Origin: Cellulomonas sp. URHE0023 | Lineage (GTDB): Bacteria > Actinomycetota > Actinomycetes > Actinomycetales > Cellulomonadaceae | Assembly (NCBI RefSeq): GCF_000688475.1 | Contig: NZ_JIAN01000011.1 | Location: 1-64,000, forward strand | DNA length: 64,000 nt | Direction of reading: 5' to 3' | Shown here: positions 1 through 64,000 of the stretch, piece by piece | Layout: each line of letters starts with the position of its first letter | Numbering within the stretch: the stretch's first letter is position 1 | The notes under the pieces: model-generated | Database searches by the model: none | Seen by the model: the letters and a program-made list of their open reading frames with translations, nothing else | What the model was told of the DNA's origin: nothing | Program-made: the position numbers and the translations under genes

Positions 1-1
1 C

Positions 2-271
2 GACGTCACGTTTGACCTCATCTCCGTGCAGTACCACTCCCTCAAAGCAGGGCACGACTACGGCCAGTACGTGCGCGACGCACGCAACGCGGGCAAGGAC
101 GACATCGCCTCGTTCTTCGAGCAGGTCATGAGCGAGGACTCCCAGCGCGCCCAGCGCTGCCACGAGTTCCTCTCCGAGCTGACCAAGAACGGGACCTCCG
201 CCACCTCACCGCGCGACGGCGACGGCGCCACGAGCAGCGGCGCCCTGCAGGACGTGGCTTCCGCCGAGTGA
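2..271 (+). CDS. ferritin-like helical protein, C-terminal part (5' end outside window)
   Basis: The reading frame is open from the first bases and continues above a possible GTG at 26, so the true start is probably outside the window. The visible 89 residues are strongly helical. A pattern of H, E and D residues (YHSLKAGHDY, then FFEQVMSEDSQRA) resembles short ferritin-like proteins that carry Y-H-x-L near the start and D/E-R-A near the end. The last 30 residues are low-complexity Gly/Ser/Thr/Asp. Metal binding is only an inference. A second small helical protein is at 3381-3821, so this stretch may be a stress-related cluster with the DUF2231 and SDR genes. Confidence 0.55.
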   Translation, partial: DVTFDLISVQYHSLKAGHDYGQYVRDARNAGKDDIASFFEQVMSEDSQRAQRCHEFLSELTKNGTSATSPRDGDGATSSGALQDVASAE

Positions 272-344
272 GACCCCGGGCGGTGGGCACCCCGTGCCCA
301 CCGCCCGCTGCCACGCACGACCCCCAGACGAACGGAGCACTCCC

Positions 345-542
345 GTGACGGAACCAGGACGGCACGACCAGGGCGTCCCGCCGGAGCCGGTGGTGGAGGA
401 CCGCCGCGGCGACGCCTCCCCCTCGATCGCCCAGGCGGACGACGACGTGGCGGAGATGGTGCTCGGCAGGGCGCCCGTGGCGGACGCCCCAGACGACCCC
501 ACGGACCCGCCCGTCAACGACGGCCCCGTCAACTCGGCGTGA
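345..542 (+). CDS. small acidic hypothetical protein
   Basis: A 65-residue product rich in Pro, Asp and Val, with no signal peptide or membrane segment. The GTG start at 345 is chosen because GGAG lies 8 bases upstream; the frame is open to 294 but without a ribosome site. It ends four bases before the ATG of the DUF2231 gene, which suggests co-transcription. I do not recognise the family. The acidic, disordered composition resembles the 51-residue protein at 7319-7474. Confidence 0.5.
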   Translation: MTEPGRHDQGVPPEPVVEDRRGDASPSIAQADDDVAEMVLGRAPVADAPDDPTDPPVNDGPVNSA

Positions 543-546
543 GCGC

Positions 547-1116
547 ATGATGAACCGGACCCGTTCGCCCCTCCCGCGACGCCTGGCTGAGCAGCTCGAG
601 ACGTCGTCGACGCTGGAGACCGTTGCCGACGCCCTGCGCCCGGTCGCGGACCTCCTCACAGCACCGCCACGCCTGCGCTCAGCGCTGAGGGGAGAGCCGT
701 TGGGCCATGCGCTGCACCCGCTGCTCACCGACCTGCCCATCGGCTTGTGGACCAGCAGCTCCGTGCTCGACGTCCTGGGCCACGACGACGCCCACGCAGC
801 GGACCGGCTGCTCGGGCTCGGCATCCTCGCAGCCGCACCGACCGCGCTGGCCGGAGCCGCCGACTGGCGACGAGGCGACGGTCGCGTCCACCGCGTCGGC
901 GCCCTCCACGCCGTGCTGAACTCGGCCGCACTGGCGCTCTACACGAGCTCATGGGTGCTGCGCCGGCGAGGTCGACGCGGGGCGGGCATCGCCTCGAGCC
1001 TCCTGGCCAGTGCGCTGACGGCGGCGAGCGGGTACCTCGGCGGGCACCTGGTCTTCGTCCTCGGCTCACCGTACGAGCAGGTCCCCGACGCGTCCGCGCG
1101 AGGGCCACGCCCATGA
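547..1116 (+). CDS. DUF2231-like integral membrane protein
   Basis: A 189-residue protein. Around residues 55-65 it has the G-H-x-x-H-P-L-L-T-D-L-P-I-G-x-W block typical of DUF2231 membrane proteins. Hydrophobic segments follow at about residues 60-80, 85-105, 120-140 and 145-170. The ATG at 547 is directly followed by a second ATG. The biochemical role of the family is unknown; in actinobacteria it often sits among redox or stress genes. It follows the small acidic gene by four bases. The family assignment rests on the HPLLTDLPIG block and the topology. Confidence 0.75.
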   Translation: MMNRTRSPLPRRLAEQLETSSTLETVADALRPVADLLTAPPRLRSALRGEPLGHALHPLLTDLPIGLWTSSSVLDVLGHDDAHAADRLLGLGILAAAPTALAGAADWRRGDGRVHRVGALHAVLNSAALALYTSSWVLRRRGRRGAGIASSLLASALTAASGYLGGHLVFVLGSPYEQVPDASARGPRP

Positions 1117-1183
1117 GCCGGCCGCATCGCGGCCCGATGGCACGTGCCTCGCGTCGCCCAGCTCGGCCGGCGCCGGAAGTGAG

Positions 1184-1939
1184 GTGAGGGTGCCCGAAGG
1201 ACGAGGCGACGGCGTGCGCGAGCTGATCCTCGTGCGCCACGGCGAGAGCGTGGGCAACATCGCCGCGACGGAGGCCGAGAGGGCCGGACGCGAGGAGCTC
1301 GAGCTCGAGACGCGGGACGCAGACACGCCGCTGTCCCCGCTCGGGGAGCGGCAGGCGACCGCGTTCGGTTCGTGGCTCCGCGACCATGACGCCGACGGGC
1401 CGGATGTCGTCTGGTGCTCGCCGTACCTGCGGGCGGTGCACACCGCGACGATCGCCCTGCGGGAGGCCGGCTCCGAGCTGGCGCTGCGCCCGGACGAGCG
1501 CCTCCGCGACCGGGAGCTGGGCATCCTCGACCGGCTCACGACGGCCGGGGTCGATGCCCGGTATCCGTCGGAAAGCGTCCGCCGTCGGCTCCTGGGCAAG
1601 TTCTACTACCGTCCACCCGGCGGCGAGTCCTGGGCGGACCTGGTGCTGCGCGTGCGGGCGTTCCTGTCCGACCTCGACCGCGCGCAGGACGGTCCACGCG
1701 TCCTCGTCGTGGCGCACGACGCGGTCATCATGTCGATCCGCTACGTCTGCGAGGCGCTCTCCGAGCGCGACGTCCTCGAGCTTGCACGCCACGACCCGGT
1801 GCGCAACGCCGCGGTGACCCGGCTGGTCCGCGACGGTCGCGGCTGGCGCGCGCTCGTGGTCAACGACGACGACCACCTGGCCCGGCGGAGCACGCCGGCC
1901 ACGGAGCATGCAGGAGACTCCGATGCCCTCCCCCACTGA
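1184..1939 (+). CDS. histidine phosphatase family protein (phosphoglycerate mutase-like)
   Basis: The N-terminal R-H-G-E-S motif supplies the phosphorylated histidine. W-C-S-P-Y-L-R-A and a late V-A-H-D segment complete the usual active-site pattern of the branch-2 histidine phosphatase fold. The length of about 250 residues is normal. GTG codons at 1184, 1190 and 1214 are all possible starts; a GAGGTGAG stretch overlaps the first two, so the start is uncertain by about ten residues. The 3' end overlaps the NAD(P)HX dehydratase gene by 17 bases, indicating coupling. The substrate cannot be told from sequence. Confidence 0.85.
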   Translation: MRVPEGRGDGVRELILVRHGESVGNIAATEAERAGREELELETRDADTPLSPLGERQATAFGSWLRDHDADGPDVVWCSPYLRAVHTATIALREAGSELALRPDERLRDRELGILDRLTTAGVDARYPSESVRRRLLGKFYYRPPGGESWADLVLRVRAFLSDLDRAQDGPRVLVVAHDAVIMSIRYVCEALSERDVLELARHDPVRNAAVTRLVRDGRGWRALVVNDDDHLARRSTPATEHAGDSDALPH

Positions 1940-2783
1940 GCACCTCACCCCTGCCGTCCTGCGCGACTGGCCCCTGCCGGCACCGGGCACCTCCAAGTAC
2001 TCCCGAGGCGAGGTCGTGGTGGTCGGCGGCGCGCGGTCCACACCCGGTGCGGCGATGCTCGCCGGCATCGCGGCGCTGCGCGCTGGTGCCGGCCGGCTGA
2101 CCCTCGCGGTCGCTCGCTCGGTGGCGGTCCAGGTGGCGGTCACGATCCCCGAGGCAGGCGTGCGCGGGCTCCCCGAGACGGAGGCCGGCTCCCCCGACGG
2201 AACGGGGACCGACGTTCTCGACGACGACCTTGGGGCGGACGCGATCCTCGTCGGCCCGGGACTCGACGACCCCGACCGGACGACCGACCTCCTGCAGGCG
2301 CTCGTGCCCCGCGTGAGCAAGAAGACCCCGATGCTCCTGGATGCCTACGCGCTCGGCGTGCTTCCCCGGGTCGCCGACGTGGCCGACTCGCTCGCCGGAC
2401 GCCTGGTCCTCACGCCGAACGCGACCGAGGCCGCGCTCCTGCTCGGCGTCGACGAGATCTCGGACGACGCCTCCTCGCGCATCGCCGCGACCTACGGAGC
2501 CGTCGTGACGTGTCGGGGCAGGATCGCCAGCCCGGACGGGCGGACGTGGACGATGACGACCGGTTCGTCCGGCCTGGCCACCTCGGGCAGCGGGGACGTC
2601 CTGGCAGGGGTGCTGGTCGGCCTGCTCGCCCGGGGCGCCGACGCCGCACAGGCGACCTGCTGGGCCACGCACCTGCACGCGGCCGCGGGCGACCGGCTGG
2701 CCGCCAGGGTCGGGCGGGTCGGCTACCTGGCTCGCGAGCTCGTCGACGAGATCCCCGCGCTGCTGACCGAGCTGTCGGCGTAG
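1923..2783 (+). CDS. nnrD: ADP-dependent (S)-NAD(P)H-hydrate dehydratase
   Basis: A 286-residue protein of the ribokinase-like NAD(P)HX dehydratase family. It repairs hydrated NAD(P)H using ADP or ATP. The early V-V-G-G-A-R-S-T-P-G-A segment, L-V-G-P-G-L-D, L-T-P-N-A-T-E and the C-terminal T-S-G-S-G-D-V-L-A-G nucleotide motif match the family. The epimerase half found in bifunctional NnrD/YjeF proteins is absent, so this is the stand-alone dehydratase. ATG 1923 is preferred over ATG 1908 because GGAGA lies 7 bases upstream. It overlaps the phosphatase gene. Confidence 0.85.
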   Translation: MPSPTEHLTPAVLRDWPLPAPGTSKYSRGEVVVVGGARSTPGAAMLAGIAALRAGAGRLTLAVARSVAVQVAVTIPEAGVRGLPETEAGSPDGTGTDVLDDDLGADAILVGPGLDDPDRTTDLLQALVPRVSKKTPMLLDAYALGVLPRVADVADSLAGRLVLTPNATEAALLLGVDEISDDASSRIAATYGAVVTCRGRIASPDGRTWTMTTGSSGLATSGSGDVLAGVLVGLLARGADAAQATCWATHLHAAAGDRLAARVGRVGYLARELVDEIPALLTELSA

Positions 2784-2814
2784 ACCGCCTGGGCATCACG
2801 ACCACGCGACGCGC

Positions 2815-3324
2815 TCACCGCTCGACGCGCCGCAGCTCGACCTCGCTGAGCACGCCGTCACGGACCGTCGCGGTGATGAACGTCGCGAACGGCTGACGGC
2901 GTCGGTCGGTCGGCGAGCCGGGGTTCAGCAGCCGCATGCCCGACGGCGTGACGGTGTCCCACGGGATGTGACTGTGCCCGAACACCAGCACGTCCACGTC
3001 CGGGTGCTCGACGTCGCAGCGTCGCTCCCGACCTGCGGCCTGCCCGGTCTCGTGGACGACGGCCAGCCTGACCCCGGCCAGGTCGACCCGGGCCACCCGA
3101 GGCAGGAGCAGGCGAAGCTCCGCGCCGTCGTTGTTGCCGTAGCACCCGACGAGTCGGCGGGACCGGCCCGACAGCTCGTCGAAGAACTGCTCGGACACCC
3201 AGTCACCCGCGTGGACGACGACGTCGGCCGCCTCGACGGCGGCCCACACAGCGGCCGGCAGGTCCCGGGCCCGGCGCGGCACGTGCGTGTCGGCGAGCAG
3301 GACGAGGTGCACGCCTCCCATCAT
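2815..3324 (-). CDS. YfcE/MJ0936-type metallophosphoesterase
   Basis: A 169-residue single-domain calcineurin-like phosphoesterase. All metal-binding motifs are present in order: A-D-T-H, H-A-G-D-W, G-N-N-D and G-H-S-H. The length fits the small YfcE class. Two ATG codons at 3324 and 3321 are the likely start. The frame stays open upstream, but that part is Arg/Gly-rich and overlaps the next gene. It is convergent with nnrD, with a 31-base gap. Likely a phosphodiesterase of unknown substrate. Confidence 0.85.
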   Translation of the reverse strand: MMGGVHLVLLADTHVPRRARDLPAAVWAAVEAADVVVHAGDWVSEQFFDELSGRSRRLVGCYGNNDGAELRLLLPRVARVDLAGVRLAVVHETGQAAGRERRCDVEHPDVDVLVFGHSHIPWDTVTPSGMRLLNPGSPTDRRRQPFATFITATVRDGVLSEVELRRVER

Positions 3325-3380
3325 GCCGCCGGTCGCGTCGGACCGGACGCGGTCACCATCCGGGACCGACGTCGCGGACG

Positions 3381-3821
3381 TCACTCGTCGAGGATCTGCG
3401 CCGCCGACACCTTCCGCTGGGCGCGCAACCACGTGACCTGTCGCCGGTTCCGCGGGGCGCACAGCTCGACCAGGTCGAGCAGCTCGTCGTCCCGGTGCGC
3501 CTTCGCCGCCTGACCCAGCACGTCCCAGTCGGTCGCCAGGCCGCACGCCGCCGCGTAGACCGAGCGCAGGTCGCTCAGCAGCGCAGCACCGGGCTCGTCA
3601 TCGCCGGCCGACGTGTCGGGCGGATCGGGCAGCAGCGCGTCGGCGTGCTCGGCAAGGGCTGCCGCGTGATCCTGCGACCAGTGCGAAAGGTCGCGTGCGA
3701 CGTGGTGCACGTCCTGCTCGGCCGCGTGGTCGTCGGCGAGACGCGTCAGTGCAGCGGCCAGACCCGCCTCCGACGCGGCCATCTCGATGAGCAGGCGAGC
3801 CACCTTCACGGCGCGCTCCAC
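3381..3821 (-). CDS. small helical hypothetical protein
   Basis: A 146-residue, Ala- and Asp-rich, predominantly helical product. It has regularly spaced H, E and D residues (AEQDVHHVARDLSHW, DHAAALAEHAD) that suggest a four-helix, ferritin-like fold, but no diagnostic motif is certain. The start at 3821 lies 16 bases inside the upstream oxidoreductase gene, so translation is coupled. Context suggests an accessory or stress role with the molybdopterin enzyme. Confidence 0.6.
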   Translation of the reverse strand: MERAVKVARLLIEMAASEAGLAAALTRLADDHAAEQDVHHVARDLSHWSQDHAAALAEHADALLPDPPDTSAGDDEPGAALLSDLRSVYAAACGLATDWDVLGQAAKAHRDDELLDLVELCAPRNRRQVTWLRAQRKVSAAQILDE

Positions 3822-6262
3822 GGTCGGATCGCCTCGTCGGCCTCGGCGTCCGGACCGCCGCTCGTGGCGGGGACGTCACCGGACAGCGGTGCGGACGCGG
3901 TCGTCGTCGGAGCAGGGGCAGCCCGCCCGTCCGCCGCAGCAAGCTTGCGCACCCGCGCGGCCCCCGACTTGAACAAGGGCTGCTTCGACACCGCATCCCA
4001 CTCGGTCGGCGTCAGCTCGTTCGCGGCGCGGCCGGCACCATCGGGCTCGCTGGGGTCTGCGGCGTCCCAGTACCCGTAGTGGAACGGCAGGAAGATGACG
4101 CCAGGACGGATCGCGGTCAGCCGGACCTGTGCCCGGACAGAGCCGCGCACGGTCGTCACCTCTGCGAGATCACCCTCCGAGAGCGACAGTGCCTGCGCGT
4201 CGTCGGCCGACATCTCGACCCACACGTCGGGCGCGGCCGCCTGCAGCTGGGGCGCACGCCCTGTCTTGGTCCGCGTGTGGAACTGGTAGAGCGTGCGGCC
4301 GGTGAGCAGGGCGAGCGGGTAGTCGTCGGACGGCTGCTCGTGCGGCGCACGGTAGTCGGCGCCCTTGAGCAGCGCCTTGCCGCTCGGGTTGAGCGCGCGG
4401 TACTCCGTGACCTCGACCGGCGCCCCGGTCAGCAGGTCGCGACCGTACGTCTCGCAGCGGTCCGGGTCCGCCCAGAACCGTCCGTCCGTGTAGAGCCGTT
4501 CGGTGCCCGCCGGATGGTCGGGCGTGCACGGCCACTGCACCCCGCCCGAGCCGCGCAGCACGTCGTACGACAGTCCGCTGTAGTCGCACGGGCGGTCTGC
4601 GCTGCACCGCTTCCACGCCTCGAACGCGTCCTGGGGAGTGCGCCAGCCGACGAGCGGGGCGCCGTCCTTGTCGACCAACGCCATCCGGTCGGCGAAGTCG
4701 ACGAAGATGTCCAGGTCCGAGCGCGCCTCCCCTGGCGGCTCAACGGCCTTCTCCGAGAGGTGCACGGTGCGGTCCGCGTTGGTGAACGTCCCCGTCTTCT
4801 CGGCCCAGGCCGCGGCGGGCAGCACCACGTCGGCCAGGCTCGCCGTCTCGGTCAGGAACATGTCCTGGACGACGAGGAACAGGCCGTCACGGGAGAGCAC
4901 CTCCCGGATCCGCGCCAGCTCCGGCAGCGAGACCGCCGGGTTGGTCGCCTGGACCCACAGCATCCCGATCGAGCCCTGCTCGGCATAGCGGAAGATCTGC
5001 ATGGCGTGCGTGGGTGGCGAGTGGTGCGGGATCGTCGACGGCTCGATGTTCCAGATCTCGGCGAGCTGTGCGACGTGCTCCGGGTTGGCCCAGTTGCGGA
5101 ACCCGGACAGGTCGCCGTCCGCCCCGCACTCGCGCGTGTTCTGCGCGGTGGGCTGGCCGTTCATCTGCAGCACGCCGCACCCGGGGCGCCCGAGCATCCC
5201 GCGCAGCAGGTGGATGTTGTTGACCTGCACCGCGGCGGCCGTCGCCTGGTTGGCCTGGTAGAAGCCCTGGAGAACCGTCGACAGCAGCCGGTCCGCCTTC
5301 CCCACCAGGCGCGCGGCGGACCGCAGGTCGTCGACCTCGATCCCGCAGATCGCCGCCGCCCGCTCGGCCGGGTACTCCTGGACGATCGCCTGCAGATCCT
5401 CGAACCCGACGGTGTGCGCCGCGACGTACGCGGGGTCGAACCAGTCGTTCGCGATCAGCTCGTGGAGCAACCCGTTCATCAGCGCGACGTTGGTGCCGGG
5501 CCGGGGTGCGAGGTGCACGGACGCCGCGCGCGCGACGGGGGTCGGTCGTGGGTCGACGCACAGGATCGCCGGAGGGTGTGGGCCTGCCAGCCGGTCGAGG
5601 ATCCTGGACCACAGGACGGTCTGCGTCTCCGCGACGTTGTGGCCGTACAGGGCGATGACGTCGGCGTGGTCGACGTCGGTGTACGAGCCCGGCTGACCGT
5701 CGCAGCCGAACGACTCCTTGAGCGCCTCGGCCGCCGTCGCCGTGCACAGTCGGGTGTTGCCGTCGAGGTGCGCCGTGCCGATGCCGCCCCGAGCGACGAC
5801 GGCGAGCGTGTAGTACTCCTCCAGGAAGAGCTGACCCGACGTGTAGAACCCGATGCTGCTGGGCCCACTCTCCGCCAGGAGCTGCCGCGTCCGGGCCACC
5901 ACCCGGTTCATCGCCTCGTCCCACGACGCCTCCACGAGCCGGCCGCCGTCTCGCACGAGGGGACGCGTGAGCCGGTCCCGCGAATGGTTCGCCTGCCAGC
6001 CGAACAGGTCCTTCGGGCCGAGCCGCCCGTGGTTCACCCGGTCGTCGGCACGCCCGCGCACCCCCACGATCGGCCCGTCCCGCACGGCGATGTCCAACCC
6101 GTCCCCGTTCGAGTGCAGGACCGACGCGCTCTGCACCCACCGGTCCACCTGCTCGCTGGAGGTGCCCTCGCCGAGGTAGGTGTCCACCCGCACCGGCCAC
6201 GGCTCGCCCGGGCCGTAGGGCGTGCGGGCGCCCCACGGCTCGGCGATCCGGTCTCGCTTCAT
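3806..6262 (-). CDS. molybdopterin-dependent oxidoreductase lacking the N-terminal 4Fe-4S ligands
   Basis: An 818-residue member of the DMSO reductase superfamily, closest in layout to assimilatory nitrate reductases and formate dehydrogenases. N-T-R-L-C near residue 173 offers the expected Cys ligand to molybdenum. The P-x-x-x-W-A-E-K-T-G-T-F-T-N block near 480 and the C-terminal G-R-T-L-Y-Q-F-H-T-R-T molydopterin-binding region are intact. There is no cysteine before residue 173, so the usual CxxCxxxC cluster is missing, and the L-C-x-K-G position reads L-G-P-K-D. Substrate and electron partner are unknown. It lies 15 bases from the SDR gene and overlaps the small helical gene. Confidence 0.85.
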   Translation of the reverse strand: MKRDRIAEPWGARTPYGPGEPWPVRVDTYLGEGTSSEQVDRWVQSASVLHSNGDGLDIAVRDGPIVGVRGRADDRVNHGRLGPKDLFGWQANHSRDRLTRPLVRDGGRLVEASWDEAMNRVVARTRQLLAESGPSSIGFYTSGQLFLEEYYTLAVVARGGIGTAHLDGNTRLCTATAAEALKESFGCDGQPGSYTDVDHADVIALYGHNVAETQTVLWSRILDRLAGPHPPAILCVDPRPTPVARAASVHLAPRPGTNVALMNGLLHELIANDWFDPAYVAAHTVGFEDLQAIVQEYPAERAAAICGIEVDDLRSAARLVGKADRLLSTVLQGFYQANQATAAAVQVNNIHLLRGMLGRPGCGVLQMNGQPTAQNTRECGADGDLSGFRNWANPEHVAQLAEIWNIEPSTIPHHSPPTHAMQIFRYAEQGSIGMLWVQATNPAVSLPELARIREVLSRDGLFLVVQDMFLTETASLADVVLPAAAWAEKTGTFTNADRTVHLSEKAVEPPGEARSDLDIFVDFADRMALVDKDGAPLVGWRTPQDAFEAWKRCSADRPCDYSGLSYDVLRGSGGVQWPCTPDHPAGTERLYTDGRFWADPDRCETYGRDLLTGAPVEVTEYRALNPSGKALLKGADYRAPHEQPSDDYPLALLTGRTLYQFHTRTKTGRAPQLQAAAPDVWVEMSADDAQALSLSEGDLAEVTTVRGSVRAQVRLTAIRPGVIFLPFHYGYWDAADPSEPDGAGRAANELTPTEWDAVSKQPLFKSGAARVRKLAAADGRAAPAPTTTASAPLSGDVPATSGGPDAEADEAIRPWSAP

Positions 6263-6277
6263 GTCGAGTCCCGCGGC

Positions 6278-7141
6278 TCAGAACACCGGTTTCCCACCGG
6301 TCACGCCCAGGACCGTCCCCGAGACGTAGGAGGCCGTGGAGCTCGCCGCCAGGAAGACGAACGCCGGCGCAACCTCCGCGGGCTGACCCGCGCGACCGAG
6401 CGGCGTGTCCGCACCGAACTTCTCCACCTTGGCCTCCGGCTGGGTGGCCGGCTGCAACGGCGTCCAGATCGGTCCCGGGGCCACGGCGTTGACGCGGATG
6501 CCCCGCGCCCCGAGCTCGCCCGCGAGGTTGACCGTGAAGTTGTTGATCGCGGCCTTCGTCGCGGCGTAGTCGAGCAGCGACTCCGTCGGCTGGTACGCCT
6601 GGATGGACGACACGTTGATGATCGAGCCACCCTCACCCAGGTGCTCGAGCGCGGCCTGGGTCACCCAGAACAGTGCGTAGAGGTTGGTCTTGAACGTCCG
6701 GTCGAGGTCGTCCGTGGTGATGTCCGCGACCGACTCGCGCCGAGCCCACTGGAACCCGGCGTTGTTGACCAGGATGTCCAGCCCGCCGAGCTCGCTGGCC
6801 GCCGACTGCACGGCGCCACGGGCCTCGTCCTCGTTTCGCAGGTCCGCCGGGATCAGGACGCACTTGCGACCGGCGCGCTCGACCCACTCGGCCGTCTGGT
6901 CGGCGTCGGGCTTCTCCTCGGGAAGGAACACGATCGCGACGTCCGCGTCCTCCCGCGCGAAGGCGATCGCGACGGCCCGTCCGATGCCCGAGTCGCCGCC
7001 AGTGATCAGGGCTTTGCGTCCGCTCAGGAGCCCGGACCCCTGGTAGCTGGACTCCCCGTGGTCGGGCGCGGGGGACATCGGTTCGGTCAGGCCGGGAGGC
7101 TGTTGCTGCTGAGGGGGGAACTGCTCGTCGGACTCGGACAT
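6278..7141 (-). CDS. short-chain dehydrogenase/reductase (YghA / general stress protein 39 type)
   Basis: A 287-residue SDR. T-G-G-D-S-G-I-G binds the nucleotide. N-N-A-G follows, then I-N-V-S-S with catalytic Ser, Y-A-A-T-K with Tyr and Lys, and N-A-V-A-P-G-P-I-W-T-P-L. The 45-residue Gln/Pro-rich N-terminal extension is usual for the YghA stress subgroup. Start 7141 follows a GAGGAG ribosome site. The gene runs in the same direction as the oxidoreductase with a 15-base gap, so it probably heads that operon. Confidence 0.88.
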   Translation of the reverse strand: MSESDEQFPPQQQQPPGLTEPMSPAPDHGESSYQGSGLLSGRKALITGGDSGIGRAVAIAFAREDADVAIVFLPEEKPDADQTAEWVERAGRKCVLIPADLRNEDEARGAVQSAASELGGLDILVNNAGFQWARRESVADITTDDLDRTFKTNLYALFWVTQAALEHLGEGGSIINVSSIQAYQPTESLLDYAATKAAINNFTVNLAGELGARGIRVNAVAPGPIWTPLQPATQPEAKVEKFGADTPLGRAGQPAEVAPAFVFLAASSTASYVSGTVLGVTGGKPVF

Positions 7142-7318
7142 GCGGGCTCCTCGTGGGGTGCGAGCTCCGTGTGTCGCCGTCTTCTCCAGCCCAACGAGCC
7201 TCCCACTGACCCGGGCCGTCGACCACCCGACCGAAGGACGGCCCCGCGTCGCCTCACCGATTGCCGGCCTGCGCCCACCGGCGCAGGCTGGGAGGGATCC
7301 GACGAAGGAGGGCGAGCA

Positions 7319-7474
7319 ATGACTGCATCGGACGACCCCCGGCACGAGGGCAAGGTGGACGACCCCGAGGAGCTCGCCCGGGCGGGTGGCGTCGGCATAG
7401 GGGCAGGCGAACCGTCCACGTTCGAGCCCGAGGAAGACACGGAGCCCGTGCAGGACCCGGCCTCGGACGATTGA
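7319..7474 (+). CDS. small acidic hypothetical protein
   Basis: A 51-residue acidic product, too short for most gene callers. The ATG at 7319 has a clear GGAGG ribosome site about 7 bases upstream. It has no signal or membrane segment and is rich in Asp, Glu, Pro and Gly, probably disordered. It is transcribed divergently from the SDR gene. Family unknown. The ribosome site and the compact open frame are the support. Confidence 0.55.
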   Translation: MTASDDPRHEGKVDDPEELARAGGVGIGAGEPSTFEPEEDTEPVQDPASDD

Positions 7475-7559
7475 GGCCGCAGCGCCACGGCGCGACGAGG
7501 TTCGGTGAAGTCGAGGATTCCGCAGATGAGCCGACAACGCCCTGCCACCATGCCACGAC

Positions 7560-7591
7560 GCCCCCGACCTCCGGTGCGGGAGGCCGGGGGC
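7560..7591 (-). terminator. GC-rich hairpin after the galactanase gene
   Basis: An inverted repeat with arms GCCCCCGACCTCC and GGGAGGCCGGGGGC, one imperfect pair, around a short loop. It lies 10 bases beyond the galactanase stop on the minus strand. There is no T-tract, as is common in high-GC actinobacteria. It probably ends galactanase transcription. Confidence 0.55.
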
Positions 7592-7601
7592 ATCGTCGTG
7601 G

Positions 7602-8717
7602 TCAGGGCTTCCAGCTGATGCCCGTGTTGAACTTGCCGTTCCAGTCGAAGACGGCCATGTTGTCCCACTGGTTCCCGGTGCCGTTGATGTTGGCCGGGTC
7701 CCACCCGTTGCCCTTCACGGCGGTCCAGGTGGGCTCCCACCAGAAGACGCCGATACCGCCCGCGTTCCGGACGGTGTTCTGGACGTACTGGAACATCGTC
7801 GCCTGGCTGACCCAGCTCGCGTCGAAGCCGTTGCAGGTGCCGTTGGTGCTGTTCGCCTCAGAGTCCGCGTTGGCCGTCGTGAACGGGTAGGCGGTCTCGA
7901 CGATGGCGACGGGCTTGCCGTAGCGGGACTTCGCGGTGGTCACGGCCGAGTACAGCTGGTTCAGGTCACCGTGCCACATGCAGTAGTACGAGAGACCGGT
8001 GATGTCCCAGCTGACGCCCTTGGCCTTGATGCCGTCGTAGAACCACTGCAGGTTCCCGACGGAGTCGGCGTCGGCGGTGTGGATGATCACCTGGGTCGAG
8101 GAGCTGCACGCCTTGACCGCGTTGTAGCCCTGCTTGAGCAGCAGGCTCACGTTGGTGAAGTCGTTGTTCAGGACCTTGCCCTCGTTCCAGAGCATGCCGA
8201 CGTTGATCTCGTTACCGATCTGGACGCTGTCGGGCGTCGTGCCCTGCGCCTTGAGCTTGGTGCAGGTGTCGTACGTGAAGTTGTAGACGTCGGTCTGCAG
8301 CTGCGTGATGGTGTGGCTCGCCCAGGCCGCCGGCTTGTACTGCTTGCCCGGGTCGGCCCAGGTGTCGGAGTAGTGCAGGTCCACCATGAGCTTGAGGCCC
8401 TTGCCCTTGACCGTCTTGGCGTCGGTCAGGAGCTTGGCCTGGTTGTTGTAGCCAGACGCCGGGTTGTTCCAGACCCGCAGTCGGGCGTAGTTCATGCCGG
8501 CGGTCTTGAGGGTGTCGAGCGGGTTCGCCTGCGCCCCGCTGGCGTTGTAGTACTTGACTCCGAGATCGAGGCTGCGCTGCAGGCTCGACACGTCCGCGCC
8601 GAGCATGGTGAGGCTGTTCGCAGCCTGGGCTGGCGGAGCGATCGTCAGGGCCAGAGCGGGTGCCGCCAACACGACGGCGACGGTAGCGATGGCGGCCAGG
8701 CGCTTTTGTACCTTCAC
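7602..8717 (-). CDS. secreted glycoside hydrolase family 53 arabinogalactan endo-beta-1,4-galactanase
   Basis: A 371-residue secreted enzyme. A basic start (VKVQKR), hydrophobic core and A-Q-A-A-N site form a Sec signal peptide of about 34 residues. The mature part is a (beta/alpha)8 barrel with GH53 signs: G-A-D-V-S-S, N-Y-A-R-L-R-V-W-N-N-P, the acid/base Glu in Q-I-G-N-E-I-N-V-G, and the nucleophile Glu in V-E-T-A-Y-P-F. It should cleave beta-1,4-galactan of pectin side chains outside the cell. The GTG at 8717 follows AAGGAGAT. No carbohydrate-binding module is attached. Confidence 0.92.
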   Translation of the reverse strand: MKVQKRLAAIATVAVVLAAPALALTIAPPAQAANSLTMLGADVSSLQRSLDLGVKYYNASGAQANPLDTLKTAGMNYARLRVWNNPASGYNNQAKLLTDAKTVKGKGLKLMVDLHYSDTWADPGKQYKPAAWASHTITQLQTDVYNFTYDTCTKLKAQGTTPDSVQIGNEINVGMLWNEGKVLNNDFTNVSLLLKQGYNAVKACSSSTQVIIHTADADSVGNLQWFYDGIKAKGVSWDITGLSYYCMWHGDLNQLYSAVTTAKSRYGKPVAIVETAYPFTTANADSEANSTNGTCNGFDASWVSQATMFQYVQNTVRNAGGIGVFWWEPTWTAVKGNGWDPANINGTGNQWDNMAVFDWNGKFNTGISWKP

Positions 8718-8812
8718 GGCAATCTCCTTTGATTGTCCTGAGTAGGCAGGCGGAACCGAGGCCAACTCCTCGCCGGAAGAGGTTGTACCGGCGCGGCCCG
8801 TAGGCCTCGGAG

Positions 8813-8827
8813 TGGCGTTGTACGCCA
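8813..8827. promoter_or_regulatory. candidate operator upstream of the galactanase gene
   Basis: A perfect inverted repeat, TGGCGT-TGT-ACGCCA, about 100 bases upstream of the galactanase start. Sugar-responsive LacI-type repressors bind palindromes of similar size in actinobacteria, but this sequence is not one I know. No regulator gene is adjacent. The regulatory role is inferred from position only. Confidence 0.3.
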
Positions 8828-9196
8828 TCCGATCCTGTGCACGGTCACAGTAGCCGGGTTGCCATCAGGACGGAAGCAGGGTGCTACAGGGCAAGGCGTT
8901 CGCCGAGAGGGCGCGCACTGACAAGTCCTGCCTCAGCTATCCGAGCCGCATACCCGCACTTCAGCGGGGGGATGCGAGGAATACTTTGCGTTCCATGCGG
9001 GACGGAGTGGGCCAGGAGTGCTCCACGTCGCCGCCACCGTCTTGCTGAGATCGCTCCCAGCCAAAGCACATTTTGTGAGCCAGCAACCCTCGGCACCGTG
9101 GCGACTGGCCTCGCCGCGCCCCTGCCTATCCGCGGTCGCGCGCTTGCCGATCGGCCGAGTGCTGCGCTAGTTGGACGTGGCGCGCGGCTGCCCAAG
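8828..9196. other. intergenic stretch without a supported gene
   Basis: Short open frames exist on both strands, but none has a ribosome site or family-like sequence. The stretch lies between the galactanase promoter region and the broken small gene at 9.2 kb. I see nothing else in it. Confidence 0.5.
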
Positions 9197-9301
9197 CAGA
9201 TGCGTCCTCTCGGCTCATCCAGATGCGTCCTCTCGGCTCATCGCGCCGGCCAACAGTCCATCGATGAGTCGAAGGATCTCGGCTCGGTTTGGAGTCGTCA
9301 T
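9140..9301 (-). pseudogene. small hypothetical gene broken by a 23-bp duplication
   Basis: From ATG 9301 the minus strand encodes an opening of the type EILRLIDGLLAGAMSREDAS. This resembles short actinobacterial proteins that begin with a helix and S-R-E-E-A-S-x-W-A. The current frame stops after DASG inside the first duplicate met. Removing one copy restores D-A-S-A-W-A-A-R, the expected continuation, before another stop near 9140. The gene is therefore inactive or very short. No strong ribosome site is visible. Its function is unknown. Confidence 0.5.
9197..9242. repeat. two tandem copies of a 23-bp unit
   Basis: Two identical 23-bp units lie head to tail at 9197-9219 and 9220-9242. The unit starts CAGATGCGTCC and ends GGCTCATC. 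Because 23 is not a multiple of three, the second copy shifts the reading frame of the small minus-strand gene that crosses it. Confidence 0.9.
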
Positions 9302-9481
9302 CGCAGGTACCCCACGTATTTTGCCCAGTTCATCGAAGAGACGGTGTGGGTTCGCCCCCGGCCCCCCAGCTCGGCACCCCCGCTGGGAACGCTCTAGGCC
9401 GAGATCCTGGCCCGGCGCACGGACCTCGATCCCTAGTTCGGCGTTCACGTGCCGGACACCGGGTGCCGGGATGCTGGCTCC

Positions 9482-10336
9482 ATGACGACCACCATCGACC
9501 AGCCGCGCGTCCCCGCAGACCTAGCCGGCGATGTCGAGCTCGCCCTTCGCGCCACGGCCATCGGGCTGTCCGTAGCTCAAGGGGACGGCGACCGTGGCGT
9601 GCTCCGGCTCAAGGGCCCGAACGACCTCGTGACCGCGATCGACCTGGCCACGGAGGCCGCCGTCGTCGGGGCGCTGGCCGAGGGGTCTCTGCTGCCTGTC
9701 CAGGGCGAGGAAGGCAGCCCCGGAGAATGTGCTCCGGATCGCTGGATCGTCGATCCGATCGACGGCACCGCCAACTTCGTCACCGGACTCCCCCTCGTCG
9801 CGTGCACCCTGGCCCGGCTCGCCGGCGGGAACCCCGTCGTCGGGGTGACTGCGGATGTCACGACGGGCGAGACGGTCTGGGCCGCGCGCGGTGCCGGCGC
9901 GTGGCTTCGCATGCCGGGCGCGTCGAACGACGTACGCGTGACCACGCGCTCGGCGGCGATCGACGCGCTGACGGTGACCATCGGCGACCTGTCCTGGACC
10001 TCGGTCGCGCCGTGGCCACTCGACGTCCGTTCAGCGGTCCTGCGCGAAGCCGCGACGATGTTCGGCAAGCTCAGGATGGTCGGCACGTCCGCGACCGAGC
10101 TCTCCTGGGTAGCGACCGGTCGCACGTCAGCGTCGCTGGCGTTCGGGAACGCAGCCTGGGACGTCGCCGCAGGGGTCGTGCTCGTCCGGGAGGCCGGCGG
10201 CGTCGTGCGCGACGCTCGCGGTGAACCATGGTCGCTCGCTTCGGACTCGATCCTGGCCGCGGCGACACCCGAGATTGCCGACGCGATGGTCGACGCCGTC
10301 AGGCGGGGCTTAGCAGATGTCCAGGACCCCGCATGA
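9482..10336 (+). CDS. inositol monophosphatase family protein
   Basis: A 284-residue member of the Li-sensitive, Mg-dependent phosphatase family. Motif 1 is W-I-V-D-P-I-D-G-T-A-N-F, preceded by the metal-binding E-E of GEEGSP. Motif 2 is W-D-V-A-A-G-V-V-L-V-R-E-A-G-G. It should hydrolyse a phosphate monoester such as inositol-1-phosphate, histidinol phosphate or PAP; the sequence does not decide which. ATG 9482 is chosen over GTG 9449 because homologous length begins there. The gene stands alone in a remnant-rich zone. Confidence 0.85.
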   Translation: MTTTIDQPRVPADLAGDVELALRATAIGLSVAQGDGDRGVLRLKGPNDLVTAIDLATEAAVVGALAEGSLLPVQGEEGSPGECAPDRWIVDPIDGTANFVTGLPLVACTLARLAGGNPVVGVTADVTTGETVWAARGAGAWLRMPGASNDVRVTTRSAAIDALTVTIGDLSWTSVAPWPLDVRSAVLREAATMFGKLRMVGTSATELSWVATGRTSASLAFGNAAWDVAAGVVLVREAGGVVRDARGEPWSLASDSILAAATPEIADAMVDAVRRGLADVQDPA

Positions 10337-10695
10337 CCGGTGTTGCGGGGTGACCCACATCCCGGCTCTCACTTGTGGGCGAGTTGCGCTCGGCCCACAT
10401 GACCTGTGTTTCGATGCTGGCGGCGGCGTCGATCGGGAGTGAGTGCGAGGCCGGGCGCGACGCGAGCGGCGAGCGATCGGCGACGAGCAGAGCGTGACCG
10501 AGTTCGAGACTCGATCATCCGCGACTCCGGTCCCGTACTGGTCGAGCACAGGTTCGCCAGCGCGACTGCTCAGCCACCCACTGCGCGTTCGGAGTGGCAG
10601 CCGCCCAGCCGCTGGCCGTGAATGTTGCCTGAACGCTGGGCAAACGCGGTCGATCGCGACTCATCGTCGTCCTGACCTGCGCCGATACTGCTCGA
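10337..10695. other. intergenic stretch without a supported gene
   Basis: About 360 bases. Two related short blocks, CATGACCGGTGTTGCGG near 10334 and CACATGACCTGTGTTTCG near 10397, look like repeat ends of a mobile element, but no transposase reading frame can be followed. The promoter of the GGDEF gene should lie at the right end. Confidence 0.35.
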
Positions 10696-11691
10696 GTGGA
10701 TTCCGACTTGACTCTGTTGACCCAACGGCTCTCCGGCGCAGTCGGTGAGTACCGCGTCTCTGCCGCGACCACGGTCGCGGACCTCGCGCACGCGGTCGAG
10801 GTGGTGGACGCTGCCCTTCCCGTGGCCCAACTGGAGGTCGTCTTCCGCAACGCTCAGGTCGCGAGCGTCGCCGTCCGTGACACGCAGGACCCTCGCCGGA
10901 TCGGGCTCGTGACCAGACCGCGTTTCACGGCCGCGATGACCGGGCGGCTCGGGTTCGGCCGGGCCGTCTACTCCCGGCGGCCGACGACCGAGATCACGGA
11001 CTGGGCACCGATGGTCGTCGAGCCGGCGACGCCAGTCTCCGAGGTCGCCGTTCGCGCCATGGCGCGGCTGGACGACCGGCGCTACGACGACGTGCTCGTG
11101 GCCAACGACGTCTGGCGGATTGTGACGACCGCTGACCTGGTGCGGTCCTTGTCGACGCTGCTGGCGGTCCGGTCACTGCACGACGCGCTCACGGGTCTGC
11201 CGCACCGTTCGATGATCCTGCACTCGCTCGGCCGCCGGTGCACGTCCGCGCTTGGCACCGACGCACGCGTCGTCGTGGTCCTGGTCGACGTCGCCGGGTT
11301 CGCCCGCCTGAACGCTGCCCACGGCCAGCAGTTTGGTGACGTGGTGCTCACCGCGCTCGCGGCGAGGTTGCGTGGCGGGGTGACCGCCGGCTGCGAGGTG
11401 GCGCGCACCGCGGGCGACGAGTTCGCCGTCATCGCGACCATCCAGGCGGCCGCCTCCCAGGAGCACGCGAACTCGCTCGCTGAGGGCCTGCGGCGCGACA
11501 TCGTCACGCTCGCCGCTGCTGCCCCGAAGGGGATCGCGCCCGCCGGGTGGCCGTCGCTGCACTCGGCGGTGGTGTGCTCGGCGGCCGGGTCCGCCAACGC
11601 AGACGAGCTGTTCCGTGGGGTCCAGGCGCGCCTGCGACAGGCGAAGGAGGGTCGGGCGCTCGTTCAGAGGCCGCCCGGAAACCCCAACTGA
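10696..11691 (+). CDS. CBS-GGDEF domain protein, candidate diguanylate cyclase
   Basis: A 331-residue cytoplasmic protein with no membrane segment. Residues of about 90-155 form a CBS-like unit (V-x-P-A-T-P-V-S-E-V, then D-D-V-L-V-A-N-D-V-W-R-I-V-T). Residues of about 165-320 form a GGDEF domain with D-A-L-T-G-L-P-H-R and an active loop that reads A-G-D-E-F. The G-to-A change at the first loop position is tolerated in active enzymes of the family. It may make c-di-GMP in response to a CBS ligand. The GTG at 10696 is a plausible start. Confidence 0.78.
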   Translation: MDSDLTLLTQRLSGAVGEYRVSAATTVADLAHAVEVVDAALPVAQLEVVFRNAQVASVAVRDTQDPRRIGLVTRPRFTAAMTGRLGFGRAVYSRRPTTEITDWAPMVVEPATPVSEVAVRAMARLDDRRYDDVLVANDVWRIVTTADLVRSLSTLLAVRSLHDALTGLPHRSMILHSLGRRCTSALGTDARVVVVLVDVAGFARLNAAHGQQFGDVVLTALAARLRGGVTAGCEVARTAGDEFAVIATIQAAASQEHANSLAEGLRRDIVTLAAAAPKGIAPAGWPSLHSAVVCSAAGSANADELFRGVQARLRQAKEGRALVQRPPGNPN

Positions 11692-11799
11692 CGCCAGGCC
11701 TCGTAGATCCCGACCAAGGCGGCGCAAGAACAGGTCATCGACCGGCGGTGCGACCTGGGCCGTGCGCGTCACGGCTCTACGCCCTCGGCGGACGCCGCG

Positions 11800-11872
11800 T
11801 GGACCGATCGAAAGTGGGGGTTTTGCGTGGGCTTCTGGTCCGCCCGGTCAAGTCTCAGGCCTGGTGAGACAC
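11800..11872. repeat. remnant left arm of a tRNA-Pro integrative element
   Basis: This segment (GGGGTTTTGCGTGGGC ... CTCAGGCCTGGTGAGACAC) matches the left arm found just before the att site at 32.8 kb, including half of the hairpin. The tRNA-like core that should follow is missing; unrelated sequence begins at 11873. It marks an older, disrupted element of the same family as those at 18.6-37.9 kb. Confidence 0.7.
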
Positions 11873-11935
11873 AGCCTCCCCACGCTGGGCGCCGACCTTC
11901 CGGACCTCAGGGTTTGACGTGCCGCCGTCCGCGGG

Positions 11936-12223
11936 ATGAGTTGCAAGGGAAAGGCCGGCGCCTACGGCTACTCGCCCCTGCCCCTCAACCTGGTCCAGGC
12001 TGGGTTCGAGCAGGTCGGCAAGCTCGGCACCGCCGACCCCGCCGTAGACGTTGCCGGTAGGGACGCGAGCTCGTGCAACAACCCAACCTTCGTCCCAGGT
12101 GACCTGAGCCGCAACAAGCTCGCGCAGATCGCGCCACAACCGGCGGCGTGCGACCAGGCGGGTTTCGGGCCATGCCTGGCGCTGACCTGCATCTCCTACG
12201 TCCGCCCCATGATGGGCCGATGA
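11936..12223 (+). pseudogene. PstS-like phosphate-binding protein, C-terminal remnant
   Basis: About 75 residues (Y-G-Y-S-P-L-P-L-N-L-V-Q-A-G-F-E-Q, C-N-N-P-T-F and A-P-Q-P-A-A-C-D) resemble the C-terminal part of secreted phosphate-binding-like proteins of actinobacteria. The signal peptide and ligand-binding lobes that should precede it are absent, and the tail after G-P-C does not look native. The fragment lies between the orphan att arm and the broken hydrolase. The family call is from memory of the motif, so moderate. Confidence 0.45.
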
Positions 12224-12460
12224 CGCCCCGACGCGGATGGCGACGGCCTCAATGACGCGACGATGACGGCGCCCAACCCATGTGTGTTCTCCAGGCCCGT
12301 CATGGTGCTGTCTATCGCCCGCACCAAGCACGTCTGGGCGGTGCTCCGGTAGCCCAGGCGCCATTCCGGCTCGCGGCCGTTGCCGGCTACGGCCTCTGCG
12401 ACAGCACGCCGCCCGCCACGGCCGTTCTGCCGTGCGGGCCTTGCTCGACGGCACACCGGT

Positions 12461-13333
12461 TTACGCTGGCGTCGCAAGGAATGCGTGCAGAGCAGGCGAA
12501 ACCTGCGCCCGCGCCGCCGACCCGATCCAGAACAGGTGGCTCGGCGCGTCGAGCTCGACGAGTGTCGCCATCGCGATGGTCTTGGCGAGGTCCTCGGCGT
12601 GCCGGAAGGCGACTCCTGCGTCGTCCCGGGACGCAGTCACCAGGGTGGTACACGGGACTCGGGTTTGCATGAGACGGCGGTAGGCGCTGCGCTGGGCCCG
12701 CCCCTGACGCAGGTCGTTGGCGAACCCTGCCCCCGACTACATTGACGCGAAGAGCTCCCGGGCACGGTTCCGGTCGTCCGCTGACCACGAGTCCCACCAG
12801 TCCTCGAGCGGTCCCGTCGAAAGGGTCGCGACCATCGTGCGCAGGCCCACACCCGAGCCGACCAGCCTCGAGATCGCCGCCCAGACGACGCGCTGCGCGC
12901 CCGGACCGAACAGCAGCGGCCCGAACATTGCCTCCCTCGCCGTGTCCGGGTACGGGTGGGTGGACGGTGCACAGCTGTGCAGGACCAGGCGCGGCACCAG
13001 GTGGGGTAGCACCACCGCGCACTGGATCGCCTGCATGCCTCCGAAGGACACCCCGACGGCGCCGGAGGTCGCGCTGATTCCCAGCCGCTCGCAGCACTCG
13101 GCCACGGCCGGCACGAACTCCGCAGCGCTGAGCTGTCCCACCTGGGTGGCGCCGTACCCGGGCCGGGAGAACGACAGGAGGCCGTAGCCGGACGAGGTAT
13201 ACAGGCTCCACCCCCAGTCGACCGCCGCGGTGCAGTGGCCGCCCGGGAAGAAGAGCACCGGCGGCTTGTCACCCCTCAGCAGCTTGACCTCGACGTCTCC
13301 CAGGAGAGTCCGGACCACCGTGGTTGCGTGCAC
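12461..13333 (-). pseudogene. alpha/beta hydrolase interrupted by an in-frame amber codon
   Basis: The frame from GTG 13333 encodes an alpha/beta hydrolase opening: the V-L-F-F-P-G-G oxyanion strand, S-R-P-G-Y-G and the nucleophile elbow G-V-S-F-G-G near Ser96. A TAG at 12737-12739 stops it after 198 residues. The same frame reopens with G-F-A-N-D-L-R, then T-A-S-R-D-D (catalytic Asp) and S-H-L-F-W (catalytic His) to 12461. The truncated product would lack Asp and His. No frameshift is needed, so a single point change or readthrough explains the break. Confidence 0.8.
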
Positions 13334-13509
13334 CTGACGAGGATAGGAGCGGGCGCCGGGGGTACGTCGGGCTCACGTCTCTGCTCGGGTGGCGCGCGGG
13401 ACCGAACCGCAGCGTGACGGTACGGCCGATGTGCGAGCCGTTCAGATGCTCGGCGGCGAGTTGAGTGGCAGGCAGTGCGTTCATGGAAGCCCCCGTTCCA
13501 GTGCCTCGC

Positions 13510-13668
13510 TCGTGTGGTTGCACAAACTTACGACGCGATCACAACCCTCGACCGAACGCAACCGCCGGATCTCCGCCCAGTCCTCCACGGTCATCACCCT
13601 CCTCAGTGTTGCCGAGGGGGTCCGTTTTCATCCGTCGCCACGGGGTCAGTTTTCACGCGTCGTCGACA
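13510..13668 (-). mobile_element. IS21-family left-end remnant with istA start
   Basis: On the minus strand the end TGTCGACGACGCGTGAAAAC, with a second GATGAAAACGGACCCC copy just inside, matches the multiple-repeat termini of IS21 elements. It is followed by GAGGAGG and an ATG at 13594 that opens M-T-V-E-D-W-A-E-I-R-R-L-R, the usual start of the IstA transposase. Similarity ends after about 17 codons. It abuts the truncated right arm of a tRNA-Pro element, so its insertion or deletion may have removed that att core. Confidence 0.65.
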
Positions 13669-13990
13669 CCGTGCGTAATCTGCGGATATACGCGATCCGT
13701 GGCGGCCGACATCACGCATCGTCAACCGTTGTCGAGCGCTAACATGCGGCGAATCCGTGGGGTAAATGTGGGACTGCGCTCCGCCGCTGGCCACGTCTTC
13801 GCCAATCACTCAAGAATGCCTCAAGGCGCACCCACTGACCACGGTGAGTTGCCACATGCGGGTCTTTCAGGCGACCACAGCATCCACAGTCCCCAGACCG
13901 CACCCTGGAACCGGTTCGCGACCAACGGTGGCAGCCACGGCAAGCTCCGATGAGCCGCTATCCGTTCAGACCCGCAACCCAGGCTGCGAG
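13669..13990. repeat. remnant right arm of a tRNA-Pro integrative element
   Basis: About 320 bases align with the right arm after the 32.86 kb att site. Shared marks include TAATCTGCGGATATACGCGAT (GATCTGCGGATTT there), CGAATCCGTGGGGTAAATGTGG, AATCACTCAAGAATGCCTC and AAGCTCCGATGAGCCGCTAT. The att core is missing because the IS21 end precedes it. Together with 11800-11872 this marks one more, disrupted, integration. Confidence 0.75.
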
Positions 13991-14041
13991 CGCTAGTAGC
14001 GGGCGATCACCGCCGGTGGAGTGCTCCACGAAGACTTCTGC

Positions 14042-14520
14042 TCACAACCGGCCATCGCGTGGCGCTGAAGTGTTCAGGTCATGGACCGCGACGCCGAGGG
14101 CGCGTAGCGCGCCGATGTCCGCGTCGAACTCGGTGATCATCGCTCGCATGCCGAGAGGGTCAAGTGCCTGTGTTCTGAGGCGTGCCCCACACTCGAACGG
14201 CGAAGTGAGGCCCCGCTCCTCGTCGTAGTGACCCGCAACGCTGCAGGATCGAAGTAGGCCAATAGCTCTGCCGGGACGGGTCGGGGTTGGCACGAGGGAC
14301 GACTCGGCACCGGTAGACCGCCGCTTCAAGCCGCGTGTCGCAAATGGGCTCCTCCACGAGCTCCCACATGGCGTCCCAGAGCAGCTGGTACAAATCCGGG
14401 GACACGAAGCGGCGCGGCGGCCGTCGGCGCCCTGCGGATGGGCTCGCCCCCGCGCCTTCGCCGAGGGCCTCTCTGCTCCAGCCGAACACGTCGGCGATCC
14501 GCTGGCCGTGGTGTCGTGTC
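14042..14520 (-). pseudogene. frameshifted hypothetical gene
   Basis: Two minus-strand frames each carry a plausible protein piece. The first, in 14270-14520, contains S-P-D-L-Y-Q-L-L-W-D-A-M-W-E-L-V-E-E. The second, in 14042-14240, contains P-L-G-M-R-A-M-I-T-E-F-D-A-D-I-G-A-L-R-A-L-G (given here residue by residue) and ends in a stop. Joining them needs one frameshift near 14240. The family is not recognised. The gene is downstream of the TIR-like gene in the same direction and may once have been its partner. Confidence 0.4.
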
Positions 14521-14547
14521 GTGTCGTGAATTTGCGTTCCGCCAGTA

Positions 14548-15681
14548 TCACACCGCGGCCGCAGCATTCCAAGCAAAGCCGTACGCGACGAATCGCCGCG
14601 GGTTCTCAATCCGCAACTCAAAGACCATCATGTCTCCGATTTCTTCTCGAGTTACCGAGCATCGTGACAGTTCGTCGGCATCCGGTACGAGATAGGACCC
14701 GGTGGTCCCATACCCGCCCGCAATAGGGACTATGTCATAGTACCCAACACGCAGGCCTCGAGACAACTCGAGTCGCTTGACGAAATGTGTTGTCACCGAA
14801 CCCACTAAATTCACGTCCACGCAGCGGTACTCGGTCCCGTTGATGGTGGCCGTGAGTCGAGAGGCCTCCGCCTCGATGCTGTTGCGCGCAATGAACCGTG
14901 GAGAACTACACGAGAAGTTTATCGTCAGGAGTGCACCCGCCGGGTACTTCCTGGCTGGTTCGAGCGAAATCCGCACGTCTGTCGCAGTGGCTTCAATGGA
15001 TCGCTGCAAGTCAAAGTCGGTGCCATGCTCGTCGATTCGTAATCCGAATTCGAGCAGCGCGCCGCTGGATACAGCGTCCGGGTCTGGCGCGTCGACACTG
15101 TAGTCGACGCGTATCGCTTGCGCGTTGTCGGTGAGGAACTCGATCTCTCGCGAAATTTCTGTGCTCCAAATGAACTCACTCGCAACCCTTTGCCCTCGGG
15201 TCAAAACCACATATCGCCGGTCCAGACGCCCCATGGCTTCAATCGTCGACGAGTGGGCGCTTCTTTCGATGTTTCGCCTAAGAGTCGAAAGTGCGGATGC
15301 GTGGTCGCCATTCTGCTCTATAAGCGCACCTCGATCGAACGATCCGAAGGTTCCGAAGCCGGTAACGAAACCGAGGGGAGCAACGCCGCTTTCCAGGAAG
15401 ATGAGAGTCCGCTTGCCGAGGCCGTACGCCATCGCAATCTCGTGCGAAACCGCCTCCGGCATTAGCCAAACGCCGGCTGCAGTTTGTGTACGCCTAGTCG
15501 CGACCGCTATGAGCACCTCATATTCGGTAATCATCTGGCGCGCCTGCTCGGGCGGAACGGAGGAAAAAGCCCCGGTTACGTTTCTACAGAGGAACCCGAG
15601 AGCCTCCGCAAGCCTCATAAAATATTGGTTCACCTGCTTGTCGTGCGGCGCGAAACTGCAGGAGAAGAAGGCGGTCACCAT
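14548..15681 (-). CDS. TIR-like domain protein with beta-rich C-terminus, candidate defence effector
   Basis: A 377-residue protein. Residues 1-110 follow a TIR-like pattern: strand A-F-F-S-C-S-F, a helix, then I-T-E-Y-E-V-L-I-A-V-A-T, W72, and S-H-E81-I-A-M-A-Y-G-L-G-K-R-T. E81 is the candidate catalytic Glu of a nucleotide-processing enzyme. Residues of about 170-370 are beta-rich and unfamiliar, perhaps a sensor. ATG 15681 is chosen; GTG 15693 and TTG 15705 are alternatives. Base composition is visibly less GC-rich than its neighbours, indicating transfer. It has no signal peptide. An NADase or defence role is inference from fold pattern and island context. Confidence 0.5.
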   Translation of the reverse strand: MVTAFFSCSFAPHDKQVNQYFMRLAEALGFLCRNVTGAFSSVPPEQARQMITEYEVLIAVATRRTQTAAGVWLMPEAVSHEIAMAYGLGKRTLIFLESGVAPLGFVTGFGTFGSFDRGALIEQNGDHASALSTLRRNIERSAHSSTIEAMGRLDRRYVVLTRGQRVASEFIWSTEISREIEFLTDNAQAIRVDYSVDAPDPDAVSSGALLEFGLRIDEHGTDFDLQRSIEATATDVRISLEPARKYPAGALLTINFSCSSPRFIARNSIEAEASRLTATINGTEYRCVDVNLVGSVTTHFVKRLELSRGLRVGYYDIVPIAGGYGTTGSYLVPDADELSRCSVTREEIGDMMVFELRIENPRRFVAYGFAWNAAAAV

Positions 15682-15705
15682 CTCAGTAGCCACGCGGTGC
15701 TCCAA

Positions 15706-16363
15706 TCAAGCGGCAGGAACCATATAGTCACACCGCCCGAGCCATAGGCGCGCGAGCGCGGCTATCCGTGAGCGCGTTGTGACTTGACCCTAGTGTGCGA
15801 CCTGTGGTTCGGGAGGGCGTTTGTGCAGGCCGAGGTCACCAGAACCGATCGCCATCGGGCGCAACCCTGCGGTCGTCGCGCGGCGTCACGGGGTGTCACG
15901 TCGAGCCCTCAATCGGCCAATCTGTCGGCGACCGCCGTGCACTGGGCACGCCGTGGCCGACCATGTGACGGGCGATCGCCGAGGTCCCGAGCGAACCCGG
16001 TTCGACTCGACCTTGATAGTCGCCGCCCTGGCGTCCCGGCGCAGGCGTCTGGGTCAACCGGAAGCGGTGCGGCGGGTCATGCGCCTGGGCGGCTGCAACG
16101 CTCCCGCAACAGCGCCCGACTGCGTCGACGGGCCGCTTCCGGTCTGGCACCCGAATGAGTTGTAGTACCTGGATATGACCGAGGTTGGACGACGGCGCAC
16201 ACGCCGCGCTGCACTTCGCGGTGGACTGCTCGACTCACGCAGCGTCGTTGCTGCATCTAGCCGCACCAGACGACTGCTGGAACTCCTCCCACGACTGCAT
16301 ATGAGCTGCGGGCCAACTCGGTGGGATATGGACAAACCGGGGCGAACCCGGCATATTCGAGCG
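15706..16363. other. intergenic stretch without a supported gene
   Basis: About 660 bases between divergent genes. It should contain promoters for the TIR-like gene and the membrane-protein gene. Short Arg-rich frames are present on both strands but have no ribosome site or recognisable motif. I see nothing else. Confidence 0.4.
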
Positions 16364-17011
16364 ATGAGCGATCTAACGTTCGAAGCGGTTCAAGGGCAAT
16401 CAGCTTCCGCACCGGTACAACCGGCGCCGGAGGTCGCGACAGCGCGCGCAACAGGTCCGAACGCAGACCCGTCCGAGATTGACAACACCCACGCCGTCAT
16501 CTGGACGACGGTGATCATCGCGGTGATCGTCGCGTTGGCTCATGGTCTGTTGGGCCTCAACTATTGGCTAGGGACGAACGACGATCCGGGAGATGACCTG
16601 GGGCTAGCGTGGCAGCCGATTGTCGCGGTGGCCCTGTCGATGACATCGATCGTCACCTTCGGCGGCTTCTACGTCGCGTCACGACGCGCCAGAATCGCGA
16701 TCGGTTCAGCGTTCATCCTCACGTTCCTCGTGATGCTCCCGTTCGTGCTGACCATTCCCGCGATGGAGAAATCAGCGGACACGGCATTCGCGACGAGTCT
16801 GGTTGATCAGTTCTCGACGACGGTGGGTCTAGTGGTGGCGTTCTATTTCGCCACTGAGGGCGCGATTGCCGGCATGAAGATCTTTCAGGTCGCTCGGAAT
16901 CCGCAGGATGCGGAAATTATCAAGCGGGCCGACCGAGACCTCGCGACTCATCAATCGTCCCCCACCGGCGAGCCGCGGCCGACTTCGGGAATCGCACGAC
17001 GAGAACAGTAG
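16364..17011 (+). CDS. hypothetical multi-TM membrane protein
   Basis: A 215-residue protein. The first 40 residues are polar (Pro, Ala, Gln). Hydrophobic helices follow at about 45-68, 85-105, 112-132 and 145-165, and then a charged cytoplasmic-type tail. ATG 16364 is chosen, although the frame is open far upstream. No catalytic motif is seen. It is transcribed away from the TIR-like gene. A role as an immunity or membrane effector is possible from the island setting, but nothing in the sequence proves it. Confidence 0.6.
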   Translation: MSDLTFEAVQGQSASAPVQPAPEVATARATGPNADPSEIDNTHAVIWTTVIIAVIVALAHGLLGLNYWLGTNDDPGDDLGLAWQPIVAVALSMTSIVTFGGFYVASRRARIAIGSAFILTFLVMLPFVLTIPAMEKSADTAFATSLVDQFSTTVGLVVAFYFATEGAIAGMKIFQVARNPQDAEIIKRADRDLATHQSSPTGEPRPTSGIARREQ

Positions 17012-17434
17012 AGCGCGAGTAGACCGCGCCCGGCACGACACCGTCCGACGCCACGATCGGTTGCCGACTCCCCCGAGCGTGGGCGCGTATCCCCGCGGCG
17101 CCGGCCCCCCGGCTTGCTACCAGTCACGTGAGGCGCTCTCTTGCATTGATGTCGAAGGCGACGATGTCACTGTCGTAGGCGATGGCATGAACCGCGTCGG
17201 GGTCGTTCGTCACTGCAAGCATCACCGAACTGGTCTGCCTGTCGGCTCGGTGATGACGAGCGCGAGGACGTCCGAGCCAATTGTGCGCGTCAGAGCTACG
17301 CGTGCACGGGACAACCGAACAACCGCACCAAGACCGACTGCAAGCGCGGCCACGAGCGCACGCCCCCAAAAGCACTCGTGCCCTAATAAAGGGGGGCCGT
17401 GTGTGCCGGACGTGCGCCGGGCGCCCGATGCGAG
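17012..17434. other. intergenic stretch without a supported gene
   Basis: About 420 bases between convergent genes. A minus-strand piece near 17130-17200 (D-A-V-H-A-I-A-Y-D-S-D-I-V-A-F-D) looks protein-like and may be a fragment, but no start or ribosome site supports a gene. Confidence 0.35.
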
Positions 17435-17453
17435 AAGCCTCGAAAAGAGGCTT
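17435..17453. terminator. hairpin between convergent genes
   Basis: Arms AAGCCTC and GAGGCTT around a GAAAA loop. It lies between the plus-strand membrane-protein gene and the minus-strand DUF6650-like gene, so it can serve both directions. It has only a short T run on either side. Confidence 0.45.
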
Positions 17454-17471
17454 TCGACGGGTCGCCTGTTT

Positions 17472-17927
17472 CTACGCCCCGCCCACCCATTCGAAGAACC
17501 AATTGCCCTGGTCGGGGATGATCGTCGCTAGTCGCTCGTCAACATCCAGTTGGTACTTCGAGACGATCACCGCAAGTCGCTCACCCACACCTCGCCGAAG
17601 GACTCCGAGAGCGACCTCGAGCCCATTGAAGTCCAGCCGAGGCATGTCCGTCATGTAGTCCGCGAAAAGACTCCGAATCTCCTTTAGCGTCTGGGCGAGG
17701 TCACGCCCGATGCCCAGCGTGTTGATCTGTGCCGTGAGTTCAGTACGGGTCCGCGACGCGGAGTCAGCGCATTCACTTGGCGTCTCCCAGGCGTACTCGA
17801 GCCATAGCATCCGGCGATCTTCAAGGATCGAGACGACGCGACGAGCGATCTCAGAATCGCCGTCAAGGTACTCCCAGTCCACGCCCCCGCCTAAACCTGA
17901 CACACCCGTTAGTCGAATTCTCGCCAT
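17472..17927 (-). CDS. DUF6650-like hypothetical protein
   Basis: A 151-residue soluble protein. The start M-A-R-I-R-L-T-G-V-S-G-L-G-G-G-V-D-W-E and the later V-V-S-I-L-E-D-R-R-M-L-W block resemble DUF6650 proteins, which begin with a strand, a G-G-x-x-W segment and an L-E-D-R-R helix. The ATG at 17927 starts that conserved block; upstream frame is Gly/Arg-rich and unlikely to be translated. The function of the family is unknown. It lies with the TIR-like gene on the remnant side of the tRNA-Pro array. Confidence 0.5.
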   Translation of the reverse strand: MARIRLTGVSGLGGGVDWEYLDGDSEIARRVVSILEDRRMLWLEYAWETPSECADSASRTRTELTAQINTLGIGRDLAQTLKEIRSLFADYMTDMPRLDFNGLEVALGVLRRGVGERLAVIVSKYQLDVDERLATIIPDQGNWFFEWVGGA

Positions 17928-18576
17928 ACGGGAGACGCTAACGCCTCCTGCCCTATAAGGACATACCCCGGGGCCTCCGGCCCCGGACCGCATAGGGCCT
18001 CCTTGTGCGCGCGGGTTCCACGGTCGTAGCAATGCCTGTCCGCCAACTCAACGCGCGCCGTCGAGCGCCAAACGCGAACGAGCCGCCCGAACGACACGCC
18101 GCAACGGCTTCGCGTCACGCCGCCGCGTGCCGTCGCGGGCGCCGCTCTGCCGCAACGGCACACGCCGGCTGGCGTCATGGGAGTCGCTGAAGGTCGACAA
18201 GAACCCATTCCGCGGTGGCGCCGGCGTCGATAGGGGTCGGTTGGGCCGCGCGCGACCCTGACGCGCACGACCTCGGCGCCATAGAGCCGCGTCAGGAGAC
18301 GACGGGTGCGCGTGCGACGTAGAGGCGCCAACTCCAGCGCTGCGCCGTACTTCGAAAGACACTCAGCTACGCGGCCGAGAAGCGTCACCATTGCGTTGCC
18401 AACCGTCCCGCTCGTCCATTTGGTGCTCACGACGATCCACGTCGACGAGGAGGGCGTCAGCGGCGCCGCGAAGACACTGCCGCCACCGTCCGTCGCTCAT
18501 TGCGGTATCCGTTGCGGCATCAACGGCGAGTGGCCGCCTCCCGAACGTGGCCGACGCCCTGACCTACGCTTTACTG
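17928..18576. other. stretch with at most a decayed hypothetical gene
   Basis: The minus strand from 18430 opens with M-S-T-K-W-T-S-G-T-V-G-N-A-M-V-T-L-L-G, helix-like for about 65 residues, and then turns into Arg-rich sequence. This suggests a frameshifted gene, but no family is recognised. Sequence before 18577 lacks the xis arm and hairpin that precede the other att sites. Confidence 0.35.
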
Positions 18577-18611
18577 TCAGGCTGACAGGATTTTAACCTG
18601 CGAGCCCTTGA
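18577..18611. other. degenerate att site (tRNA-Pro 3'-end copy)
   Basis: A 35-bp copy of the tRNA-Pro core with three changes from the other copies, followed by the AGAATCCCGGGG right-arm start shared with the 30.6 and 32.9 kb sites. It is the outermost recognisable core, about 19.3 kb from the tRNA gene, and probably the oldest. Confidence 0.75.
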
Positions 18612-18790
18612 AGAATCCCGGGGCGGACAGCGTCTCCCCCGACATTTCGCACCATGGGGTGAAACGGTGTGTGATCTGCAGATTTATGCGGTGCGCGGCA
18701 CGACCGCCGCGCGCCGTTCCCTGGTGTTCAGCGTCGTCATGCGGCGATTTCCTGGGGTAGACGTGCCATCCCCGCCGACCGGGCACGCGA
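18612..18790. repeat. right arm after the degenerate att site
   Basis: The segment shares AGAATCCCGGGG, CTCCCCCGACAT, GTGTGTGATCTGCAGATTTATGC and CGGCGATTTCCTGGGGTAGACGT with the right arms at 30.64 and 32.89 kb, with more changes. The bases from there to 19076 hold no supported gene other than the promoter and ribosome site of the next one. Confidence 0.65.
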
Positions 18791-19076
18791 TCCGTGAAGC
18801 ATGCATTAAGCGACGCTGGGATGCGCCGCCGGAGGCCTCTCGAAGACCTCATCGGCGGCTGATGCGAGGCGTCGGACTCGCCACAAGTGAGTGCTTGCCG
18901 TTCTTCAGCTCCGGCTCACCCGGTCTTCCCGCGTCCGGGCGCCCGATGCGGCACCAGTGGCACACCAGTCACCTCCCAGCCGTCACTGCCAGCGTTGCGT
19001 CAAGAGGTCGCAGCCAGGTCCTCGAGACCGAGGGTTTGCGCCGCCACGCCCGGATCAGTGAGCGGAAGGAACGACA

Positions 19077-19982
19077 GTGACGATTTTGGTCGCCGGTGCC
19101 ACCGGCAACATCGGCAGGGAGGTCATCGCAGGTCTCGTGGCGCGCGGTGCGACCGTGCGGGCCCTGGTCCGGAGCCCTGCGGGAGCTGCGCAGCTGCCGA
19201 ACGAGGTCGAGCCCGTGCTCGGCGACCTCCGGGACGCCCGTTCGGTCGAGGACGCGCTGACGGGTGTCAGCGCGGCACTGTACGTGTCACCACACGACCC
19301 GGACGAGGTGCAGCTGGCGAAAATCTTCGTCAGCGCCTGCGAGCGGCTCGACGTCCGGCTCGTCTTCGCCGGCGTGGCCGTGACCGCGCAGAACCCGTTG
19401 CTGCGCTGGGGCATGCGGGCGCTAGTGAACGCGTTCCTCCCGCACTACCGGGGCAAGCTACGGATCGCCAAGCGGATCGGAAGGGCGGTCCGGACACGTC
19501 CGGTGATCCTCGGTCTGGCCAACTACTACCAGAACGACGAGCTGATCCGGGACGAGATCCTCGCAGGCGCCTACTGCTTGCCGGCCCATCGGTCCGGGGT
19601 GAACCGGGTCGACCTGCGCGACGTCGGCGAGATCGCGGCACGGGCCTTGATCGATCCGGCCTTCCCCGCCGGTGCTTACGGCCTGGTGGGCCCCGCGTCC
19701 GTCAGCGGCGTCGAGGCCGCAGCTACGTGGAGCCGAGTGCTCCACCGGCCCGTCGTCTACGACGGCGATCGCCCGGGCCGGCCGGATGTCCTGGCCCGAC
19801 ATCTCGATGGGCCCAAGCTGGCTGACTACCGGCGCAGCTACGCCTTCCTCGGGAAGCACGGCGTACCTACCTCCCGGCGTGACGTCGCTGTCACGACCGA
19901 TCTGCTGGGACGCCCGCCGCGCGACTACGAGGCCTTCGTCCGGGACACGGCACGTCGGTGGGGCGCGCTGCAGCAAGCCTGA
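19077..19982 (+). CDS. NmrA/NAD(P)H-binding family protein
   Basis: A 301-residue atypical SDR. The N-terminal L-V-A-G-A-T-G-N-I-G-R-E-V is the Rossmann nucleotide motif of NmrA and NAD(P)H:quinone-type proteins. The middle part (D-P-D-E-V-Q-L-A-K-I, N-Y-Y-Q-N-D) matches the redox-sensor layout without a clear catalytic Tyr-Lys pair. GTG 19077 follows GGAAGGA. The next gene is a SARP/AfsR-type regulator in the same direction 91 bases on, so the two may be functionally linked. Confidence 0.75.
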   Translation: MTILVAGATGNIGREVIAGLVARGATVRALVRSPAGAAQLPNEVEPVLGDLRDARSVEDALTGVSAALYVSPHDPDEVQLAKIFVSACERLDVRLVFAGVAVTAQNPLLRWGMRALVNAFLPHYRGKLRIAKRIGRAVRTRPVILGLANYYQNDELIRDEILAGAYCLPAHRSGVNRVDLRDVGEIAARALIDPAFPAGAYGLVGPASVSGVEAAATWSRVLHRPVVYDGDRPGRPDVLARHLDGPKLADYRRSYAFLGKHGVPTSRRDVAVTTDLLGRPPRDYEAFVRDTARRWGALQQA

Positions 19983-20073
19983 CGGGACCCCGTGACGGAC
20001 CGCGAGCCAACCCGCCGGGCGACCTGAGGCGACCCGCGAAGACGACGCGTTCGGGCCCGGTACTGTGCCTCGC

Positions 20074-23000
20074 ATGCTGGAGGTGCGGGTGCTCGGTCCC
20101 ACGGCGGTGACCCAGGACGTCGGCGCCGAGCTCGACCTCGGCGCCCGCAAGCACGCCGAGGTGCTCGCGGTGCTCGCTGCACGCCGCGGCCGCCACATCA
20201 GCGCCGAGACCCTCGCGGACCTCGTCTGGCGGGGCGAGCCGCCACCCTCGGCGATTACGACACTGCAGGGCTATATCGCCCGGCTGCGCCGGATCCTTGA
20301 ACCCGACCGTCCAGGGTCGTCGTCGTCCTGCATCGTCACGGTGGCGGACGGATACCGCCTCGATCTCGAGACTGATGCGACCCGGTTCGAGGCCGAAGTC
20401 CGAAGTGGCCGAGAGCTGGTCGTGACGGCGCCCGCGCGGGCGGTGGAGCTGCTCGCCGCGGCGCTGGCCCGCTGGCGTGGAACGGCCTTTGCCGACGTCA
20501 AGGACATCGGCGCGCTCGGACCCGAGATCCAGCGGCTGGAGGAGCTGCACGTCGTCGCCCGCGAGGCGCACGCGCAGGCTCTGCTGGCAGCCGGGGGCGA
20601 GGCTGAGGCCGTCCCGGAGCTGCGAGCGCTCGTCGTGGAGCACCCGTTGCGGGAGCGCGGACCAGAGCTGCTCGCCACCGCGCTCTACCGCGGCGGCCGG
20701 CAGGCGGATGCCCTCGCCGTGCTGCGTGAGCTGCGCGAGCGCCTCGTCGAGGAGCTCGGCGTCGACCCGGGTCCCGACGTCGTGGCCTTGGAACAACGGC
20801 TGCTCCAGCACGATCCCGGGTTGTCGGCACGACCCGCGGCCGTCCCGGCGCCGTCCCGGCGGGGCTTCGCCGGCCGGGATCGCGAGGTGACGGCCCTGCG
20901 CGGTGCTTGGGACCGTGCCCGCGCAGGAACCGTGGCGACGGCCGTGATCCGGGGGGAGGCGGGGATCGGGAAGACGCGGCTGGTCGAGGAGCTGCTGGAC
21001 CACGTCGTCATCCCGTCGGGCGGGCGCGCGCGCTGGGGACGCTGCCCCGCGGCGCCGGGCGCACCCGCCTACTGGCCGTGGGCGCAAGTGCTCGGCGGGA
21101 TGCCAGCGATCGACGCGCAGATGGAGGCCGGGCGCTTCGCCATCGGCCTCGACCTCGGCAGGCGCCTCGGCGAGCTGGCCGGCGGCGGCACCGGGGTCGT
21201 CGTCGTGCTCGACGACGCGCACTGGGCCGACCCGGACTCACTGCTCGTGCTGGAGATCGCCCTCGACACCCTGGTCAACGTCCCCCTGCTCCTGATCCTC
21301 ACGGCGCGGGACGACGCTCCCCACGCTCCCGAGGAGCTGGGCCGGGTGCTGGCGGCGGTGGCGCGCCGCCCCGAGCACCTGGATCTCCGGTTGACCGGCC
21401 TGTCCTCTCAGGACGCGGCGAGCCTGCTCGTCGAGCTCAGCGACCTCCCCCTGGCCGAGGGAGCCGTTGAACGTCTGGTGGTGAGGACCCAGGGCAATCC
21501 CTACTTCCTCCGGTCGCTGGCCGCGCTCGGCCCCGACGCCGACGTACCGAGCGACGTCCGGGACACGGTTCGCTCTCGGGTCCGGGCCCTGCCGAGCGAC
21601 GGCGTCGACCTCGTGGGCGCACTCGGTCTGGCCGGTCGGGAGCTCCCGCTCGCGGTCGCGGCGGCCGCCGCTGGGACGACGCCCGAGGCGATCGAGCTCC
21701 CGCTGGCGGCGGCCATGCGCGCCGGACTGATCGAGGAGTCTGCGCCCGGTCGGCTCCGTGTGACGCATGAGCTGGTCCGCGAGGCCGTGGTGGCCGATCT
21801 CGGACCGGGCGCCCGGCTCGCCATCCACACCCGCCTGGCCGATGCGCTCGCGACGGGGGGAACCTCGGCGTCCGCTGCCGTCGCCGAACACCGTCTGGCG
21901 GCGGCAGCGGGATCCGCGGACGACCGCGCCTCACGCGCCGCCCTCGCCGCCGCCTCGGTCGCGCTCGCGAGCGCCGCGCTCGACGATGCGGTCTCCTGGG
22001 CGCACCGAGGACTGGCCGCGGCCACGGACGACGACGTGCGCGCCGACCTGCATCGCATCGCCGGCACGGCCGCCCGTCGTGCTGGGCGACTCGAGCTGAG
22101 CGAAGCAGAACTGCGCGAGGAGGCACTGATCGCCCGTAGATCGGGCGACTGGACGAGGCTCGCCGAGTCGGCGCTGGAGTCGGCACCAGGCGGGATCGGT
22201 GGCTACTGGTCCCTGTTCGGGATGCCCTTGCTCGGCCGGAACACCCTGCTGGACGAAGCACTCACCCATGTGGACGATGTCGAGCCCACGCTCGGGAGCC
22301 GGCTGCTGGCGGCTGCGTCGACTCAGCTGACCGCCTCGGACTCCCCAGGGGCGGCCGCGCTCGCCGACCGCGCCCTGGCCGAGGCTGGGACCGATCGCGA
22401 TGCACGGGCCCGCGCGCTGGTCGCGGTGCTCCTGGCCACCTGGACCCCTGACACGGCGGTCCAGCGGCTCGGCCAGGTGCAGGAGCTGCTCGCGCTCGGC
22501 GCGCTGAACACCGGACTGGAGGCGACCGCCGCGCACCTCCATCGCTGCGTCCTGCTCGAGCTGGGCCGCCCCGGGAAGTCGGCTCAGGCATCACGCGCGT
22601 TCACGGAGATCGCCCGGCGCACCCAGGACCCCGATCTCGCGCTCCTCGACACCTGGTGGGAGGCCGGCCTTCGGCTGTTGCGGGGAGAGCTGGACGAGGC
22701 CCGCGAGCTCGCGCGCGCAGCGGCCGGTACCGCGGCGCTGGCATCGCCGGCGGCCGCCACGCTCGACCTGATCTCCCGATCCACCGTCGAAGGGATCGCC
22801 GCCTGGCACGCCGGGCGGCTGATCGACGTCGTCGGCCAGGCGGCCGATCTCGCCGCCGACACCGACCCCGCGTTCCTCCTGGTGGTAGCCCTCGGGCACG
22901 CCGAGGCCGGGAACGGTGACATCGCGATTCCGCTGATCGACGGGCTGCTCGCCCAACCTCCCACCGGGCAGCGCGCGGCTCCCTGGTCCGTCATGCTGGC

Positions 23001-23271
23001 GGCCGCCCTCATCGCGTTGGGAGACGCCGGGCGCCTCGCACCTCTTATCCCCATCCTCCGGTCGTTCGGGCCCCATGTCGTGGTGTTGTGGCCAGGCATG
23101 GTCACGCTTGGACCGGCCCAGCTCTACCTGGGCGGCGCCCTGGCGGTCACCGGCGAGACCGACGAGGCGCGCCGGGTGTTGTCCGCCGCGTTGGACCAGG
23201 CCGAGGCGCTCGGGGCACGCCCCTTCGTCGAGCGGGCACTCAGGCTCTTGCACTCGTTGCCGGCGGCCTAG
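20074..23271 (+). CDS. AfsR/SARP-like regulator (winged helix-BTAD-ATPase-TPR)
   Basis: A large cytoplasmic regulator of 1065 residues. Residues of about 1-95 form an OmpR-type winged helix, 100-245 the bacterial transcriptional activation domain. A P-loop ATPase follows, with Walker A G-E-A-G-I-G-K-T near 294 and Walker B V-V-V-V-L-D-D-A-H-W-A-D near 375. The rest is Ala/Leu-rich helical repeats like TPRs. No C-terminal LuxR helix-turn-helix is seen. ATG 20074 fits the conserved M-L-E-V-R-V-L-G-P start better than GTG 20065. Target genes are unknown; the NmrA-like gene just upstream is a candidate. Confidence 0.85.
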   Translation: MLEVRVLGPTAVTQDVGAELDLGARKHAEVLAVLAARRGRHISAETLADLVWRGEPPPSAITTLQGYIARLRRILEPDRPGSSSSCIVTVADGYRLDLETDATRFEAEVRSGRELVVTAPARAVELLAAALARWRGTAFADVKDIGALGPEIQRLEELHVVAREAHAQALLAAGGEAEAVPELRALVVEHPLRERGPELLATALYRGGRQADALAVLRELRERLVEELGVDPGPDVVALEQRLLQHDPGLSARPAAVPAPSRRGFAGRDREVTALRGAWDRARAGTVATAVIRGEAGIGKTRLVEELLDHVVIPSGGRARWGRCPAAPGAPAYWPWAQVLGGMPAIDAQMEAGRFAIGLDLGRRLGELAGGGTGVVVVLDDAHWADPDSLLVLEIALDTLVNVPLLLILTARDDAPHAPEELGRVLAAVARRPEHLDLRLTGLSSQDAASLLVELSDLPLAEGAVERLVVRTQGNPYFLRSLAALGPDADVPSDVRDTVRSRVRALPSDGVDLVGALGLAGRELPLAVAAAAAGTTPEAIELPLAAAMRAGLIEESAPGRLRVTHELVREAVVADLGPGARLAIHTRLADALATGGTSASAAVAEHRLAAAAGSADDRASRAALAAASVALASAALDDAVSWAHRGLAAATDDDVRADLHRIAGTAARRAGRLELSEAELREEALIARRSGDWTRLAESALESAPGGIGGYWSLFGMPLLGRNTLLDEALTHVDDVEPTLGSRLLAAASTQLTASDSPGAAALADRALAEAGTDRDARARALVAVLLATWTPDTAVQRLGQVQELLALGALNTGLEATAAHLHRCVLLELGRPGKSAQASRAFTEIARRTQDPDLALLDTWWEAGLRLLRGELDEARELARAAAGTAALASPAAATLDLISRSTVEGIAAWHAGRLIDVVGQAADLAADTDPAFLLVVALGHAEAGNGDIAIPLIDGLLAQPPTGQRAAPWSVMLAAALIALGDAGRLAPLIPILRSFGPHVVVLWPGMVTLGPAQLYLGGALAVTGETDEARRVLSAALDQAEALGARPFVERALRLLHSLPAA

Positions 23272-23357
23272 CACTCTCGCTCGGCGGCTGGCTCCTGTCC
23301 TGACGCCCACCAGCGCCGCACCAGCCGTGCACCAAGGCCCGCCGTGATCCTGGCGGC

Positions 23358-24251
23358 ATGACAACTACGACACCTAGCAGTCACGCGCGTACCCCCACGC
23401 CGTCCGCACGTATCGCTCGACGCGAGGTCGTTCGCTTCGTCGTCGTGCAAGCCGTCCTCGGAATGGCCTGCACCGCCGTCGCCGCCTCGCAGGGCGTCGA
23501 CGTGCTCACCCTCGAAGAAGCCTCGCCTCTGGGACAGGCCGCTACCTACGGTCTGGCCCTCACTCCGCTCGTCGCCGCCCTCGCGACACGTCTGAGCACG
23601 ACGCACCGCATGCGCGGCTGGGGCTTCCGCAGGGTCGGAGGCCGCACCCTGCTGCTCGCCTGGCTCGTCGGACTCGTCCCGGTGCTCGCGGCATACGCCA
23701 CCGTGTGGCTGAGCCGGGCCGCGGGCTACGACGGCGATCTGCGCTCGGCTCTCCTGGCCGCGACGGTCATGGTCCTGCCCTACCTCGTCCTCGCGATCGC
23801 CGAGGACATCGGCTGGCGTGGGCTGCTCGTCGCCCGGCTCGCCGAGCTCGCCCCGACGCGCATCGTCTTCCTGGTCAGCGGCGTGCTGTGGAGCCTGTCC
23901 CATGTGGGCCTGATCGTGTTCCTGGGCGGTACTCCGGCGGGGGTGTCGACGGTCTACGCGGTCGCCATGTTCACGATCGCGACGACCGCTCTGGGGTCGA
24001 TCCTCGCGGCGATGCAGCTGCGCTGGGGGCTGTGGCCAGGTGTCCTCACCCACGCCACGGTGAACGCCGTCCTCTACCAGTTCGCGGACCCCTCGACCGT
24101 GCAGACCTCTCCGTGGACGCCGTGGATCGCCACCGAGACCGGCATCGCCTACGCGGTCGCGATGCTGCTCGCAGCCCTCGTCTTCCTGCGCTGGTTCGGA
24201 GTTCCGGCCAGACACCAGTCACCCACCAGCGACGTCGCCGACGCTGGCTGA
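23358..24251 (+). CDS. CPBP family intramembrane glutamic endopeptidase
   Basis: A 297-residue integral membrane protein with about eight hydrophobic helices. The three CPBP motifs are present: A-E-D-I-G-W-R-G (the second position is Asp rather than the common Glu), W-S-L-S-H, and H-A-T-V-N-A. The family cleaves membrane substrates or processes bacteriocin- and prenyl-type peptides; the substrate here is unknown. It starts 86 bases after the regulator and is followed by another membrane protein, so it could be under that regulator. Confidence 0.82.
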   Translation: MTTTTPSSHARTPTPSARIARREVVRFVVVQAVLGMACTAVAASQGVDVLTLEEASPLGQAATYGLALTPLVAALATRLSTTHRMRGWGFRRVGGRTLLLAWLVGLVPVLAAYATVWLSRAAGYDGDLRSALLAATVMVLPYLVLAIAEDIGWRGLLVARLAELAPTRIVFLVSGVLWSLSHVGLIVFLGGTPAGVSTVYAVAMFTIATTALGSILAAMQLRWGLWPGVLTHATVNAVLYQFADPSTVQTSPWTPWIATETGIAYAVAMLLAALVFLRWFGVPARHQSPTSDVADAG

Positions 24252-24319
24252 GGTCAGCGCCGCTCGACCGAACGGCCGACCAGGCCCGATCACAAGATCC
24301 CCAGACAAGGAGCACTGCC

Positions 24320-24979
24320 ATGAACGCCCTCACCCTCCGCCGCCTCAGTGGCGTCGCTGCCATCGCCGCCGGGCCGCTCTGCCTGCTCGGCGGAGTTCTG
24401 CACCCCGTCGTCGAGGGCAGGGCGCACAGCGCCGAGGCGCTCGCCGGACCGCATGCCACCGGGTCTCTGGCCCTGCTGCTTGGCACGCTCCTGCTCCTGC
24501 TCGGCCTGCCCGGGGTCTACGGATGGATCGCCCCACGCCTCGGCACCCTCGGCCTGATCGGATACGTGCTGTACTTCCTCGGCAACATGCTCAGCGCCGT
24601 CCCACACCTGGTCCTCATGGCCTTCGCGGCATCCGACGTGGCGCACACGCACCCGGAGGTCATCTCGGACCAGGACGCGATCATCGGCGCTCCGGGCTTC
24701 GAGGTCGAACAGCTCACGACAGGGTTCGCGATCATGCTCGGCCTGCTGCTGTTGGGCATCGCCCTCCTGCGTGGCCAGGGCGTGCCGCGCTGGATCGGCT
24801 GGGCCGGCCTCGCCGGAGCCTTGGTCATGCTGGCCCCGTTGCCTGTCATGCCCGTCGTCAGCGGCGTGCAGATCGAGCTCCTGCGAGGCGCCATGATCGT
24901 CGGATTGGGCGCGATGGCCGTCCGGTCGACGCAGGAACGGCCGGTCGCCATCGAGCGGGAGCAAGTCGCCGCCCTCTGA
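24320..24979 (+). CDS. DUF4386-like hypothetical membrane protein
   Basis: A 219-residue protein with six to seven hydrophobic helices (about 8-28, 45-65, 75-100, 135-155, 160-185, 190-205). The ATG at 24320 has AAGGAG nine bases upstream, while the frame is open far upstream inside the protease gene. No catalytic residues stand out. Topology and the opening L-R-R-L-S-G-V-A-A-I-A-A-G resemble DUF4386-like proteins. It sits 68 bases after the CPBP gene and probably belongs to the same transcript. Confidence 0.65.
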   Translation: MNALTLRRLSGVAAIAAGPLCLLGGVLHPVVEGRAHSAEALAGPHATGSLALLLGTLLLLLGLPGVYGWIAPRLGTLGLIGYVLYFLGNMLSAVPHLVLMAFAASDVAHTHPEVISDQDAIIGAPGFEVEQLTTGFAIMLGLLLLGIALLRGQGVPRWIGWAGLAGALVMLAPLPVMPVVSGVQIELLRGAMIVGLGAMAVRSTQERPVAIEREQVAAL

Positions 24980-25349
24980 CCGGCCGCGACGGGGCCAGGC
25001 GGGTCAGGCAGGCCTGGGCAACGGACTGACCCCTCGCCCTCGCCAGACTCCGGTTTGTGTGGTGGACCGCGAACCCCTCGCGGACCGACGCGCACGGCTG
25101 GGCGCGCCCGACCCGAGGAAACCGTGCACCCGCACGGGCACGTGCCCGACGCCGGTCGGCACGAGGCGACCAGGGAGTCGGGTCTCGGGAGCTCCATGCG
25201 CGGAAGCTACTCCTCCGGCCAGTCGGCGTCACGACCTCCGCGTGGTGCGAAATGTCACGGACTCAGCCCCCTGCGCGGCTGCAAGACTGACCGTGCGCCG
25301 ATATCCGGGACGCCCGCCCGTGACACGGCGACGACCAGGGGGAATCACC
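24980..25349. other. intergenic stretch upstream of the lipoprotein gene
   Basis: About 370 bases. Arg-rich open frames continue upstream of the lipoprotein start, but no ribosome site or family-like sequence supports them. It should hold the lipoprotein promoter. Confidence 0.4.
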
Positions 25350-26153
25350 GTGCGACGTCCGAATCTCCTCACCCTGCTCTTCGCCGCCGTCCTGGCGGCC
25401 GCTCTGTCCGCCTGCGCTGGTGCCGCTGCCGACTACCCGTCCGAGCCGTCCAGCGCGCCGTCCGCGACGGCGGCCGAGCCGTCGGCGACTCCCACCGCGG
25501 TCGCCGACGAGCTGACCGCCCAGACGCTCTTCGCGCGTCTCGACGCCGGGCTGGCGGCGGTCCAGAACTACGACCTCACGATGACGATGACCGGCGTGGC
25601 ACCGGTGCAGCTGACCGGCTCCGCAGACGTCGCGGACGGCAGGAAGAACTTCGCCGCGTCGGCTTCGAACGGCGCCGAGATCCGGCTCGTCGACGGGGTG
25701 CTCTACGTCAAGCCGGGAGAGCTGGCCGGCGGGAAGTTCGTGCGGATCGACCCCGACGATGCCTCCAACCCGCTGGCGGCGCAGTTCTCGGCGGTCCGGG
25801 ACGACATGCTCAGGTCGGATTACGACGGCATGGACGGCGCGGTCACCAGCATCGCCACCAACGGTGCCCACGAGGCCGTCAACGGCGTCGTGGCGACGCC
25901 TTACACGATCATCCTCGACACGTCCTTGCTCACACCCCAAGCCGCCGCGAGCCTGCCCGCGGACCCCGCTGGGGAACTGCCGGCGACCATCCGGTGCACC
26001 TTCTGGATCGACGACCGGGACGTGCCCGTCCGCGCGGTGCTCGACATCGCAGGTTCGACGACAACCACGGACATCTCGAACGTCGGCTCCGGCACGCCGG
26101 TCGTCGCACCCCCGGCCGACCAGGTCACGACGAAGATGCCGCCGCTCGGCTGA
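25350..26153 (+). CDS. LppX/LprAFG-like lipoprotein
   Basis: A 267-residue lipoprotein. The signal peptide L-L-T-L-L-F-A-A-V-L-A-A-A-L-S-A-C ends at a lipobox Cys about 22 residues in, followed by a Ser/Pro/Ala linker. The remaining 200 residues alternate strands in the manner of the LppX_LprAFG fold, which binds lipids or hydrophobic ligands on the cell envelope. GTG 25350 follows AGGGGGA. The promoter region is about 370 bases long and has no other gene. It is the last intact gene of element 4. Confidence 0.75.
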   Translation: MRRPNLLTLLFAAVLAAALSACAGAAADYPSEPSSAPSATAAEPSATPTAVADELTAQTLFARLDAGLAAVQNYDLTMTMTGVAPVQLTGSADVADGRKNFAASASNGAEIRLVDGVLYVKPGELAGGKFVRIDPDDASNPLAAQFSAVRDDMLRSDYDGMDGAVTSIATNGAHEAVNGVVATPYTIILDTSLLTPQAAASLPADPAGELPATIRCTFWIDDRDVPVRAVLDIAGSTTTTDISNVGSGTPVVAPPADQVTTKMPPLG

Positions 26154-26165
26154 CCTCGGTGCGCC

Positions 26166-26397
26166 TCACGGGGTCGAGCCGATCACCACCCGGTCGCTCT
26201 CGCCGTCCGACGGGAACGACGCGGTCGCGGCGCCCTCGTCGGCGACAGCGGAACGCTCCGCGCGGGCCACGGTGCGCAGCGGGGTGACGGACACCGTGGC
26301 GGCGTCGACGGTCCACTTCGCCGAGGCGCGGCCGCCGGAACCCACGTCGTCCTGGTCGACGGAGCAGTGCGTTGTCGAGCGCGGGCAGGAACCGCAC
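26166..26397 (-). pseudogene. winged-helix (HTH_42-type) protein, frameshifted C-terminal fragment
   Basis: One minus-strand frame carries R-F-L-P-A-L-D-N-A-L-L at about 26365-26397. Another carries K-W-T-V-D-A-A-T-V-S-V-T-P-L and R-A-E-R-S-A-V-A-D-E-G-A at 26200-26320. In winged-helix DNA-binding proteins of the HTH_42 type these two blocks occur in this order, about 25 residues apart, so a single frameshift near 26355 joins them. The N-terminal two thirds are missing. Confidence 0.5.
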
Positions 26398-26470
26398 GGG
26401 CGGGGGATGTCACGTACGCGACCACTGAGCACGCGTTCAACGCCTTCAAGACGAACCGACCCGACCGAGA
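26395..26470 (+). pseudogene. NADAR domain fragment
   Basis: The plus strand encodes V-T-Y-A-T-T-E-H-A-F-N-A-F-K-T, the signature helix of NADAR proteins (Y-x-T-x-E-H-x-F-x-A-x-K). This family removes ADP-ribose from nucleic-acid or nucleotide substrates and is common in defence and NAD-related islands. Only about 25 residues remain and no start or C-terminal part is present. It directly adjoins the winged-helix fragment, marking a deletion scar before the element left arm. Confidence 0.5.
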
Positions 26471-26574
26471 GAACGACGAACCGGTCGATGGCGCTCATCT
26501 CGGGATCTCTTCAGAACTGGCCTGGATAGGTGGTCGCAGTGGCGGGGCCGACGGACCCGGGGGGCGTCGCGGGT

Positions 26575-26712
26575 TGATGCACACGGGTGTGCGACCCGGT
26601 GCGCAACATGCGACGGCGATGCGCACCGTTGATGGCGATCGAGGGTGTGACGTGCTGCGTCCGCCCACCCCGGCGGGATAGACACGGGATCGAGCAGGTC
26701 CAGAGACTCCTC
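26575..26712. repeat. left arm of element 4 (xis promoter arm without xis)
   Basis: Matches 30426-30570 of element 3: GCACACGGGTGTGCGA, GCGCAACATGCGACGGCGATGCGC and GGCGGGATA are shared. On the minus strand the similarity stops exactly after ATG-TGC-AT, the first codons of xis in element 3, so the xis and integrase genes were deleted from this point leftwards. Confidence 0.7.
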
Positions 26713-26743
26713 AGGCCTGGTGAGACACCGTCTCACCAGGCCT
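26713..26743. repeat. 31-base perfect hairpin next to att
   Basis: Arms AGGCCTGGTGAGAC and GTCTCACCAGGCCT with loop ACC. The same hairpin occurs at 30571-30601 and 37829-37859, and with one change at 32822-32852, always 6 bases from the att core. It belongs to the element left arm. Confidence 0.85.
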
Positions 26744-26749
26744 GATACG

Positions 26750-26784
26750 TCGGGCTGACAGGATTTGAACCTGCGACCCCTTGA
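26750..26784. other. att site (tRNA-Pro 3'-end copy)
   Basis: A 35-bp sequence identical to the last half of tRNA-Pro(GGG) at 37866-37900, from the discriminator base to the 3' strand of the anticodon stem. It is followed by AAAAGCCCGGGGCCG, a slightly diverged element right arm. It is not a functional tRNA because the 5' half is missing. Confidence 0.9.
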
Positions 26785-27000
26785 AAAAGCCCGGGGCCGA
26801 CCGCGTCTCCCCCGTCATCTGGCACTGCCTGGTGAAACCATGTGTGATCTTCGGATTTACGTGATGCGTGGCGGTGAACACCGTGCATCGTTGACTGCTG
26901 TCGAGCGTCGCCGAGCCTTGAATTCGTGGGTAAATGTGGCGGTGTCATCCCCCGCCGACTGCGCGCTCGCCGATCCCTCAAGCCTGCAGCAAGTCACACC
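26785..27000. repeat. right arm of element 3
   Basis: Shares GTGTGTGATC, CGGATTTACG, TGTCGAGCGTCG, AATTCGTGGGTAAATGTGG and CTCGCCGATCCCTCAAGC with the other right arms. Integrase arm-binding sites are expected here. The bases from 27001 to 27246 hold no supported gene. Confidence 0.7.
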
Positions 27001-27246
27001 ACGTCGGCCAGAATGAGGTCCAAGCAGACTCTCGGTACTGGCTGGCCGGGCTCCGACCACGAGCCGCCATCTGTCTAGGCGGTGTCTGCCGGAACGTTGC
27101 CGCAGAGCTGTCGCGGGGTCACCGAACCAAGTCCAGCGACTGTGGCGCCGGACCGCGTGCACCCTGCAGGTCAGCTTCTTGCGCCGAGTCGACATTGGGT
27201 CCACGTCTCGGCAGGCTCCGTCGGTAGGGATCTGGAAGCAGTCGGG

Positions 27247-29328
27247 TTAGAGCGTTCCCAGCGGCGCGCTGGCCGCGTGCGTGAGGATGTCCACAGCGGC
27301 CTGTGGGCCGGTGTCTGGCCCCAGTGTGTCGCGAATGAATTCCAAGGCGCGCGGAAGGCCGAAGTCCCGGCAGATGGACACGACGTCAGGAACGGCGAGC
27401 TCACTCGCGCCGGGGACACTGCGGGCGGCTTCGCCGACTGCCTCACACGACTGGTCGCCATCTCGTGCCGTCAACGTGTCACGCAGCCGAGCGATCACCT
27501 GGCTGTCGAGCTCGAGGGCTGGCCATTGGTCTAGGACGGCCGTGCCGTCCGAATCGTAGTGTCCGTTTCCCCGCACCGTGCCCGGGTCGCGCAGTGCTGA
27601 GCACGCACGCACAGGGACCTCGTAAGCCCCCCAGCTGCACCGGTACTCCTGGTCACGCGTCGCGCTGAGGTACCAGTCGGGGCACTCGGCCCCGAGGTAT
27701 CCGCATGACCGAGTGCCGTCTTCGACTACTCGGGACAGCTCGAGGAAGCATGCACCCGGCTGCGCGCAGTCCGGGTACGTGCTGGGGATCTCTCGAACCG
27801 ATGGTGCATTCAGTGTCGGCGGCACGACTGCTACGGACTGGGAGCCTGGCGCGGCGGGCGTCCAATCGACGCCGAAGGAGTCGAGCGTGCTGCCTGGTGC
27901 GCACGTCAGGTCCGGGACGTCGTAGCTTGCGAACGTCGTGATGTTGCCCGACCAGGTGGATTCGATACGTGTGCTCGACACGTCGGGCGTCATGCACACT
28001 CCCCAGCGCGTCAGGGTCCCGTCGCCCGGATCGTAGGTCGGTGGCCGTTGCGCGGACCATGCCGGGTACCACGTGTAGCACGTTTTGGAAGGGGCCAACA
28101 CGGCCCCGCAGCCATCGGAGCCGACGTAGTTCTGGTCGAAAGCGTCGATACGCGTAAGGACGTAATTGCCGTTCTTGGTCGGGATCGAGGACGTTGCGAC
28201 CCATGGGGACCCGCAACTCAGATCCCGCCAGGATTTGATATCTGTGACGTAGTAGCTCCCTGAGTACGGGTTGGAGTAGTACGCGATCTGGCCGACGACG
28301 TCGCTAAAGGAGCTGCCGCCGGAAAGGCACGCCGACACCTGATTCCTGACCTGCACCGAGGTGTCGGCCGCCGGGACGACCGGGTCGTTCGTCACCGACC
28401 ATGATGCACTGTAGTTGTAGTTCGTCGCATTCTTGGTGTAAACGTGCTGACCGCCGACCCATCCTCGCTCCGCGCGAGGTGGCAAGGGCAAACCGGTTGG
28501 GTCGCCCGAGACGTGCAACGTCTGGTCGTGCAGGTAGCCAGTTGCCGACACCGCGAAGGAGTTGTCGTTGGGCTGGCCAAAAGTGAGACCCGAGACCCCG
28601 CGGGCCGGTCGGGCGGCCACAGTCGCACCACTGGGCCCGGAGACGCTCGTTGCGTCGACGTACGAGTTCTCATAGGCGATCGTCCGGAAACCGTCCATCC
28701 ACCAGGGCGCTACCCCGTCACACTCCATGACGCTTAGATAGAAGAATTCCATTTGATCAAAACCTGACGTCCAATCCGCGAAGTCGACGCCCTCGTCGAT
28801 GGCCTGGAGGTAAAAGTCGATCAGCGGCTTGTACGGCTTCAAGTACGGTTTCAGGGGCTTGATCTTTTCTGCTTCCTTCGTTGCCAACTTGAAGTAGGAC
28901 CTAAGTTGATCTGTTTGGTGCTTTGCCTGGGCAATGTCATACGCGCTGCGCGCGATCTCCTTGCGCACGCACATTCGCCACGACGCCCGCCCTCCAAATT
29001 TAGACACCTCGCCCTCGAGGTCCACGACGAGACTATGATTATGTTCATGCAGATAGGGTGCCGTAAGGGCGGTGACGCCCGCCTCAATGTCGGCGTAAGA
29101 CAGGTTCCACGCGGTGGTCGACATATCCTGATACCAGTCGAGTGTTGCGCACGACCACTCGTCCGTAAGCGGCGAGGGATGTTCTGAGCACTCGATCTGG
29201 CTTGGGTTGATGGGCCAGGGATCATCTGGACCGGCCGATGCGGGCGAACTGAGCAACCCGATCGACAACAACGCGCCAACGGACGCCACCACGACACTGA
29301 TGCGGCGTCGCGCAGAAAACATGAACAT
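27247..29328 (-). CDS. large secreted protein of unknown function
   Basis: A 693-residue exported protein. A basic start (FSARRRIS), hydrophobic core and S-P-A-S-A-G cleavage site give a Sec signal peptide of about 32 residues, with no later membrane segment. The N-terminal third is helical with K/P repeats. The middle and end are rich in Tyr, Trp, Ser and paired Cys (C-G-A-V-L-A-P-S-K-T-C, C-A-Q-P-G-A-C), suggesting disulfide-stabilised beta domains. ATG 29328 follows GGAAG. I do not recognise the family. Such proteins can accompany RHS-type toxin loci, and RHS remnants lie in the next element, but this link is inference. Confidence 0.7.
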   Translation of the reverse strand: MFMFSARRRISVVVASVGALLSIGLLSSPASAGPDDPWPINPSQIECSEHPSPLTDEWSCATLDWYQDMSTTAWNLSYADIEAGVTALTAPYLHEHNHSLVVDLEGEVSKFGGRASWRMCVRKEIARSAYDIAQAKHQTDQLRSYFKLATKEAEKIKPLKPYLKPYKPLIDFYLQAIDEGVDFADWTSGFDQMEFFYLSVMECDGVAPWWMDGFRTIAYENSYVDATSVSGPSGATVAARPARGVSGLTFGQPNDNSFAVSATGYLHDQTLHVSGDPTGLPLPPRAERGWVGGQHVYTKNATNYNYSASWSVTNDPVVPAADTSVQVRNQVSACLSGGSSFSDVVGQIAYYSNPYSGSYYVTDIKSWRDLSCGSPWVATSSIPTKNGNYVLTRIDAFDQNYVGSDGCGAVLAPSKTCYTWYPAWSAQRPPTYDPGDGTLTRWGVCMTPDVSSTRIESTWSGNITTFASYDVPDLTCAPGSTLDSFGVDWTPAAPGSQSVAVVPPTLNAPSVREIPSTYPDCAQPGACFLELSRVVEDGTRSCGYLGAECPDWYLSATRDQEYRCSWGAYEVPVRACSALRDPGTVRGNGHYDSDGTAVLDQWPALELDSQVIARLRDTLTARDGDQSCEAVGEAARSVPGASELAVPDVVSICRDFGLPRALEFIRDTLGPDTGPQAAVDILTHAASAPLGTL

Positions 29329-29615
29329 TGACTTCCGTTCCTCCAAAGGCGCCCGCACTTCACTGCGGCACGTTTCCCAACCGAGTGGACTGTTTCACGG
29401 GTCACGCCACGCCGAGTTTGTAACGGCCCTCACTCACCCATACGGGTGTACCGGGCGTATCGCCGCCTCGCTGGCCTCGCCCGGCTGGCGGTCGAACGAC
29501 ACCGCGCTGTACTGCTGGCTCTCCGTGTAGCCGCCGGGCGGACGGTTCGGTCCGGCCCGACACGCGGCTGTGCAATGACTGTCAGTCTCTCTGGAGCCGG
29601 ATCCGCGTGGATCGC
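29329..29615. other. upstream region of the secreted-protein gene
   Basis: About 290 bases with no supported gene. It should contain the promoter of the secreted-protein gene on the minus strand. Confidence 0.4.
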
Positions 29616-29745
29616 CTAGATGCACCGACCTTGAGCGTTGTTGACGCGGTCGATGGGGGCTGGCCCCGATGCCGATGTGGGATCCTTCCAGGTTGTAGTG
29701 CGAGAGCCAGGTCGGCAAGAGCGCGCAGCGCTCGTCGTTGCTGGC
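29616..29745 (-). pseudogene. IS481-family transposase, C-terminal remnant with frameshift
   Basis: The minus strand encodes L-P-T-W-L-S-H-Y-N-L-E-G-S-H-I-G-I-G-A-S-P, the C-terminal signature of IS481 transposases (W-x-x-H-Y-N-x-x-R-x-H). One extra C in a C-run then shifts the frame; in the corrected frame it continues I-D-R-V-N-N-A-Q-G-R-C-I and stops at 29616. Nothing of the catalytic DDE core remains. Confidence 0.65.
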
Positions 29746-29821
29746 AGACCCACTGGGGTCAGGCCGTACCACTACACATCCACAGCCCACCCGCCGAAAA
29801 TCAGGACGCGCGTATTCCCGC

Positions 29822-30115
29822 TCATCGGCCATGTAACACGAGGCGCACACCGGTCGCTACGTCCGCACACGTCCGTGACGAGGGGTCATCGAGGGCCCTC
29901 ATGAGAATCCGGGCAACGTGTCTGCCGTCGGAGTCGAACGATCCCAGCTTCAGCTCGATCATCTGCTCCTGGATCACATCGAGCGGCGGATGCTCACCGT
30001 CGCGGTCGATAGAGAACAACGGCACGTGCTCACACTGGGACGCGGCTGCCTCAATCTCCTCGAGATCCGCGAGAGTCCTCGGAAACTTGGTAGCCGCACA
30101 CAGATCGTCAGTCAT
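29822..30115 (-). CDS. small hypothetical protein
   Basis: A 97-residue soluble protein (M-T-D-D-L-C-A-A-T-K-F-P, I-E-L-K-L-G-S-F-D-S-D-G-R-H-V). The ATG at 30115 overlaps the end of the excisionase-like gene by eight bases, which suggests coupling. It has no signal peptide and no known motif. Its position, between a truncated xis and the IS481 remnant, is where the integrase would lie in element 1, so it is probably acquired cargo. Confidence 0.5.
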   Translation of the reverse strand: MTDDLCAATKFPRTLADLEEIEAAASQCEHVPLFSIDRDGEHPPLDVIQEQMIELKLGSFDSDGRHVARILMRALDDPSSRTCADVATGVRLVLHGR

Positions 30116-30425
30116 GCCATGCCATCGGCTGGGGATGCCGACAGAGTGAGCCAATCAGCATGTCGAGTGGCAGCGCTGCCACCTCAGAGTCGCACAACTC
30201 CCGGCCCTCGAGGGGACCAGGTTGCACATCCGCCAGCGCGAACTTGAGGTGCCGACCGATGCGCACGGCGCACGGTCCCTTGCCCTCGGTCCGCCACCGG
30301 TAGATGGTCACGACGGGAACGCCCACGTACTCCGCCAGCGTCTCCATGCTGAGCAGTGGCTCCAGCCCGTCAGTCGCCAGCGGTGAGGTCGTCAGGGCTT
30401 CTTCGGATTGCTTGTTCGTGTTCAT
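30108..30425 (-). CDS. excisionase-like helix-turn-helix protein with altered C-terminus
   Basis: Residues of about 22-68 (G-L-E-P-L-L-S-M-E-T-L-A-E-Y-V-G-V-P and T-I-Y-R-W-R-T-E-G) are nearly identical to the excisionase of element 1 and form a MerR/AlpA-type winged helix. After A-L-A-D-V-Q the two diverge: here P-G-P-L-E-G-R-E-L follows instead of A-W-L-G-N-V-R-E. This indicates that the 3' end and the adjoining integrase were lost by a deletion and replaced. The ATG at 30425 is preferred over 30431. DNA-binding may be retained. Confidence 0.7.
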   Translation of the reverse strand: MNTNKQSEEALTTSPLATDGLEPLLSMETLAEYVGVPVVTIYRWRTEGKGPCAVRIGRHLKFALADVQPGPLEGRELCDSEVAALPLDMLIGSLCRHPQPMAWHD

Positions 30426-30570
30426 GCACACGGGTGTGCGAGCGAGTGCGCAACACGCGACGGCGATGCGCTTCGTTGCGCACGATCGAGGGGGCGACCC
30501 GCTGCGTTCGCCCGTCTCGGCGGGATAAACGCGGGGAAAACGCGGGATCGATCATATCTAGAGACTCCTC

Positions 30571-30601
30571 AGGCCTGGTGAGACACCGTCTCACCAGGCC
30601 T
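30571..30601. repeat. 31-base perfect hairpin next to att
   Basis: Identical to the copies at 26713-26743 and 37829-37859, with 14-bp arms around ACC. It lies 6 bases before the att core. Confidence 0.85.
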
Positions 30602-30607
30602 GATACG

Positions 30608-30642
30608 TCGGGCTGACAGGATTTGAACCTGCGACCCCTTGA
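30608..30642. other. att site (tRNA-Pro 3'-end copy)
   Basis: A 35-bp exact copy of 37866-37900 (T-arm, variable region and 3' anticodon stem strand of tRNA-Pro), followed by the element right-arm start AGAATCCCGGGGCCG. It is the junction of elements 3 and 2. Confidence 0.9.
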
Positions 30643-30870
30643 AGAATCCCGGGGCCGCCGGCGTCTCCCCCGACATCTCGCACCACATGGCAAAACCGTG
30701 TGTGATCTGCGGATTTACGCGATGCGCGGCTGGAAACACTTTGCACCGTTGCCTGTTGTCGAGCATCGTTTTGCGGCGAATTCGTGGGGTAAACGTGGGG
30801 CGCGCAATCCCCGCCCACTGCGCGCTCGCCGACCTCTCAAGCATGCCTCAAGCCACCCCCCTCGCCCAGG
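30643..30870. repeat. right arm of element 2
   Basis: Carries AGAATCCCGGGGCCG, GTGTGTGATCTGCGGATTTA, GCGAATTCGTGGGGTAAACG and CTCTCAAGCATGCCTCAAG, as in the arms after 32893 and 18611. The bases from 30871 to 30970 hold nothing recognisable. Confidence 0.75.
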
Positions 30871-30970
30871 ACGGGGTTCTCCGGCCCGGGGCTGTCCGCG
30901 CGTGAGACGTCGCCCCTGCGAGCACATTGCCTATCGGATCCATGATGTCGCGCCTTCTCTTCTAGCGTCC

Positions 30971-30993
30971 GCACGCCCGATGTGGGCGTGCGC
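30971..30993. terminator. hairpin downstream of the RHS core fragment
   Basis: Arms CGCACGCCC and GGGCGTGCG around GATGT. It lies beyond the RHS core fragment in the minus direction, about 30 bases after a second, longer hairpin at 31021-31057. No T-tract. Confidence 0.4.
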
Positions 30994-31020
30994 AAGGCAA
31001 AGTCGGTGTGCTGGGGTGGT

Positions 31021-31057
31021 CGGGCAGCGACGCAGCACGAGGCCGCGTCGCTGCCCG
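31021..31057. repeat. 13-bp inverted repeat abutting the RHS core fragment
   Basis: Arms CGGGCAGCGACGC and GCGTCGCTGCCCG around an 11-base loop. It sits exactly where the RHS core reading frame loses similarity, so it may be a terminator or a recombination-junction feature. Confidence 0.5.
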
Positions 31058-31062
31058 ACCCT

Positions 31063-31308
31063 GGTGGTACCGGTGGGGTCGGTGGACTCCCCCGCGTACC
31101 CGAACCGGCTCGCGGTCGAGACGGCGGTCCCGGCGGTGGCCAGCGGTTGGCCGTAGGTGTCGTAGTCGGCGTCGGAGGTTACCGCGCCGGCCTGGTTGGT
31201 GGTGGTGCGGACCGAGCCGATCAGGTCGGTGTGAAGGTAGGTGGCGGTGTCGTCGGCGCGGGTAATCTGGGCGAGCGGGGTGCTGGCCAGGCCGTCGACT
31301 GGTTCAAC
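31063..31308 (-). pseudogene. RHS core-region fragment
   Basis: About 80 residues with the RHS core pattern: P-L-A-Q-I-T, Y-L-H-T-D-L-I-G-S-V-R-T-T-T, D-Y-D-T-Y-G-Q-P and F-G-Y-A-G-E. The usual continuation G-L-Y-Y-L-R-A-R-Y-Y-D-P and the C-terminal toxin are absent, replaced by a hairpin. It lies after the immunity candidate, the position of orphan tip modules in RHS loci. Confidence 0.7.
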
Positions 31309-31505
31309 TTGACACCCGCCGGCGCCCCACCCTCGGCTACCGACCACCCAACGAGGTCGAAACCGAGCCCTACCGTCCGTCCCGAGGATCGCCATCGAAA
31401 CGCCTTCGCAGCGCCTGGATCTGTACTCGCAAAGGCGACGGCCGATGTCACCACGTCCCGGGGGGCGGAAGCGAATCGGCCCGGCCGCCCGAGAGGGCAA
31501 ACCGA

Positions 31506-31841
31506 TCACTGAGACCGCTCGGCTGCCTTTCGCCCCAGTTCTGTCAGGCGCAGCCAGAACCCATCGCCCATAGGCGCCCAGCCGAAGCGATCAAGCTCGT
31601 CCATGGCACGCCCCACCCAGGCGGAGATGGGTAGGCTCCAGTCCTCGAAACCAGATTCGGCGAGCCCACCGGGAACCATCAGGCCTTCTTCGAAAAGCCG
31701 ACCCAGCACATGTTGGGTGAGCATCCGAGTCTCGGGAGTGATCGCACCATGTGTCGAGTACCAAACGACGTCGTGCAGCGAGACCCAATCTGCGAGGCCT
31801 CGCTCCAGCAACTCTGCGACGGTCCGAGACTCACTCACCAC
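31506..31841 (-). CDS. candidate immunity protein of an RHS toxin
   Basis: A 111-residue acidic, helical, soluble protein (W-V-S-L-H-D-V-V-W-Y-S-T-H, R-A-M-D-E-L-D-R-F-G-W). GTG starts at 31841 and 31838 overlap the stop of the toxin-like fragment by 7 or 4 bases, the arrangement typical of toxin-immunity pairs. No family is recognised. Immunity function is inferred from size, acidity and overlap. Confidence 0.55.
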   Translation of the reverse strand: MVSESRTVAELLERGLADWVSLHDVVWYSTHGAITPETRMLTQHVLGRLFEEGLMVPGGLAESGFEDWSLPISAWVGRAMDELDRFGWAPMGDGFWLRLTELGRKAAERSQ

Positions 31842-32104
31842 GGGACACCGTCCGCGAGGTGAACCGTCCGTGCCGGACCACTCGGCGGGAAGATGTCAAT
31901 AGCGGGCCCGCCAGTCGTCGACCCGGTTCGCCATTGGACAACCCCTCCGTCTGGCAACTGGAAAACATCAGGCACCCTGGGTCCGCGAGCTGGCAGCCGT
32001 TCAGCACCCACGACCCAGGCGTCGAACGTCCGCTGCATCTCATCGACCGATCCGGCAGTGCGAATAGTCCGGTTGTCACCTCTCGCAAGTCTCCGGAATG
32101 AGTC
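31835..32104 (-). pseudogene. RHS-type C-terminal toxin-like module, detached from its repeats
   Basis: An open frame carries F-R-R-L-A-R-G-D-N-R-T-I-R-T-A-G, then F-D-A-W-V-V-G-A and L-P-D-G-G-V-V-Q-W-R-T-G-S, ending G-V-P-W before the stop. It resembles small C-terminal toxin domains of RHS proteins. It is in a different frame from the RHS repeats that end at 32104, so it cannot be made as one protein without a frameshift. The exact activity is unknown. Confidence 0.5.
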
Positions 32105-32778
32105 TAGAACCAGGTCCGAGTTGCGAGCCGGCGGCCCGCGGTGTCCGTCGAGGTGACCTGACGGCCCGCCGCATCGTAGGTGTAGATGGTGCGCCCACCG
32201 GCCGCGTCGGTGTACGTGGTGAGCTTGCCGGTCGGGTCGTACGCCCAGGTCAGCCTTGAGGCGTCCGCGCGCAGCACCGATACCGGACGACCCGCGAGGT
32301 CGTACGTCGTGGTCCCGGCACGCCCGTCGGCATCGGTGACCGTGACCGGGCGGCCGGCCAGGTCGTAGGTGGTGACGGTCGTCGCCTTGCCCAGGGGGTC
32401 GGTGACCTTCACCATCTGGTCGGCCACGTCGTAGGTGTATGTGGTGCGTGCACCCGAAGGGCTGACCGTGGCGGTGACCCGGTTGCCCGCGTCGTACTCC
32501 GTGCGCGACACCCGACCCAACGCGTCAGTGGACGTGACCGGCCGACCCAGGGCGTCGTACGTCGTGCTCGTGGTCTTTCCGGCCGGGTCGGTGACCGTGC
32601 TCGGACGCCCGGCGGCGTCATAGGCGAAGGTCGTACGCGCACCAGCGGGATCGAGCACGGCGGTGAGCCGCCCGGCCCGGTCGTACTCGCGGATGCTGCT
32701 CGCCCCGGTGGCGTCGGTCGAGGACGTCACCTGCCCGGCCGCGTTGTACTGCGTAGAGGTGACGGCGCCCCGCTCGAA
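32104..32778 (-). pseudogene. RHS/YD-repeat fragment
   Basis: About 225 residues of YD repeats: Y-D-x-A-G-R-x-x-x-x-T-D-x-x-G occurs about ten times (for example Y-D-A-L-G-R-P-V, Y-D-L-A-G-R-P-V). This is the beta-cocoon part of an RHS polymorphic toxin. The 5' end with signal and core shell is missing, as the frame runs straight into the element left arm; the 3' end stops at 32104. It is a truncated relic. Confidence 0.8.
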
Positions 32779-32821
32779 GGTGCGGGGTTTGCGTGGGGTT
32801 TTGGTCCGCCGATCAAATCTC

Positions 32822-32852
32822 AGGCCTGGTGAGACACCGTCCCACCAGGCCT
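32822..32852. repeat. 31-base hairpin next to att, one change
   Basis: Same hairpin as at 37829-37859 but with GTCCCACC instead of GTCTCACC in one arm. It is preceded by GGGGTTTGCGTGGGGTTTTGGTCC, the left-arm type also found at 11.8 kb. Confidence 0.8.
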
Positions 32853-32858
32853 GATACG

Positions 32859-32893
32859 TCGGGCTGACAGGATTTGAACCTGCGACCCCTTGA
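32859..32893. other. att site (tRNA-Pro 3'-end copy)
   Basis: A 35-bp exact copy of 37866-37900, followed by AGAATCCCGGGGCCGACG. It is the outer (right-arm) end of element 1, which lies between here and the tRNA gene. Confidence 0.9.
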
Positions 32894-33280
32894 AGAATCC
32901 CGGGGCCGACGATCTCTCCCCCGTCGTCTCGCATCAACTGGTGAAACCGTGTGTGATCTGCGGATTTAGGCTATCCGCGGCGATGAACTCCGCGCATCGT
33001 CGGGTGTTGTCGAGCCTCGCCATGCAGCGAATTCGTGGGGTAAACGTGGGGACTACGATCCCCCGCTGGCCAAGTTTTCAATCACTCAAGCATGCCTCAA
33101 GGCGCACCGCCTCGGCCACAGCGACGTCCCGCAGATCCGACCTGTGGGTCGTCGGGCGACTACAGCATCCACAGTCACCAAGCGCACCCACGAACTGGTT
33201 CGCGACGGCCAACGGCGACGGCAAGCTCCGATGAGCCGCTATCCGTTCCGACCCGCAGCCCACGTCGGCGGAATATGCGC
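32894..33280. repeat. right arm of element 1
   Basis: The best-preserved right arm. It contains AGAATCCCGGGGCCG, GTGTGTGATCTGCGGATTTA, GAATTCGTGGGGTAAACG, AATCACTCAAGCATGCCTCA and AAGCTCCGATGAGCCGCTAT, and aligns with 13669-13990 along its whole length. The bases from 33281 to 33590 hold no supported gene. Confidence 0.8.
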
Positions 33281-33590
33281 GGCGATTTCTGCAAAGACGG
33301 AGGATTCATCCAAACGGCTCATCGATGTTTGACTGACGCCGGGCGTACCTCAAGGTTCGCTGCACCGGTGAAACGAACAGCTCCACGATTGTGCGGATCG
33401 TGAACAAACCGGCGCATGCCCGTGGACAGGTAGGACGTCGCTCCGCGCTCCGACCTCGACCTCCTGCTCGAGGCAACAAAACGTTCCCCCGACGCAGCTG
33501 GCGAAGTCCGGCACGCTCACTGGCCGTCAGCCGAGACTGTTGCCGTCCTCGACGTCTGCCGCATGTATTCGTGGCAGCGTCAGTCGCAAG

Positions 33591-34124
33591 TCATCCGACC
33601 TTCGGTCGGCACGCGCTCTCGCCGGAGAAGACAGTGCCGTCGGGGCCTGTGAGCACGTACACGGTGCCCCCGTACTGGTCGGTTCCGCTGAGCCCGCGTA
33701 CGTCCTGGCCCATGTTCCGAGGCTGCACGACCAAGTCGCGCTGCTCCCACACCTCACGGATCGTCACGAAGGCAGCATCCACGTCCTCCAGTGCCGGCCC
33801 CTGCATCTCTTCTAGGTGAAGGGTGTATGCGGGCGCGCCATCGAGCTCGCAAGAGAATGGCGCGGCCCGGACGACGTTCGTCTCCGTCGGTAGCGAGATG
33901 GCCGCAACGGCGTCCTGCATCGCGGCGGTCAGCGCATCACGGGACTGCGTCGCGCTCAGTGCAGGCTCGTCGGGCACGGTCTCTCCCTTGTTCAGCATGA
34001 CCACAACGATCAGGACGCCCACCCCGGCGAGCAGGGCACCGATCGCCCACACCGCACGGCGACGACGCGGGGGCACCCCGGGTTGCGGGTGTGTGGCGGT
34101 CGGATCGGTCGTCTCAGAAGCCAA
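33591..34124 (-). CDS. hypothetical single-pass membrane protein
   Basis: A 177-residue protein. After a Pro/Arg-rich start it has one hydrophobic helix (A-V-W-A-I-G-A-L-L-A-G-V-G-V-L-I-V-V-V-M) at about 24-44, and then an extracellular domain of about 130 residues. It overlaps the upstream DUF1023 gene by 11 bases, indicating coupling. Small membrane-anchored partners next to DUF1023 proteins occur in actinobacteria; an immunity-like or partner role is inferred. The family is not recognised. Confidence 0.6.
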   Translation of the reverse strand: MASETTDPTATHPQPGVPPRRRRAVWAIGALLAGVGVLIVVVMLNKGETVPDEPALSATQSRDALTAAMQDAVAAISLPTETNVVRAAPFSCELDGAPAYTLHLEEMQGPALEDVDAAFVTIREVWEQRDLVVQPRNMGQDVRGLSGTDQYGGTVYVLTGPDGTVFSGESACRPKVG

Positions 34125-35619
34125 GGTTGTCGTCCATGTCGTCTCGGATCAGGTCACCCATCCCGGGGGTGAAACCGGTGGTCATGCTGTCAGTGTGCCC
34201 GGTCACCACCGCGGCGATGTTCCACAGCGACTCAGTGTTCGCCAGGTAGTACTGCGAGTGCCCACTCGAGGCGAGCGTGTCCTGACCCGCGAGCGGCTGG
34301 TCTCCGCCGTCGGTCTGGAACGTGGTCACACCCTCCAACCGGGACGGGTCCGGACCGAACCGGTCCAAGTCCGCCACAAAGTCTCCCTGCGCCTCACCGA
34401 CGAACACATGCCCTGCCGGGATCTTGAACTCGTAGGCGGAGTCGACTGCGGCGCCCGGCGAACCGAACAGCACCAGCTCATCTATCGGGTTGTCCTTCGT
34501 CGCGGTCAACCCGGACAGGAACGACCCATAGGAGTGACCGAGCACGCTCAGGTGCGGGTCGTTGCCCGCCGCATCGTGTGAGGCTTGGATGCCCCACAGC
34601 GTGCCCGACAGCAACGGTTGGCCAACGTTCGCGTCATGGGTGAACACGACATCCAGACCGGGTGCGTCATACCCGATCCACGCCAGCGTCGCTGTTGTAC
34701 CCGAGTCGTGACGGATCGCCTGAATCTCGTTGGCAAGGATGGTGGTCCGGGCGGCGTTGTCGCTGATGTAGCCCATGTAGTTGGTCACGTGTGAGCCCAT
34801 GCCCGGTACCAGGACGGCGATGTTCTCGGCGCTGTCCATGTCTCCGAACGCGATCGCTGCCCTGCCTGGTAGCGACGTGCCATCGAACAGATACAGGCTC
34901 GGCGGATACTTCTGCTCGATGTTCAGTTGGGTGTCGACTGCTTCCAGCATCGCAAGACGCCTTCGTGCCTGGTCCAAACTGTTGGAGAGGGCCAGGGTGT
35001 CCCCGTAGTACTGCTTGTGAGACGCCTCGGTGAATAGCCGTTCCAACCGGTCGACGTCAGCGCGAGCGTCACTCAGTCCGCCCGCTAGGACGGCCCGGTT
35101 CGCTATGTCCCGCGAGGCGGCCGGTAGGCCGTCCAGATTGCCGAGTTGCGACCCGAACTGCTCCAGGGCGAGATCGTGCAAGTCGCTGGACACGGACGCC
35201 CACCAGTTGGCGACCCATCGCGGATCGTCACCGACACCGCTTACCTGCAGCGCGCGTGGCAGATCGTTTAGGCCGGCAGGCGTTGCCAGGTGAACCGTGA
35301 ACAGGTGCCCCACGCTCTTGAGCGCTTGCGGGCCGAAAATCGTGTCGTCGTCGAGCTGTTCCACGACAGCGGATGTCAGCGATACGGACGCGATCGTGCG
35401 CGGGTCATCCGGCTGTGTGAATGTGGTGGCGGCCACGTCGAGCGCGGCGGTGACCGCAGCCTTGCCGTCCCACCACACTCGGTGCCCCAGGTAATACGCG
35501 ACCCGCTGTTCACGGTCAGCGCCGGCGAAGAACGTCAACGCGGACGCTGGGTTCTTCGTCAGTGCGCTCATGAGCGCGGCCATCGGGCCTGCGGACTCGC
35601 AGCCGCTGGTCGTCGCCAC
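34114..35619 (-). CDS. DUF1023-type alpha/beta hydrolase, 5'-truncated
   Basis: The encoded C-terminal 400 residues form an alpha/beta hydrolase of the DUF1023 group. They contain A-V-L-V-P-G-M-G-S-H, G-Y-D-A-P-G-L-D, the nucleophile elbow L-G-H-S-Y-G-S, V-L-F-G-S-P-G-A and a late S-G-H-S-Q-Y catalytic His. Intact members begin with a WXG100-like helical domain of about 200 residues, which is missing here. The native-looking sequence starts near 35650 and runs into unrelated Arg-rich frame. GTG 35619 is only a guess. It may be non-functional or an orphan C-terminal cassette. Confidence 0.6.
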   Translation of the reverse strand: MATTSGCESAGPMAALMSALTKNPASALTFFAGADREQRVAYYLGHRVWWDGKAAVTAALDVAATTFTQPDDPRTIASVSLTSAVVEQLDDDTIFGPQALKSVGHLFTVHLATPAGLNDLPRALQVSGVGDDPRWVANWWASVSSDLHDLALEQFGSQLGNLDGLPAASRDIANRAVLAGGLSDARADVDRLERLFTEASHKQYYGDTLALSNSLDQARRRLAMLEAVDTQLNIEQKYPPSLYLFDGTSLPGRAAIAFGDMDSAENIAVLVPGMGSHVTNYMGYISDNAARTTILANEIQAIRHDSGTTATLAWIGYDAPGLDVVFTHDANVGQPLLSGTLWGIQASHDAAGNDPHLSVLGHSYGSFLSGLTATKDNPIDELVLFGSPGAAVDSAYEFKIPAGHVFVGEAQGDFVADLDRFGPDPSRLEGVTTFQTDGGDQPLAGQDTLASSGHSQYYLANTESLWNIAAVVTGHTDSMTTGFTPGMGDLIRDDMDDNLGF

Positions 35620-35786
35620 CGCGCGATCGAGGTCTCGCGACGACGTTCGCGTCTTGAGCCGGGAATCGGCGGCCCGGCGGTGACCACCGGCAGACGCCGC
35701 ACACCTGGGCCCACAGAACTCACCCGCGTGCCGGAGTCGAGCGGCCGCGCGCTCGACGGAGGTTCGCCCACCCGGGTGGCCTCCCG

Positions 35787-36101
35787 TCATCGACTCGGTC
35801 GACCTTCGGCAACCGGCGACGCGGCCGTCGCTCTTGGAGCCACCAGCCAGCTGACCGACCTGGCCACGTCGCCCGCGCGTAGCCACTCGTGGCGCTCCGA
35901 GTAGGGGTCCTTCGGTGAGTCTCGCCACGCGACCATGACGTGCGTCGGTGTCCATCGCACCGCCCTCGCCGGTCGCCACTCCTCCGAACCGTCGGACCAC
36001 ACGACACGTGCGATCACCGGCACGTCGCCCTGCGGACGCAACGGCGCCGACTCAGGGATCTCACGGTTCGCCACAGAACGAGGATCTCGACCACCACTCA
36101 C
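35787..36101 (-). CDS. small hypothetical protein of mobile elements
   Basis: A 104-residue protein with a strand-rich middle: V-I-A-R-V-V-W-S-D-G-S-E-E-W-R-P-A-R-A-V and T-H-V-M-V-A-W-R-D. Sequences of this type (a short domain with W-x-D-G-x-E-E) are usual beside actinobacterial integrases. It lies 94 bases after the integrase. Function unknown; a DNA-binding or accessory role is possible. Confidence 0.6.
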   Translation of the reverse strand: MSGGRDPRSVANREIPESAPLRPQGDVPVIARVVWSDGSEEWRPARAVRWTPTHVMVAWRDSPKDPYSERHEWLRAGDVARSVSWLVAPRATAASPVAEGRPSR

Positions 36102-36195
36102 ACCTGAGACGATATCGAACGTTTGTTCGATCGAGGTCCGGCGCGCACAGGTACACGGTCAGTGCGCGACCCTAATCGCGCTGCCGGCCTCGATT

Positions 36196-37416
36196 TCACT
36201 CGTCACGCTCTCGATGCTCGTCAGCGGCCCTTCGTTGGGCCGCTCCTGGGGCAAGGCTCTCGAGGATCTCGGCCGTGCGCGGGTCTACACGTTCGTCGGG
36301 CTGGATGTAGTGCAACCTCGTGATCGCGGTCGACGTGTGCCCGAGCAGTTCGGCGGCCAAGTCGAGACCCGCTTCTCGGTCGATCACAGTCGCGACGGTG
36401 CGGCGGAACGCATGTGGTGTCACCGCCTCGACGCCTGCTGCACCGAGCGCTTCGCGCAACCTCCGGCGGATGTTGGCGGTGGTCAGCGGCGTCCCGTTCC
36501 GGCTGAAGAAGATCAGATGCTCGGGTGGAAGGGGGCCGGTCACATCCAGGCGTGCCCGGAGGGCATCCACGGTGAACGAGGGGACGACGACGGTCCGGAT
36601 CGCCTTGGCCGACTTAGGGTTGTCCTGCCGATAGGTCGGCCCGCTCCTGGGTGACACGATCGTGCCGGCGATGCGGACGGTCGGCCGCTCAGCGTCCAGG
36701 TCGACGTCGCAGATCCGGATGGCGAGCGCCTCGCCGATCCGGGCAGAAGTGCCGACCATCACCTCGATGATCGCCTGGAGCTGACCGTCAGGCTTGGGGC
36801 CCATGCGCGTCGCGTCGCGGCGCCAGGAGGCGACGGCATTGCGGATGACGTCGAGCTCCACGTCCTCGATCGCCATCGGAGTGCCCGGTGGCCGCTTGAT
36901 GCGCTTCGTTCCCGTCACGGGGTTGTGGTCGATCGCCTCCAGCCTCACGGCGACTCCCATGACGAGGCTGAGGATCTTCTTGGAGTGGACGGCCCGCGCG
37001 TAGCTGAACGCGCGCTGCTGCGTGAGCCAACGTTCCACCCTGCCGACGGTGACCTCGCGCACGGTGAAGTGCTGGAACGCCGGCAGCAGGAGGTGCTCTG
37101 CCTCCCACGCGTACCGTTCCCGCGTGCTGGTGGCCAGTTCGCCCTCGGCCTTGATTCCCTCGAGCCAGTACGTGACGAGATCAGGAAAGGCGGTATCCCC
37201 GGTGATCTCCGTGGACGACTGGATGACGGTCTTCGCCTCTGCCATCTTCTGCCGCAATCGCCGCTTGGCTTCAGCTGCGCTCGCCCCGTGGGCTTCGATC
37301 TGCCGACCGCGACCGTTGGTATCGCGGTAGCGGACCCGCGCGCGGAAGCGACCGACGCCGAACCGTTCGGACGAGATCTCTCCGAACACCCCCACTGGGT
37401 TTCTGGGCCTAGCCAT
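36196..37416 (-). CDS. int: tyrosine site-specific integrase
   Basis: A 406-residue phage-type integrase. An N-terminal arm-binding domain (G-R-F-R-A-R-V-R-Y-R-D, E-A-K-R-R-L) precedes a SAM-like core-binding domain (S-T-R-E-R-Y-A-W-E, residues of about 75-165). The catalytic domain has T-S-A-R-I-G-E-A-L, P-H-A-F-R-R-T-V-A-T, G-H-T-S-T-A-I-T and the nucleophile in L-H-Y, giving the R-H-x-x-R-H-Y set. It should recombine the tRNA-Pro core. It starts 6 bases after xis and is the only intact integrase in the array. Confidence 0.92.
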   Translation of the reverse strand: MARPRNPVGVFGEISSERFGVGRFRARVRYRDTNGRGRQIEAHGASAAEAKRRLRQKMAEAKTVIQSSTEITGDTAFPDLVTYWLEGIKAEGELATSTRERYAWEAEHLLLPAFQHFTVREVTVGRVERWLTQQRAFSYARAVHSKKILSLVMGVAVRLEAIDHNPVTGTKRIKRPPGTPMAIEDVELDVIRNAVASWRRDATRMGPKPDGQLQAIIEVMVGTSARIGEALAIRICDVDLDAERPTVRIAGTIVSPRSGPTYRQDNPKSAKAIRTVVVPSFTVDALRARLDVTGPLPPEHLIFFSRNGTPLTTANIRRRLREALGAAGVEAVTPHAFRRTVATVIDREAGLDLAAELLGHTSTAITRLHYIQPDERVDPRTAEILESLAPGAAQRRAADEHRERDE

Positions 37417-37422
37417 GGGTGT

Positions 37423-37683
37423 TCATCTGCTGGCGCGTTCGACTCCCGGAGCAGCCTCGCGCACGTTGCCGAGCCACGCCTGGATGTCCGAGAGGGCGAA
37501 CCTGAGGTGCCGACCTACCCGGGTGGCGCACGGGCCCCTGCCCTCGGTTCGCCAGCGATAGATGGTCACGACCGGGACGCCGACGTAGTCGGCCAGCGTC
37601 TCGATGCTCAGTAGTGGCTCGAGGCCAGGGACCGGTGTGCGCGGGCTCTCGTCGCCGCCCGCGGGCGTTGCGTAGGAGTTCAT
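37423..37683 (-). CDS. xis: excisionase / helix-turn-helix protein
   Basis: An 86-residue AlpA/MerR-type winged-helix protein (L-S-I-E-T-L-A-D-Y-V-G-V-P-V-V-T-I-Y-R-W-R-T-E-G, spelled out residue by residue). It is followed by R-V-G-R-H-L-R-F-A-L-S-D-I-Q-A-W-L, the usual end of Xis-like directionality factors. It stops 6 bases before int, forming an xis-int operon transcribed away from the tRNA. A second copy with an altered tail is at 30108-30425. Confidence 0.85.
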   Translation of the reverse strand: MNSYATPAGGDESPRTPVPGLEPLLSIETLADYVGVPVVTIYRWRTEGRGPCATRVGRHLRFALSDIQAWLGNVREAAPGVERASR

Positions 37684-37828
37684 ACCGGCAGGTGTGCACG
37701 CGAAGGTGGCAAGACGCGACGCTCTGCGGGGCGATGCACATCACCCTGCCCGCCGACGGTCGAAACGGCCGGTCCTGGAGGGGTTTGTGTGGGGTTTCTG
37801 TGGGGTTGGGCAAGTCCAGAGACTCCTC

Positions 37829-37859
37829 AGGCCTGGTGAGACACCGTCTCACCAGGCCT
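37829..37859. repeat. 31-base perfect hairpin downstream of tRNA-Pro
   Basis: Arms AGGCCTGGTGAGAC and GTCTCACCAGGCCT around ACC, 6 bases from the tRNA 3' end on the minus strand. It could end tRNA transcription, though it has no T-tract. Because the same hairpin accompanies every internal att site, it is carried by the elements and not an original chromosomal terminator. Confidence 0.8.
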
Positions 37860-37865
37860 GATACG

Positions 37866-37939
<74 letters not shown>

Positions 37940-37966
37940 ATGGCTCCCGCAGAAGCCTCGGAAACT

Positions 37967-38998
37967 CTACCTCACGGGCGAGGTCCCCTCTGCACCACTC
38001 AGCACGTCGAGCTCGGCAGCGACGAGACCGAGGACGACGAGGTCGAGAACGAGGCCGATACCCGCGTCCCAGGGCGAGAGCTGGAACAGGAAGACCTGGG
38101 TCACGAGCAGGGACACGAGGACGGCTCGGCGGAACCAACGGTAGCCCGACTCGCGGTCGGTGCCGACGCGACTGAGGCCGACCAGGGCGAACGCGGTCGA
38201 GACGAGCGCGCTGACGACGATGCCCACCAGGATCCAGGTGGCTTCGTCGCCGCCGTAGACGCCTCGCGCGAGCGTGACCCCGGAGGTGAGCAGCAGCAGG
38301 CCGACCGTGAACCAGGGTGCCCACTGCTCCCGGACCACGCGCCGGGTGACCGAGACAACGGCGTGCGAGATCACGCCGAAGGGGTTGGGCAGGACGTCCG
38401 AGTCGTGCTGGAGGGTGTCGAGCAGCGCGCGAACCTCGGCGGATCCCGGGGCGTCGCCCGCCTTCTCGAGGTAGCGGTACGCCGTCTCGCGGTCGCGTTC
38501 GCTCAGGCCACCCACGAGGCCGGCGACCGTGTGGTCGGCGGCGGCGGCGAGCAGCTCGGCGGGGTCGCGCGGGTGTCGGCGCTGCAGGGACTCGGCGCCG
38601 ATCGCGAGCCCGACGACGACCGCGTAGATGACGGCCGCGGTCGGTCGCCAGAAGTAGTCGTAGTCGGCGGTGACGAACTTGCCGATCTCGTCGACGAACA
38701 GCCCGAAGCCGACGCCGCCCACGAGGACGACCCCGCTGCGGACGACCGGGCCCATGAAGACGATCTGCAGGAGCAGTGCGACGGCCATCAGCAGACCGCC
38801 CCACAGGACGTGGGACACGTGCGCTCCCCCGCCGCCGAGCTGCGGGAACCCCGTCGCGAGCAGCAGCAGGCGCACGAGGATGACCGTCGCGAGCGTGGTC
38901 ACCAGGAACGCGGCGATGTGGCTGTTCGCGGCAGGGTCCCGGGGCAGCCCGAGCCGTAGGAGCCGCCTCCGTTGCCGCACGGAGGCGGCGCCGGTCAC
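37967..38998 (-). CDS. hypothetical multi-TM membrane protein
   Basis: A 343-residue protein with about eight hydrophobic helices: four in residues 28-130, then a soluble stretch of about 80 residues with [12 protein letters not shown], then four at 228-330. Its start overlaps the der stop by four bases (ATGA type), so it is the last gene of the der operon. The family is unrecognised. It is chromosomal, next to the tRNA-Pro array, and intact. Confidence 0.75.
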
Positions 38999-40470
38999 CG
39001 CTTGCGCTTCTCCCGGACGCGCACCGAGATCGAGATGGGCGTGCCCTCGAACCCGAACGTCTCACGGAGGCGACGCTCGATGTACCGGCGGTAGCCGGGG
39101 TCGAGGAAGCCGGTCGCGAAGATCACGAACCGCGGCGGGCGCGTGGACGCCTGCGTGGCGAACAGGATGCGTGGCTGCTTACCGCCGCGCAGGGGATGCG
39201 GGTGCGACGCGACGAGCTCGCCGAGGAACGCGTTGAGGCGACCGGTCGAGATGCGGGTGTCCCACGACTCCAGCGACCGCTCGAGGGCAGGAACAAGGCG
39301 GTCGGTGTGCCAGCCCGTCTTCGCTGAGATGTTCACCCGCGGGGCCCAGGTCACCTGGACCAGGTCCTGCTCGATCTCGCGCTCGAGGAACGGGCGACGG
39401 TCCTCGTCCATGAGGTCCCACTTGTTGTAGGCGATGACCAGCGCTCGGCCCGCCTCGATGACCTGCGAGATCACGCGCGTGTCCTGCTCGGTCATCTTCA
39501 CGGACGCGTCGACCAGGACGACGGCCACCTCGGCCTTCTCGATCGCGGCCTGCGTGCGCAGCGACGCGTAGAAGTCGGCACCGGAGGTCTGGTGCACGCG
39601 GCGGCGGATCCCGGCGGTGTCGACGAACACCCACGGCTTGCCCTTGAGCGCAACCAGCTCGTCGACGGGGTCACGCGTGGTGCCGGCGACGGAGTCGACG
39701 ACGACACGCTCGGAGCCGAGCACCTTGTTGAGCAGCGACGACTTGCCGACGTTCGGGCGACCGATCAGGGCCACGCGGCGCGGTCCGTCCGGCAGCGGCG
39801 TGCCGTGCGCGGAGACCTCGGGCAGCACGTCGATCGCGGCATCGAGCAGGTCGCCCGTGCCGCGGCCGTGCAACGCGGACACCGGGAACGGCTCCCCGAG
39901 CCCGAGCGCCCACAGGTTCGCGGCGTCGGCCTCACCTGCGGGTCCGTCGACCTTGTTCGCGCACAGCACCACGGGCTTGCCCGAGCGACGCAGGAGCCGG
40001 ACCACCTGGGTGTCCGTCTCGGTCACGCCGACCGTGGCGTCGACGACGAAGATCACGGCGTCGGCGAGGGAGATGGCGACCTCGGCCTGCTGCGCGACGC
40101 GCGCCTCGATGCCGGCCACGTCGACCTCCCAGCCGCCGGTGTCGACGAGCGTGAACCGCCTGCCCGACCAGTCCGCGGGGTAGCTCACGCGGTCGCGGGT
40201 GACGCCCGGCTTGTCCTCGACGACGGCCTCGCGACGGCCGAGGATGCGGTTGACGAGCGTCGACTTGCCGACGTTCGGGCGGCCCACGACGGCGAGCACC
40301 GGGTAGACGACGACGCGCTCCTCGGCGCCGTCACCGTCCTCGCCTCCGTGCAGGAGGGCAAGGTCCTCGTCCTCGAGCTCGTACTCGGTCAGTCCGGCGC
40401 GCAGAGCCTGCTCGCGTTGGGCGTCGCCGGCCTCGTCGGGCAGCACCAGGGCAGGATCAGTCTCGGTCAT
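38995..40470 (-). CDS. der: ribosome-biogenesis GTPase Der (EngA)
   Basis: A 491-residue tandem GTPase needed for assembly of the 50S subunit. The first G domain has G-R-P-N-V-G-K-S-T near residue 63, D-T-G-G and N-K-V-D. The second has G-R-P-N-V-G-K-S-S near 237, D-T-A-G and N-K-W-D. The C-terminal KH-like domain ends in a basic tail (R-E-K-R-K-R). The 55-residue acidic N-terminal extension is common in actinobacteria. It is transcribed towards the tRNA-Pro gene and overlaps the membrane-protein gene. Confidence 0.97.
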
Positions 40471-40514
40471 GGCCCCAGTGTCCCAGGTGTGCCCACCCGT
40501 CGACGACCGTGGGG

Positions 40515-41195
40515 TCAGTGCGTCCGCTCACGCTGCGGGTCGTCGGTGGGCAGCGGGATGCCGGAGCGGGCCGACGCGCCGTCCACCAGCCGCGCGAGCG
40601 CGACGCGGATCGCCTCGTTGGCTTCTTCGACGGCCGCCTTGCCGGACGTCCCGGGAGCACGTTCGATGACGAGCGGCTCGCCGAACTCGATCGCGATCCT
40701 TCGCCGTAGGCCGGGGACCTTGTTGACCGACTCCCCCGTCCGTCGCGTCCCCAGGACCGCCACGGGGACGACGGGTGCATGCCCGTTCAATGCGAGCCAC
40801 GCGATGCCCGCACGGGCGTTCGTCGCGGCGCCCCGGCCCCGGTTGCCCTCGGGAAACACGCCGACGACCCCGCCGCGCTTGAGGACCCCGAGCGCCTCGG
40901 TCAGCGCGGTCCGACCACCGTCGTCACGGTTCACCGAGATCTGCCCCGAGCCGTTCAGCAGCCAGGCGAGCGGACCCCGGAAGATCTCCTCCTTGACCAG
41001 CACGTGCGACCGCCTCGGCGCGACGCCGTACAGCAGCGGGCCGTCGAGGACGCCCGTGTGGTTGGCCGCCAGCAGCACGGGTCCCGTGGCGGGAACGTTC
41101 GCGGCGCCGGTGACCGCTGTGTTCCAGATGACCCGCGCCATGATCCAGCCGATCCAGCGCGACCAGAGCGGTTCGCGCGCGGAGGGCACGCTCAC
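40515..41195 (-). CDS. 1-acyl-sn-glycerol-3-phosphate acyltransferase family protein
   Basis: A 226-residue PlsC-type acyltransferase. A-N-H-T-G-V-L-D is the catalytic H-x4-D motif and F-P-E-G-N-R-G is the substrate-binding motif. It should transfer an acyl chain to lysophosphatidate or a related acceptor at the membrane. It overlaps cmk by four bases and precedes der by 44 bases. This cmk-plsC-der order is frequent in actinobacteria and Firmicutes. Confidence 0.88.
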
Positions 41196-41902
41196 GAGCG
41201 CGGGCCGACTTCCGTCTCGACGACCTCCAGCACGGCCTCGACGGTCTCGTCGAAGTTCAGGTGCGAGGAGTCGATCGTGACGACACCGTCTGCGGCCACA
41301 TGGAACTGCACGACGGTCGAGTCGTCGCGGTCTCGCCGCAGCACCTGGTCCTTGGTGGCCTCGACGGCCGCCGCGTCGTCGGACCCGTGGACGTCGCGTG
41401 CTCGTCGGGCGAGCCGGGCTTCCTCGCTGGCCGTCAGCAGCACGCGCACGTCGGCATCGGGGGCGATCACCGTGGTGATGTCCCGTCCCTCCGCCACGAT
41501 CCCCCGCCCGTCCGAGAAGGAGCCGGGCACCTGCGACTCGGCGATCGCCTCACGCTGCAGCCGGGCCAGCGTCGCGCGCACCTCGAGGTTCGTGGCGATC
41601 GCACTGACGACCGCGGTGATCTCGGTGCTCCGGATCGGCTCGTGCACGTCGACGCCACCGACGTGGACCGTCGGGTGCGCAGGATCGACGCCCATGACCA
41701 ACGGGAACCCGTCGACCGCGGCCGCGACGGCGGCCTGATCCGTGAGATCCAGGCCCTGCGACACGCACCACCACGTGGCCGCCCGGTACATCGCACCCGT
41801 GTCCAGGTAGGCCAGCTCGAGGGCGCTCGCGACCGCCCGGGACACGCTCGACTTGCCCGACCCCGAGGGCCCGTCGATCGCCACGACAAGGGTCGTGCTC
41901 AA
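41192..41902 (-). CDS. cmk: cytidylate kinase
   Basis: A 236-residue NMP kinase that phosphorylates CMP and dCMP. G-P-S-G-S-G-K-S-S is the P-loop, and L-D-T-G-A-M-Y-R-A is the CMP-binding region. G-R-D-I-T-T-V-I and R-A-R-D close the active site. The best start is TTG at 41902, which overlaps the tyrA stop as TTGA; the frame is open further upstream but that part is antisense to tyrA. An in-frame GTG a few codons on is an alternative. Confidence 0.93.
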   Translation of the reverse strand: MSTTLVVAIDGPSGSGKSSVSRAVASALELAYLDTGAMYRAATWWCVSQGLDLTDQAAVAAAVDGFPLVMGVDPAHPTVHVGGVDVHEPIRSTEITAVVSAIATNLEVRATLARLQREAIAESQVPGSFSDGRGIVAEGRDITTVIAPDADVRVLLTASEEARLARRARDVHGSDDAAAVEATKDQVLRRDRDDSTVVQFHVAADGVVTIDSSHLNFDETVEAVLEVVETEVGPRS

Positions 41903-43008
41903 CTCACCAGTCTCCAACCGCGGGCACTGAGCTCCGCCTCCAGGTGCTCGACGCTGCCGGGCAGCACCGAGATCTCCGCCATGCCGACCGGCCGGCCGGC
42001 CGCGTGCTCGAGGTGCAGGTCCTCGAGGTTGACGCCCGCATCGCCCACGTCGGTCAGCAGCCGCGCGAGCTCTCCGGGCGAGTCCGGCACCAGGACCGTG
42101 ACGACCGCGTACGTCCGCTGCGCCCCGCCGTGCTTCCCAGGGACGCGCGCCACGCCGACGTTTCCCGCGCTGATCGCGTGGGCGATCGACGCCAGCGCAC
42201 CCGGCTCGACCGTCTCGGGGTCGGCGGCCTTGGCGGCGTGCGACAACGCCTCGATCACCGCGTCCAGGTCCGCGCGCAGGTCCACGAGAACGTCGTGCAC
42301 CGCCGATGCGTTGGCGGCGAGGATCGAGGTCCAGAGCGCAGGGTCCGAGGCTGCCAGACGCGTCACGTCCCGCAGGCCCTGTCCGGCAAGCCCGAGTGCC
42401 GCGTCGTCGGCGTCGCGCAGACGCGCGGCGACCAGGCTGGCCGCGACCTGCGGCACGTGCGAGACGGCAGCGACGGCCGCGTCGTGCGCGTCGGCGTCCA
42501 TCGTGACCGGGACGGCGCCCAGGTCGACAGCCAGCGACCGGACGGCGAGCAGGGCGTCGGGCCGCGACGAGCCCGAGTCCGTGATCACCCAAGGACGTCC
42601 GAGGAACAGGTCGGGGACGGCCGCACTGGGACCGGACCGCTCCCGCCCGGCCATCGGGTGCGATCCGACGTACCGGGTGAGGTCCGCCCCTGCTGCCCTC
42701 AGCTCTGCGAGCACGTAGCCCTTGACGCTGGCCACGTCGGTGACGATCGCCTCGGGGAACGCTTCCAGCTCAGCGCGAACGACGTCCGCGGTCACGTCGG
42801 GCGGCGCCGCGACGACGATGATCGCGGGCGCCGCATCGTCGCTCTTCGCGGGACGTCCCGCTCCCACGTCACGGGCCAGGGCCAGCGCCGTCCGCGACGG
42901 GTCGTGCAGGACGACGTCGACGCCGCGGGTGGTCAGGGACAGCCCGACCGACGCGCCGAGCAGCCCGGTGCCCACGATGCGCACCGGTCCACGGGTCGCA
43001 AGCGTCAC
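41899..43008 (-). CDS. tyrA: prephenate dehydrogenase with ACT domain
   Basis: A 369-residue enzyme of tyrosine biosynthesis. V-G-T-G-L-L-G-A-S near the start binds NAD. G-S-H-P-M-A-G-R-E-R-S-G is the prephenate-binding signature. The last 70 residues (V-T-V-L-V-P-D-S-P-G-E-L-A-R-L-L) form an ACT regulatory domain, suggesting feedback control by tyrosine. It overlaps cmk and rluB by four bases each. Confidence 0.93.
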   Translation of the reverse strand: MTLATRGPVRIVGTGLLGASVGLSLTTRGVDVVLHDPSRTALALARDVGAGRPAKSDDAAPAIIVVAAPPDVTADVVRAELEAFPEAIVTDVASVKGYVLAELRAAGADLTRYVGSHPMAGRERSGPSAAVPDLFLGRPWVITDSGSSRPDALLAVRSLAVDLGAVPVTMDADAHDAAVAAVSHVPQVAASLVAARLRDADDAALGLAGQGLRDVTRLAASDPALWTSILAANASAVHDVLVDLRADLDAVIEALSHAAKAADPETVEPGALASIAHAISAGNVGVARVPGKHGGAQRTYAVVTVLVPDSPGELARLLTDVGDAGVNLEDLHLEHAAGRPVGMAEISVLPGSVEHLEAELSARGWRLVS

Positions 43009-44291
43009 ATGCCCACCCGGACCATCAGGGAGCCCACCTCGGTCTTCGACAGCACCCGCGTGCGTCCGGACTTCAGGTCGCCCAGGCGTATGGGGCCGAT
43101 CTGCATGCGGACCAGGCCGGTGACCGGGTAGCCGGCCTCCTCGAAGATGCGGCGGACGATGCGGTTGCGGCCCTCGTGCAGCTCGACCTCGACCAGGCTC
43201 GCCTGCGGGGTCGTCTGCACGATCTGGAACTTGTCCAGCTTGGCCGGACCGTCCTCGAGCTCGATGCCCTTGAGCAGCCGCCCACCCAGGGAGTTGGTCA
43301 CGCGACCCTCGAGCTGGACCAGGTACACCTTGGGCACCGCGTGCGCAGGGTGCGCGAGCCGGTTGGCCAGCTCGCCGTCGTTGGTCAGCAGGATCAGGCC
43401 CTCGGTCTCGGCATCGAGCCGGCCGACGTGGAACAGGCGCTCCGTGCGGTCCTGGACGTACTGGCCGATCGAGGGCCGACCCTCGGGATCGTGCATCGTC
43501 GAGACGACGCCCTTCGGCTTGTTCAGCGCGATCGTCACGATCGACGTGTCGAGCTGCACACGCAGCCCGTCCACGTGGATGACGGCCGTCAGGGGGTCGA
43601 CCCGCACACCGAGCTCGCGCACGGTGGTGTTGTCGACCGTCACGCGACCGGCCGCGATGAGGTCCTCGCAGGCGCGACGCGAACCGAGACCGGCCGCCGC
43701 GAGCACCTTCTGCAGGCGCACGCCGTCAGGGTCGTGGACGTCGATCGTCACCTCGGGCTCGCGCGACCGCGGAGGACGGGTCGACGTGCGGGACCTGCTG
43801 GCGCCTGCTCCGGTGGGCGCGCTGCGCGGGTATCCCGACTTGGCGCGCGGGGCACCACCCCGCGACGAGCTGGGAGCGCCGCCCCGCGACGAGCTGGGCG
43901 CACCACCGCGCGACGAACCTGGCGCGCCTCCGCGCGATGAGCTGGATGCCCCTCCGCGCGACGAGCTGCCGGCACTGTCGCCGCCGCGCGACGAACCGCC
44001 CGCGCTGGCGCCGCCGTGCGACGAACCGCCGGTGCTCGAGCCGCCGCGGTAGCCGCCGCCGCTGCTGCGGTAGCCGTCACCGCCACCGGTGCTCCCCCGG
44101 TAGCCCTCGCCGCCCCCGGAACCGCGGTACCCACCGGAGCTGCCGCCGCGCGACGAACCGCCGCCCGAGCCGCTCGGGCGCGACCCGCCGGAGCGACCCC
44201 CACCGGAACCGCTGGAGCGGCCCTGGCTGGAGCCCCCGGAGCGTCCACCGGCCGACCCGGTGCCTCCCGAACGTGGTGCCTGCTGGCTCAT
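43005..44291 (-). CDS. 23S rRNA pseudouridine synthase RluB-like with RGG-type N-terminus
   Basis: A 428-residue protein. Residues of about 185-250 form an S4 RNA-binding domain (L-Q-K-V-L-A-A-A-G-L-G-S-R-R). The catalytic domain follows, with V-G-R-L-D-A-E-T-E-G-L-I-L-L holding the catalytic Asp. The first 180 residues are Gly/Ser/Arg low complexity with repeated S-S-R-G-G-A-P units, far longer than in typical family members and probably disordered and RNA-binding. ATG 44291 overlaps the scpB stop. RluB/RsuA choice rests on context: scpA-scpB-rluB is a standard order. Confidence 0.9.
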   Translation of the reverse strand: MSQQAPRSGGTGSAGGRSGGSSQGRSSGSGGGRSGGSRPSGSGGGSSRGGSSGGYRGSGGGEGYRGSTGGGDGYRSSGGGYRGGSSTGGSSHGGASAGGSSRGGDSAGSSSRGGASSSSRGGAPGSSRGGAPSSSRGGAPSSSRGGAPRAKSGYPRSAPTGAGASRSRTSTRPPRSREPEVTIDVHDPDGVRLQKVLAAAGLGSRRACEDLIAAGRVTVDNTTVRELGVRVDPLTAVIHVDGLRVQLDTSIVTIALNKPKGVVSTMHDPEGRPSIGQYVQDRTERLFHVGRLDAETEGLILLTNDGELANRLAHPAHAVPKVYLVQLEGRVTNSLGGRLLKGIELEDGPAKLDKFQIVQTTPQASLVEVELHEGRNRIVRRIFEEAGYPVTGLVRMQIGPIRLGDLKSGRTRVLSKTEVGSLMVRVGM

Positions 44292-44962
44292 CTGGTTTCT
44301 CCGATCGCCTGGTCGACGCCCTCGAAGGCGTCGATGTCCGGCAGGTAGGGCGCGAGCGGAGGCATCTCGTCCAGGCTGGACAGCCCCATCCGCTCCAAGA
44401 AGTATCCCGTGGTCGAGTAGAGGACCGCACCGCTCGACGGATCTGTGCCGACCTCGGCGACCAGACCGCGGGCGGTGAGGGTCCGGACGACGCCGTCGAC
44501 GTTCACGCCACGCACGGCGGAGACCTGCCCACGGGTGACGGGCTGGCGGTACGCGATCACCGCGAGCGTCTCGAGGGCGGCCTGCGTCAGCCGGGCGGTC
44601 TGCCCGTCGAGCACGAACCGCCCGACGACGTCGGCGTAGACGGGCGCCGAGTAGATGCGCCACCCCTCACCGACGCGACGCACCTCGAAGCCGCGCGGAC
44701 GGCCACCGTGGTCGCCCCGGTACTCGGCGGCGAGGGCCTCGAGCAGCTCCTCGACCCGGTCCGTGGGCAGAGCGAGCACCGTGGCCAGGCGGATGGCGGA
44801 GATCGGCTCGTCGGCCACCATGAGCACGGCTTCGAGCGCGGACAACGCGCCTCCGGGCAGGTCGTCGACGTCGAAGGCGAGCTCGTCTGCCGCGGCGGTG
44901 TCGACGGCGGTCTCGTCGACCACGGCGTCGACCGTTGCGTCGGTGGGCGGCTGCTCGGTCAT
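44288..44962 (-). CDS. scpB: segregation and condensation protein B
   Basis: A 224-residue kleisin-partner protein with two winged-helix domains. Recognisable blocks are A-L-E-A-V-L-M-V-A-D-E-P-I, A-L-E-T-L-A-V-I-A-Y-R-Q-P-V-T-R-G-Q (residue by residue) and the R-G-V-N-V-D-G-V-V-R-T-L segment. It works with ScpA and SMC in chromosome condensation. It overlaps scpA and rluB by four bases on each side. Confidence 0.94.
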   Translation of the reverse strand: MTEQPPTDATVDAVVDETAVDTAAADELAFDVDDLPGGALSALEAVLMVADEPISAIRLATVLALPTDRVEELLEALAAEYRGDHGGRPRGFEVRRVGEGWRIYSAPVYADVVGRFVLDGQTARLTQAALETLAVIAYRQPVTRGQVSAVRGVNVDGVVRTLTARGLVAEVGTDPSSGAVLYSTTGYFLERMGLSSLDEMPPLAPYLPDIDAFEGVDQAIGETR

Positions 44963-45873
44963 GTGGTCTCCTCGGGTGCGGCCTCGGGCACCGTGTCGAT
45001 GGTGGTGTCCAGCTGGTCGAAGTCGTCGGACACCTCGATGTCCCCCTCGGCCGAACCCGTCCAGCGCACGGTCAGCTCACCGAGCGGCGTCACCTGGTCG
45101 AAGCCGACGGCGCCCTCACGGAAGAGCTCCAGCAGAGCCAGGAACCGGGCGACGACGACGATCGTCGCGTCCGCGTCGGCCGTCAGCGCACGGAACGACA
45201 TCGCGCCACCGTGCCGGAGCCGGTCCACGAGCACCGCGGCCTGCTCCCGGACGCTGACGGCCGGTGCGTGCAGGTGGCTGATGTCGACCGCGGCTGCGGC
45301 CGCTCTCGGCTGCTCAGCCTTGGCGGCCAGCGCGGCGAGCTCGTCGGGACCGATCTGCCAGACGAGCTCGGGCAGCAGTGCGGCAAGGTGCGGCTCCAAC
45401 GTCACCAGCCGCGGGAACCTGCGTCCCTCGGTGGAGAACCGTTCGGCCAGGTCGGCAGCGACGAGCTTGTACGCGCGGTACTGCAGCAGCCGCGCGAACA
45501 GCAGGTCCCGGGCCTCGAGGAGCTCGATGTCCTCCTGGTCCTCCACATCTGCGGACGGCAGGAGGCGGGCGGCCTTCAGGTCGAGGAGCGTCGCTGCGAT
45601 GACCAGGAACTCGCTCGCCTGTCCGAGGTCCCACTCCTTCTCGGCGGACTTGAGGTACCCGATGAACTCGTCGGTGACCTGTGCGAGCGCGACCTCGGTG
45701 ATGTCGAGCTTGTGCTTCGCGATGAGCCCGAGAAGGAGGTCGAACGGCCCGCTGAAGTTGGTCAGGTGGACGTTGAACGCCTGGGTGCCCGCGGGCGCGA
45801 CGGCACCCGGGGTCGACTCGGAGAGCGGGGCCGCGCGCTCGTCAGGCGGCGTCGCCACGGGCGACGAGCTCAC
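44959..45873 (-). CDS. scpA: segregation and condensation protein A
   Basis: A kleisin of about 300 residues that bridges SMC heads. F-N-V-H-L-T-N-F-S-G-P-F-D-L-L-L-G-L-I and H-K-L-D-I-T-E-V-A-L-A are the N-terminal signature; the C-terminal winged helix is V-T-P-L-G-E-L-T-V-R-W. The start is uncertain: GTG 45900, 45873 and 45858 are in frame and none has a good ribosome site. All overlap the end of parA. The 45873 choice is a compromise. Confidence 0.9.
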   Translation of the reverse strand: MSSSPVATPPDERAAPLSESTPGAVAPAGTQAFNVHLTNFSGPFDLLLGLIAKHKLDITEVALAQVTDEFIGYLKSAEKEWDLGQASEFLVIAATLLDLKAARLLPSADVEDQEDIELLEARDLLFARLLQYRAYKLVAADLAERFSTEGRRFPRLVTLEPHLAALLPELVWQIGPDELAALAAKAEQPRAAAAAVDISHLHAPAVSVREQAAVLVDRLRHGGAMSFRALTADADATIVVVARFLALLELFREGAVGFDQVTPLGELTVRWTGSAEGDIEVSDDFDQLDTTIDTVPEAAPEETT

Positions 45874-46705
45874 GTGCCAGCTGCCGGTAGGCCGCCGCAC
45901 CGGAGTGCGTCGGGGCGTACGTCGTGATGGGCTCGGCGGCGACCGTCGCGTCGGGGAACTTCACCGTGCGGCTGATCACGGTCTGCAGGAGTGCGTCCCC
46001 GAAGGCCTCGTGCACGCGCGCGACGACCTCCCGGGCGTGCAGCGTGCGGGGGTCGTACATCGTGGCGACGATGCCGTCGAGCTCCAGGCGGGGGTTGAGA
46101 CGGTCACGCACCTTGTCGATCGTCTCCACGAGCAGCGCCACACCGCGCAGGGCGAAGAACTCGCACTCCAGAGGGATCAGCACCCCGTGCGCGGCCGTCA
46201 GGGCGTTCACCGCGAGCAGACCGAGCGAGGGCTGGCAGTCGATGAGCACGACGTCGTAGTCGTCGAGGACGGGACGCAGTGCCCGCGCGAGGACCGTCTC
46301 GCGGGCGACCTCCCCGACGAGCTGGACCTCGGCCGCCGACAGGTCGATGTTCGCGGGCAGCAGGTCGAGCCCGGGGGTCCCCGTGTGGTGGATCAGCGAG
46401 TGGATGTCCGCGTCCCGCTCCATGAGCAGGTTGTAGACGGTGCGGTCCAGCTCGTGCGGGCTGATGCCCAGGCCGACGGACGCGGCACCCTGCGGGTCGA
46501 AGTCGACGATCAGGACGCGGCGGCCGTACTCGGCGAGCGCGGCACCCAGGTTGATCGTGGTGGTCGTCTTGCCGACGCCACCCTTCTGGTTGCAGAGCGC
46601 GATCACACGGGCGGGACCGTGCGAGGCGAGCGGCGCGGGATCGGGGAACTCCGGCAACGGACGCCCGACGGCGTCGAGCTGCGGGTCGGTCGTCTGCTGG
46701 CTCAC
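45842..46705 (-). CDS. ParA/Soj-family chromosome-partitioning ATPase
   Basis: An ATPase of about 287 residues. The deviant Walker A is N-Q-K-G-G-V-G-K-T-T-T, followed by D-F-D-P-Q-G-A-A and L-I-D-C-Q-P-S-L-G. It fits the ParA gene that precedes scpA in actinobacteria; no parB is adjacent, so it is not the oriC-linked pair. GTG 46705 is chosen; the frame is open a few codons further. Its end overlaps scpA. Confidence 0.88.
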   Translation of the reverse strand: MSQQTTDPQLDAVGRPLPEFPDPAPLASHGPARVIALCNQKGGVGKTTTTINLGAALAEYGRRVLIVDFDPQGAASVGLGISPHELDRTVYNLLMERDADIHSLIHHTGTPGLDLLPANIDLSAAEVQLVGEVARETVLARALRPVLDDYDVVLIDCQPSLGLLAVNALTAAHGVLIPLECEFFALRGVALLVETIDKVRDRLNPRLELDGIVATMYDPRTLHAREVVARVHEAFGDALLQTVISRTVKFPDATVAAEPITTYAPTHSGAAAYRQLARELVARGDAA

Positions 46706-46772
46706 CACGCCGCACAACCTACCGGAGCGGACGGCCTCGATGCCGCGCGACAGACCGGTGGGGCCACAACGC

Positions 46773-47708
46773 TCACCGGGCCCGCGGGTGGGTGGCGGCG
46801 TAGACCTCGCGAAGCGTGTCCGGCGTCACGAGCGTGTAGATCTGCGTCGTCGTGACGGATGCGTGCCCGAGCAGCTCCTGGACGACGCGGACGTCGGCAC
46901 CGCCCGCGAGCAGGTGCGTCGCGAACGAGTGCCGCAGCGTGTGCGGCGAGACGTGCTCGGCATCGGCCAGACCGGCCTTCTCGGCGGCGGATCGCAGAAC
47001 CGCCCAGGCGCTCTGCCGGCTCAGCCGCGCACCGCGCGTGTTGAGGAACAGCCCGGGCGATCCCCCTCTGCTACCGGTCGACATCGCGGGCCTCCCGCGG
47101 ACCAGGTAGGCGTCGACCGCGTCGAGCGCGAAGCTCCCGACCGGGACGACCCGCTCCTTACGACCCTTGCCGAACAGTCGGACGGACGCGAAGCCCGGCG
47201 TGCGGTCGAGGTCGTCGACGTCCAGGCCGATGGCCTCCGAGATCCGGGCGCCGGTGCCGTAGACGAGCTCGAGCAGAGCGCGGTCCCGCAGCGGGACCGG
47301 TCCGTCTCCCAGCCCTGCGGCGTCGAGGAGCCGTTCGACATCGTCCACGGAGATGGCCTTCGGGAGGCGCTTGGGCTGCGACGGCGGACGGACCGCGCTC
47401 GCGGCATCGGTGCCCGTCACGCCGTCCAGGAGCAGGAACCGGTGCCACCCCCGCACCGCCACGACCGACCGCGCCGCGGAGGACGCCGACAGCACGGCGC
47501 GCCCGTCGCTTCCGGTGCGGACGGCGAGCAGGTAGTCCTCGACGTCGCGTTCACGGATCTCGCCGGGGTCGGAACAGCCACGCTCCGAGAGGAACGTGAC
47601 GTACCGGCTCAGGTCCCGCCGGTACGCGAGGAGCGTGTTGGTGGACAGGCCCCGCTCGACGGTGAGGTGGGCCAGGTAGGTCTCGAGCGAGACCTCGATG
47701 GTGGTCAC
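46773..47708 (-). CDS. xerD: tyrosine recombinase XerD
   Basis: A 311-residue recombinase that resolves chromosome dimers at dif with XerC. Catalytic residues are [30 protein letters not shown] and the Tyr in Q-I-Y-T. The length and the G-R-K-E-R-V-V-P strand match XerD. It is unrelated in sequence to the element integrase. It starts 4 bases after ctaB and lies upstream of parA. Confidence 0.93.
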
Positions 47709-47712
47709 GGCG

Positions 47713-48756
47713 TCAGAGCGGCAGGAAGACGTCCACTGCCAACGCGAGCGACAGCAGCGTGAGGTAGGTGATCGAGGCGTGGAAGACCGTCATCGCCTTG
47801 AGCTTGCCGCGGGCGGGGTCCTCGGCGCGCCGCAGCAGGCTGATGTTGGTCCACAGGAACCAGATGCCCAGGCCGGTGGCGACCGCGCCGTACACCCAGG
47901 TCATGCCTTGGACGGGCCAGATCAGCAACGAGCACGCGATCATCGCCAGGGTGTACAGGATCATCTCCCGCGCCACCTTGGTGTCCTTGGCCACGACCGG
48001 AAGCATGGGGACGCCGGCCGCGGCGTAGTCACGCTTGAACTTCATCGACAGCGGCCAGTAGTGCGGCGGCGTCCAGAAGAAGATCACGCCGAACAGGAGC
48101 ACGGCGGTCCACGACAGCCCGCCGGTCACCGCGGACCAGCCGATGAGCACGGGCATGCAGCCGGCAGCGCCGCCCCACACGATGTTCTGCGGGGTGCGCC
48201 GCTTGAGGATCATGGTGTAACCCACGACGTAGATCAGGATCGCCGCCGCGGTCAGCCAGGCCGACGCGGGATTGACGACGAACCACAGCCACGCCAGCGA
48301 GAAGGCACCGAGCACCAGACCGAAGACGAGCGCCGCGCGCGGAGTGACCTCACCGGTGACCAGGGGGCGCCGCTTGGTGCGGTTCATGATCTTGTCGATG
48401 TCGCGGTCGAGGTAGCAGTTGAGCACGTTGGCCGACCCGGCCGCCGCGGCTCCCCCGACGAGCGTCGCGAGCACGAGGCCCAGCCCGGGCCAGCCGTCGG
48501 CCGCGAGGATCATCGTCGGGACCGTCGTGACGAGCAGGAGCTCGATGACACGAGGCTTCGTCAGCGCGATGTACGGCCCGACCACGCGTCGCAGGCGGCC
48601 GGCCGGGACGGTCGAGGACGTCACCGACGAACCGTGCAGCGGGCCGACAGCGGTCTGGTCGTCCGACGCTCCGGCGTCATCGACTGACAGAGGGCTGCTG
48701 AGGCGCACGCGCTGCGGTTTCCGTTCGAGTCGGGCGGGGTTATGTCGCGCAGCCAT
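47713..48756 (-). CDS. ctaB: protoheme IX farnesyltransferase
   Basis: A 347-residue UbiA-type prenyltransferase that makes heme O for cytochrome oxidase. [15 protein letters not shown] binds farnesyl diphosphate, and [11 protein letters not shown] is the second conserved loop. About nine membrane helices are seen. ATG 48756 precedes a polar N-terminus. It is divergent from tkt across 277 bases; ctaB-tkt adjacency is usual in actinobacteria. Confidence 0.94.
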
Positions 48757-49033
48757 GCTAAGGCCTGCACCTGCCCGTGGTGCGACAGCGAGGCGTGATG
48801 ACGCCCGGCCGCGTGTGTGAGATCGGTCGCTCGCACGACCGCCGTACGCGCGGTCCTGGTCACGCCCCGCGGCATCACCCGGGTGCGCTATAGGCTCGCC
48901 GTGCACGGTCCGACGACCGCCGCGAAGGCGTGACGCCGACCTGCCGGAAGCCCACAGTGGCTGACAGATGTTGTCTCACAGACTCGTCCGACACGTCACC
49001 CGGCCGTCCAGGCGTGGGTGGGAATGAGGTGCG

Positions 49034-51199
49034 GTGAACGCGAAGGCTCCCCTGGCGCAGACGGTCGGTTGGACCGATCTTGACGTGAAGGCGGTGGACA
49101 CGGTGCGTGTCCTGGCCGCGGACGCGGTCGAGAAGGTCGGCAACGGCCACCCGGGGACGGCGATCAGCCTGGCCCCCGCCGCCTACCTGCTCTACCAGAA
49201 CGTGCTCAGGCACGACCCGGCCGACCCGCACTGGCTGGGGCGCGACCGTTTCATCCTGTCCGCGGGCCACTCGAGCCTGACGCAGTACATCCAGCTGTAC
49301 CTCGCCGGTTTCGGGCTCGAGCTGGCCGACCTCGAGGCGCTGCGCACGTGGGGCTCCAAGACCCCTGGGCACCCGGAGTACAAGCACACGACGGGCGTGG
49401 AGATCACGACCGGTCCGCTCGGCCAGGGCCTGGCGTCCGCCGTCGGGTTCGCGATGGCGGCCCGCCGTGAGCGGGGCCTGCTCGACCCCGAGGCCGCGCC
49501 GGGCACCAGCCCGTTCGACCACTTCGTGTACGTCATCGCCTCCGACGGCGACCTGCAGGAGGGCGTCACGAGCGAGGCCTCCTCGATCGCGGGCACGCAG
49601 GAGCTCGGCAACCTCATCGTCCTGTGGGACGACAACCACATCTCGATCGAGGGCGACACCGAGATCGCGTTCACCGAGGACGTCGTCGCACGGTACGAGG
49701 CGTACGGCTGGCACACCCAGTTCGTCGACTGGACGGCCGGCCCCGACGGCTACGTCGAGGACGTCGACTCGCTCCACGCCGCCATCGAGGCGGCGAAGGC
49801 TGTCACCGACCGCCCGTCGTTCATCGGCCTGCGCACCCTCATCGCCTGGCCGACGCCGGGCAAGACGAACGAGCACTCGGCGCACGGCTCCAAGCTGGGT
49901 GGCGACGCGGTCCGCGGGCTGAAGGAGGCCGTCGGGTTCGACCCCGAGAAGTCGTTCGACGTCGACCCCGAGGTCCTGGCGCACACCCGTGGGCTGAGCG
50001 CGCGTACGGCCCCGGCCAAGGCCGCCTGGCAGGAGTCGTTCGACGCCTGGCGCGTCGCCAACCCGGACAACGCAGCCCTCCTCGACCGTCTCGTCGCGGG
50101 CGACCTGCCCGACGGCTGGGCGGATGCGCTCCCCGTGTTCCCTGCAGGCAAGGCCGTCGCCACACGTGCGGCGTCCGGTGACGTCCTCTCGGCCCTCGCG
50201 CCCGTCCTGCCCGAGCTGTGGGGCGGGTCCGCGGACCTGGCCGGCTCGAACAACACGACGATGAAGGGCGAGCCGTCCTTCCTCCCGGCCAAGCGCTCGA
50301 CCACGGAGTTCGCGGGTGACCAGTTCGGGCGCACGCTGCACTTCGGCATCCGCGAGCACGCCATGGGCTCGATCCTGTCGGGCATCCGCCTGCACGGTCT
50401 GACCCGACCGTACGGCGGCACGTTCTTCACGTTCAGCGACTACATGCGCGGAGCGGTGCGGCTCGCCTCGCTCATGGGTGTGCCCGCCGTGTACGTGTGG
50501 ACGCACGACTCGATCGGCCTCGGCGAGGACGGCCCGACGCACCAGCCGATCGAGCACCTCGCGGCTGTCCGCGCGATCCCCGGGCTGACCGTGGTCCGTC
50601 CCGCGGACGCCAACGAGACGGCGGCCGCCTGGAAGGCGACCCTCGAGCACACGACCGGACCCGTCGCCCTGATCCTCACGCGCCAGAACGTCCCGACGTT
50701 CCCGCGTGGCGAGGACGGCTTCGCCTCCGCAGACGGGGTCGCCCGCGGCGCGTACGTGCTGCTCGAGGCGAGCACCGGGACCCCGGACGTGATCCTCATC
50801 GGGACAGGTTCCGAGGTCCAGCTCGCCGTGGAGGCACGCACCACGCTCGAGGCGGCGGGCGTGGCCACCCGTGTCGTGTCGGCGCCGTCGCTCGAGTGGT
50901 TCGGCGAGCAGGACGAGACCTACCGTGAGTCGGTGCTCCCGTCGTCGGTCCGTGCCCGCGTCTCTGTCGAGGCAGGGATCGCACTGTCCTGGCACAAGCT
51001 GCTGGGCGACGCCGGGCGGTCCGTGTCGATCGAGCACTACGGCGCCTCGGCGTCGGCGGAGAAGCTGTTCGAGGAGTTCGGCTTCACCGCCGACCACGTC
51101 GTGGCGGCGGCGCACGAGTCCATCGCGGCGTCGAACAGCGGCCCCGCGAACACGCCCGGTCTGCCGCTCTCCACCGGCACGGGCGACCAGCAGGTCTGA
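49034..51199 (+). CDS. tkt: transketolase
   Basis: A 721-residue TPP enzyme of the non-oxidative pentose-phosphate pathway. [14 protein letters not shown] begins the domain, and [13 protein letters not shown] with the later W-D-D-N-H is the TPP/Mg motif. The pyrimidine domain has F-F-T-F-S-D-Y-M-R, and [14 protein letters not shown] is diagnostic. Start GTG 49034. It opens the tkt-tal-zwf-opcA-pgl operon; the 66-base gap to tal is the only real spacing in it. Confidence 0.97.
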
Positions 51200-51264
51200 G
51201 TCTTACCGGACGCGCCGGCCCTGGGAGACCACCGGGGCCGGCGCTCGGACGAAGGGGATGGATC

Positions 51265-52407
51265 ATGGCACCGAGCAGCAGCCCTCTGGCACGCCTGGCC
51301 GACGCGGGAGTCGCGATCTGGCTGGACGACCTGTCGCGCGAGCGACTCCGCAGCGGGAACCTCGCCGATCTCGTCGCGGACAGCGGCGTCGTGGGCGTCA
51401 CCACCAACCCGTCGATCTTCGCCAGCGCACTGTCCAAGGGCGACGCCTACGACGCGCAGCTGCGTGAGCTCGCAGCCCAGGGCACCGACGTGGACGACGC
51501 GGTGTTCCAGATCACCACGGACGACGTTCGCCAGGCGGCCGACGTCCTGCGACCGGTGTACGACGAGACGGACGGCGTGGACGGTCGCGTCTCCATCGAG
51601 GTCGACCCGCGGCTCGCGAAGGACACGGACGCGACGATCGCCTCGGCGAAGTCGCTGTGGTCCACGGTCGACCGGCCGAACGTCTTCATCAAGATCCCGG
51701 CGACCCGCGAGGGGCTGCCGGCGATCACGGCGGTGCTCGCCGAGGGCATCAGCGTCAACGTCACCCTGATCTTCTCGATCGAGCGCTACGGCGCCGTGCT
51801 CGACGCGTTCGAGTCCGGCCTGGAGAAGGCCAAGGCGAACGGGCACGACCTCGCGCCGATCGCCTCCGTCGCCTCGTTCTTCGTGTCCCGCGTGGACGCC
51901 GCCATCGACCCGCTGCTCGACAAGATCGGGTCCCCCGAGTCGGCGGCCCTACGCGGCAAGGCGGCCATCGCCAACGCCCGGCTCGCCTACGGGCTCTACC
52001 AGGAGGTCGTCGCGGACGACCGGTGGAAGGCCCTCGCCGCCGCCGGGGCGAAGCCGCAGCGTCCGCTCTGGGCCTCGACCGGCGTGAAGGACAAGGCCTA
52101 CCCCGACACGCTCTACGTCGACGAGCTCGTGGTGGCCGGTGTGGTCAACACGATGCCCGAGGCCACCCTCAAGGCAGTCGCGGACCACGGTGGTGACGGT
52201 CACGACACCGTGACGGGGACCCGTGCGGCGGCCGAGGCCGTCATCGCCGGGCTGCGCGACCTCGGCATCGACATCGACGACGTCACCGAACAGCTGGAGG
52301 TCGAGGGCGTGGACAAGTTCACGACCGCGTGGGGCGAGCTGCTCTCGACGGTGTCCGACGGTCTCGCCGGCGCCGCCGAGCAGGTCGGTTCGGGGGCAGC
52401 CAGATGA
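51265..52407 (+). CDS. tal: transaldolase
   Basis: A 380-residue transaldolase of the longer actinobacterial type. G-V-T-T-N-P-S-I-F is the family opening, N-V-F-I-K-I-P-A-T holds the Schiff-base Lys, and [11 protein letters not shown] is conserved. ATG 51265 follows AAGGGGA. The stop overlaps the zwf ATG, so these genes are translationally coupled. Confidence 0.96.
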
Positions 52408-53945
52408 GCCCGACCAAGGTCAGCGCGGACAACAACCCGCTGCGCGACGCGCGCGACCGCCGACTCCCCCGCATCGCCGGGCCCTGCGGCCTGGTGATCT
52501 TCGGTGTCACCGGCGACCTCGCCCGCAAGAAGCTCATGCCCGCGGTGTACGACCTCACCAACCGTGGGCTGCTGCCGCCCGGGTTCGCGCTGACCGGGTT
52601 CGCGCGACGCGACTGGGCCACGCAGGACTTCGCCAAGATCGTGCACGACTCGGTGCGCGAGCACGCCCGCACGCCGTTCCGGGAGGCCACCTGGCGCCAG
52701 ATGTCCGAGGGCATCCGGTTCGTCCAGGGCACCTTCGACGACGATGACGCGTTCGACCGCCTGCGCGAGACCGTCGAAGAGCTCGACGTGAACCGGGGCA
52801 CCGGCGGCAACCACGCCTTCTACCTGTCGGTGCCACCGAGCTCGTTCCCCGTCGTGTGCAAGCAGCTCGCCCGCTCGGGCCTGTCCCAGCCGGAGGAGGG
52901 GACCTGGCGCCGCGTCGTCATCGAGAAGCCCTTCGGCCACGACCTGAAGAGCGCCCGGGAGCTCAACGAGATCGTCTCGGACGTGTTCAATCCCGACGAC
53001 ATCTTCCGGATCGACCACTACCTCGGCAAGGAGACGGTGCAGAACCTGCTGGCGCTGCGCTTCGCCAACCAGCTGTTCGAGCCGATCTGGAACAACAACT
53101 ACGTCGACCACGTCCAGATCACCATGGCGGAGGACATCGGCATCGGGGGCCGCGCGTCGTACTACGACGGCATCGGCGCGGCCCGCGACGTCATCCAGAA
53201 CCACCTGATGCAGCTTCTCGCGCTCACCGCGATGGAGGAGCCGGCGTCGTTCGAGGCCGACGGTCTGCGCGCGGAGAAGATCAAGGTGCTCTCCTCGGTG
53301 CGGGTGCCCCGCGACATCGGCAAGCACACCTCGCGTGGGCAGTACTCGGCGGGCTGGCAGGGCGGCGAGAAGGTCGTCGGCTACCTCGAGGAGGAGGGCT
53401 TCAACAAGGAGTCCACGACCGAGACGTTCGCGGCGATCCGCGTCGACATCGACAACCGCCGCTGGGCGGGCGTCCCGTTCTACCTGCGCACCGGCAAGCG
53501 TCTGGGCCGGCGCGTCACCGAGATCGCGGTCGTGTTCAAGCGGGCGCCGCACCTGCCGTTCGAGTCGACCGCGACGGCCGAGCTCGGCAAGAACGCGTTG
53601 GTCATCCGCGTGCAGCCCGATGAGGGCGTCACGCTGCGGTTCGGCGCCAAGGTGCCGGGTACGGCGATGGAGGTCCGCGACGTCACGATGGACTTCGGCT
53701 ACGGGCACGCGTTCACCGAGTCCTCCCCCGAGGCGTACGAGCGGCTCATCCTCGACGTCCTGCTCGGTGACCCGCCGCTGTTCCCCCGGCACGAGGAGGT
53801 CGAGCTGTCCTGGAAGGTGCTCGACCCGATCACGGCCTACTGGGCCGCCCACGGGAAGCCCGACCAGTACCGCTCCGGCACGTGGGGTCCGGAGTCGGCC
53901 GACGAGATGATGGCGCGCGACGGACGGACCTGGAGGCGGCCATGA
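52404..53945 (+). CDS. zwf: glucose-6-phosphate 1-dehydrogenase
   Basis: A 513-residue NADP enzyme of the oxidative pentose-phosphate pathway. [11 protein letters not shown] binds [13 protein letters not shown] holds the 6-phosphate, and R-I-D-H-Y-L-G-K-E holds the catalytic His. The start at 52404 overlaps tal (ATGA) and the end overlaps opcA the same way. OpcA, the next product, is known to assemble with and activate Zwf in actinobacteria. Confidence 0.97.
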
Positions 53946-54859
53946 TCATCGACATGCCGAACACGACCACCCGCGACGTCAACCGGCGGCTGCTCCGGGA
54001 GCGGGACGAGGGCGGCGCGATCGCGCTCGGCCGCGTGCTGACGCTCGTGGTCGTCGTCGGGGACCGTGATCCCGAGGAGGCGATCGAGGCGGCGAACGAC
54101 GCCAGCCGGGAGCACCCGTGCCGGGTCATCGTCATCGCGAACGACGTGGCCGACAAGGAGTCGAGCCTCGACGTCCAGATCCGGCTCGGCGGCGACGCGG
54201 GTGCCAGCGAGGTCCTGATCCTGCGCCCGTCCGGCGCGCTCGAGCGTCACCTCGACACGCTGCTGATCCCGCTCCTGCTCCCCGATGCACCGATCGTCGC
54301 CTGGTGGCCCTACGAGGTGCCGAAGAACGTGGCCGAGGACCCGATCGGTCGGATGGCGGCACGTCGCATCACGGACACCACGCAGGTGCTCCACCCGCTC
54401 GCCACCCTCAAGCAGCTCGCGGCGACCTACGTGGACGGTGACACGGACCTCGCCTGGACACGGGCGACGCTCTGGCGCGGTCTCATCGCGGCCACGCTCG
54501 ACCAGCCGCCGTTCGAGCCGGTGCACAAGGCCGTGGTCGTCGGGCAGGCCAACCACCCGTCCGTCGACCTCATCGCGGCGTGGCTCGCACAGTCCCTTCG
54601 GTGCCCGGTCGAGATCGAGCGCGTCACCGAGGCGCTCGCCATCACGCAGGTCCGGCTGGAGCGGACGTCCGGGCCGATCGTGCTCGACCGGCCCGACGGC
54701 AAGACCGCTGCACTGCACCAGCCGGAGCAGCCCGACCACCGCATCGCGCTGCCGATCCGCCAGCTGCGCGAGTGCTTGGCGGAGGAGCTGCGTCGGCTCG
54801 ACGCCGACGAGGTGTACGGCGAGGTGCTGCAGAAGGGACTTGCGAGGCTCCACGCGTGA
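53942..54859 (+). CDS. opcA: glucose-6-phosphate dehydrogenase assembly protein OpcA
   Basis: A 305-residue protein. The C-R-V-I-V-I-A-N-D-V strand, A-W-W-P-Y-E-V-P and D-T-T-Q-V-L-H-P-L segments are typical of OpcA, a non-catalytic partner of Zwf. It has no signal or metal motif. ATG 53942 overlaps zwf by four bases, and its TGA overlaps the pgl GTG (GTGA). Confidence 0.93.
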   Translation: MIIDMPNTTTRDVNRRLLRERDEGGAIALGRVLTLVVVVGDRDPEEAIEAANDASREHPCRVIVIANDVADKESSLDVQIRLGGDAGASEVLILRPSGALERHLDTLLIPLLLPDAPIVAWWPYEVPKNVAEDPIGRMAARRITDTTQVLHPLATLKQLAATYVDGDTDLAWTRATLWRGLIAATLDQPPFEPVHKAVVVGQANHPSVDLIAAWLAQSLRCPVEIERVTEALAITQVRLERTSGPIVLDRPDGKTAALHQPEQPDHRIALPIRQLRECLAEELRRLDADEVYGEVLQKGLARLHA

Positions 54860-56301
54860 CCGCACAGGTGTTCCCCGCGCACGGCCCACGCGACGTCATC
54901 GTCCACCCAGACCCCACCGTGCTCGCCGAGGCCGTTGCTGCGCGACTGCTCACACGTCTGGTCGACCTCCAGTCGCACCGGTCACCGCTGCACGTCGTCC
55001 TCACGGGCGGCACGGTCGGCATCGCGTCCCTGCGTGCCGTCGCCGCGAGCCCCGTGCGCGACGCGGTGGACTGGTCGGGCGTGCACCTGTGGTGGGGCGA
55101 CGAACGGTTCCTGCCGGACGGTGACGCCGACCGCAACGAGACGCAGGCTCGCGAGGCGCTCATCGACCCGCTCGGTGACGCGCTCCCCGCGTCGAACGTG
55201 CACCCCATGCCCGCGCTCAGCGACGAGGTCCCGACGCCTGAGGTGTCGGCCGAGCTGTATGCCACGGCCCTGGCCGAAGCGGGGGCACCCGCGTTCGACG
55301 TCCTGCTGCTCGGCATGGGTCCCGACGGCCACGTGGCGTCCCTGTTCCCCGGTCACGAGGCGCTCGGCGCCCAGTACGCGACCACGGTCGCGGTGCACGG
55401 CTCCCCCAAGCCGCCGCCCCTGCGGGTCTCCCTGACCTTCGAGGCCATCCGGCGTGCCCGGGAGGTCTGGGTCGTGGCTTCCGGCGCCGAGAAGGCCGAC
55501 GCGGTCGCGTCCGCACTCGGTGGCGCGTCGGTGACCGCGACGCCGGCTGCCGGTGCGCTGGGTCTCGAGCGGACGCTCTGGCTGGTCGACGCCGCCGCAA
55601 CAGCCGCTCTCGCCACGGCGGAGGCGCCGCCGGCAGCACCGGCGACCGACGTGTGGACCGCGGTCGACGACTACTTCGGGGTGCTCGTCCCGGAGGACGT
55701 CGCGCTGGTGGACACGCGGGCGAGCGCCGTCGCAGCGGGCCTGCCCGACATCGCCGTCGCCCCCAACCAGGGCAAGCTCCTGCACCTGCTCGCGCAGGCC
55801 GTCGGGGCGCGCCGGATCCTCGAGGTGGGAACGCTCGGCGGGTACAGCACCGTGTGGCTCGCCCGCGCCCTGCCCGTCGGCGGCTCCTTGACCACGCTCG
55901 AGATCTCGCCCGAGCACGCCGCCGTGGCATCGGACTCCCTGGTGCGTGCCGGTCTCGGTGACGTCGCCTCGGTGGTCGTCGGTCCCGCCGTCGACACGCT
56001 CGACCGGCTGATCGCCGAGGACACCGAACCCTTCGACCTCGTGTTCATCGACGCCGACAAGGAGTCGATCCCCGGCTACCTGGACCAGACGCTCGCGCTC
56101 ACCCGGCCCGGGTCGCTCGTGATCGTGGACAACGTCGTGCGCGGTGGCGGTGTCCTCGACCCGTCCCACCCCGACGCGCGCGTGCAGGGCGTGCGGACGA
56201 TGGTCGACCTGCTGACGTCGCACCCGCGCTACGACTCGACGGTCATCCAGACGGTCGGCGCCAAGGGCTACGACGGGTTCGCGCTCCTGCGCGTCCACTG
56301 A
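54856..56301 (+). CDS. pgl: 6-phosphogluconolactonase fused to an O-methyltransferase
   Basis: One open frame of 481 residues. Residues 1 to about 255 are 6-phosphogluconolactonase: V-L-T-G-G-T-V-G, W-W-G-D-E-R-F-L-P and L-G-M-G-P-D-G-H-V-A. A 20-residue Ala/Pro linker follows. Residues of about 275-481 are a class I SAM-dependent O-methyltransferase: E-V-G-T-L-G-G-Y-S-T, D-L-V-F-I-D-A-D-K-E and I-V-D-N-V-V-R-G-G-G-V. Family members are normally two proteins. No stop or clear internal start with a ribosome site separates them, although a GTG exists at D-V-W. GTG 54856 overlaps opcA. The methyl acceptor is unknown. Confidence 0.9.
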   Translation: MTAQVFPAHGPRDVIVHPDPTVLAEAVAARLLTRLVDLQSHRSPLHVVLTGGTVGIASLRAVAASPVRDAVDWSGVHLWWGDERFLPDGDADRNETQAREALIDPLGDALPASNVHPMPALSDEVPTPEVSAELYATALAEAGAPAFDVLLLGMGPDGHVASLFPGHEALGAQYATTVAVHGSPKPPPLRVSLTFEAIRRAREVWVVASGAEKADAVASALGGASVTATPAAGALGLERTLWLVDAAATAALATAEAPPAAPATDVWTAVDDYFGVLVPEDVALVDTRASAVAAGLPDIAVAPNQGKLLHLLAQAVGARRILEVGTLGGYSTVWLARALPVGGSLTTLEISPEHAAVASDSLVRAGLGDVASVVVGPAVDTLDRLIAEDTEPFDLVFIDADKESIPGYLDQTLALTRPGSLVIVDNVVRGGGVLDPSHPDARVQGVRTMVDLLTSHPRYDSTVIQTVGAKGYDGFALLRVH

Positions 56302-56313
56302 GCGCACCCGGCA

Positions 56314-56354
56314 CGTCGAAGGGCCCCGCACCATCGGTGCGGGGCCCTTCGACG
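56314..56354. terminator. bidirectional 19-bp hairpin terminator
   Basis: A perfect inverted repeat, with 19-bp arms around the loop ATC. The left arm begins CGTCGAAGGGCCCC. It lies 13 bases after the pgl stop and 20 bases before the end of the convergent rbpA gene. It can serve both strands. No T-tract. Confidence 0.85.
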
Positions 56355-56373
56355 ACATCGTGAACCGTTGCGG

Positions 56374-56721
56374 TCATCCGCCGCGCTTCGCCCGCAGCGC
56401 CGCCAGCGCCTCGTCGAGGATCGCGGCGCCGTCCTCATCGGACCGCCGCTCCTTCACGTAGGCCAGGTGCGTCTTGTACGGCTCGTTCTTGCTGGGCGAC
56501 GGCGGGTTGGCCTGGTCCTGGCCGGCCGGGAAGCCGCAGCGCGGGCAGTCCCACGTGGGAGGGGCCTCGAGCGCCGCCTCCTCAGCGAAGCTCGGACGCG
56601 TCTCATGACCGTTGGCGCACCAGTAGGACACCCAGACGCGGGGAGCGGTGTCGCCACGCTCCGCCTCGCCCATGGGACCGGCTCCGACTCGCGACCCCCT
56701 GATCGCACTTCCGCTCGCCAT
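56374..56721 (-). CDS. rbpA: RNA polymerase-binding protein RbpA
   Basis: A 115-residue actinobacterial transcription factor that binds sigma and RNA polymerase. The N-terminal R-G-S-R-V-G region and the C-terminal sigma-interaction part (K-T-H-L-A-Y-V-K-E-R-R-S, A-I-L-D-E-A-L) are present. C-A-N-G-H-E and C-P-R-C-G give the Cys-His-Cys-Cys zinc site, as in Streptomyces RbpA. It is convergent with the pentose-phosphate operon. Confidence 0.93.
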   Translation of the reverse strand: MASGSAIRGSRVGAGPMGEAERGDTAPRVWVSYWCANGHETRPSFAEEAALEAPPTWDCPRCGFPAGQDQANPPSPSKNEPYKTHLAYVKERRSDEDGAAILDEALAALRAKRGG

Positions 56722-56732
56722 CGCCGACCGCC

Positions 56733-56975
56733 TCAGACCGTCTTCTCGAGCAACCCGAGAAGGATGATGATGACCGTCCAGACCAGCGCCGTCCCGACCG
56801 TGATCCGGTTGAGGTTGCGCTCCGCAACGCCTGAGCTGCCGGCACTGCTCGTGATGCCGCCGCCGAACATGTCCGACAGGCCTCCGCCCTTGCCCTTGTG
56901 CAGCAGGACGAGCGGGATGAGCAAGAGGCTGGTGAGAACCAGCAGCACCTGAAGGGCGATACGCAAGGCGTCCAC
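56733..56975 (-). CDS. secG: preprotein translocase subunit SecG
   Basis: An 80-residue protein with two membrane helices (about 5-22 and 58-76) joined by the conserved L-H-K-G-K-G-G-G-L-S-D-M-F-G-G loop. It assists SecYEG. The GTG at 56975 is the start. The tpiA-secG order is the standard one, and a hairpin lies between them. Confidence 0.94.
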   Translation of the reverse strand: MDALRIALQVLLVLTSLLLIPLVLLHKGKGGGLSDMFGGGITSSAGSSGVAERNLNRITVGTALVWTVIIILLGLLEKTV

Positions 56976-57089
56976 GTCTGTGTCGGTTCCTTACTGGGAG
57001 GGCACGTCACGAGCCGATTGGGCCCGGCAACGCTGCGGTTGACCGCGGTACAGGGTAGGCGACGAGCGGCCGCAAAGCCACCATGCAAC

Positions 57090-57129
57090 GGACCGGGTCC
57101 CGCCCGACGAATCGGACGGGACCCGGTCC
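57090..57129 (-). terminator. hairpin after tpiA
   Basis: An 18-bp stem with one mismatch around CGAA, starting GGACCGGGTCCCG. It lies 7 bases beyond the tpiA stop on the minus strand and upstream of secG. It may partly separate the glycolytic genes from secG. Confidence 0.75.
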
Positions 57130-57136
57130 GCGGATG

Positions 57137-57931
57137 TCAGAGACCGACCGAGTGCGACTGGTAGCGGGCGATCGCGGCGAACTCGTCCGGGTCGAGGCTC
57201 GCGCCGCCGACCAGGGCACCGTCGACGTCCGGCTTGGCCATGATCGACGCCACGTTGGACGACTTCACGGAACCGCCGTACAGGACGCGGACCGCGTCGG
57301 CCGTCTCGGCGTCGTAGAGCTCGGCGATGCGGGACCGGATGGCCTCGCACAGCTCCTGCGCGTCCTCGGGCGTGGCGGTCTCGCCGGTGCCGATGGCCCA
57401 GACGGGCTCGTAGGCGACGACGATCGTCTTGACCTGCTCCGCCGTGAGGCCGGCCAGCGCACCGTCGAGCTGCGCGAGGGTGTGCGGGACGTGCTCGCCG
57501 GCCTTGCGGACCTCGAGGACCTCACCGACGCACAGGATCGGGACGATGCCCGAGGCGAGCGCGTTGAGCACCTTCTTGTTGATGAGCTCGTCGGACTCGT
57601 TGTGGTACTGACGACGCTCCGAGTGGCCGACCGCGACGTACGTGACGCCGAGCTTGGCCAGGAACGCCGGCGAGATCTCACCGGTGTAGGCACCCGACTG
57701 GTACGCCGAGACGTCCTGCGCGCCGTAGACGAGCTCGAGCTTGTCGGCGTCGACCAGCGTCTGCACGCTGCGCAGGTCGGTGAAGGGCGGGAGAACCGCG
57801 ACCTCGACCTTGGAGAAGTCGTGCTTGCCGTCGCGCAGCGCCCACGCGAGCTTCTGCACGGTGTGCGTGGCCTGGTGGTGGTCCAGGTTCATCTTCCAGT
57901 TGCCCGCCATCAGCGGGATGCGAGTCGCCAC
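57137..57931 (-). CDS. tpiA: triosephosphate isomerase
   Basis: A 264-residue TIM barrel. G-N-W-K-M-N supplies Asn and Lys, V-G-H-S-E-R-R the electrophilic His, and [11 protein letters not shown] the catalytic Glu and flexible loop; Y-G-G-S-V binds phosphate. The start is GTG 57931, two bases after the pgk stop. It interconverts dihydroxyacetone phosphate and glyceraldehyde 3-phosphate. Confidence 0.97.
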
Positions 57932-57933
57932 GA

Positions 57934-59133
57934 TCAGTCCTCCAGAACCGCGATGCCGGGGAGCGTCTTGCCCTCGAGGAACTCGAGGCTCGCGCCACCA
58001 CCGGTCGAGATGTGTCCGAACCCGGCCTCGTCGAAGCCGAGCGTCCGCACGGCCGCGGCGGAGTCGCCACCGCCGACGATGGTGAAGCCGCCGTTGGTGC
58101 CGGCGTCGATCAGGGCCTGCGCGACCGCGCGGGTTCCGCCCGAGAACGCCTCGAACTCGAACACGCCTGCCGGACCGTTCCAGACGACCGTCTTGGCGTC
58201 CACGATCTTGCTCGCGAACAGCGCGCTCGACTCGGGACCGATGTCCAGACCGATCTTGCCGTCCGGGATGGCGTCCGCTGCGACGACGAGCGCCGGCGAG
58301 TCCGCCTTGAACTCATCAGCGACGACGATGTCCGTGGGCAGGACGATCTCGACGCCGGCCGCCTCGGCCTGTGCCAGGTAGCCCTTGACGGTCTCGATCT
58401 GGTCCTGCTCGAGCAGCGAGTTGCCCACCGAGTAGCCCTTGGCCGCGAGGAACGTGAACAGCATCCCGCCGCCGATGAGCAGACGGTCGGCCTTGGTCAG
58501 CAGGTTCGCGATGACGCCGAGCTTGTCCGACACCTTCGAGCCGCCGAGCACCACCACGTAGGGACGCGCGGGGTCGTCGGTCGCCTTGCGCAGGGACGCG
58601 ACCTCCTTGAGGACCAGCTTGCCGACCGCGTGCGGGAGCACGAGCGCGACGTCGTACACCGACGCCTGCTTGCGGTGCACTACGCCGAAGCCGTCGGACA
58701 CGTACGCGTCCGCAAGAGCCGCGAGCTCGGCGGCCAGCTCGGCACGCTCGGCGTCGACCTTGGACGTCTCGCGCGCGTCGAACCGGATGTTCTCGAGCAG
58801 CGCGATCTCGCCGTCCTGCAGTGCCGCGACCGTGGCCTTGGCGGACTCGCCAACGACGTCCTCGGCGAGTGCGACCGGCTGGCCGAGCAGCTCGGACAGA
58901 CGCTCGGCGACGGGCTTGAGCGAGTACTTGTCCTCGGGCGCACCCTTAGGGCGGCCGAGGTGCGCGGTCACGACGACACGCGCGCCGGCGGACAGCAGCG
59001 CCTGCAGCGTCGGCAGCGCCGCGCGGACGCGGCCGTCGTCGGTGATGGTCGTCCCGTCGAGCGGCACGTTGAAGTCGGATCGGACGAGCACGCGCTTGCC
59101 GCGCAGGTCTCCGAGGTCCTCGATGGTCTTCAT
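57934..59133 (-). CDS. pgk: phosphoglycerate kinase
   Basis: A 399-residue two-domain kinase. R-S-D-F-N-V-P-L is the 3-phosphoglycerate site, L-G-G-S-K-V-S-D-K and G-G-G-D-S-A-A-A-V are ATP-domain motifs, and A-H-L-G-R-P-K-G is conserved. ATG 59133 follows GGAGC. It lies 116 bases after gap and 2 bases before tpiA. Confidence 0.97.
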
Positions 59134-59249
59134 GGGGCTCCTAGCAGAAGGTGAGCAGGGGTGAACACAGCAACGTCCGCGCGGTCCGGGCCCGTGAGGA
59201 CCCGGACGCACGCGGACGTATGACCGTCACTGCAGCAGCAGCGGAAACG

Positions 59250-60467
<1,218 letters not shown>

Positions 60468-61448
60468 TCAGAGATCGAGGAGATCCGGGCTCAGCCCAGC
60501 CTCCGTGTCGGGGATGCCCAGGTCAGCCGCCCGCTTGTCCGCGGTAGCGAGCAGTCGCCGGATCCGTCCGGCCACCGCGTCCTTGGTCAGTGGCGGCACG
60601 GCGAGCTTGCCCAGCTCCTCGAGCGACGCCTCCTTGTGCGCGAGCCGCAGCTCACCGGCCTCGCGCAGGTGCTCGGGCAGCTCGTCACCCAGGATCTCGA
60701 ACGCCCGCTCGACGCGCGCTCCGGCCGCCACAGCGGCCCGGGCCGAGCGCCGAAGGTTCGCGTCGTCGAAGTTGGCCAGCCGGTTGGCCGTGCCACGCAC
60801 CTCGCGCCGGACGCGTCGCTCCTCCCAGAGCAGCATCGTCTCGTGCGCCCCCAGCCGTGCCAGCATCGCGCTGATCGCGTCACCGTCCCGGATCACCACC
60901 CGGTCGACCCCACGCACCTCGCGGGCCTTGGCCGCGATCCCGAGCCGACGCGCAGCACCGACGAGGGCCAGCGCGGCCTCCGGGCCGGGGCAGGTCACCT
61001 CGAGGGCCGACGAGCGTCCCGGCTCGGTCAGCGAGCCGTGCGCGAGGAACGCCCCACGCCAGGCCGCCTCGGCCTCGGCCACGCCGGCAGACACCACCTG
61101 GGGCGGCAGGCCGCGCACGGGCCGACCCCGGTTGTCGAGCAGGCCCGTCTGCCGAGCGAGCGACTCGCCGTCCTTGACCACCCGCACGACGTACCTGCTG
61201 CCGCGACGCAGGCCACCGCCGGACACGACGATGATCTCGCTCTCGTGCCCGTAGACCTCCGAGATCGCCTGCCGGAGCCGGCGGGCCGCGATGCCCGTGT
61301 CCAGCTCCGCCTCGATGACGATCCGCCCCGAGATGATGTGCAAGCCCCCAGCGAACCTCAGGGTGGCCGAGACCTCGGCCTTCCGTGAGGACGTCTTGTC
61401 CACCTTCAGACGGGCGAGCTCGTCCTTCACCTGTGCCGTCAACGCCAT
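60468..61448 (-). CDS. whiA: sporulation/cell-division regulator WhiA
   Basis: A 326-residue DNA-binding protein. The N-terminal half has a degenerate LAGLIDADG homing-endonuclease fold (G-A-F-L-A-H-G-S-L is the core helix), and the C-terminal part is a helix-turn-helix ([18 protein letters not shown]). In actinobacteria it controls division and sporulation genes with WhiB. The uvrC-rapZ-yvcK-whiA order is highly conserved. Confidence 0.95.
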
Positions 61449-61496
61449 GGCTGCATCCTGCCATCCAGGGCACCTGTCCGGGACCGCACCTTCGAG

Positions 61497-62489
61497 CTAA
61501 CTCGACTGCCCTGCCCGCGTACCCACGTCCCCGAGAAAGCCGTCGACGACGTCCGAGTACGCACTGGCAAGACGCAGCGGGTCGTGCCGTGGGGTCCCGT
61601 CCCCGCGGCTCACCTGACGCAGCAGGAGCCGCGCGCCGAGGTCGGCGGTGCGCGCAGCCAGCGCCGACACGTCCTCGACGGCCGTGGGATCGGCCACGAC
61701 GGCGTCCACCGACAGCTCGGGCGCATGCAACTGCAGCACCTGCAGGTAGTCCTCCGCACGCATGCCCGCCGTCTCACCCGACTCACCCGACGCGAGGTTG
61801 AGCGTGAGGATCGTCCGCGCCGTCGTTCGCCCGAGTGCCTCCCGCAGGCTCGGGACGAGCAGGTGCGGCAGCACCGACGTGTACCAGGAACCGGGTCCCA
61901 AGACGATCCAGTCGGCCCCCTCGATCGCGGCGACCGCCTCCGGGCACGCCGGCGGGTCGGCCGGCTCCAGACGCAGCGACTCGATCGTGCCGCTCGTCAC
62001 TGCGACGGCGCTCTGCCCGACGACGAGCGACCGACGGCCCGCCTCGTCGAGCACGTCGGCCTCGATCCGCAGGGGCACAGACGCCATCGGCAGCACTCGG
62101 CCGCGGGCACCGAGCAGCCGACCGACCCAGTCCAGACCCTCGACGGTGTCGCCCAGCTGCTCCCACAGCGCGACGATCAGCAGGTTGCCCACAGCGTGCT
62201 GGTCGAGGTCGCCCGACGACCGGAACCGGTGCTGGAGCAGGTCACGCCAGGTGCGGCCCCACTCGGAGTCGTCGCACAGCGCAGCAAGGGCCATGCGCAG
62301 GTCCCCCGGCGGCAGCACGCCGAGCTCCTCGCGCAGACGTCCCGACGATCCGCCGTCGTCGGCGACCGTGACGACCGCGGTGATGCGGTCCGTCATCAGC
62401 CGGAGCGCGGACAGTGAGGCCGAGAGCCCATGACCGCCACCCAGGGCTACGACGGCCGGACCCGCCCCCCGCTCTCCTGGGGCCCTCAT
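61497..62489 (-). CDS. yvcK: gluconeogenesis factor YvcK-like protein
   Basis: A 330-residue CofD-like Rossmann protein that binds UDP-sugars. A-L-G-G-G-H-G-L-S-A-S-L, T-V-A-D-D-G-G-S-S-G-R-L-R and L-G-P-G-S-W-Y-T-S-V-L-P are its signatures. It is linked to cell-wall and carbon-source homeostasis. Its ATG overlaps the rapZ stop by four bases. Confidence 0.93.
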   Translation of the reverse strand: MRAPGERGAGPAVVALGGGHGLSASLSALRLMTDRITAVVTVADDGGSSGRLREELGVLPPGDLRMALAALCDDSEWGRTWRDLLQHRFRSSGDLDQHAVGNLLIVALWEQLGDTVEGLDWVGRLLGARGRVLPMASVPLRIEADVLDEAGRRSLVVGQSAVAVTSGTIESLRLEPADPPACPEAVAAIEGADWIVLGPGSWYTSVLPHLLVPSLREALGRTTARTILTLNLASGESGETAGMRAEDYLQVLQLHAPELSVDAVVADPTAVEDVSALAARTADLGARLLLRQVSRGDGTPRHDPLRLASAYSDVVDGFLGDVGTRAGQSS

Positions 62490-63430
62490 TCCTTGCCGAG
62501 GTCACGTGCGCTGACAGCCACGTGGTGACCCTGGTCTCGCAGGCGTGCCCCGATCGCCTCGCTGATCGCGACCGAACGATGCTTGCCGCCCGTGCACCCG
62601 ACCGCGATCGTCACGTAGCGCTTCTCCTCGTTCAGGTACCCGGCGAGAACGGGCTCGAGGGCCGCCACGTACCGGTCGACGAAGGTCACCGCCCCGGGCA
62701 GGCCGAGCACGTAGTCGCGCACCGGTGCGTCTCTGCCGGTCAGGTGGCGCAGCTCGGTGATCCAGTACGGGTTCGACAGGAACCGGACGTCGACCACGTG
62801 GTCCGAGTCGAGCGGCACACCGTACTTGAAGCCGAACGACACCACGGAGACCTGCAGCACGTCCTCGCCGGCGGTCGCCACGACGGCCCGTACCTCACGG
62901 GCCAGGTCGTGGACGTTGAGCTCAGAGGTGTCGATCAGGGTGTCAGCGCGTTCTCGCAGGTCGGTGAGTGCGGCGCGCTCCGCTGCGATGCCGTCGAGGA
63001 TCCTGCCGGCGCCCTGGAGCGGGTGTGGTCTACGGACCTGCTCGAACCGGCGCACGAGGACCTCGTCAGAGGCATCGAGGAACAGGATCCGCGAGTCGAC
63101 GCCGGAGGCACGCAGGCTCTCGAGCACCGGTGCGAGGTCACGGAAGAACTCGCGCCCGCGGACGTCGATCACGGCCGCCAGTCGCTGCGCGCGCCCCCCG
63201 GCGGCCCCGCTCGTCAGCATCCCGACGAGGTGGGTGAGCATCTGCGCGGGGAGGTTGTCGATGACGTACCAGTCGAGGTCCTCGAGCACGGCGGCGGCCC
63301 GGGACCGGCCTGCGCCTGACATCCCCGTGATGATCAGGACCTGAGGCTGCACGAGGTACGGCGCCTCGGTCGCTGCCTCGAGCGCGGGGATTCCGGACGG
63401 CACCGTGATCGGCGAGGGCTCGTCGTTCAT
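62486..63430 (-). CDS. rapZ: RNase adapter RapZ-like nucleotide-binding protein
   Basis: A 314-residue P-loop protein. The Walker A reads G-M-S-G-A-G-R-S, with Arg in the Lys position as is usual in actinobacterial members. F-G-F-K-Y-G and [10 protein letters not shown] are C-terminal signatures. In enterobacteria RapZ controls glucosamine-6-phosphate synthesis; the actinobacterial role is less clear. It overlaps yvcK and uvrC by four bases each. Confidence 0.93.
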
Positions 63431-64000
63431 GCGTCAAGCATGCCAGCCGACGCGCCGACCTGGTCCGACGCGCCCACGTCGCCCGACGCGCCCACGCGGT
63501 CCGACGCACCCACGCGGTCCGACGCACCCACGTGGTCCGACGCACCCGATTCCGCGGTGCCCGGGTCGAGCACCGGGTTGAGTGCGGCCACGACCGCCGC
63601 GGCGGTCCGGTCGCCCATGCCCTGGACCGACGCGATCTCCTCGACCGACGCAGCACGCATGCGCTTGACCGAACCGAAGTGGCGCAGCAGGGCGGCCTGT
63701 CGCGCCGGACCCAGTCCCGGGATCTCGTCCAGCGCGGAGGTCGTCATGCCCTTGCTGCGGCGCTTGCGGTGAGCCGTGATGGCGAAGCGGTGCGCCTCGT
63801 CGCGCAGCCTCTGCAACAGGTACAGGCCCTCGGACGAGCGCTCCAGGATGACCGGGTAGTCGTCGCCCGGCAGCCAGACCTCCTCCAGCCGCTTCGCCAG
63901 CCCGCACAGGGCGACGTCGTCGATGCCGAGCTCGGCCATGGCCGCGGCGGCAGCAGCGACCTGGGGCGGACCGCCGTCCACGACCACGAGGTTGGGCGGG
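63427..64000 (-). CDS. uvrC: excinuclease ABC subunit C, C-terminal part (5' end outside window)
   Basis: The visible 190 residues cover the end of the RNase H-like nuclease domain (V-V-D-G-G-P-P-Q-V) and the helix-hairpin-helix pair ([25 protein letters not shown]). UvrC makes both incisions in nucleotide excision repair. The tail after residue 140 is unusual: G-A-S-D-R-V-type hexapeptides repeated about five times, encoded by near-identical 18-bp units. Confidence 0.95.
63452..63545. repeat. 18-bp tandem repeats in the uvrC 3' end
   Basis: About five copies of an 18-bp unit of the form TCCGACGCACCCACGCGG, with small changes. In frame they give [12 protein letters not shown] and G-A-S-G-D-V repeats on the minus strand. 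Length may vary between strains. Confidence 0.85.

Follow-up and report, generated by a model that had tools for sequence, protein, structure and literature searches.

Results

Genes at the locus

The window (the whole 64,000-nucleotide stretch of Cellulomonas sp. URHE0023 that was analysed) encodes on its reverse strand a Mo-bisMGD catalytic subunit, here called P0001, together with a small partner protein and a short-chain dehydrogenase (Table 1). P0001 has Pfam matches above cut-off to both Molybdopterin (PF00384; E 9e-58, 196.4 bits) and Molydop_binding (PF01568; E 3.8e-27, 94.9 bits), and its domain content is thus that of the DMSO reductase (MopB) superfamily. There was no Pfam match in P0001 to Molybdop_Fe4S4 (PF04879). 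The same search detected this Fe4S4 domain in five of seven other queries, namely the three-Cys proteins L146 and L025, the Halomonas fusion L148 and the four-Cys outgroups L002 and L033, while the other two queries, an off-frame translation of L151 and a Staphylococcus neighbour gene, matched no Pfam family at all. Translation of the open reading frame bears out the original prediction that no cysteine precedes residue 173, with cysteines at 173, 187, 235, 306, 362, 379, 553, 559, 579 and 603. The annotated start is right, and no N-terminal segment carrying cysteines is missing, since an in-frame TGA lies six codons ahead of the ATG with no start codon between, and M1 together with 13 more of the first 30 positions does not vary across 56 aligned homologues. 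No signal peptide was noticed in P0001 by eye.

Table 1. Features of the locus, with positions in the window.
Feature	Position	Strand	Details
Partner protein, 142 aa, four-helix bundle, ferritin-like fold	3381..3809	-	AlphaFold2 mean pLDDT 91.1; no Pfam family
Fe-S-less Mo-bisMGD catalytic subunit, P0001	3806..6262	-	ORF, 818 aa; PF00384 and PF01568 without PF04879; NapA-like fold
C173 codon, Mo ligand	5744..5746	-	Cys in 138/138; aligned with RLC of NapA
K84 and D85 codons	6008..6013	-	K84 in 138/138; D85 in 122/122 versus G85 in 16/16 three-Cys
G82 codon, for fourth cluster Cys	6017..6019	-	Gly 75, Asp 47 of 122; Gly in 16/16 three-Cys
D54 codon, for third cluster Cys	6101..6103	-	NapA alignment; Asp 122/138, Cys 16/138
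H50 codon, for second cluster Cys	6113..6115	-	NapA alignment; His 122/138, Cys 16/138
S47 codon, for first cluster Cys	6122..6124	-	NapA alignment; S 75, T 27, A 20 of 122
Short-chain dehydrogenase gene, just upstream of the Mo gene, 15-bp gap	6278..7141	-	

The former cluster site

When P0001 is aligned with Desulfovibrio NapA (E 1.2e-105), the cluster cysteines of NapA fall on S47, H50, D54 and G82. With these residues at the ligand positions and no PF04879 domain, the CxxCxxxC...C cluster cannot form through its usual ligands, as had been proposed from the letters, and we infer that the folded protein carries none. Homologues were compared as a set of 138 distinct sequences with at least 50% identity that cover the cluster site; rows below 50% identity, partial pieces and duplicates were left out, and among those dropped for identity was a Staphylococcus plasmid protein at 42% that is likewise three-Cys. 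The set divides into two subtypes. In the Fe-S-less subtype (122 of 138), position 47 is S, T or A, and H50, D54, K84 and D85 are present in all; the three-Cys sister subtype (16 of 138) reads C47-C50-C54-G82-K84-G85. Because H50 and D54 served to define the Fe-S-less type, the independent observations are the presence of both C50 and C54 in all 16 others and the uniformity of positions 84 and 85. Solely positions 47, 50, 54 and 85 separate the 122 Fe-S-less from the 16 three-Cys sequences completely. Identity to P0001 is 61-75% for the Fe-S-less homologues and 58-66% for the three-Cys relatives, the upper value of the latter coming from a partial match.

Close homologues with intact cysteines had been named beforehand as a sign of a sequencing or start-site error. 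Such relatives exist in part, in that the sister subtype at 58-66% identity retains three of the four cysteines, but an error is ruled out by the 122 homologues concordant in the non-Cys pattern and by the in-frame stop six codons before the ATG. A uniform His, Asp and Asp at 61-75% identity to P0001 would not be expected of a site that had merely decayed. We also considered whether the cluster had been relocated to the near-invariant C553, C559, C579 and C603. This was rejected, as position 553 is Ala in 7 of 122 sequences and position 579 is Val in 5 of 122, and it is further disfavoured by the occurrence of these four cysteines in most three-Cys relatives and by the alignment of C579 and C603 with cysteines of NapA.

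The simultaneous appearance of three potential ligands, uniform in 122 sequences, could be taken to mean that a mononuclear metal ion, new to this site, is bound by H50, D54 and D85 and relays electrons in place of the cluster. We consider this unlikely, as these residues and K84 could just as well make up a plug held by hydrogen bonds. The AlphaFold model of P0001 is unreliable at this site, with residues 47-53 at pLDDT below 50, and the geometry of H50, D54 and D85 in it is not usable.

Molybdenum site and family placement

The original prediction that the Mo-ligand cysteine and the pterin-binding regions are kept is in agreement with our comparison, in which C173, T174, Q336, Q370 and R377 are uniform in 122 of 122 Fe-S-less homologues; the pocket residues are common to the three-Cys relatives too. 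Such uniformity at 61-75% identity to P0001 speaks against a non-catalytic pseudo-enzyme or scaffold, a reading that we hold to be very improbable even though the cluster has been lost and FhcB and Nqo3 (NuoG) are described as superfamily precedents without a Mo cofactor (PMC10100899).

A fold search with P0001 gave NapA as the best match (2v3v; Z 38.0, rmsd 2.5 over 675 residues, 32% identity). Against the NCBIfam equivalogs it scored 308.7 bits for NAPA (cut-off 930.55), 393.2 for NasC (cut-off 1100) and 52.7 for torA (cut-off 1465); the Fdh models were also far under their cut-offs, with Fdh-alpha scoring best and NasC among the next. Fold and sequence together place P0001 in the Cys-ligated NapA/NasC branch, apart from TorA/DorA. 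TorA and BisC are not known to carry the N-terminal cluster. It is absent from DorA, which is grouped with TorA among the enzymes with a Ser ligand on Mo (PMC10100899). Absence of the cluster motif is common to P0001 and the TorA/DorA/BisC type, but the Mo ligand is Ser there (PMC10100899) and Cys173 in P0001, and the earlier suggestion that P0001 might resemble DMSO-reductase-type enzymes working without external transfer is not supported for a Cys-ligated protein closest to NapA/NasC.

Beside Mo, P0001 has T174 and Q332, whereas NapA has M at both aligned positions, and its substrate may therefore not be nitrate. Pyrogallol transhydroxylase and acetylene hydratase turn over without external electrons, and a redox-neutral reaction or substrate-to-substrate oxygen transfer at Mo might likewise be envisaged for a protein with no internal relay left and intact Mo-site residues. 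However, all 122 sequences retain K84, the counterpart of the Lys that NapA has between its cluster and the pterin, the same pocket residues occur in the three-Cys relatives, and transporter neighbours at part of the loci (see below) point to small anions; we regard an enzyme independent of external electrons as decidedly unlikely.

The partner protein

The original prediction did not remark on the partner gene, a gene relevant to the path that electrons take. Its family, of about 160 aa, is encoded directly after the Mo gene; in the window the two genes overlap at GTGA, which combines the GTG start of the partner with the TGA that ends the Mo gene, and a 4-bp start/stop overlap is found at 73 of the 78 loci measured. 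In a first survey the partner lay within 3 kb of the Mo gene at 103 of 109 loci; it was missing at two contig ends, beside one three-Cys gene and beside three canonical outgroups. With duplicates removed, it comes directly after every Fe-S-less (119/119) and type-ambiguous (4/4) Mo gene and 13 of 15 three-Cys genes, and beside the remaining two three-Cys genes no partner was found even at permissive thresholds. A profile of the partner matched in 28 of 396 genomes of the phylum, and by coordinate comparison 25 of these 28 matches adjoin the Mo gene; the other three (G038, G270 and G363) are weak or partial. In Halomonas KO116 (L148) the Mo subunit and the partner are one protein in a single frame, with the Mo domains extending up to residue 758 and the partner match at 795-942. 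A second candidate fusion, from Streptomyces BHT-5-2 (L151), was rejected, as the partner match and the Mo gene are in different frames, and the frame of the partner match has no Pfam match.

The best fold matches listed for the AlphaFold2 model of the partner are ferritins (Z 17.7, 128 residues, rmsd 2.0), a score that speaks to fold only, as helical bundles score high generally. The partner thus resembles bacterioferritin and ferritin as a four-helix bundle, with no sequence-profile match to them. Foldseek with the partner model returned nothing under E 0.001 (best 3.3e-3), Pfam no family for the window partner at E up to 10, a PDB sequence search a single row at E 4.1, and hhalign against a profile of 13 ferritins a probability of about 0.1%. 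Nine partner members searched against Pfam at E up to 10 gave neither a ferritin nor a NarJ/TorD family, with weak rows from E 0.076. As regards di-iron ligands, the partner alignment has no ExxH pair in columns that are invariant or nearly so. As ferritin homology is not detectable by profile, the partner cannot be called a redox protein; it may be an electron-transfer subunit, a structural subunit or a chaperone.

Its presence beside three-Cys enzymes also implies that the partner did not arise to replace the cluster. This would suit a chaperone devoted to maturation, functionally equivalent to NarJ/TorD, that assists bis-MGD insertion and then leaves, with a general carrier feeding the Mo subunit directly, as would the small size of the partner, its predicted all-helical structure and its encoding next door. 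We think this doubtful, though it deserves consideration. In Halomonas the partner is fused at the C-terminal end of the Mo subunit, which favours a lasting subunit, none of the nine partner members has a NarJ/TorD Pfam match, and the listed fold matches are ferritins, although the absence of TorD/NarJ from the 50 matches listed does not exclude likeness to them.

Neighbouring genes and host genome

The short-chain dehydrogenase gene is perhaps co-transcribed with the Mo gene in the window; its cluster occurs at 15 of 106 loci in scattered positions, and not at the same place in relatives. Besides the partner, no neighbour cluster exceeds 15 of 106 loci (blastp clusters, from a crude gene caller), and clusters of 116 and 157 aa on the opposite strand look like spurious open reading frames. 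Within 2.2 kb downstream, an HPP or GPR1/YaaH-like membrane protein is encoded at 33 of 138 distinct loci. HPP (PF04982) accounts for 11 of these 138 (5/119 Fe-S-less, 5/15 three-Cys and 1/4 type-ambiguous), the family assignment having been confirmed for these loci partly on a shorter copy of the same locus. The GPR1/YaaH-like gene, found within the same distance by a later profile search, is present at 22 of 119 Fe-S-less loci and at no others, its name being marginal since the two members scanned reached 24.9 bits against a cut-off of 25. At least 1.1 kb of downstream sequence was available for 116/119 Fe-S-less, 14/15 three-Cys and 3/4 type-ambiguous loci, the other five loci being shorter. 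The Deinococcus locus (L146) also has a formate/nitrite transporter gene. Two Arabidopsis HPP proteins, found through cyanobacterial homologues, are described as nitrite transporters (PMC10605003), and the HPP neighbours consequently favour nitrate as substrate. Their rarity at Fe-S-less loci (5 of 119) weighs against that reading. The genome of the window already encodes NarG (1585.7 bits, over cut-off) as well as a flavoprotein fusion that contains a NasC-like domain (459.6 bits, below the cut-off for NasC), and so a third nitrate reductase is not required.

Distribution and origin

A scan of genome contigs returned at least 585 relatives, of which the best 80 were kept. Matches at E 1e-100 or better, canonical four-Cys relatives included, were present in 51 of 396 genomes of the phylum, and a three-Cys query matched at E 1e-150 or better in 62 of 394 genomes of the class, both subtypes together. 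Among the loci seen, some of them assigned through their nearest named relatives, Fe-S-less members are restricted to Actinomycetota, with one locus labelled unverified Bacillus. Plasmid records with a match numbered 399, and the 10 inspected included three-Cys genes of Deinococcus, Hymenobacter, Halomonas, Vreelandella, Staphylococcus, Curtobacterium, Streptomyces BHT-5-2 and Arthrobacter StoSoilB13, those of Vreelandella and Arthrobacter StoSoilB13 having broken frames. A cyanobacterial plasmid record lacks the first part of the match and has G85, and a Rhodococcus plasmid record is Fe-S-less.

In a tree rooted on the four-Cys relatives three-Cys sequences split off first, with several weak forks and long-branch warnings. 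The Fe-S-less set needs two changes in the first of two quick trees and three in the second, where the starred branches force at least two changes, against one origin. A tree with the Fe-S-less set held together had a likelihood higher by 13.25 and was not rejected by the AU test (p 0.778), and a single origin of the Fe-S-less type is possible. The simplest course would be from four cysteines to three, perhaps with a [3Fe-4S] cluster, and then to none.

Discussion

On balance, we think it somewhat more likely than not that P0001 belongs to a two-subunit nitrate or oxyanion reductase of the Cys-ligated NapA/NasC branch that has lost its Fe-S cluster and takes up electrons on the pterin side. 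The cluster would probably have been lost in this lineage via a three-Cys intermediate. The Mo subunit and its four-helix partner would together form the enzyme, most likely cytoplasmic, and would most likely reduce nitrate, or a similar oxyanion, to nitrite. At the old cluster site, K84 is retained and the group of H50, D54 and D85 has taken the place of the cysteines; these three residues would occupy the pocket, forming either hydrogen bonds or a metal site. A donor would dock here, through or beside the partner, and electrons would probably reach Mo via the proximal pterin. The cluster and the proximal pterin of NapA are connected by a Lys, and Campylobacter NapA that has lost the equivalent residue, Lys79, is inactive (PMC13223375). 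The invariance of K84 in spite of the missing cluster cysteines suggests that this side still admits electrons or protons. It is conceivable that a His-Asp-Asp-Lys relay, possibly with a metal ion, has replaced the Fe-S relay, that electrons arrive at the pterin from or through the four-helix partner, and that the three-Cys proteins are a preserved intermediate, but we put this forward tentatively, as a proposal with rather less than an even chance of being correct.

P0001 shares with NapA (Desulfovibrio 2nap/2v3v) the fold, the Cys ligand of Mo, the GQP...R motif and the Lys after the fourth cluster position. It differs in its lack of cluster cysteines, in T174 and Q332 of the pocket, in about 36 extra N-terminal residues ahead of the NapA match, and in having a four-helix partner where NapA has NapB. 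Cys ligation is likewise shared with the assimilatory nitrate reductases NasC, NasA and NarB, from which P0001 is distinguished by the absence of an Fe-S motif and by its partner operon. The cluster motif of AioA has three cysteines, and the three-Cys sister subtype, which lacks the fourth, is in this respect like AioA. IdrA groups with AioA and is described as carrying a [3Fe-4S] cluster, and AioA as having no protein ligand on Mo (PMC10100899). In contrast to AioA, with its Rieske partner and no Mo protein ligand, P0001 has a Cys ligand and a helical partner. Two Mycobacterium smegmatis proteins tested as nitrate reductases (PMC7816997), MSMEG_2237 (760 aa) and MSMEG_6816 (720 aa), were judged by length alone to be unlikely members.

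Absence of the cluster is known in some superfamily members such as DorA, of the Ser-ligated group (PMC10100899). In the present case the Cys-ligated nitrate-reductase branch is affected and an apparent intermediate is present as well, which offers a natural experiment on the role of the Fe-S cluster in a Mo-bisMGD enzyme. In the open-licence literature we found no description of the Fe-S-less subtype, of its partner, or of a loss of the Fe-S cluster among Cys-ligated enzymes of the NapA/NasC branch. The survey of PMC10100899 selected sequences by cluster-binding motif, and surveys that select in this way would omit the Fe-S-less subtype. We note that 'nitrate reductase' is the name given to these genes in several of the plasmid records, and that it may be wrong.

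Conserved cysteines in the C-terminal half

In the homologue alignment, four cysteines in the C-terminal half of P0001, the Mo-bisMGD catalytic subunit, are near-invariant throughout the Fe-S-less subtype to which it belongs, and cysteines at the same positions are common in the sister three-Cys subtype, which carries C47, C50 and C54. Cysteines of the periplasmic nitrate reductase NapA match two of the four, C579 and C603, in the alignment.

Features of the window
Feature	Window position	Strand	Basis
DUF2231 protein, histidine phosphatase, NAD(P)H-hydrate dehydratase and GH53 glycosidase genes	547-2783 and 7602-8828		
Open frame of 1131 aa on the strand facing the Mo and short-chain dehydrogenase (SDR) genes	4079-7474	+	
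C553, C559, C579 and C603 of P0001 (residues 553-603)	4454-4606		homologue alignment

Partners and neighbouring genes

For the three-Cys genes at L165 and L157 (genomes G197 and G694), no gene for the small four-helix partner was found nearby, permissive thresholds included. At L150, from Staphylococcus saprophyticus, a gene (5413-5958) ending 3 bp before the three-Cys gene encodes a 181-aa protein that has no match in Pfam and might be a partner of another kind. The two subtypes occur together at L044 (Streptomyces sp. DH24), where a broken three-Cys copy (2694-3589) lies approximately 4.4 kb upstream of the Fe-S-less copy.

Directly downstream, six loci (L009, L011, L092, L104, L106 and L113) carry, on the opposite strand, a gene of a single cluster, whose L104 member was identified as cyanase. 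A cysteine-rich protein of approximately 147 aa is encoded near the operon of Mo gene and partner, in varying position, at 11 of the 106 loci (L043, L058, L077, L102 and seven more). Within the window itself, the genes in the first row of the table are ordinary, and the 1131-aa frame is probably merely a high-GC antisense frame.
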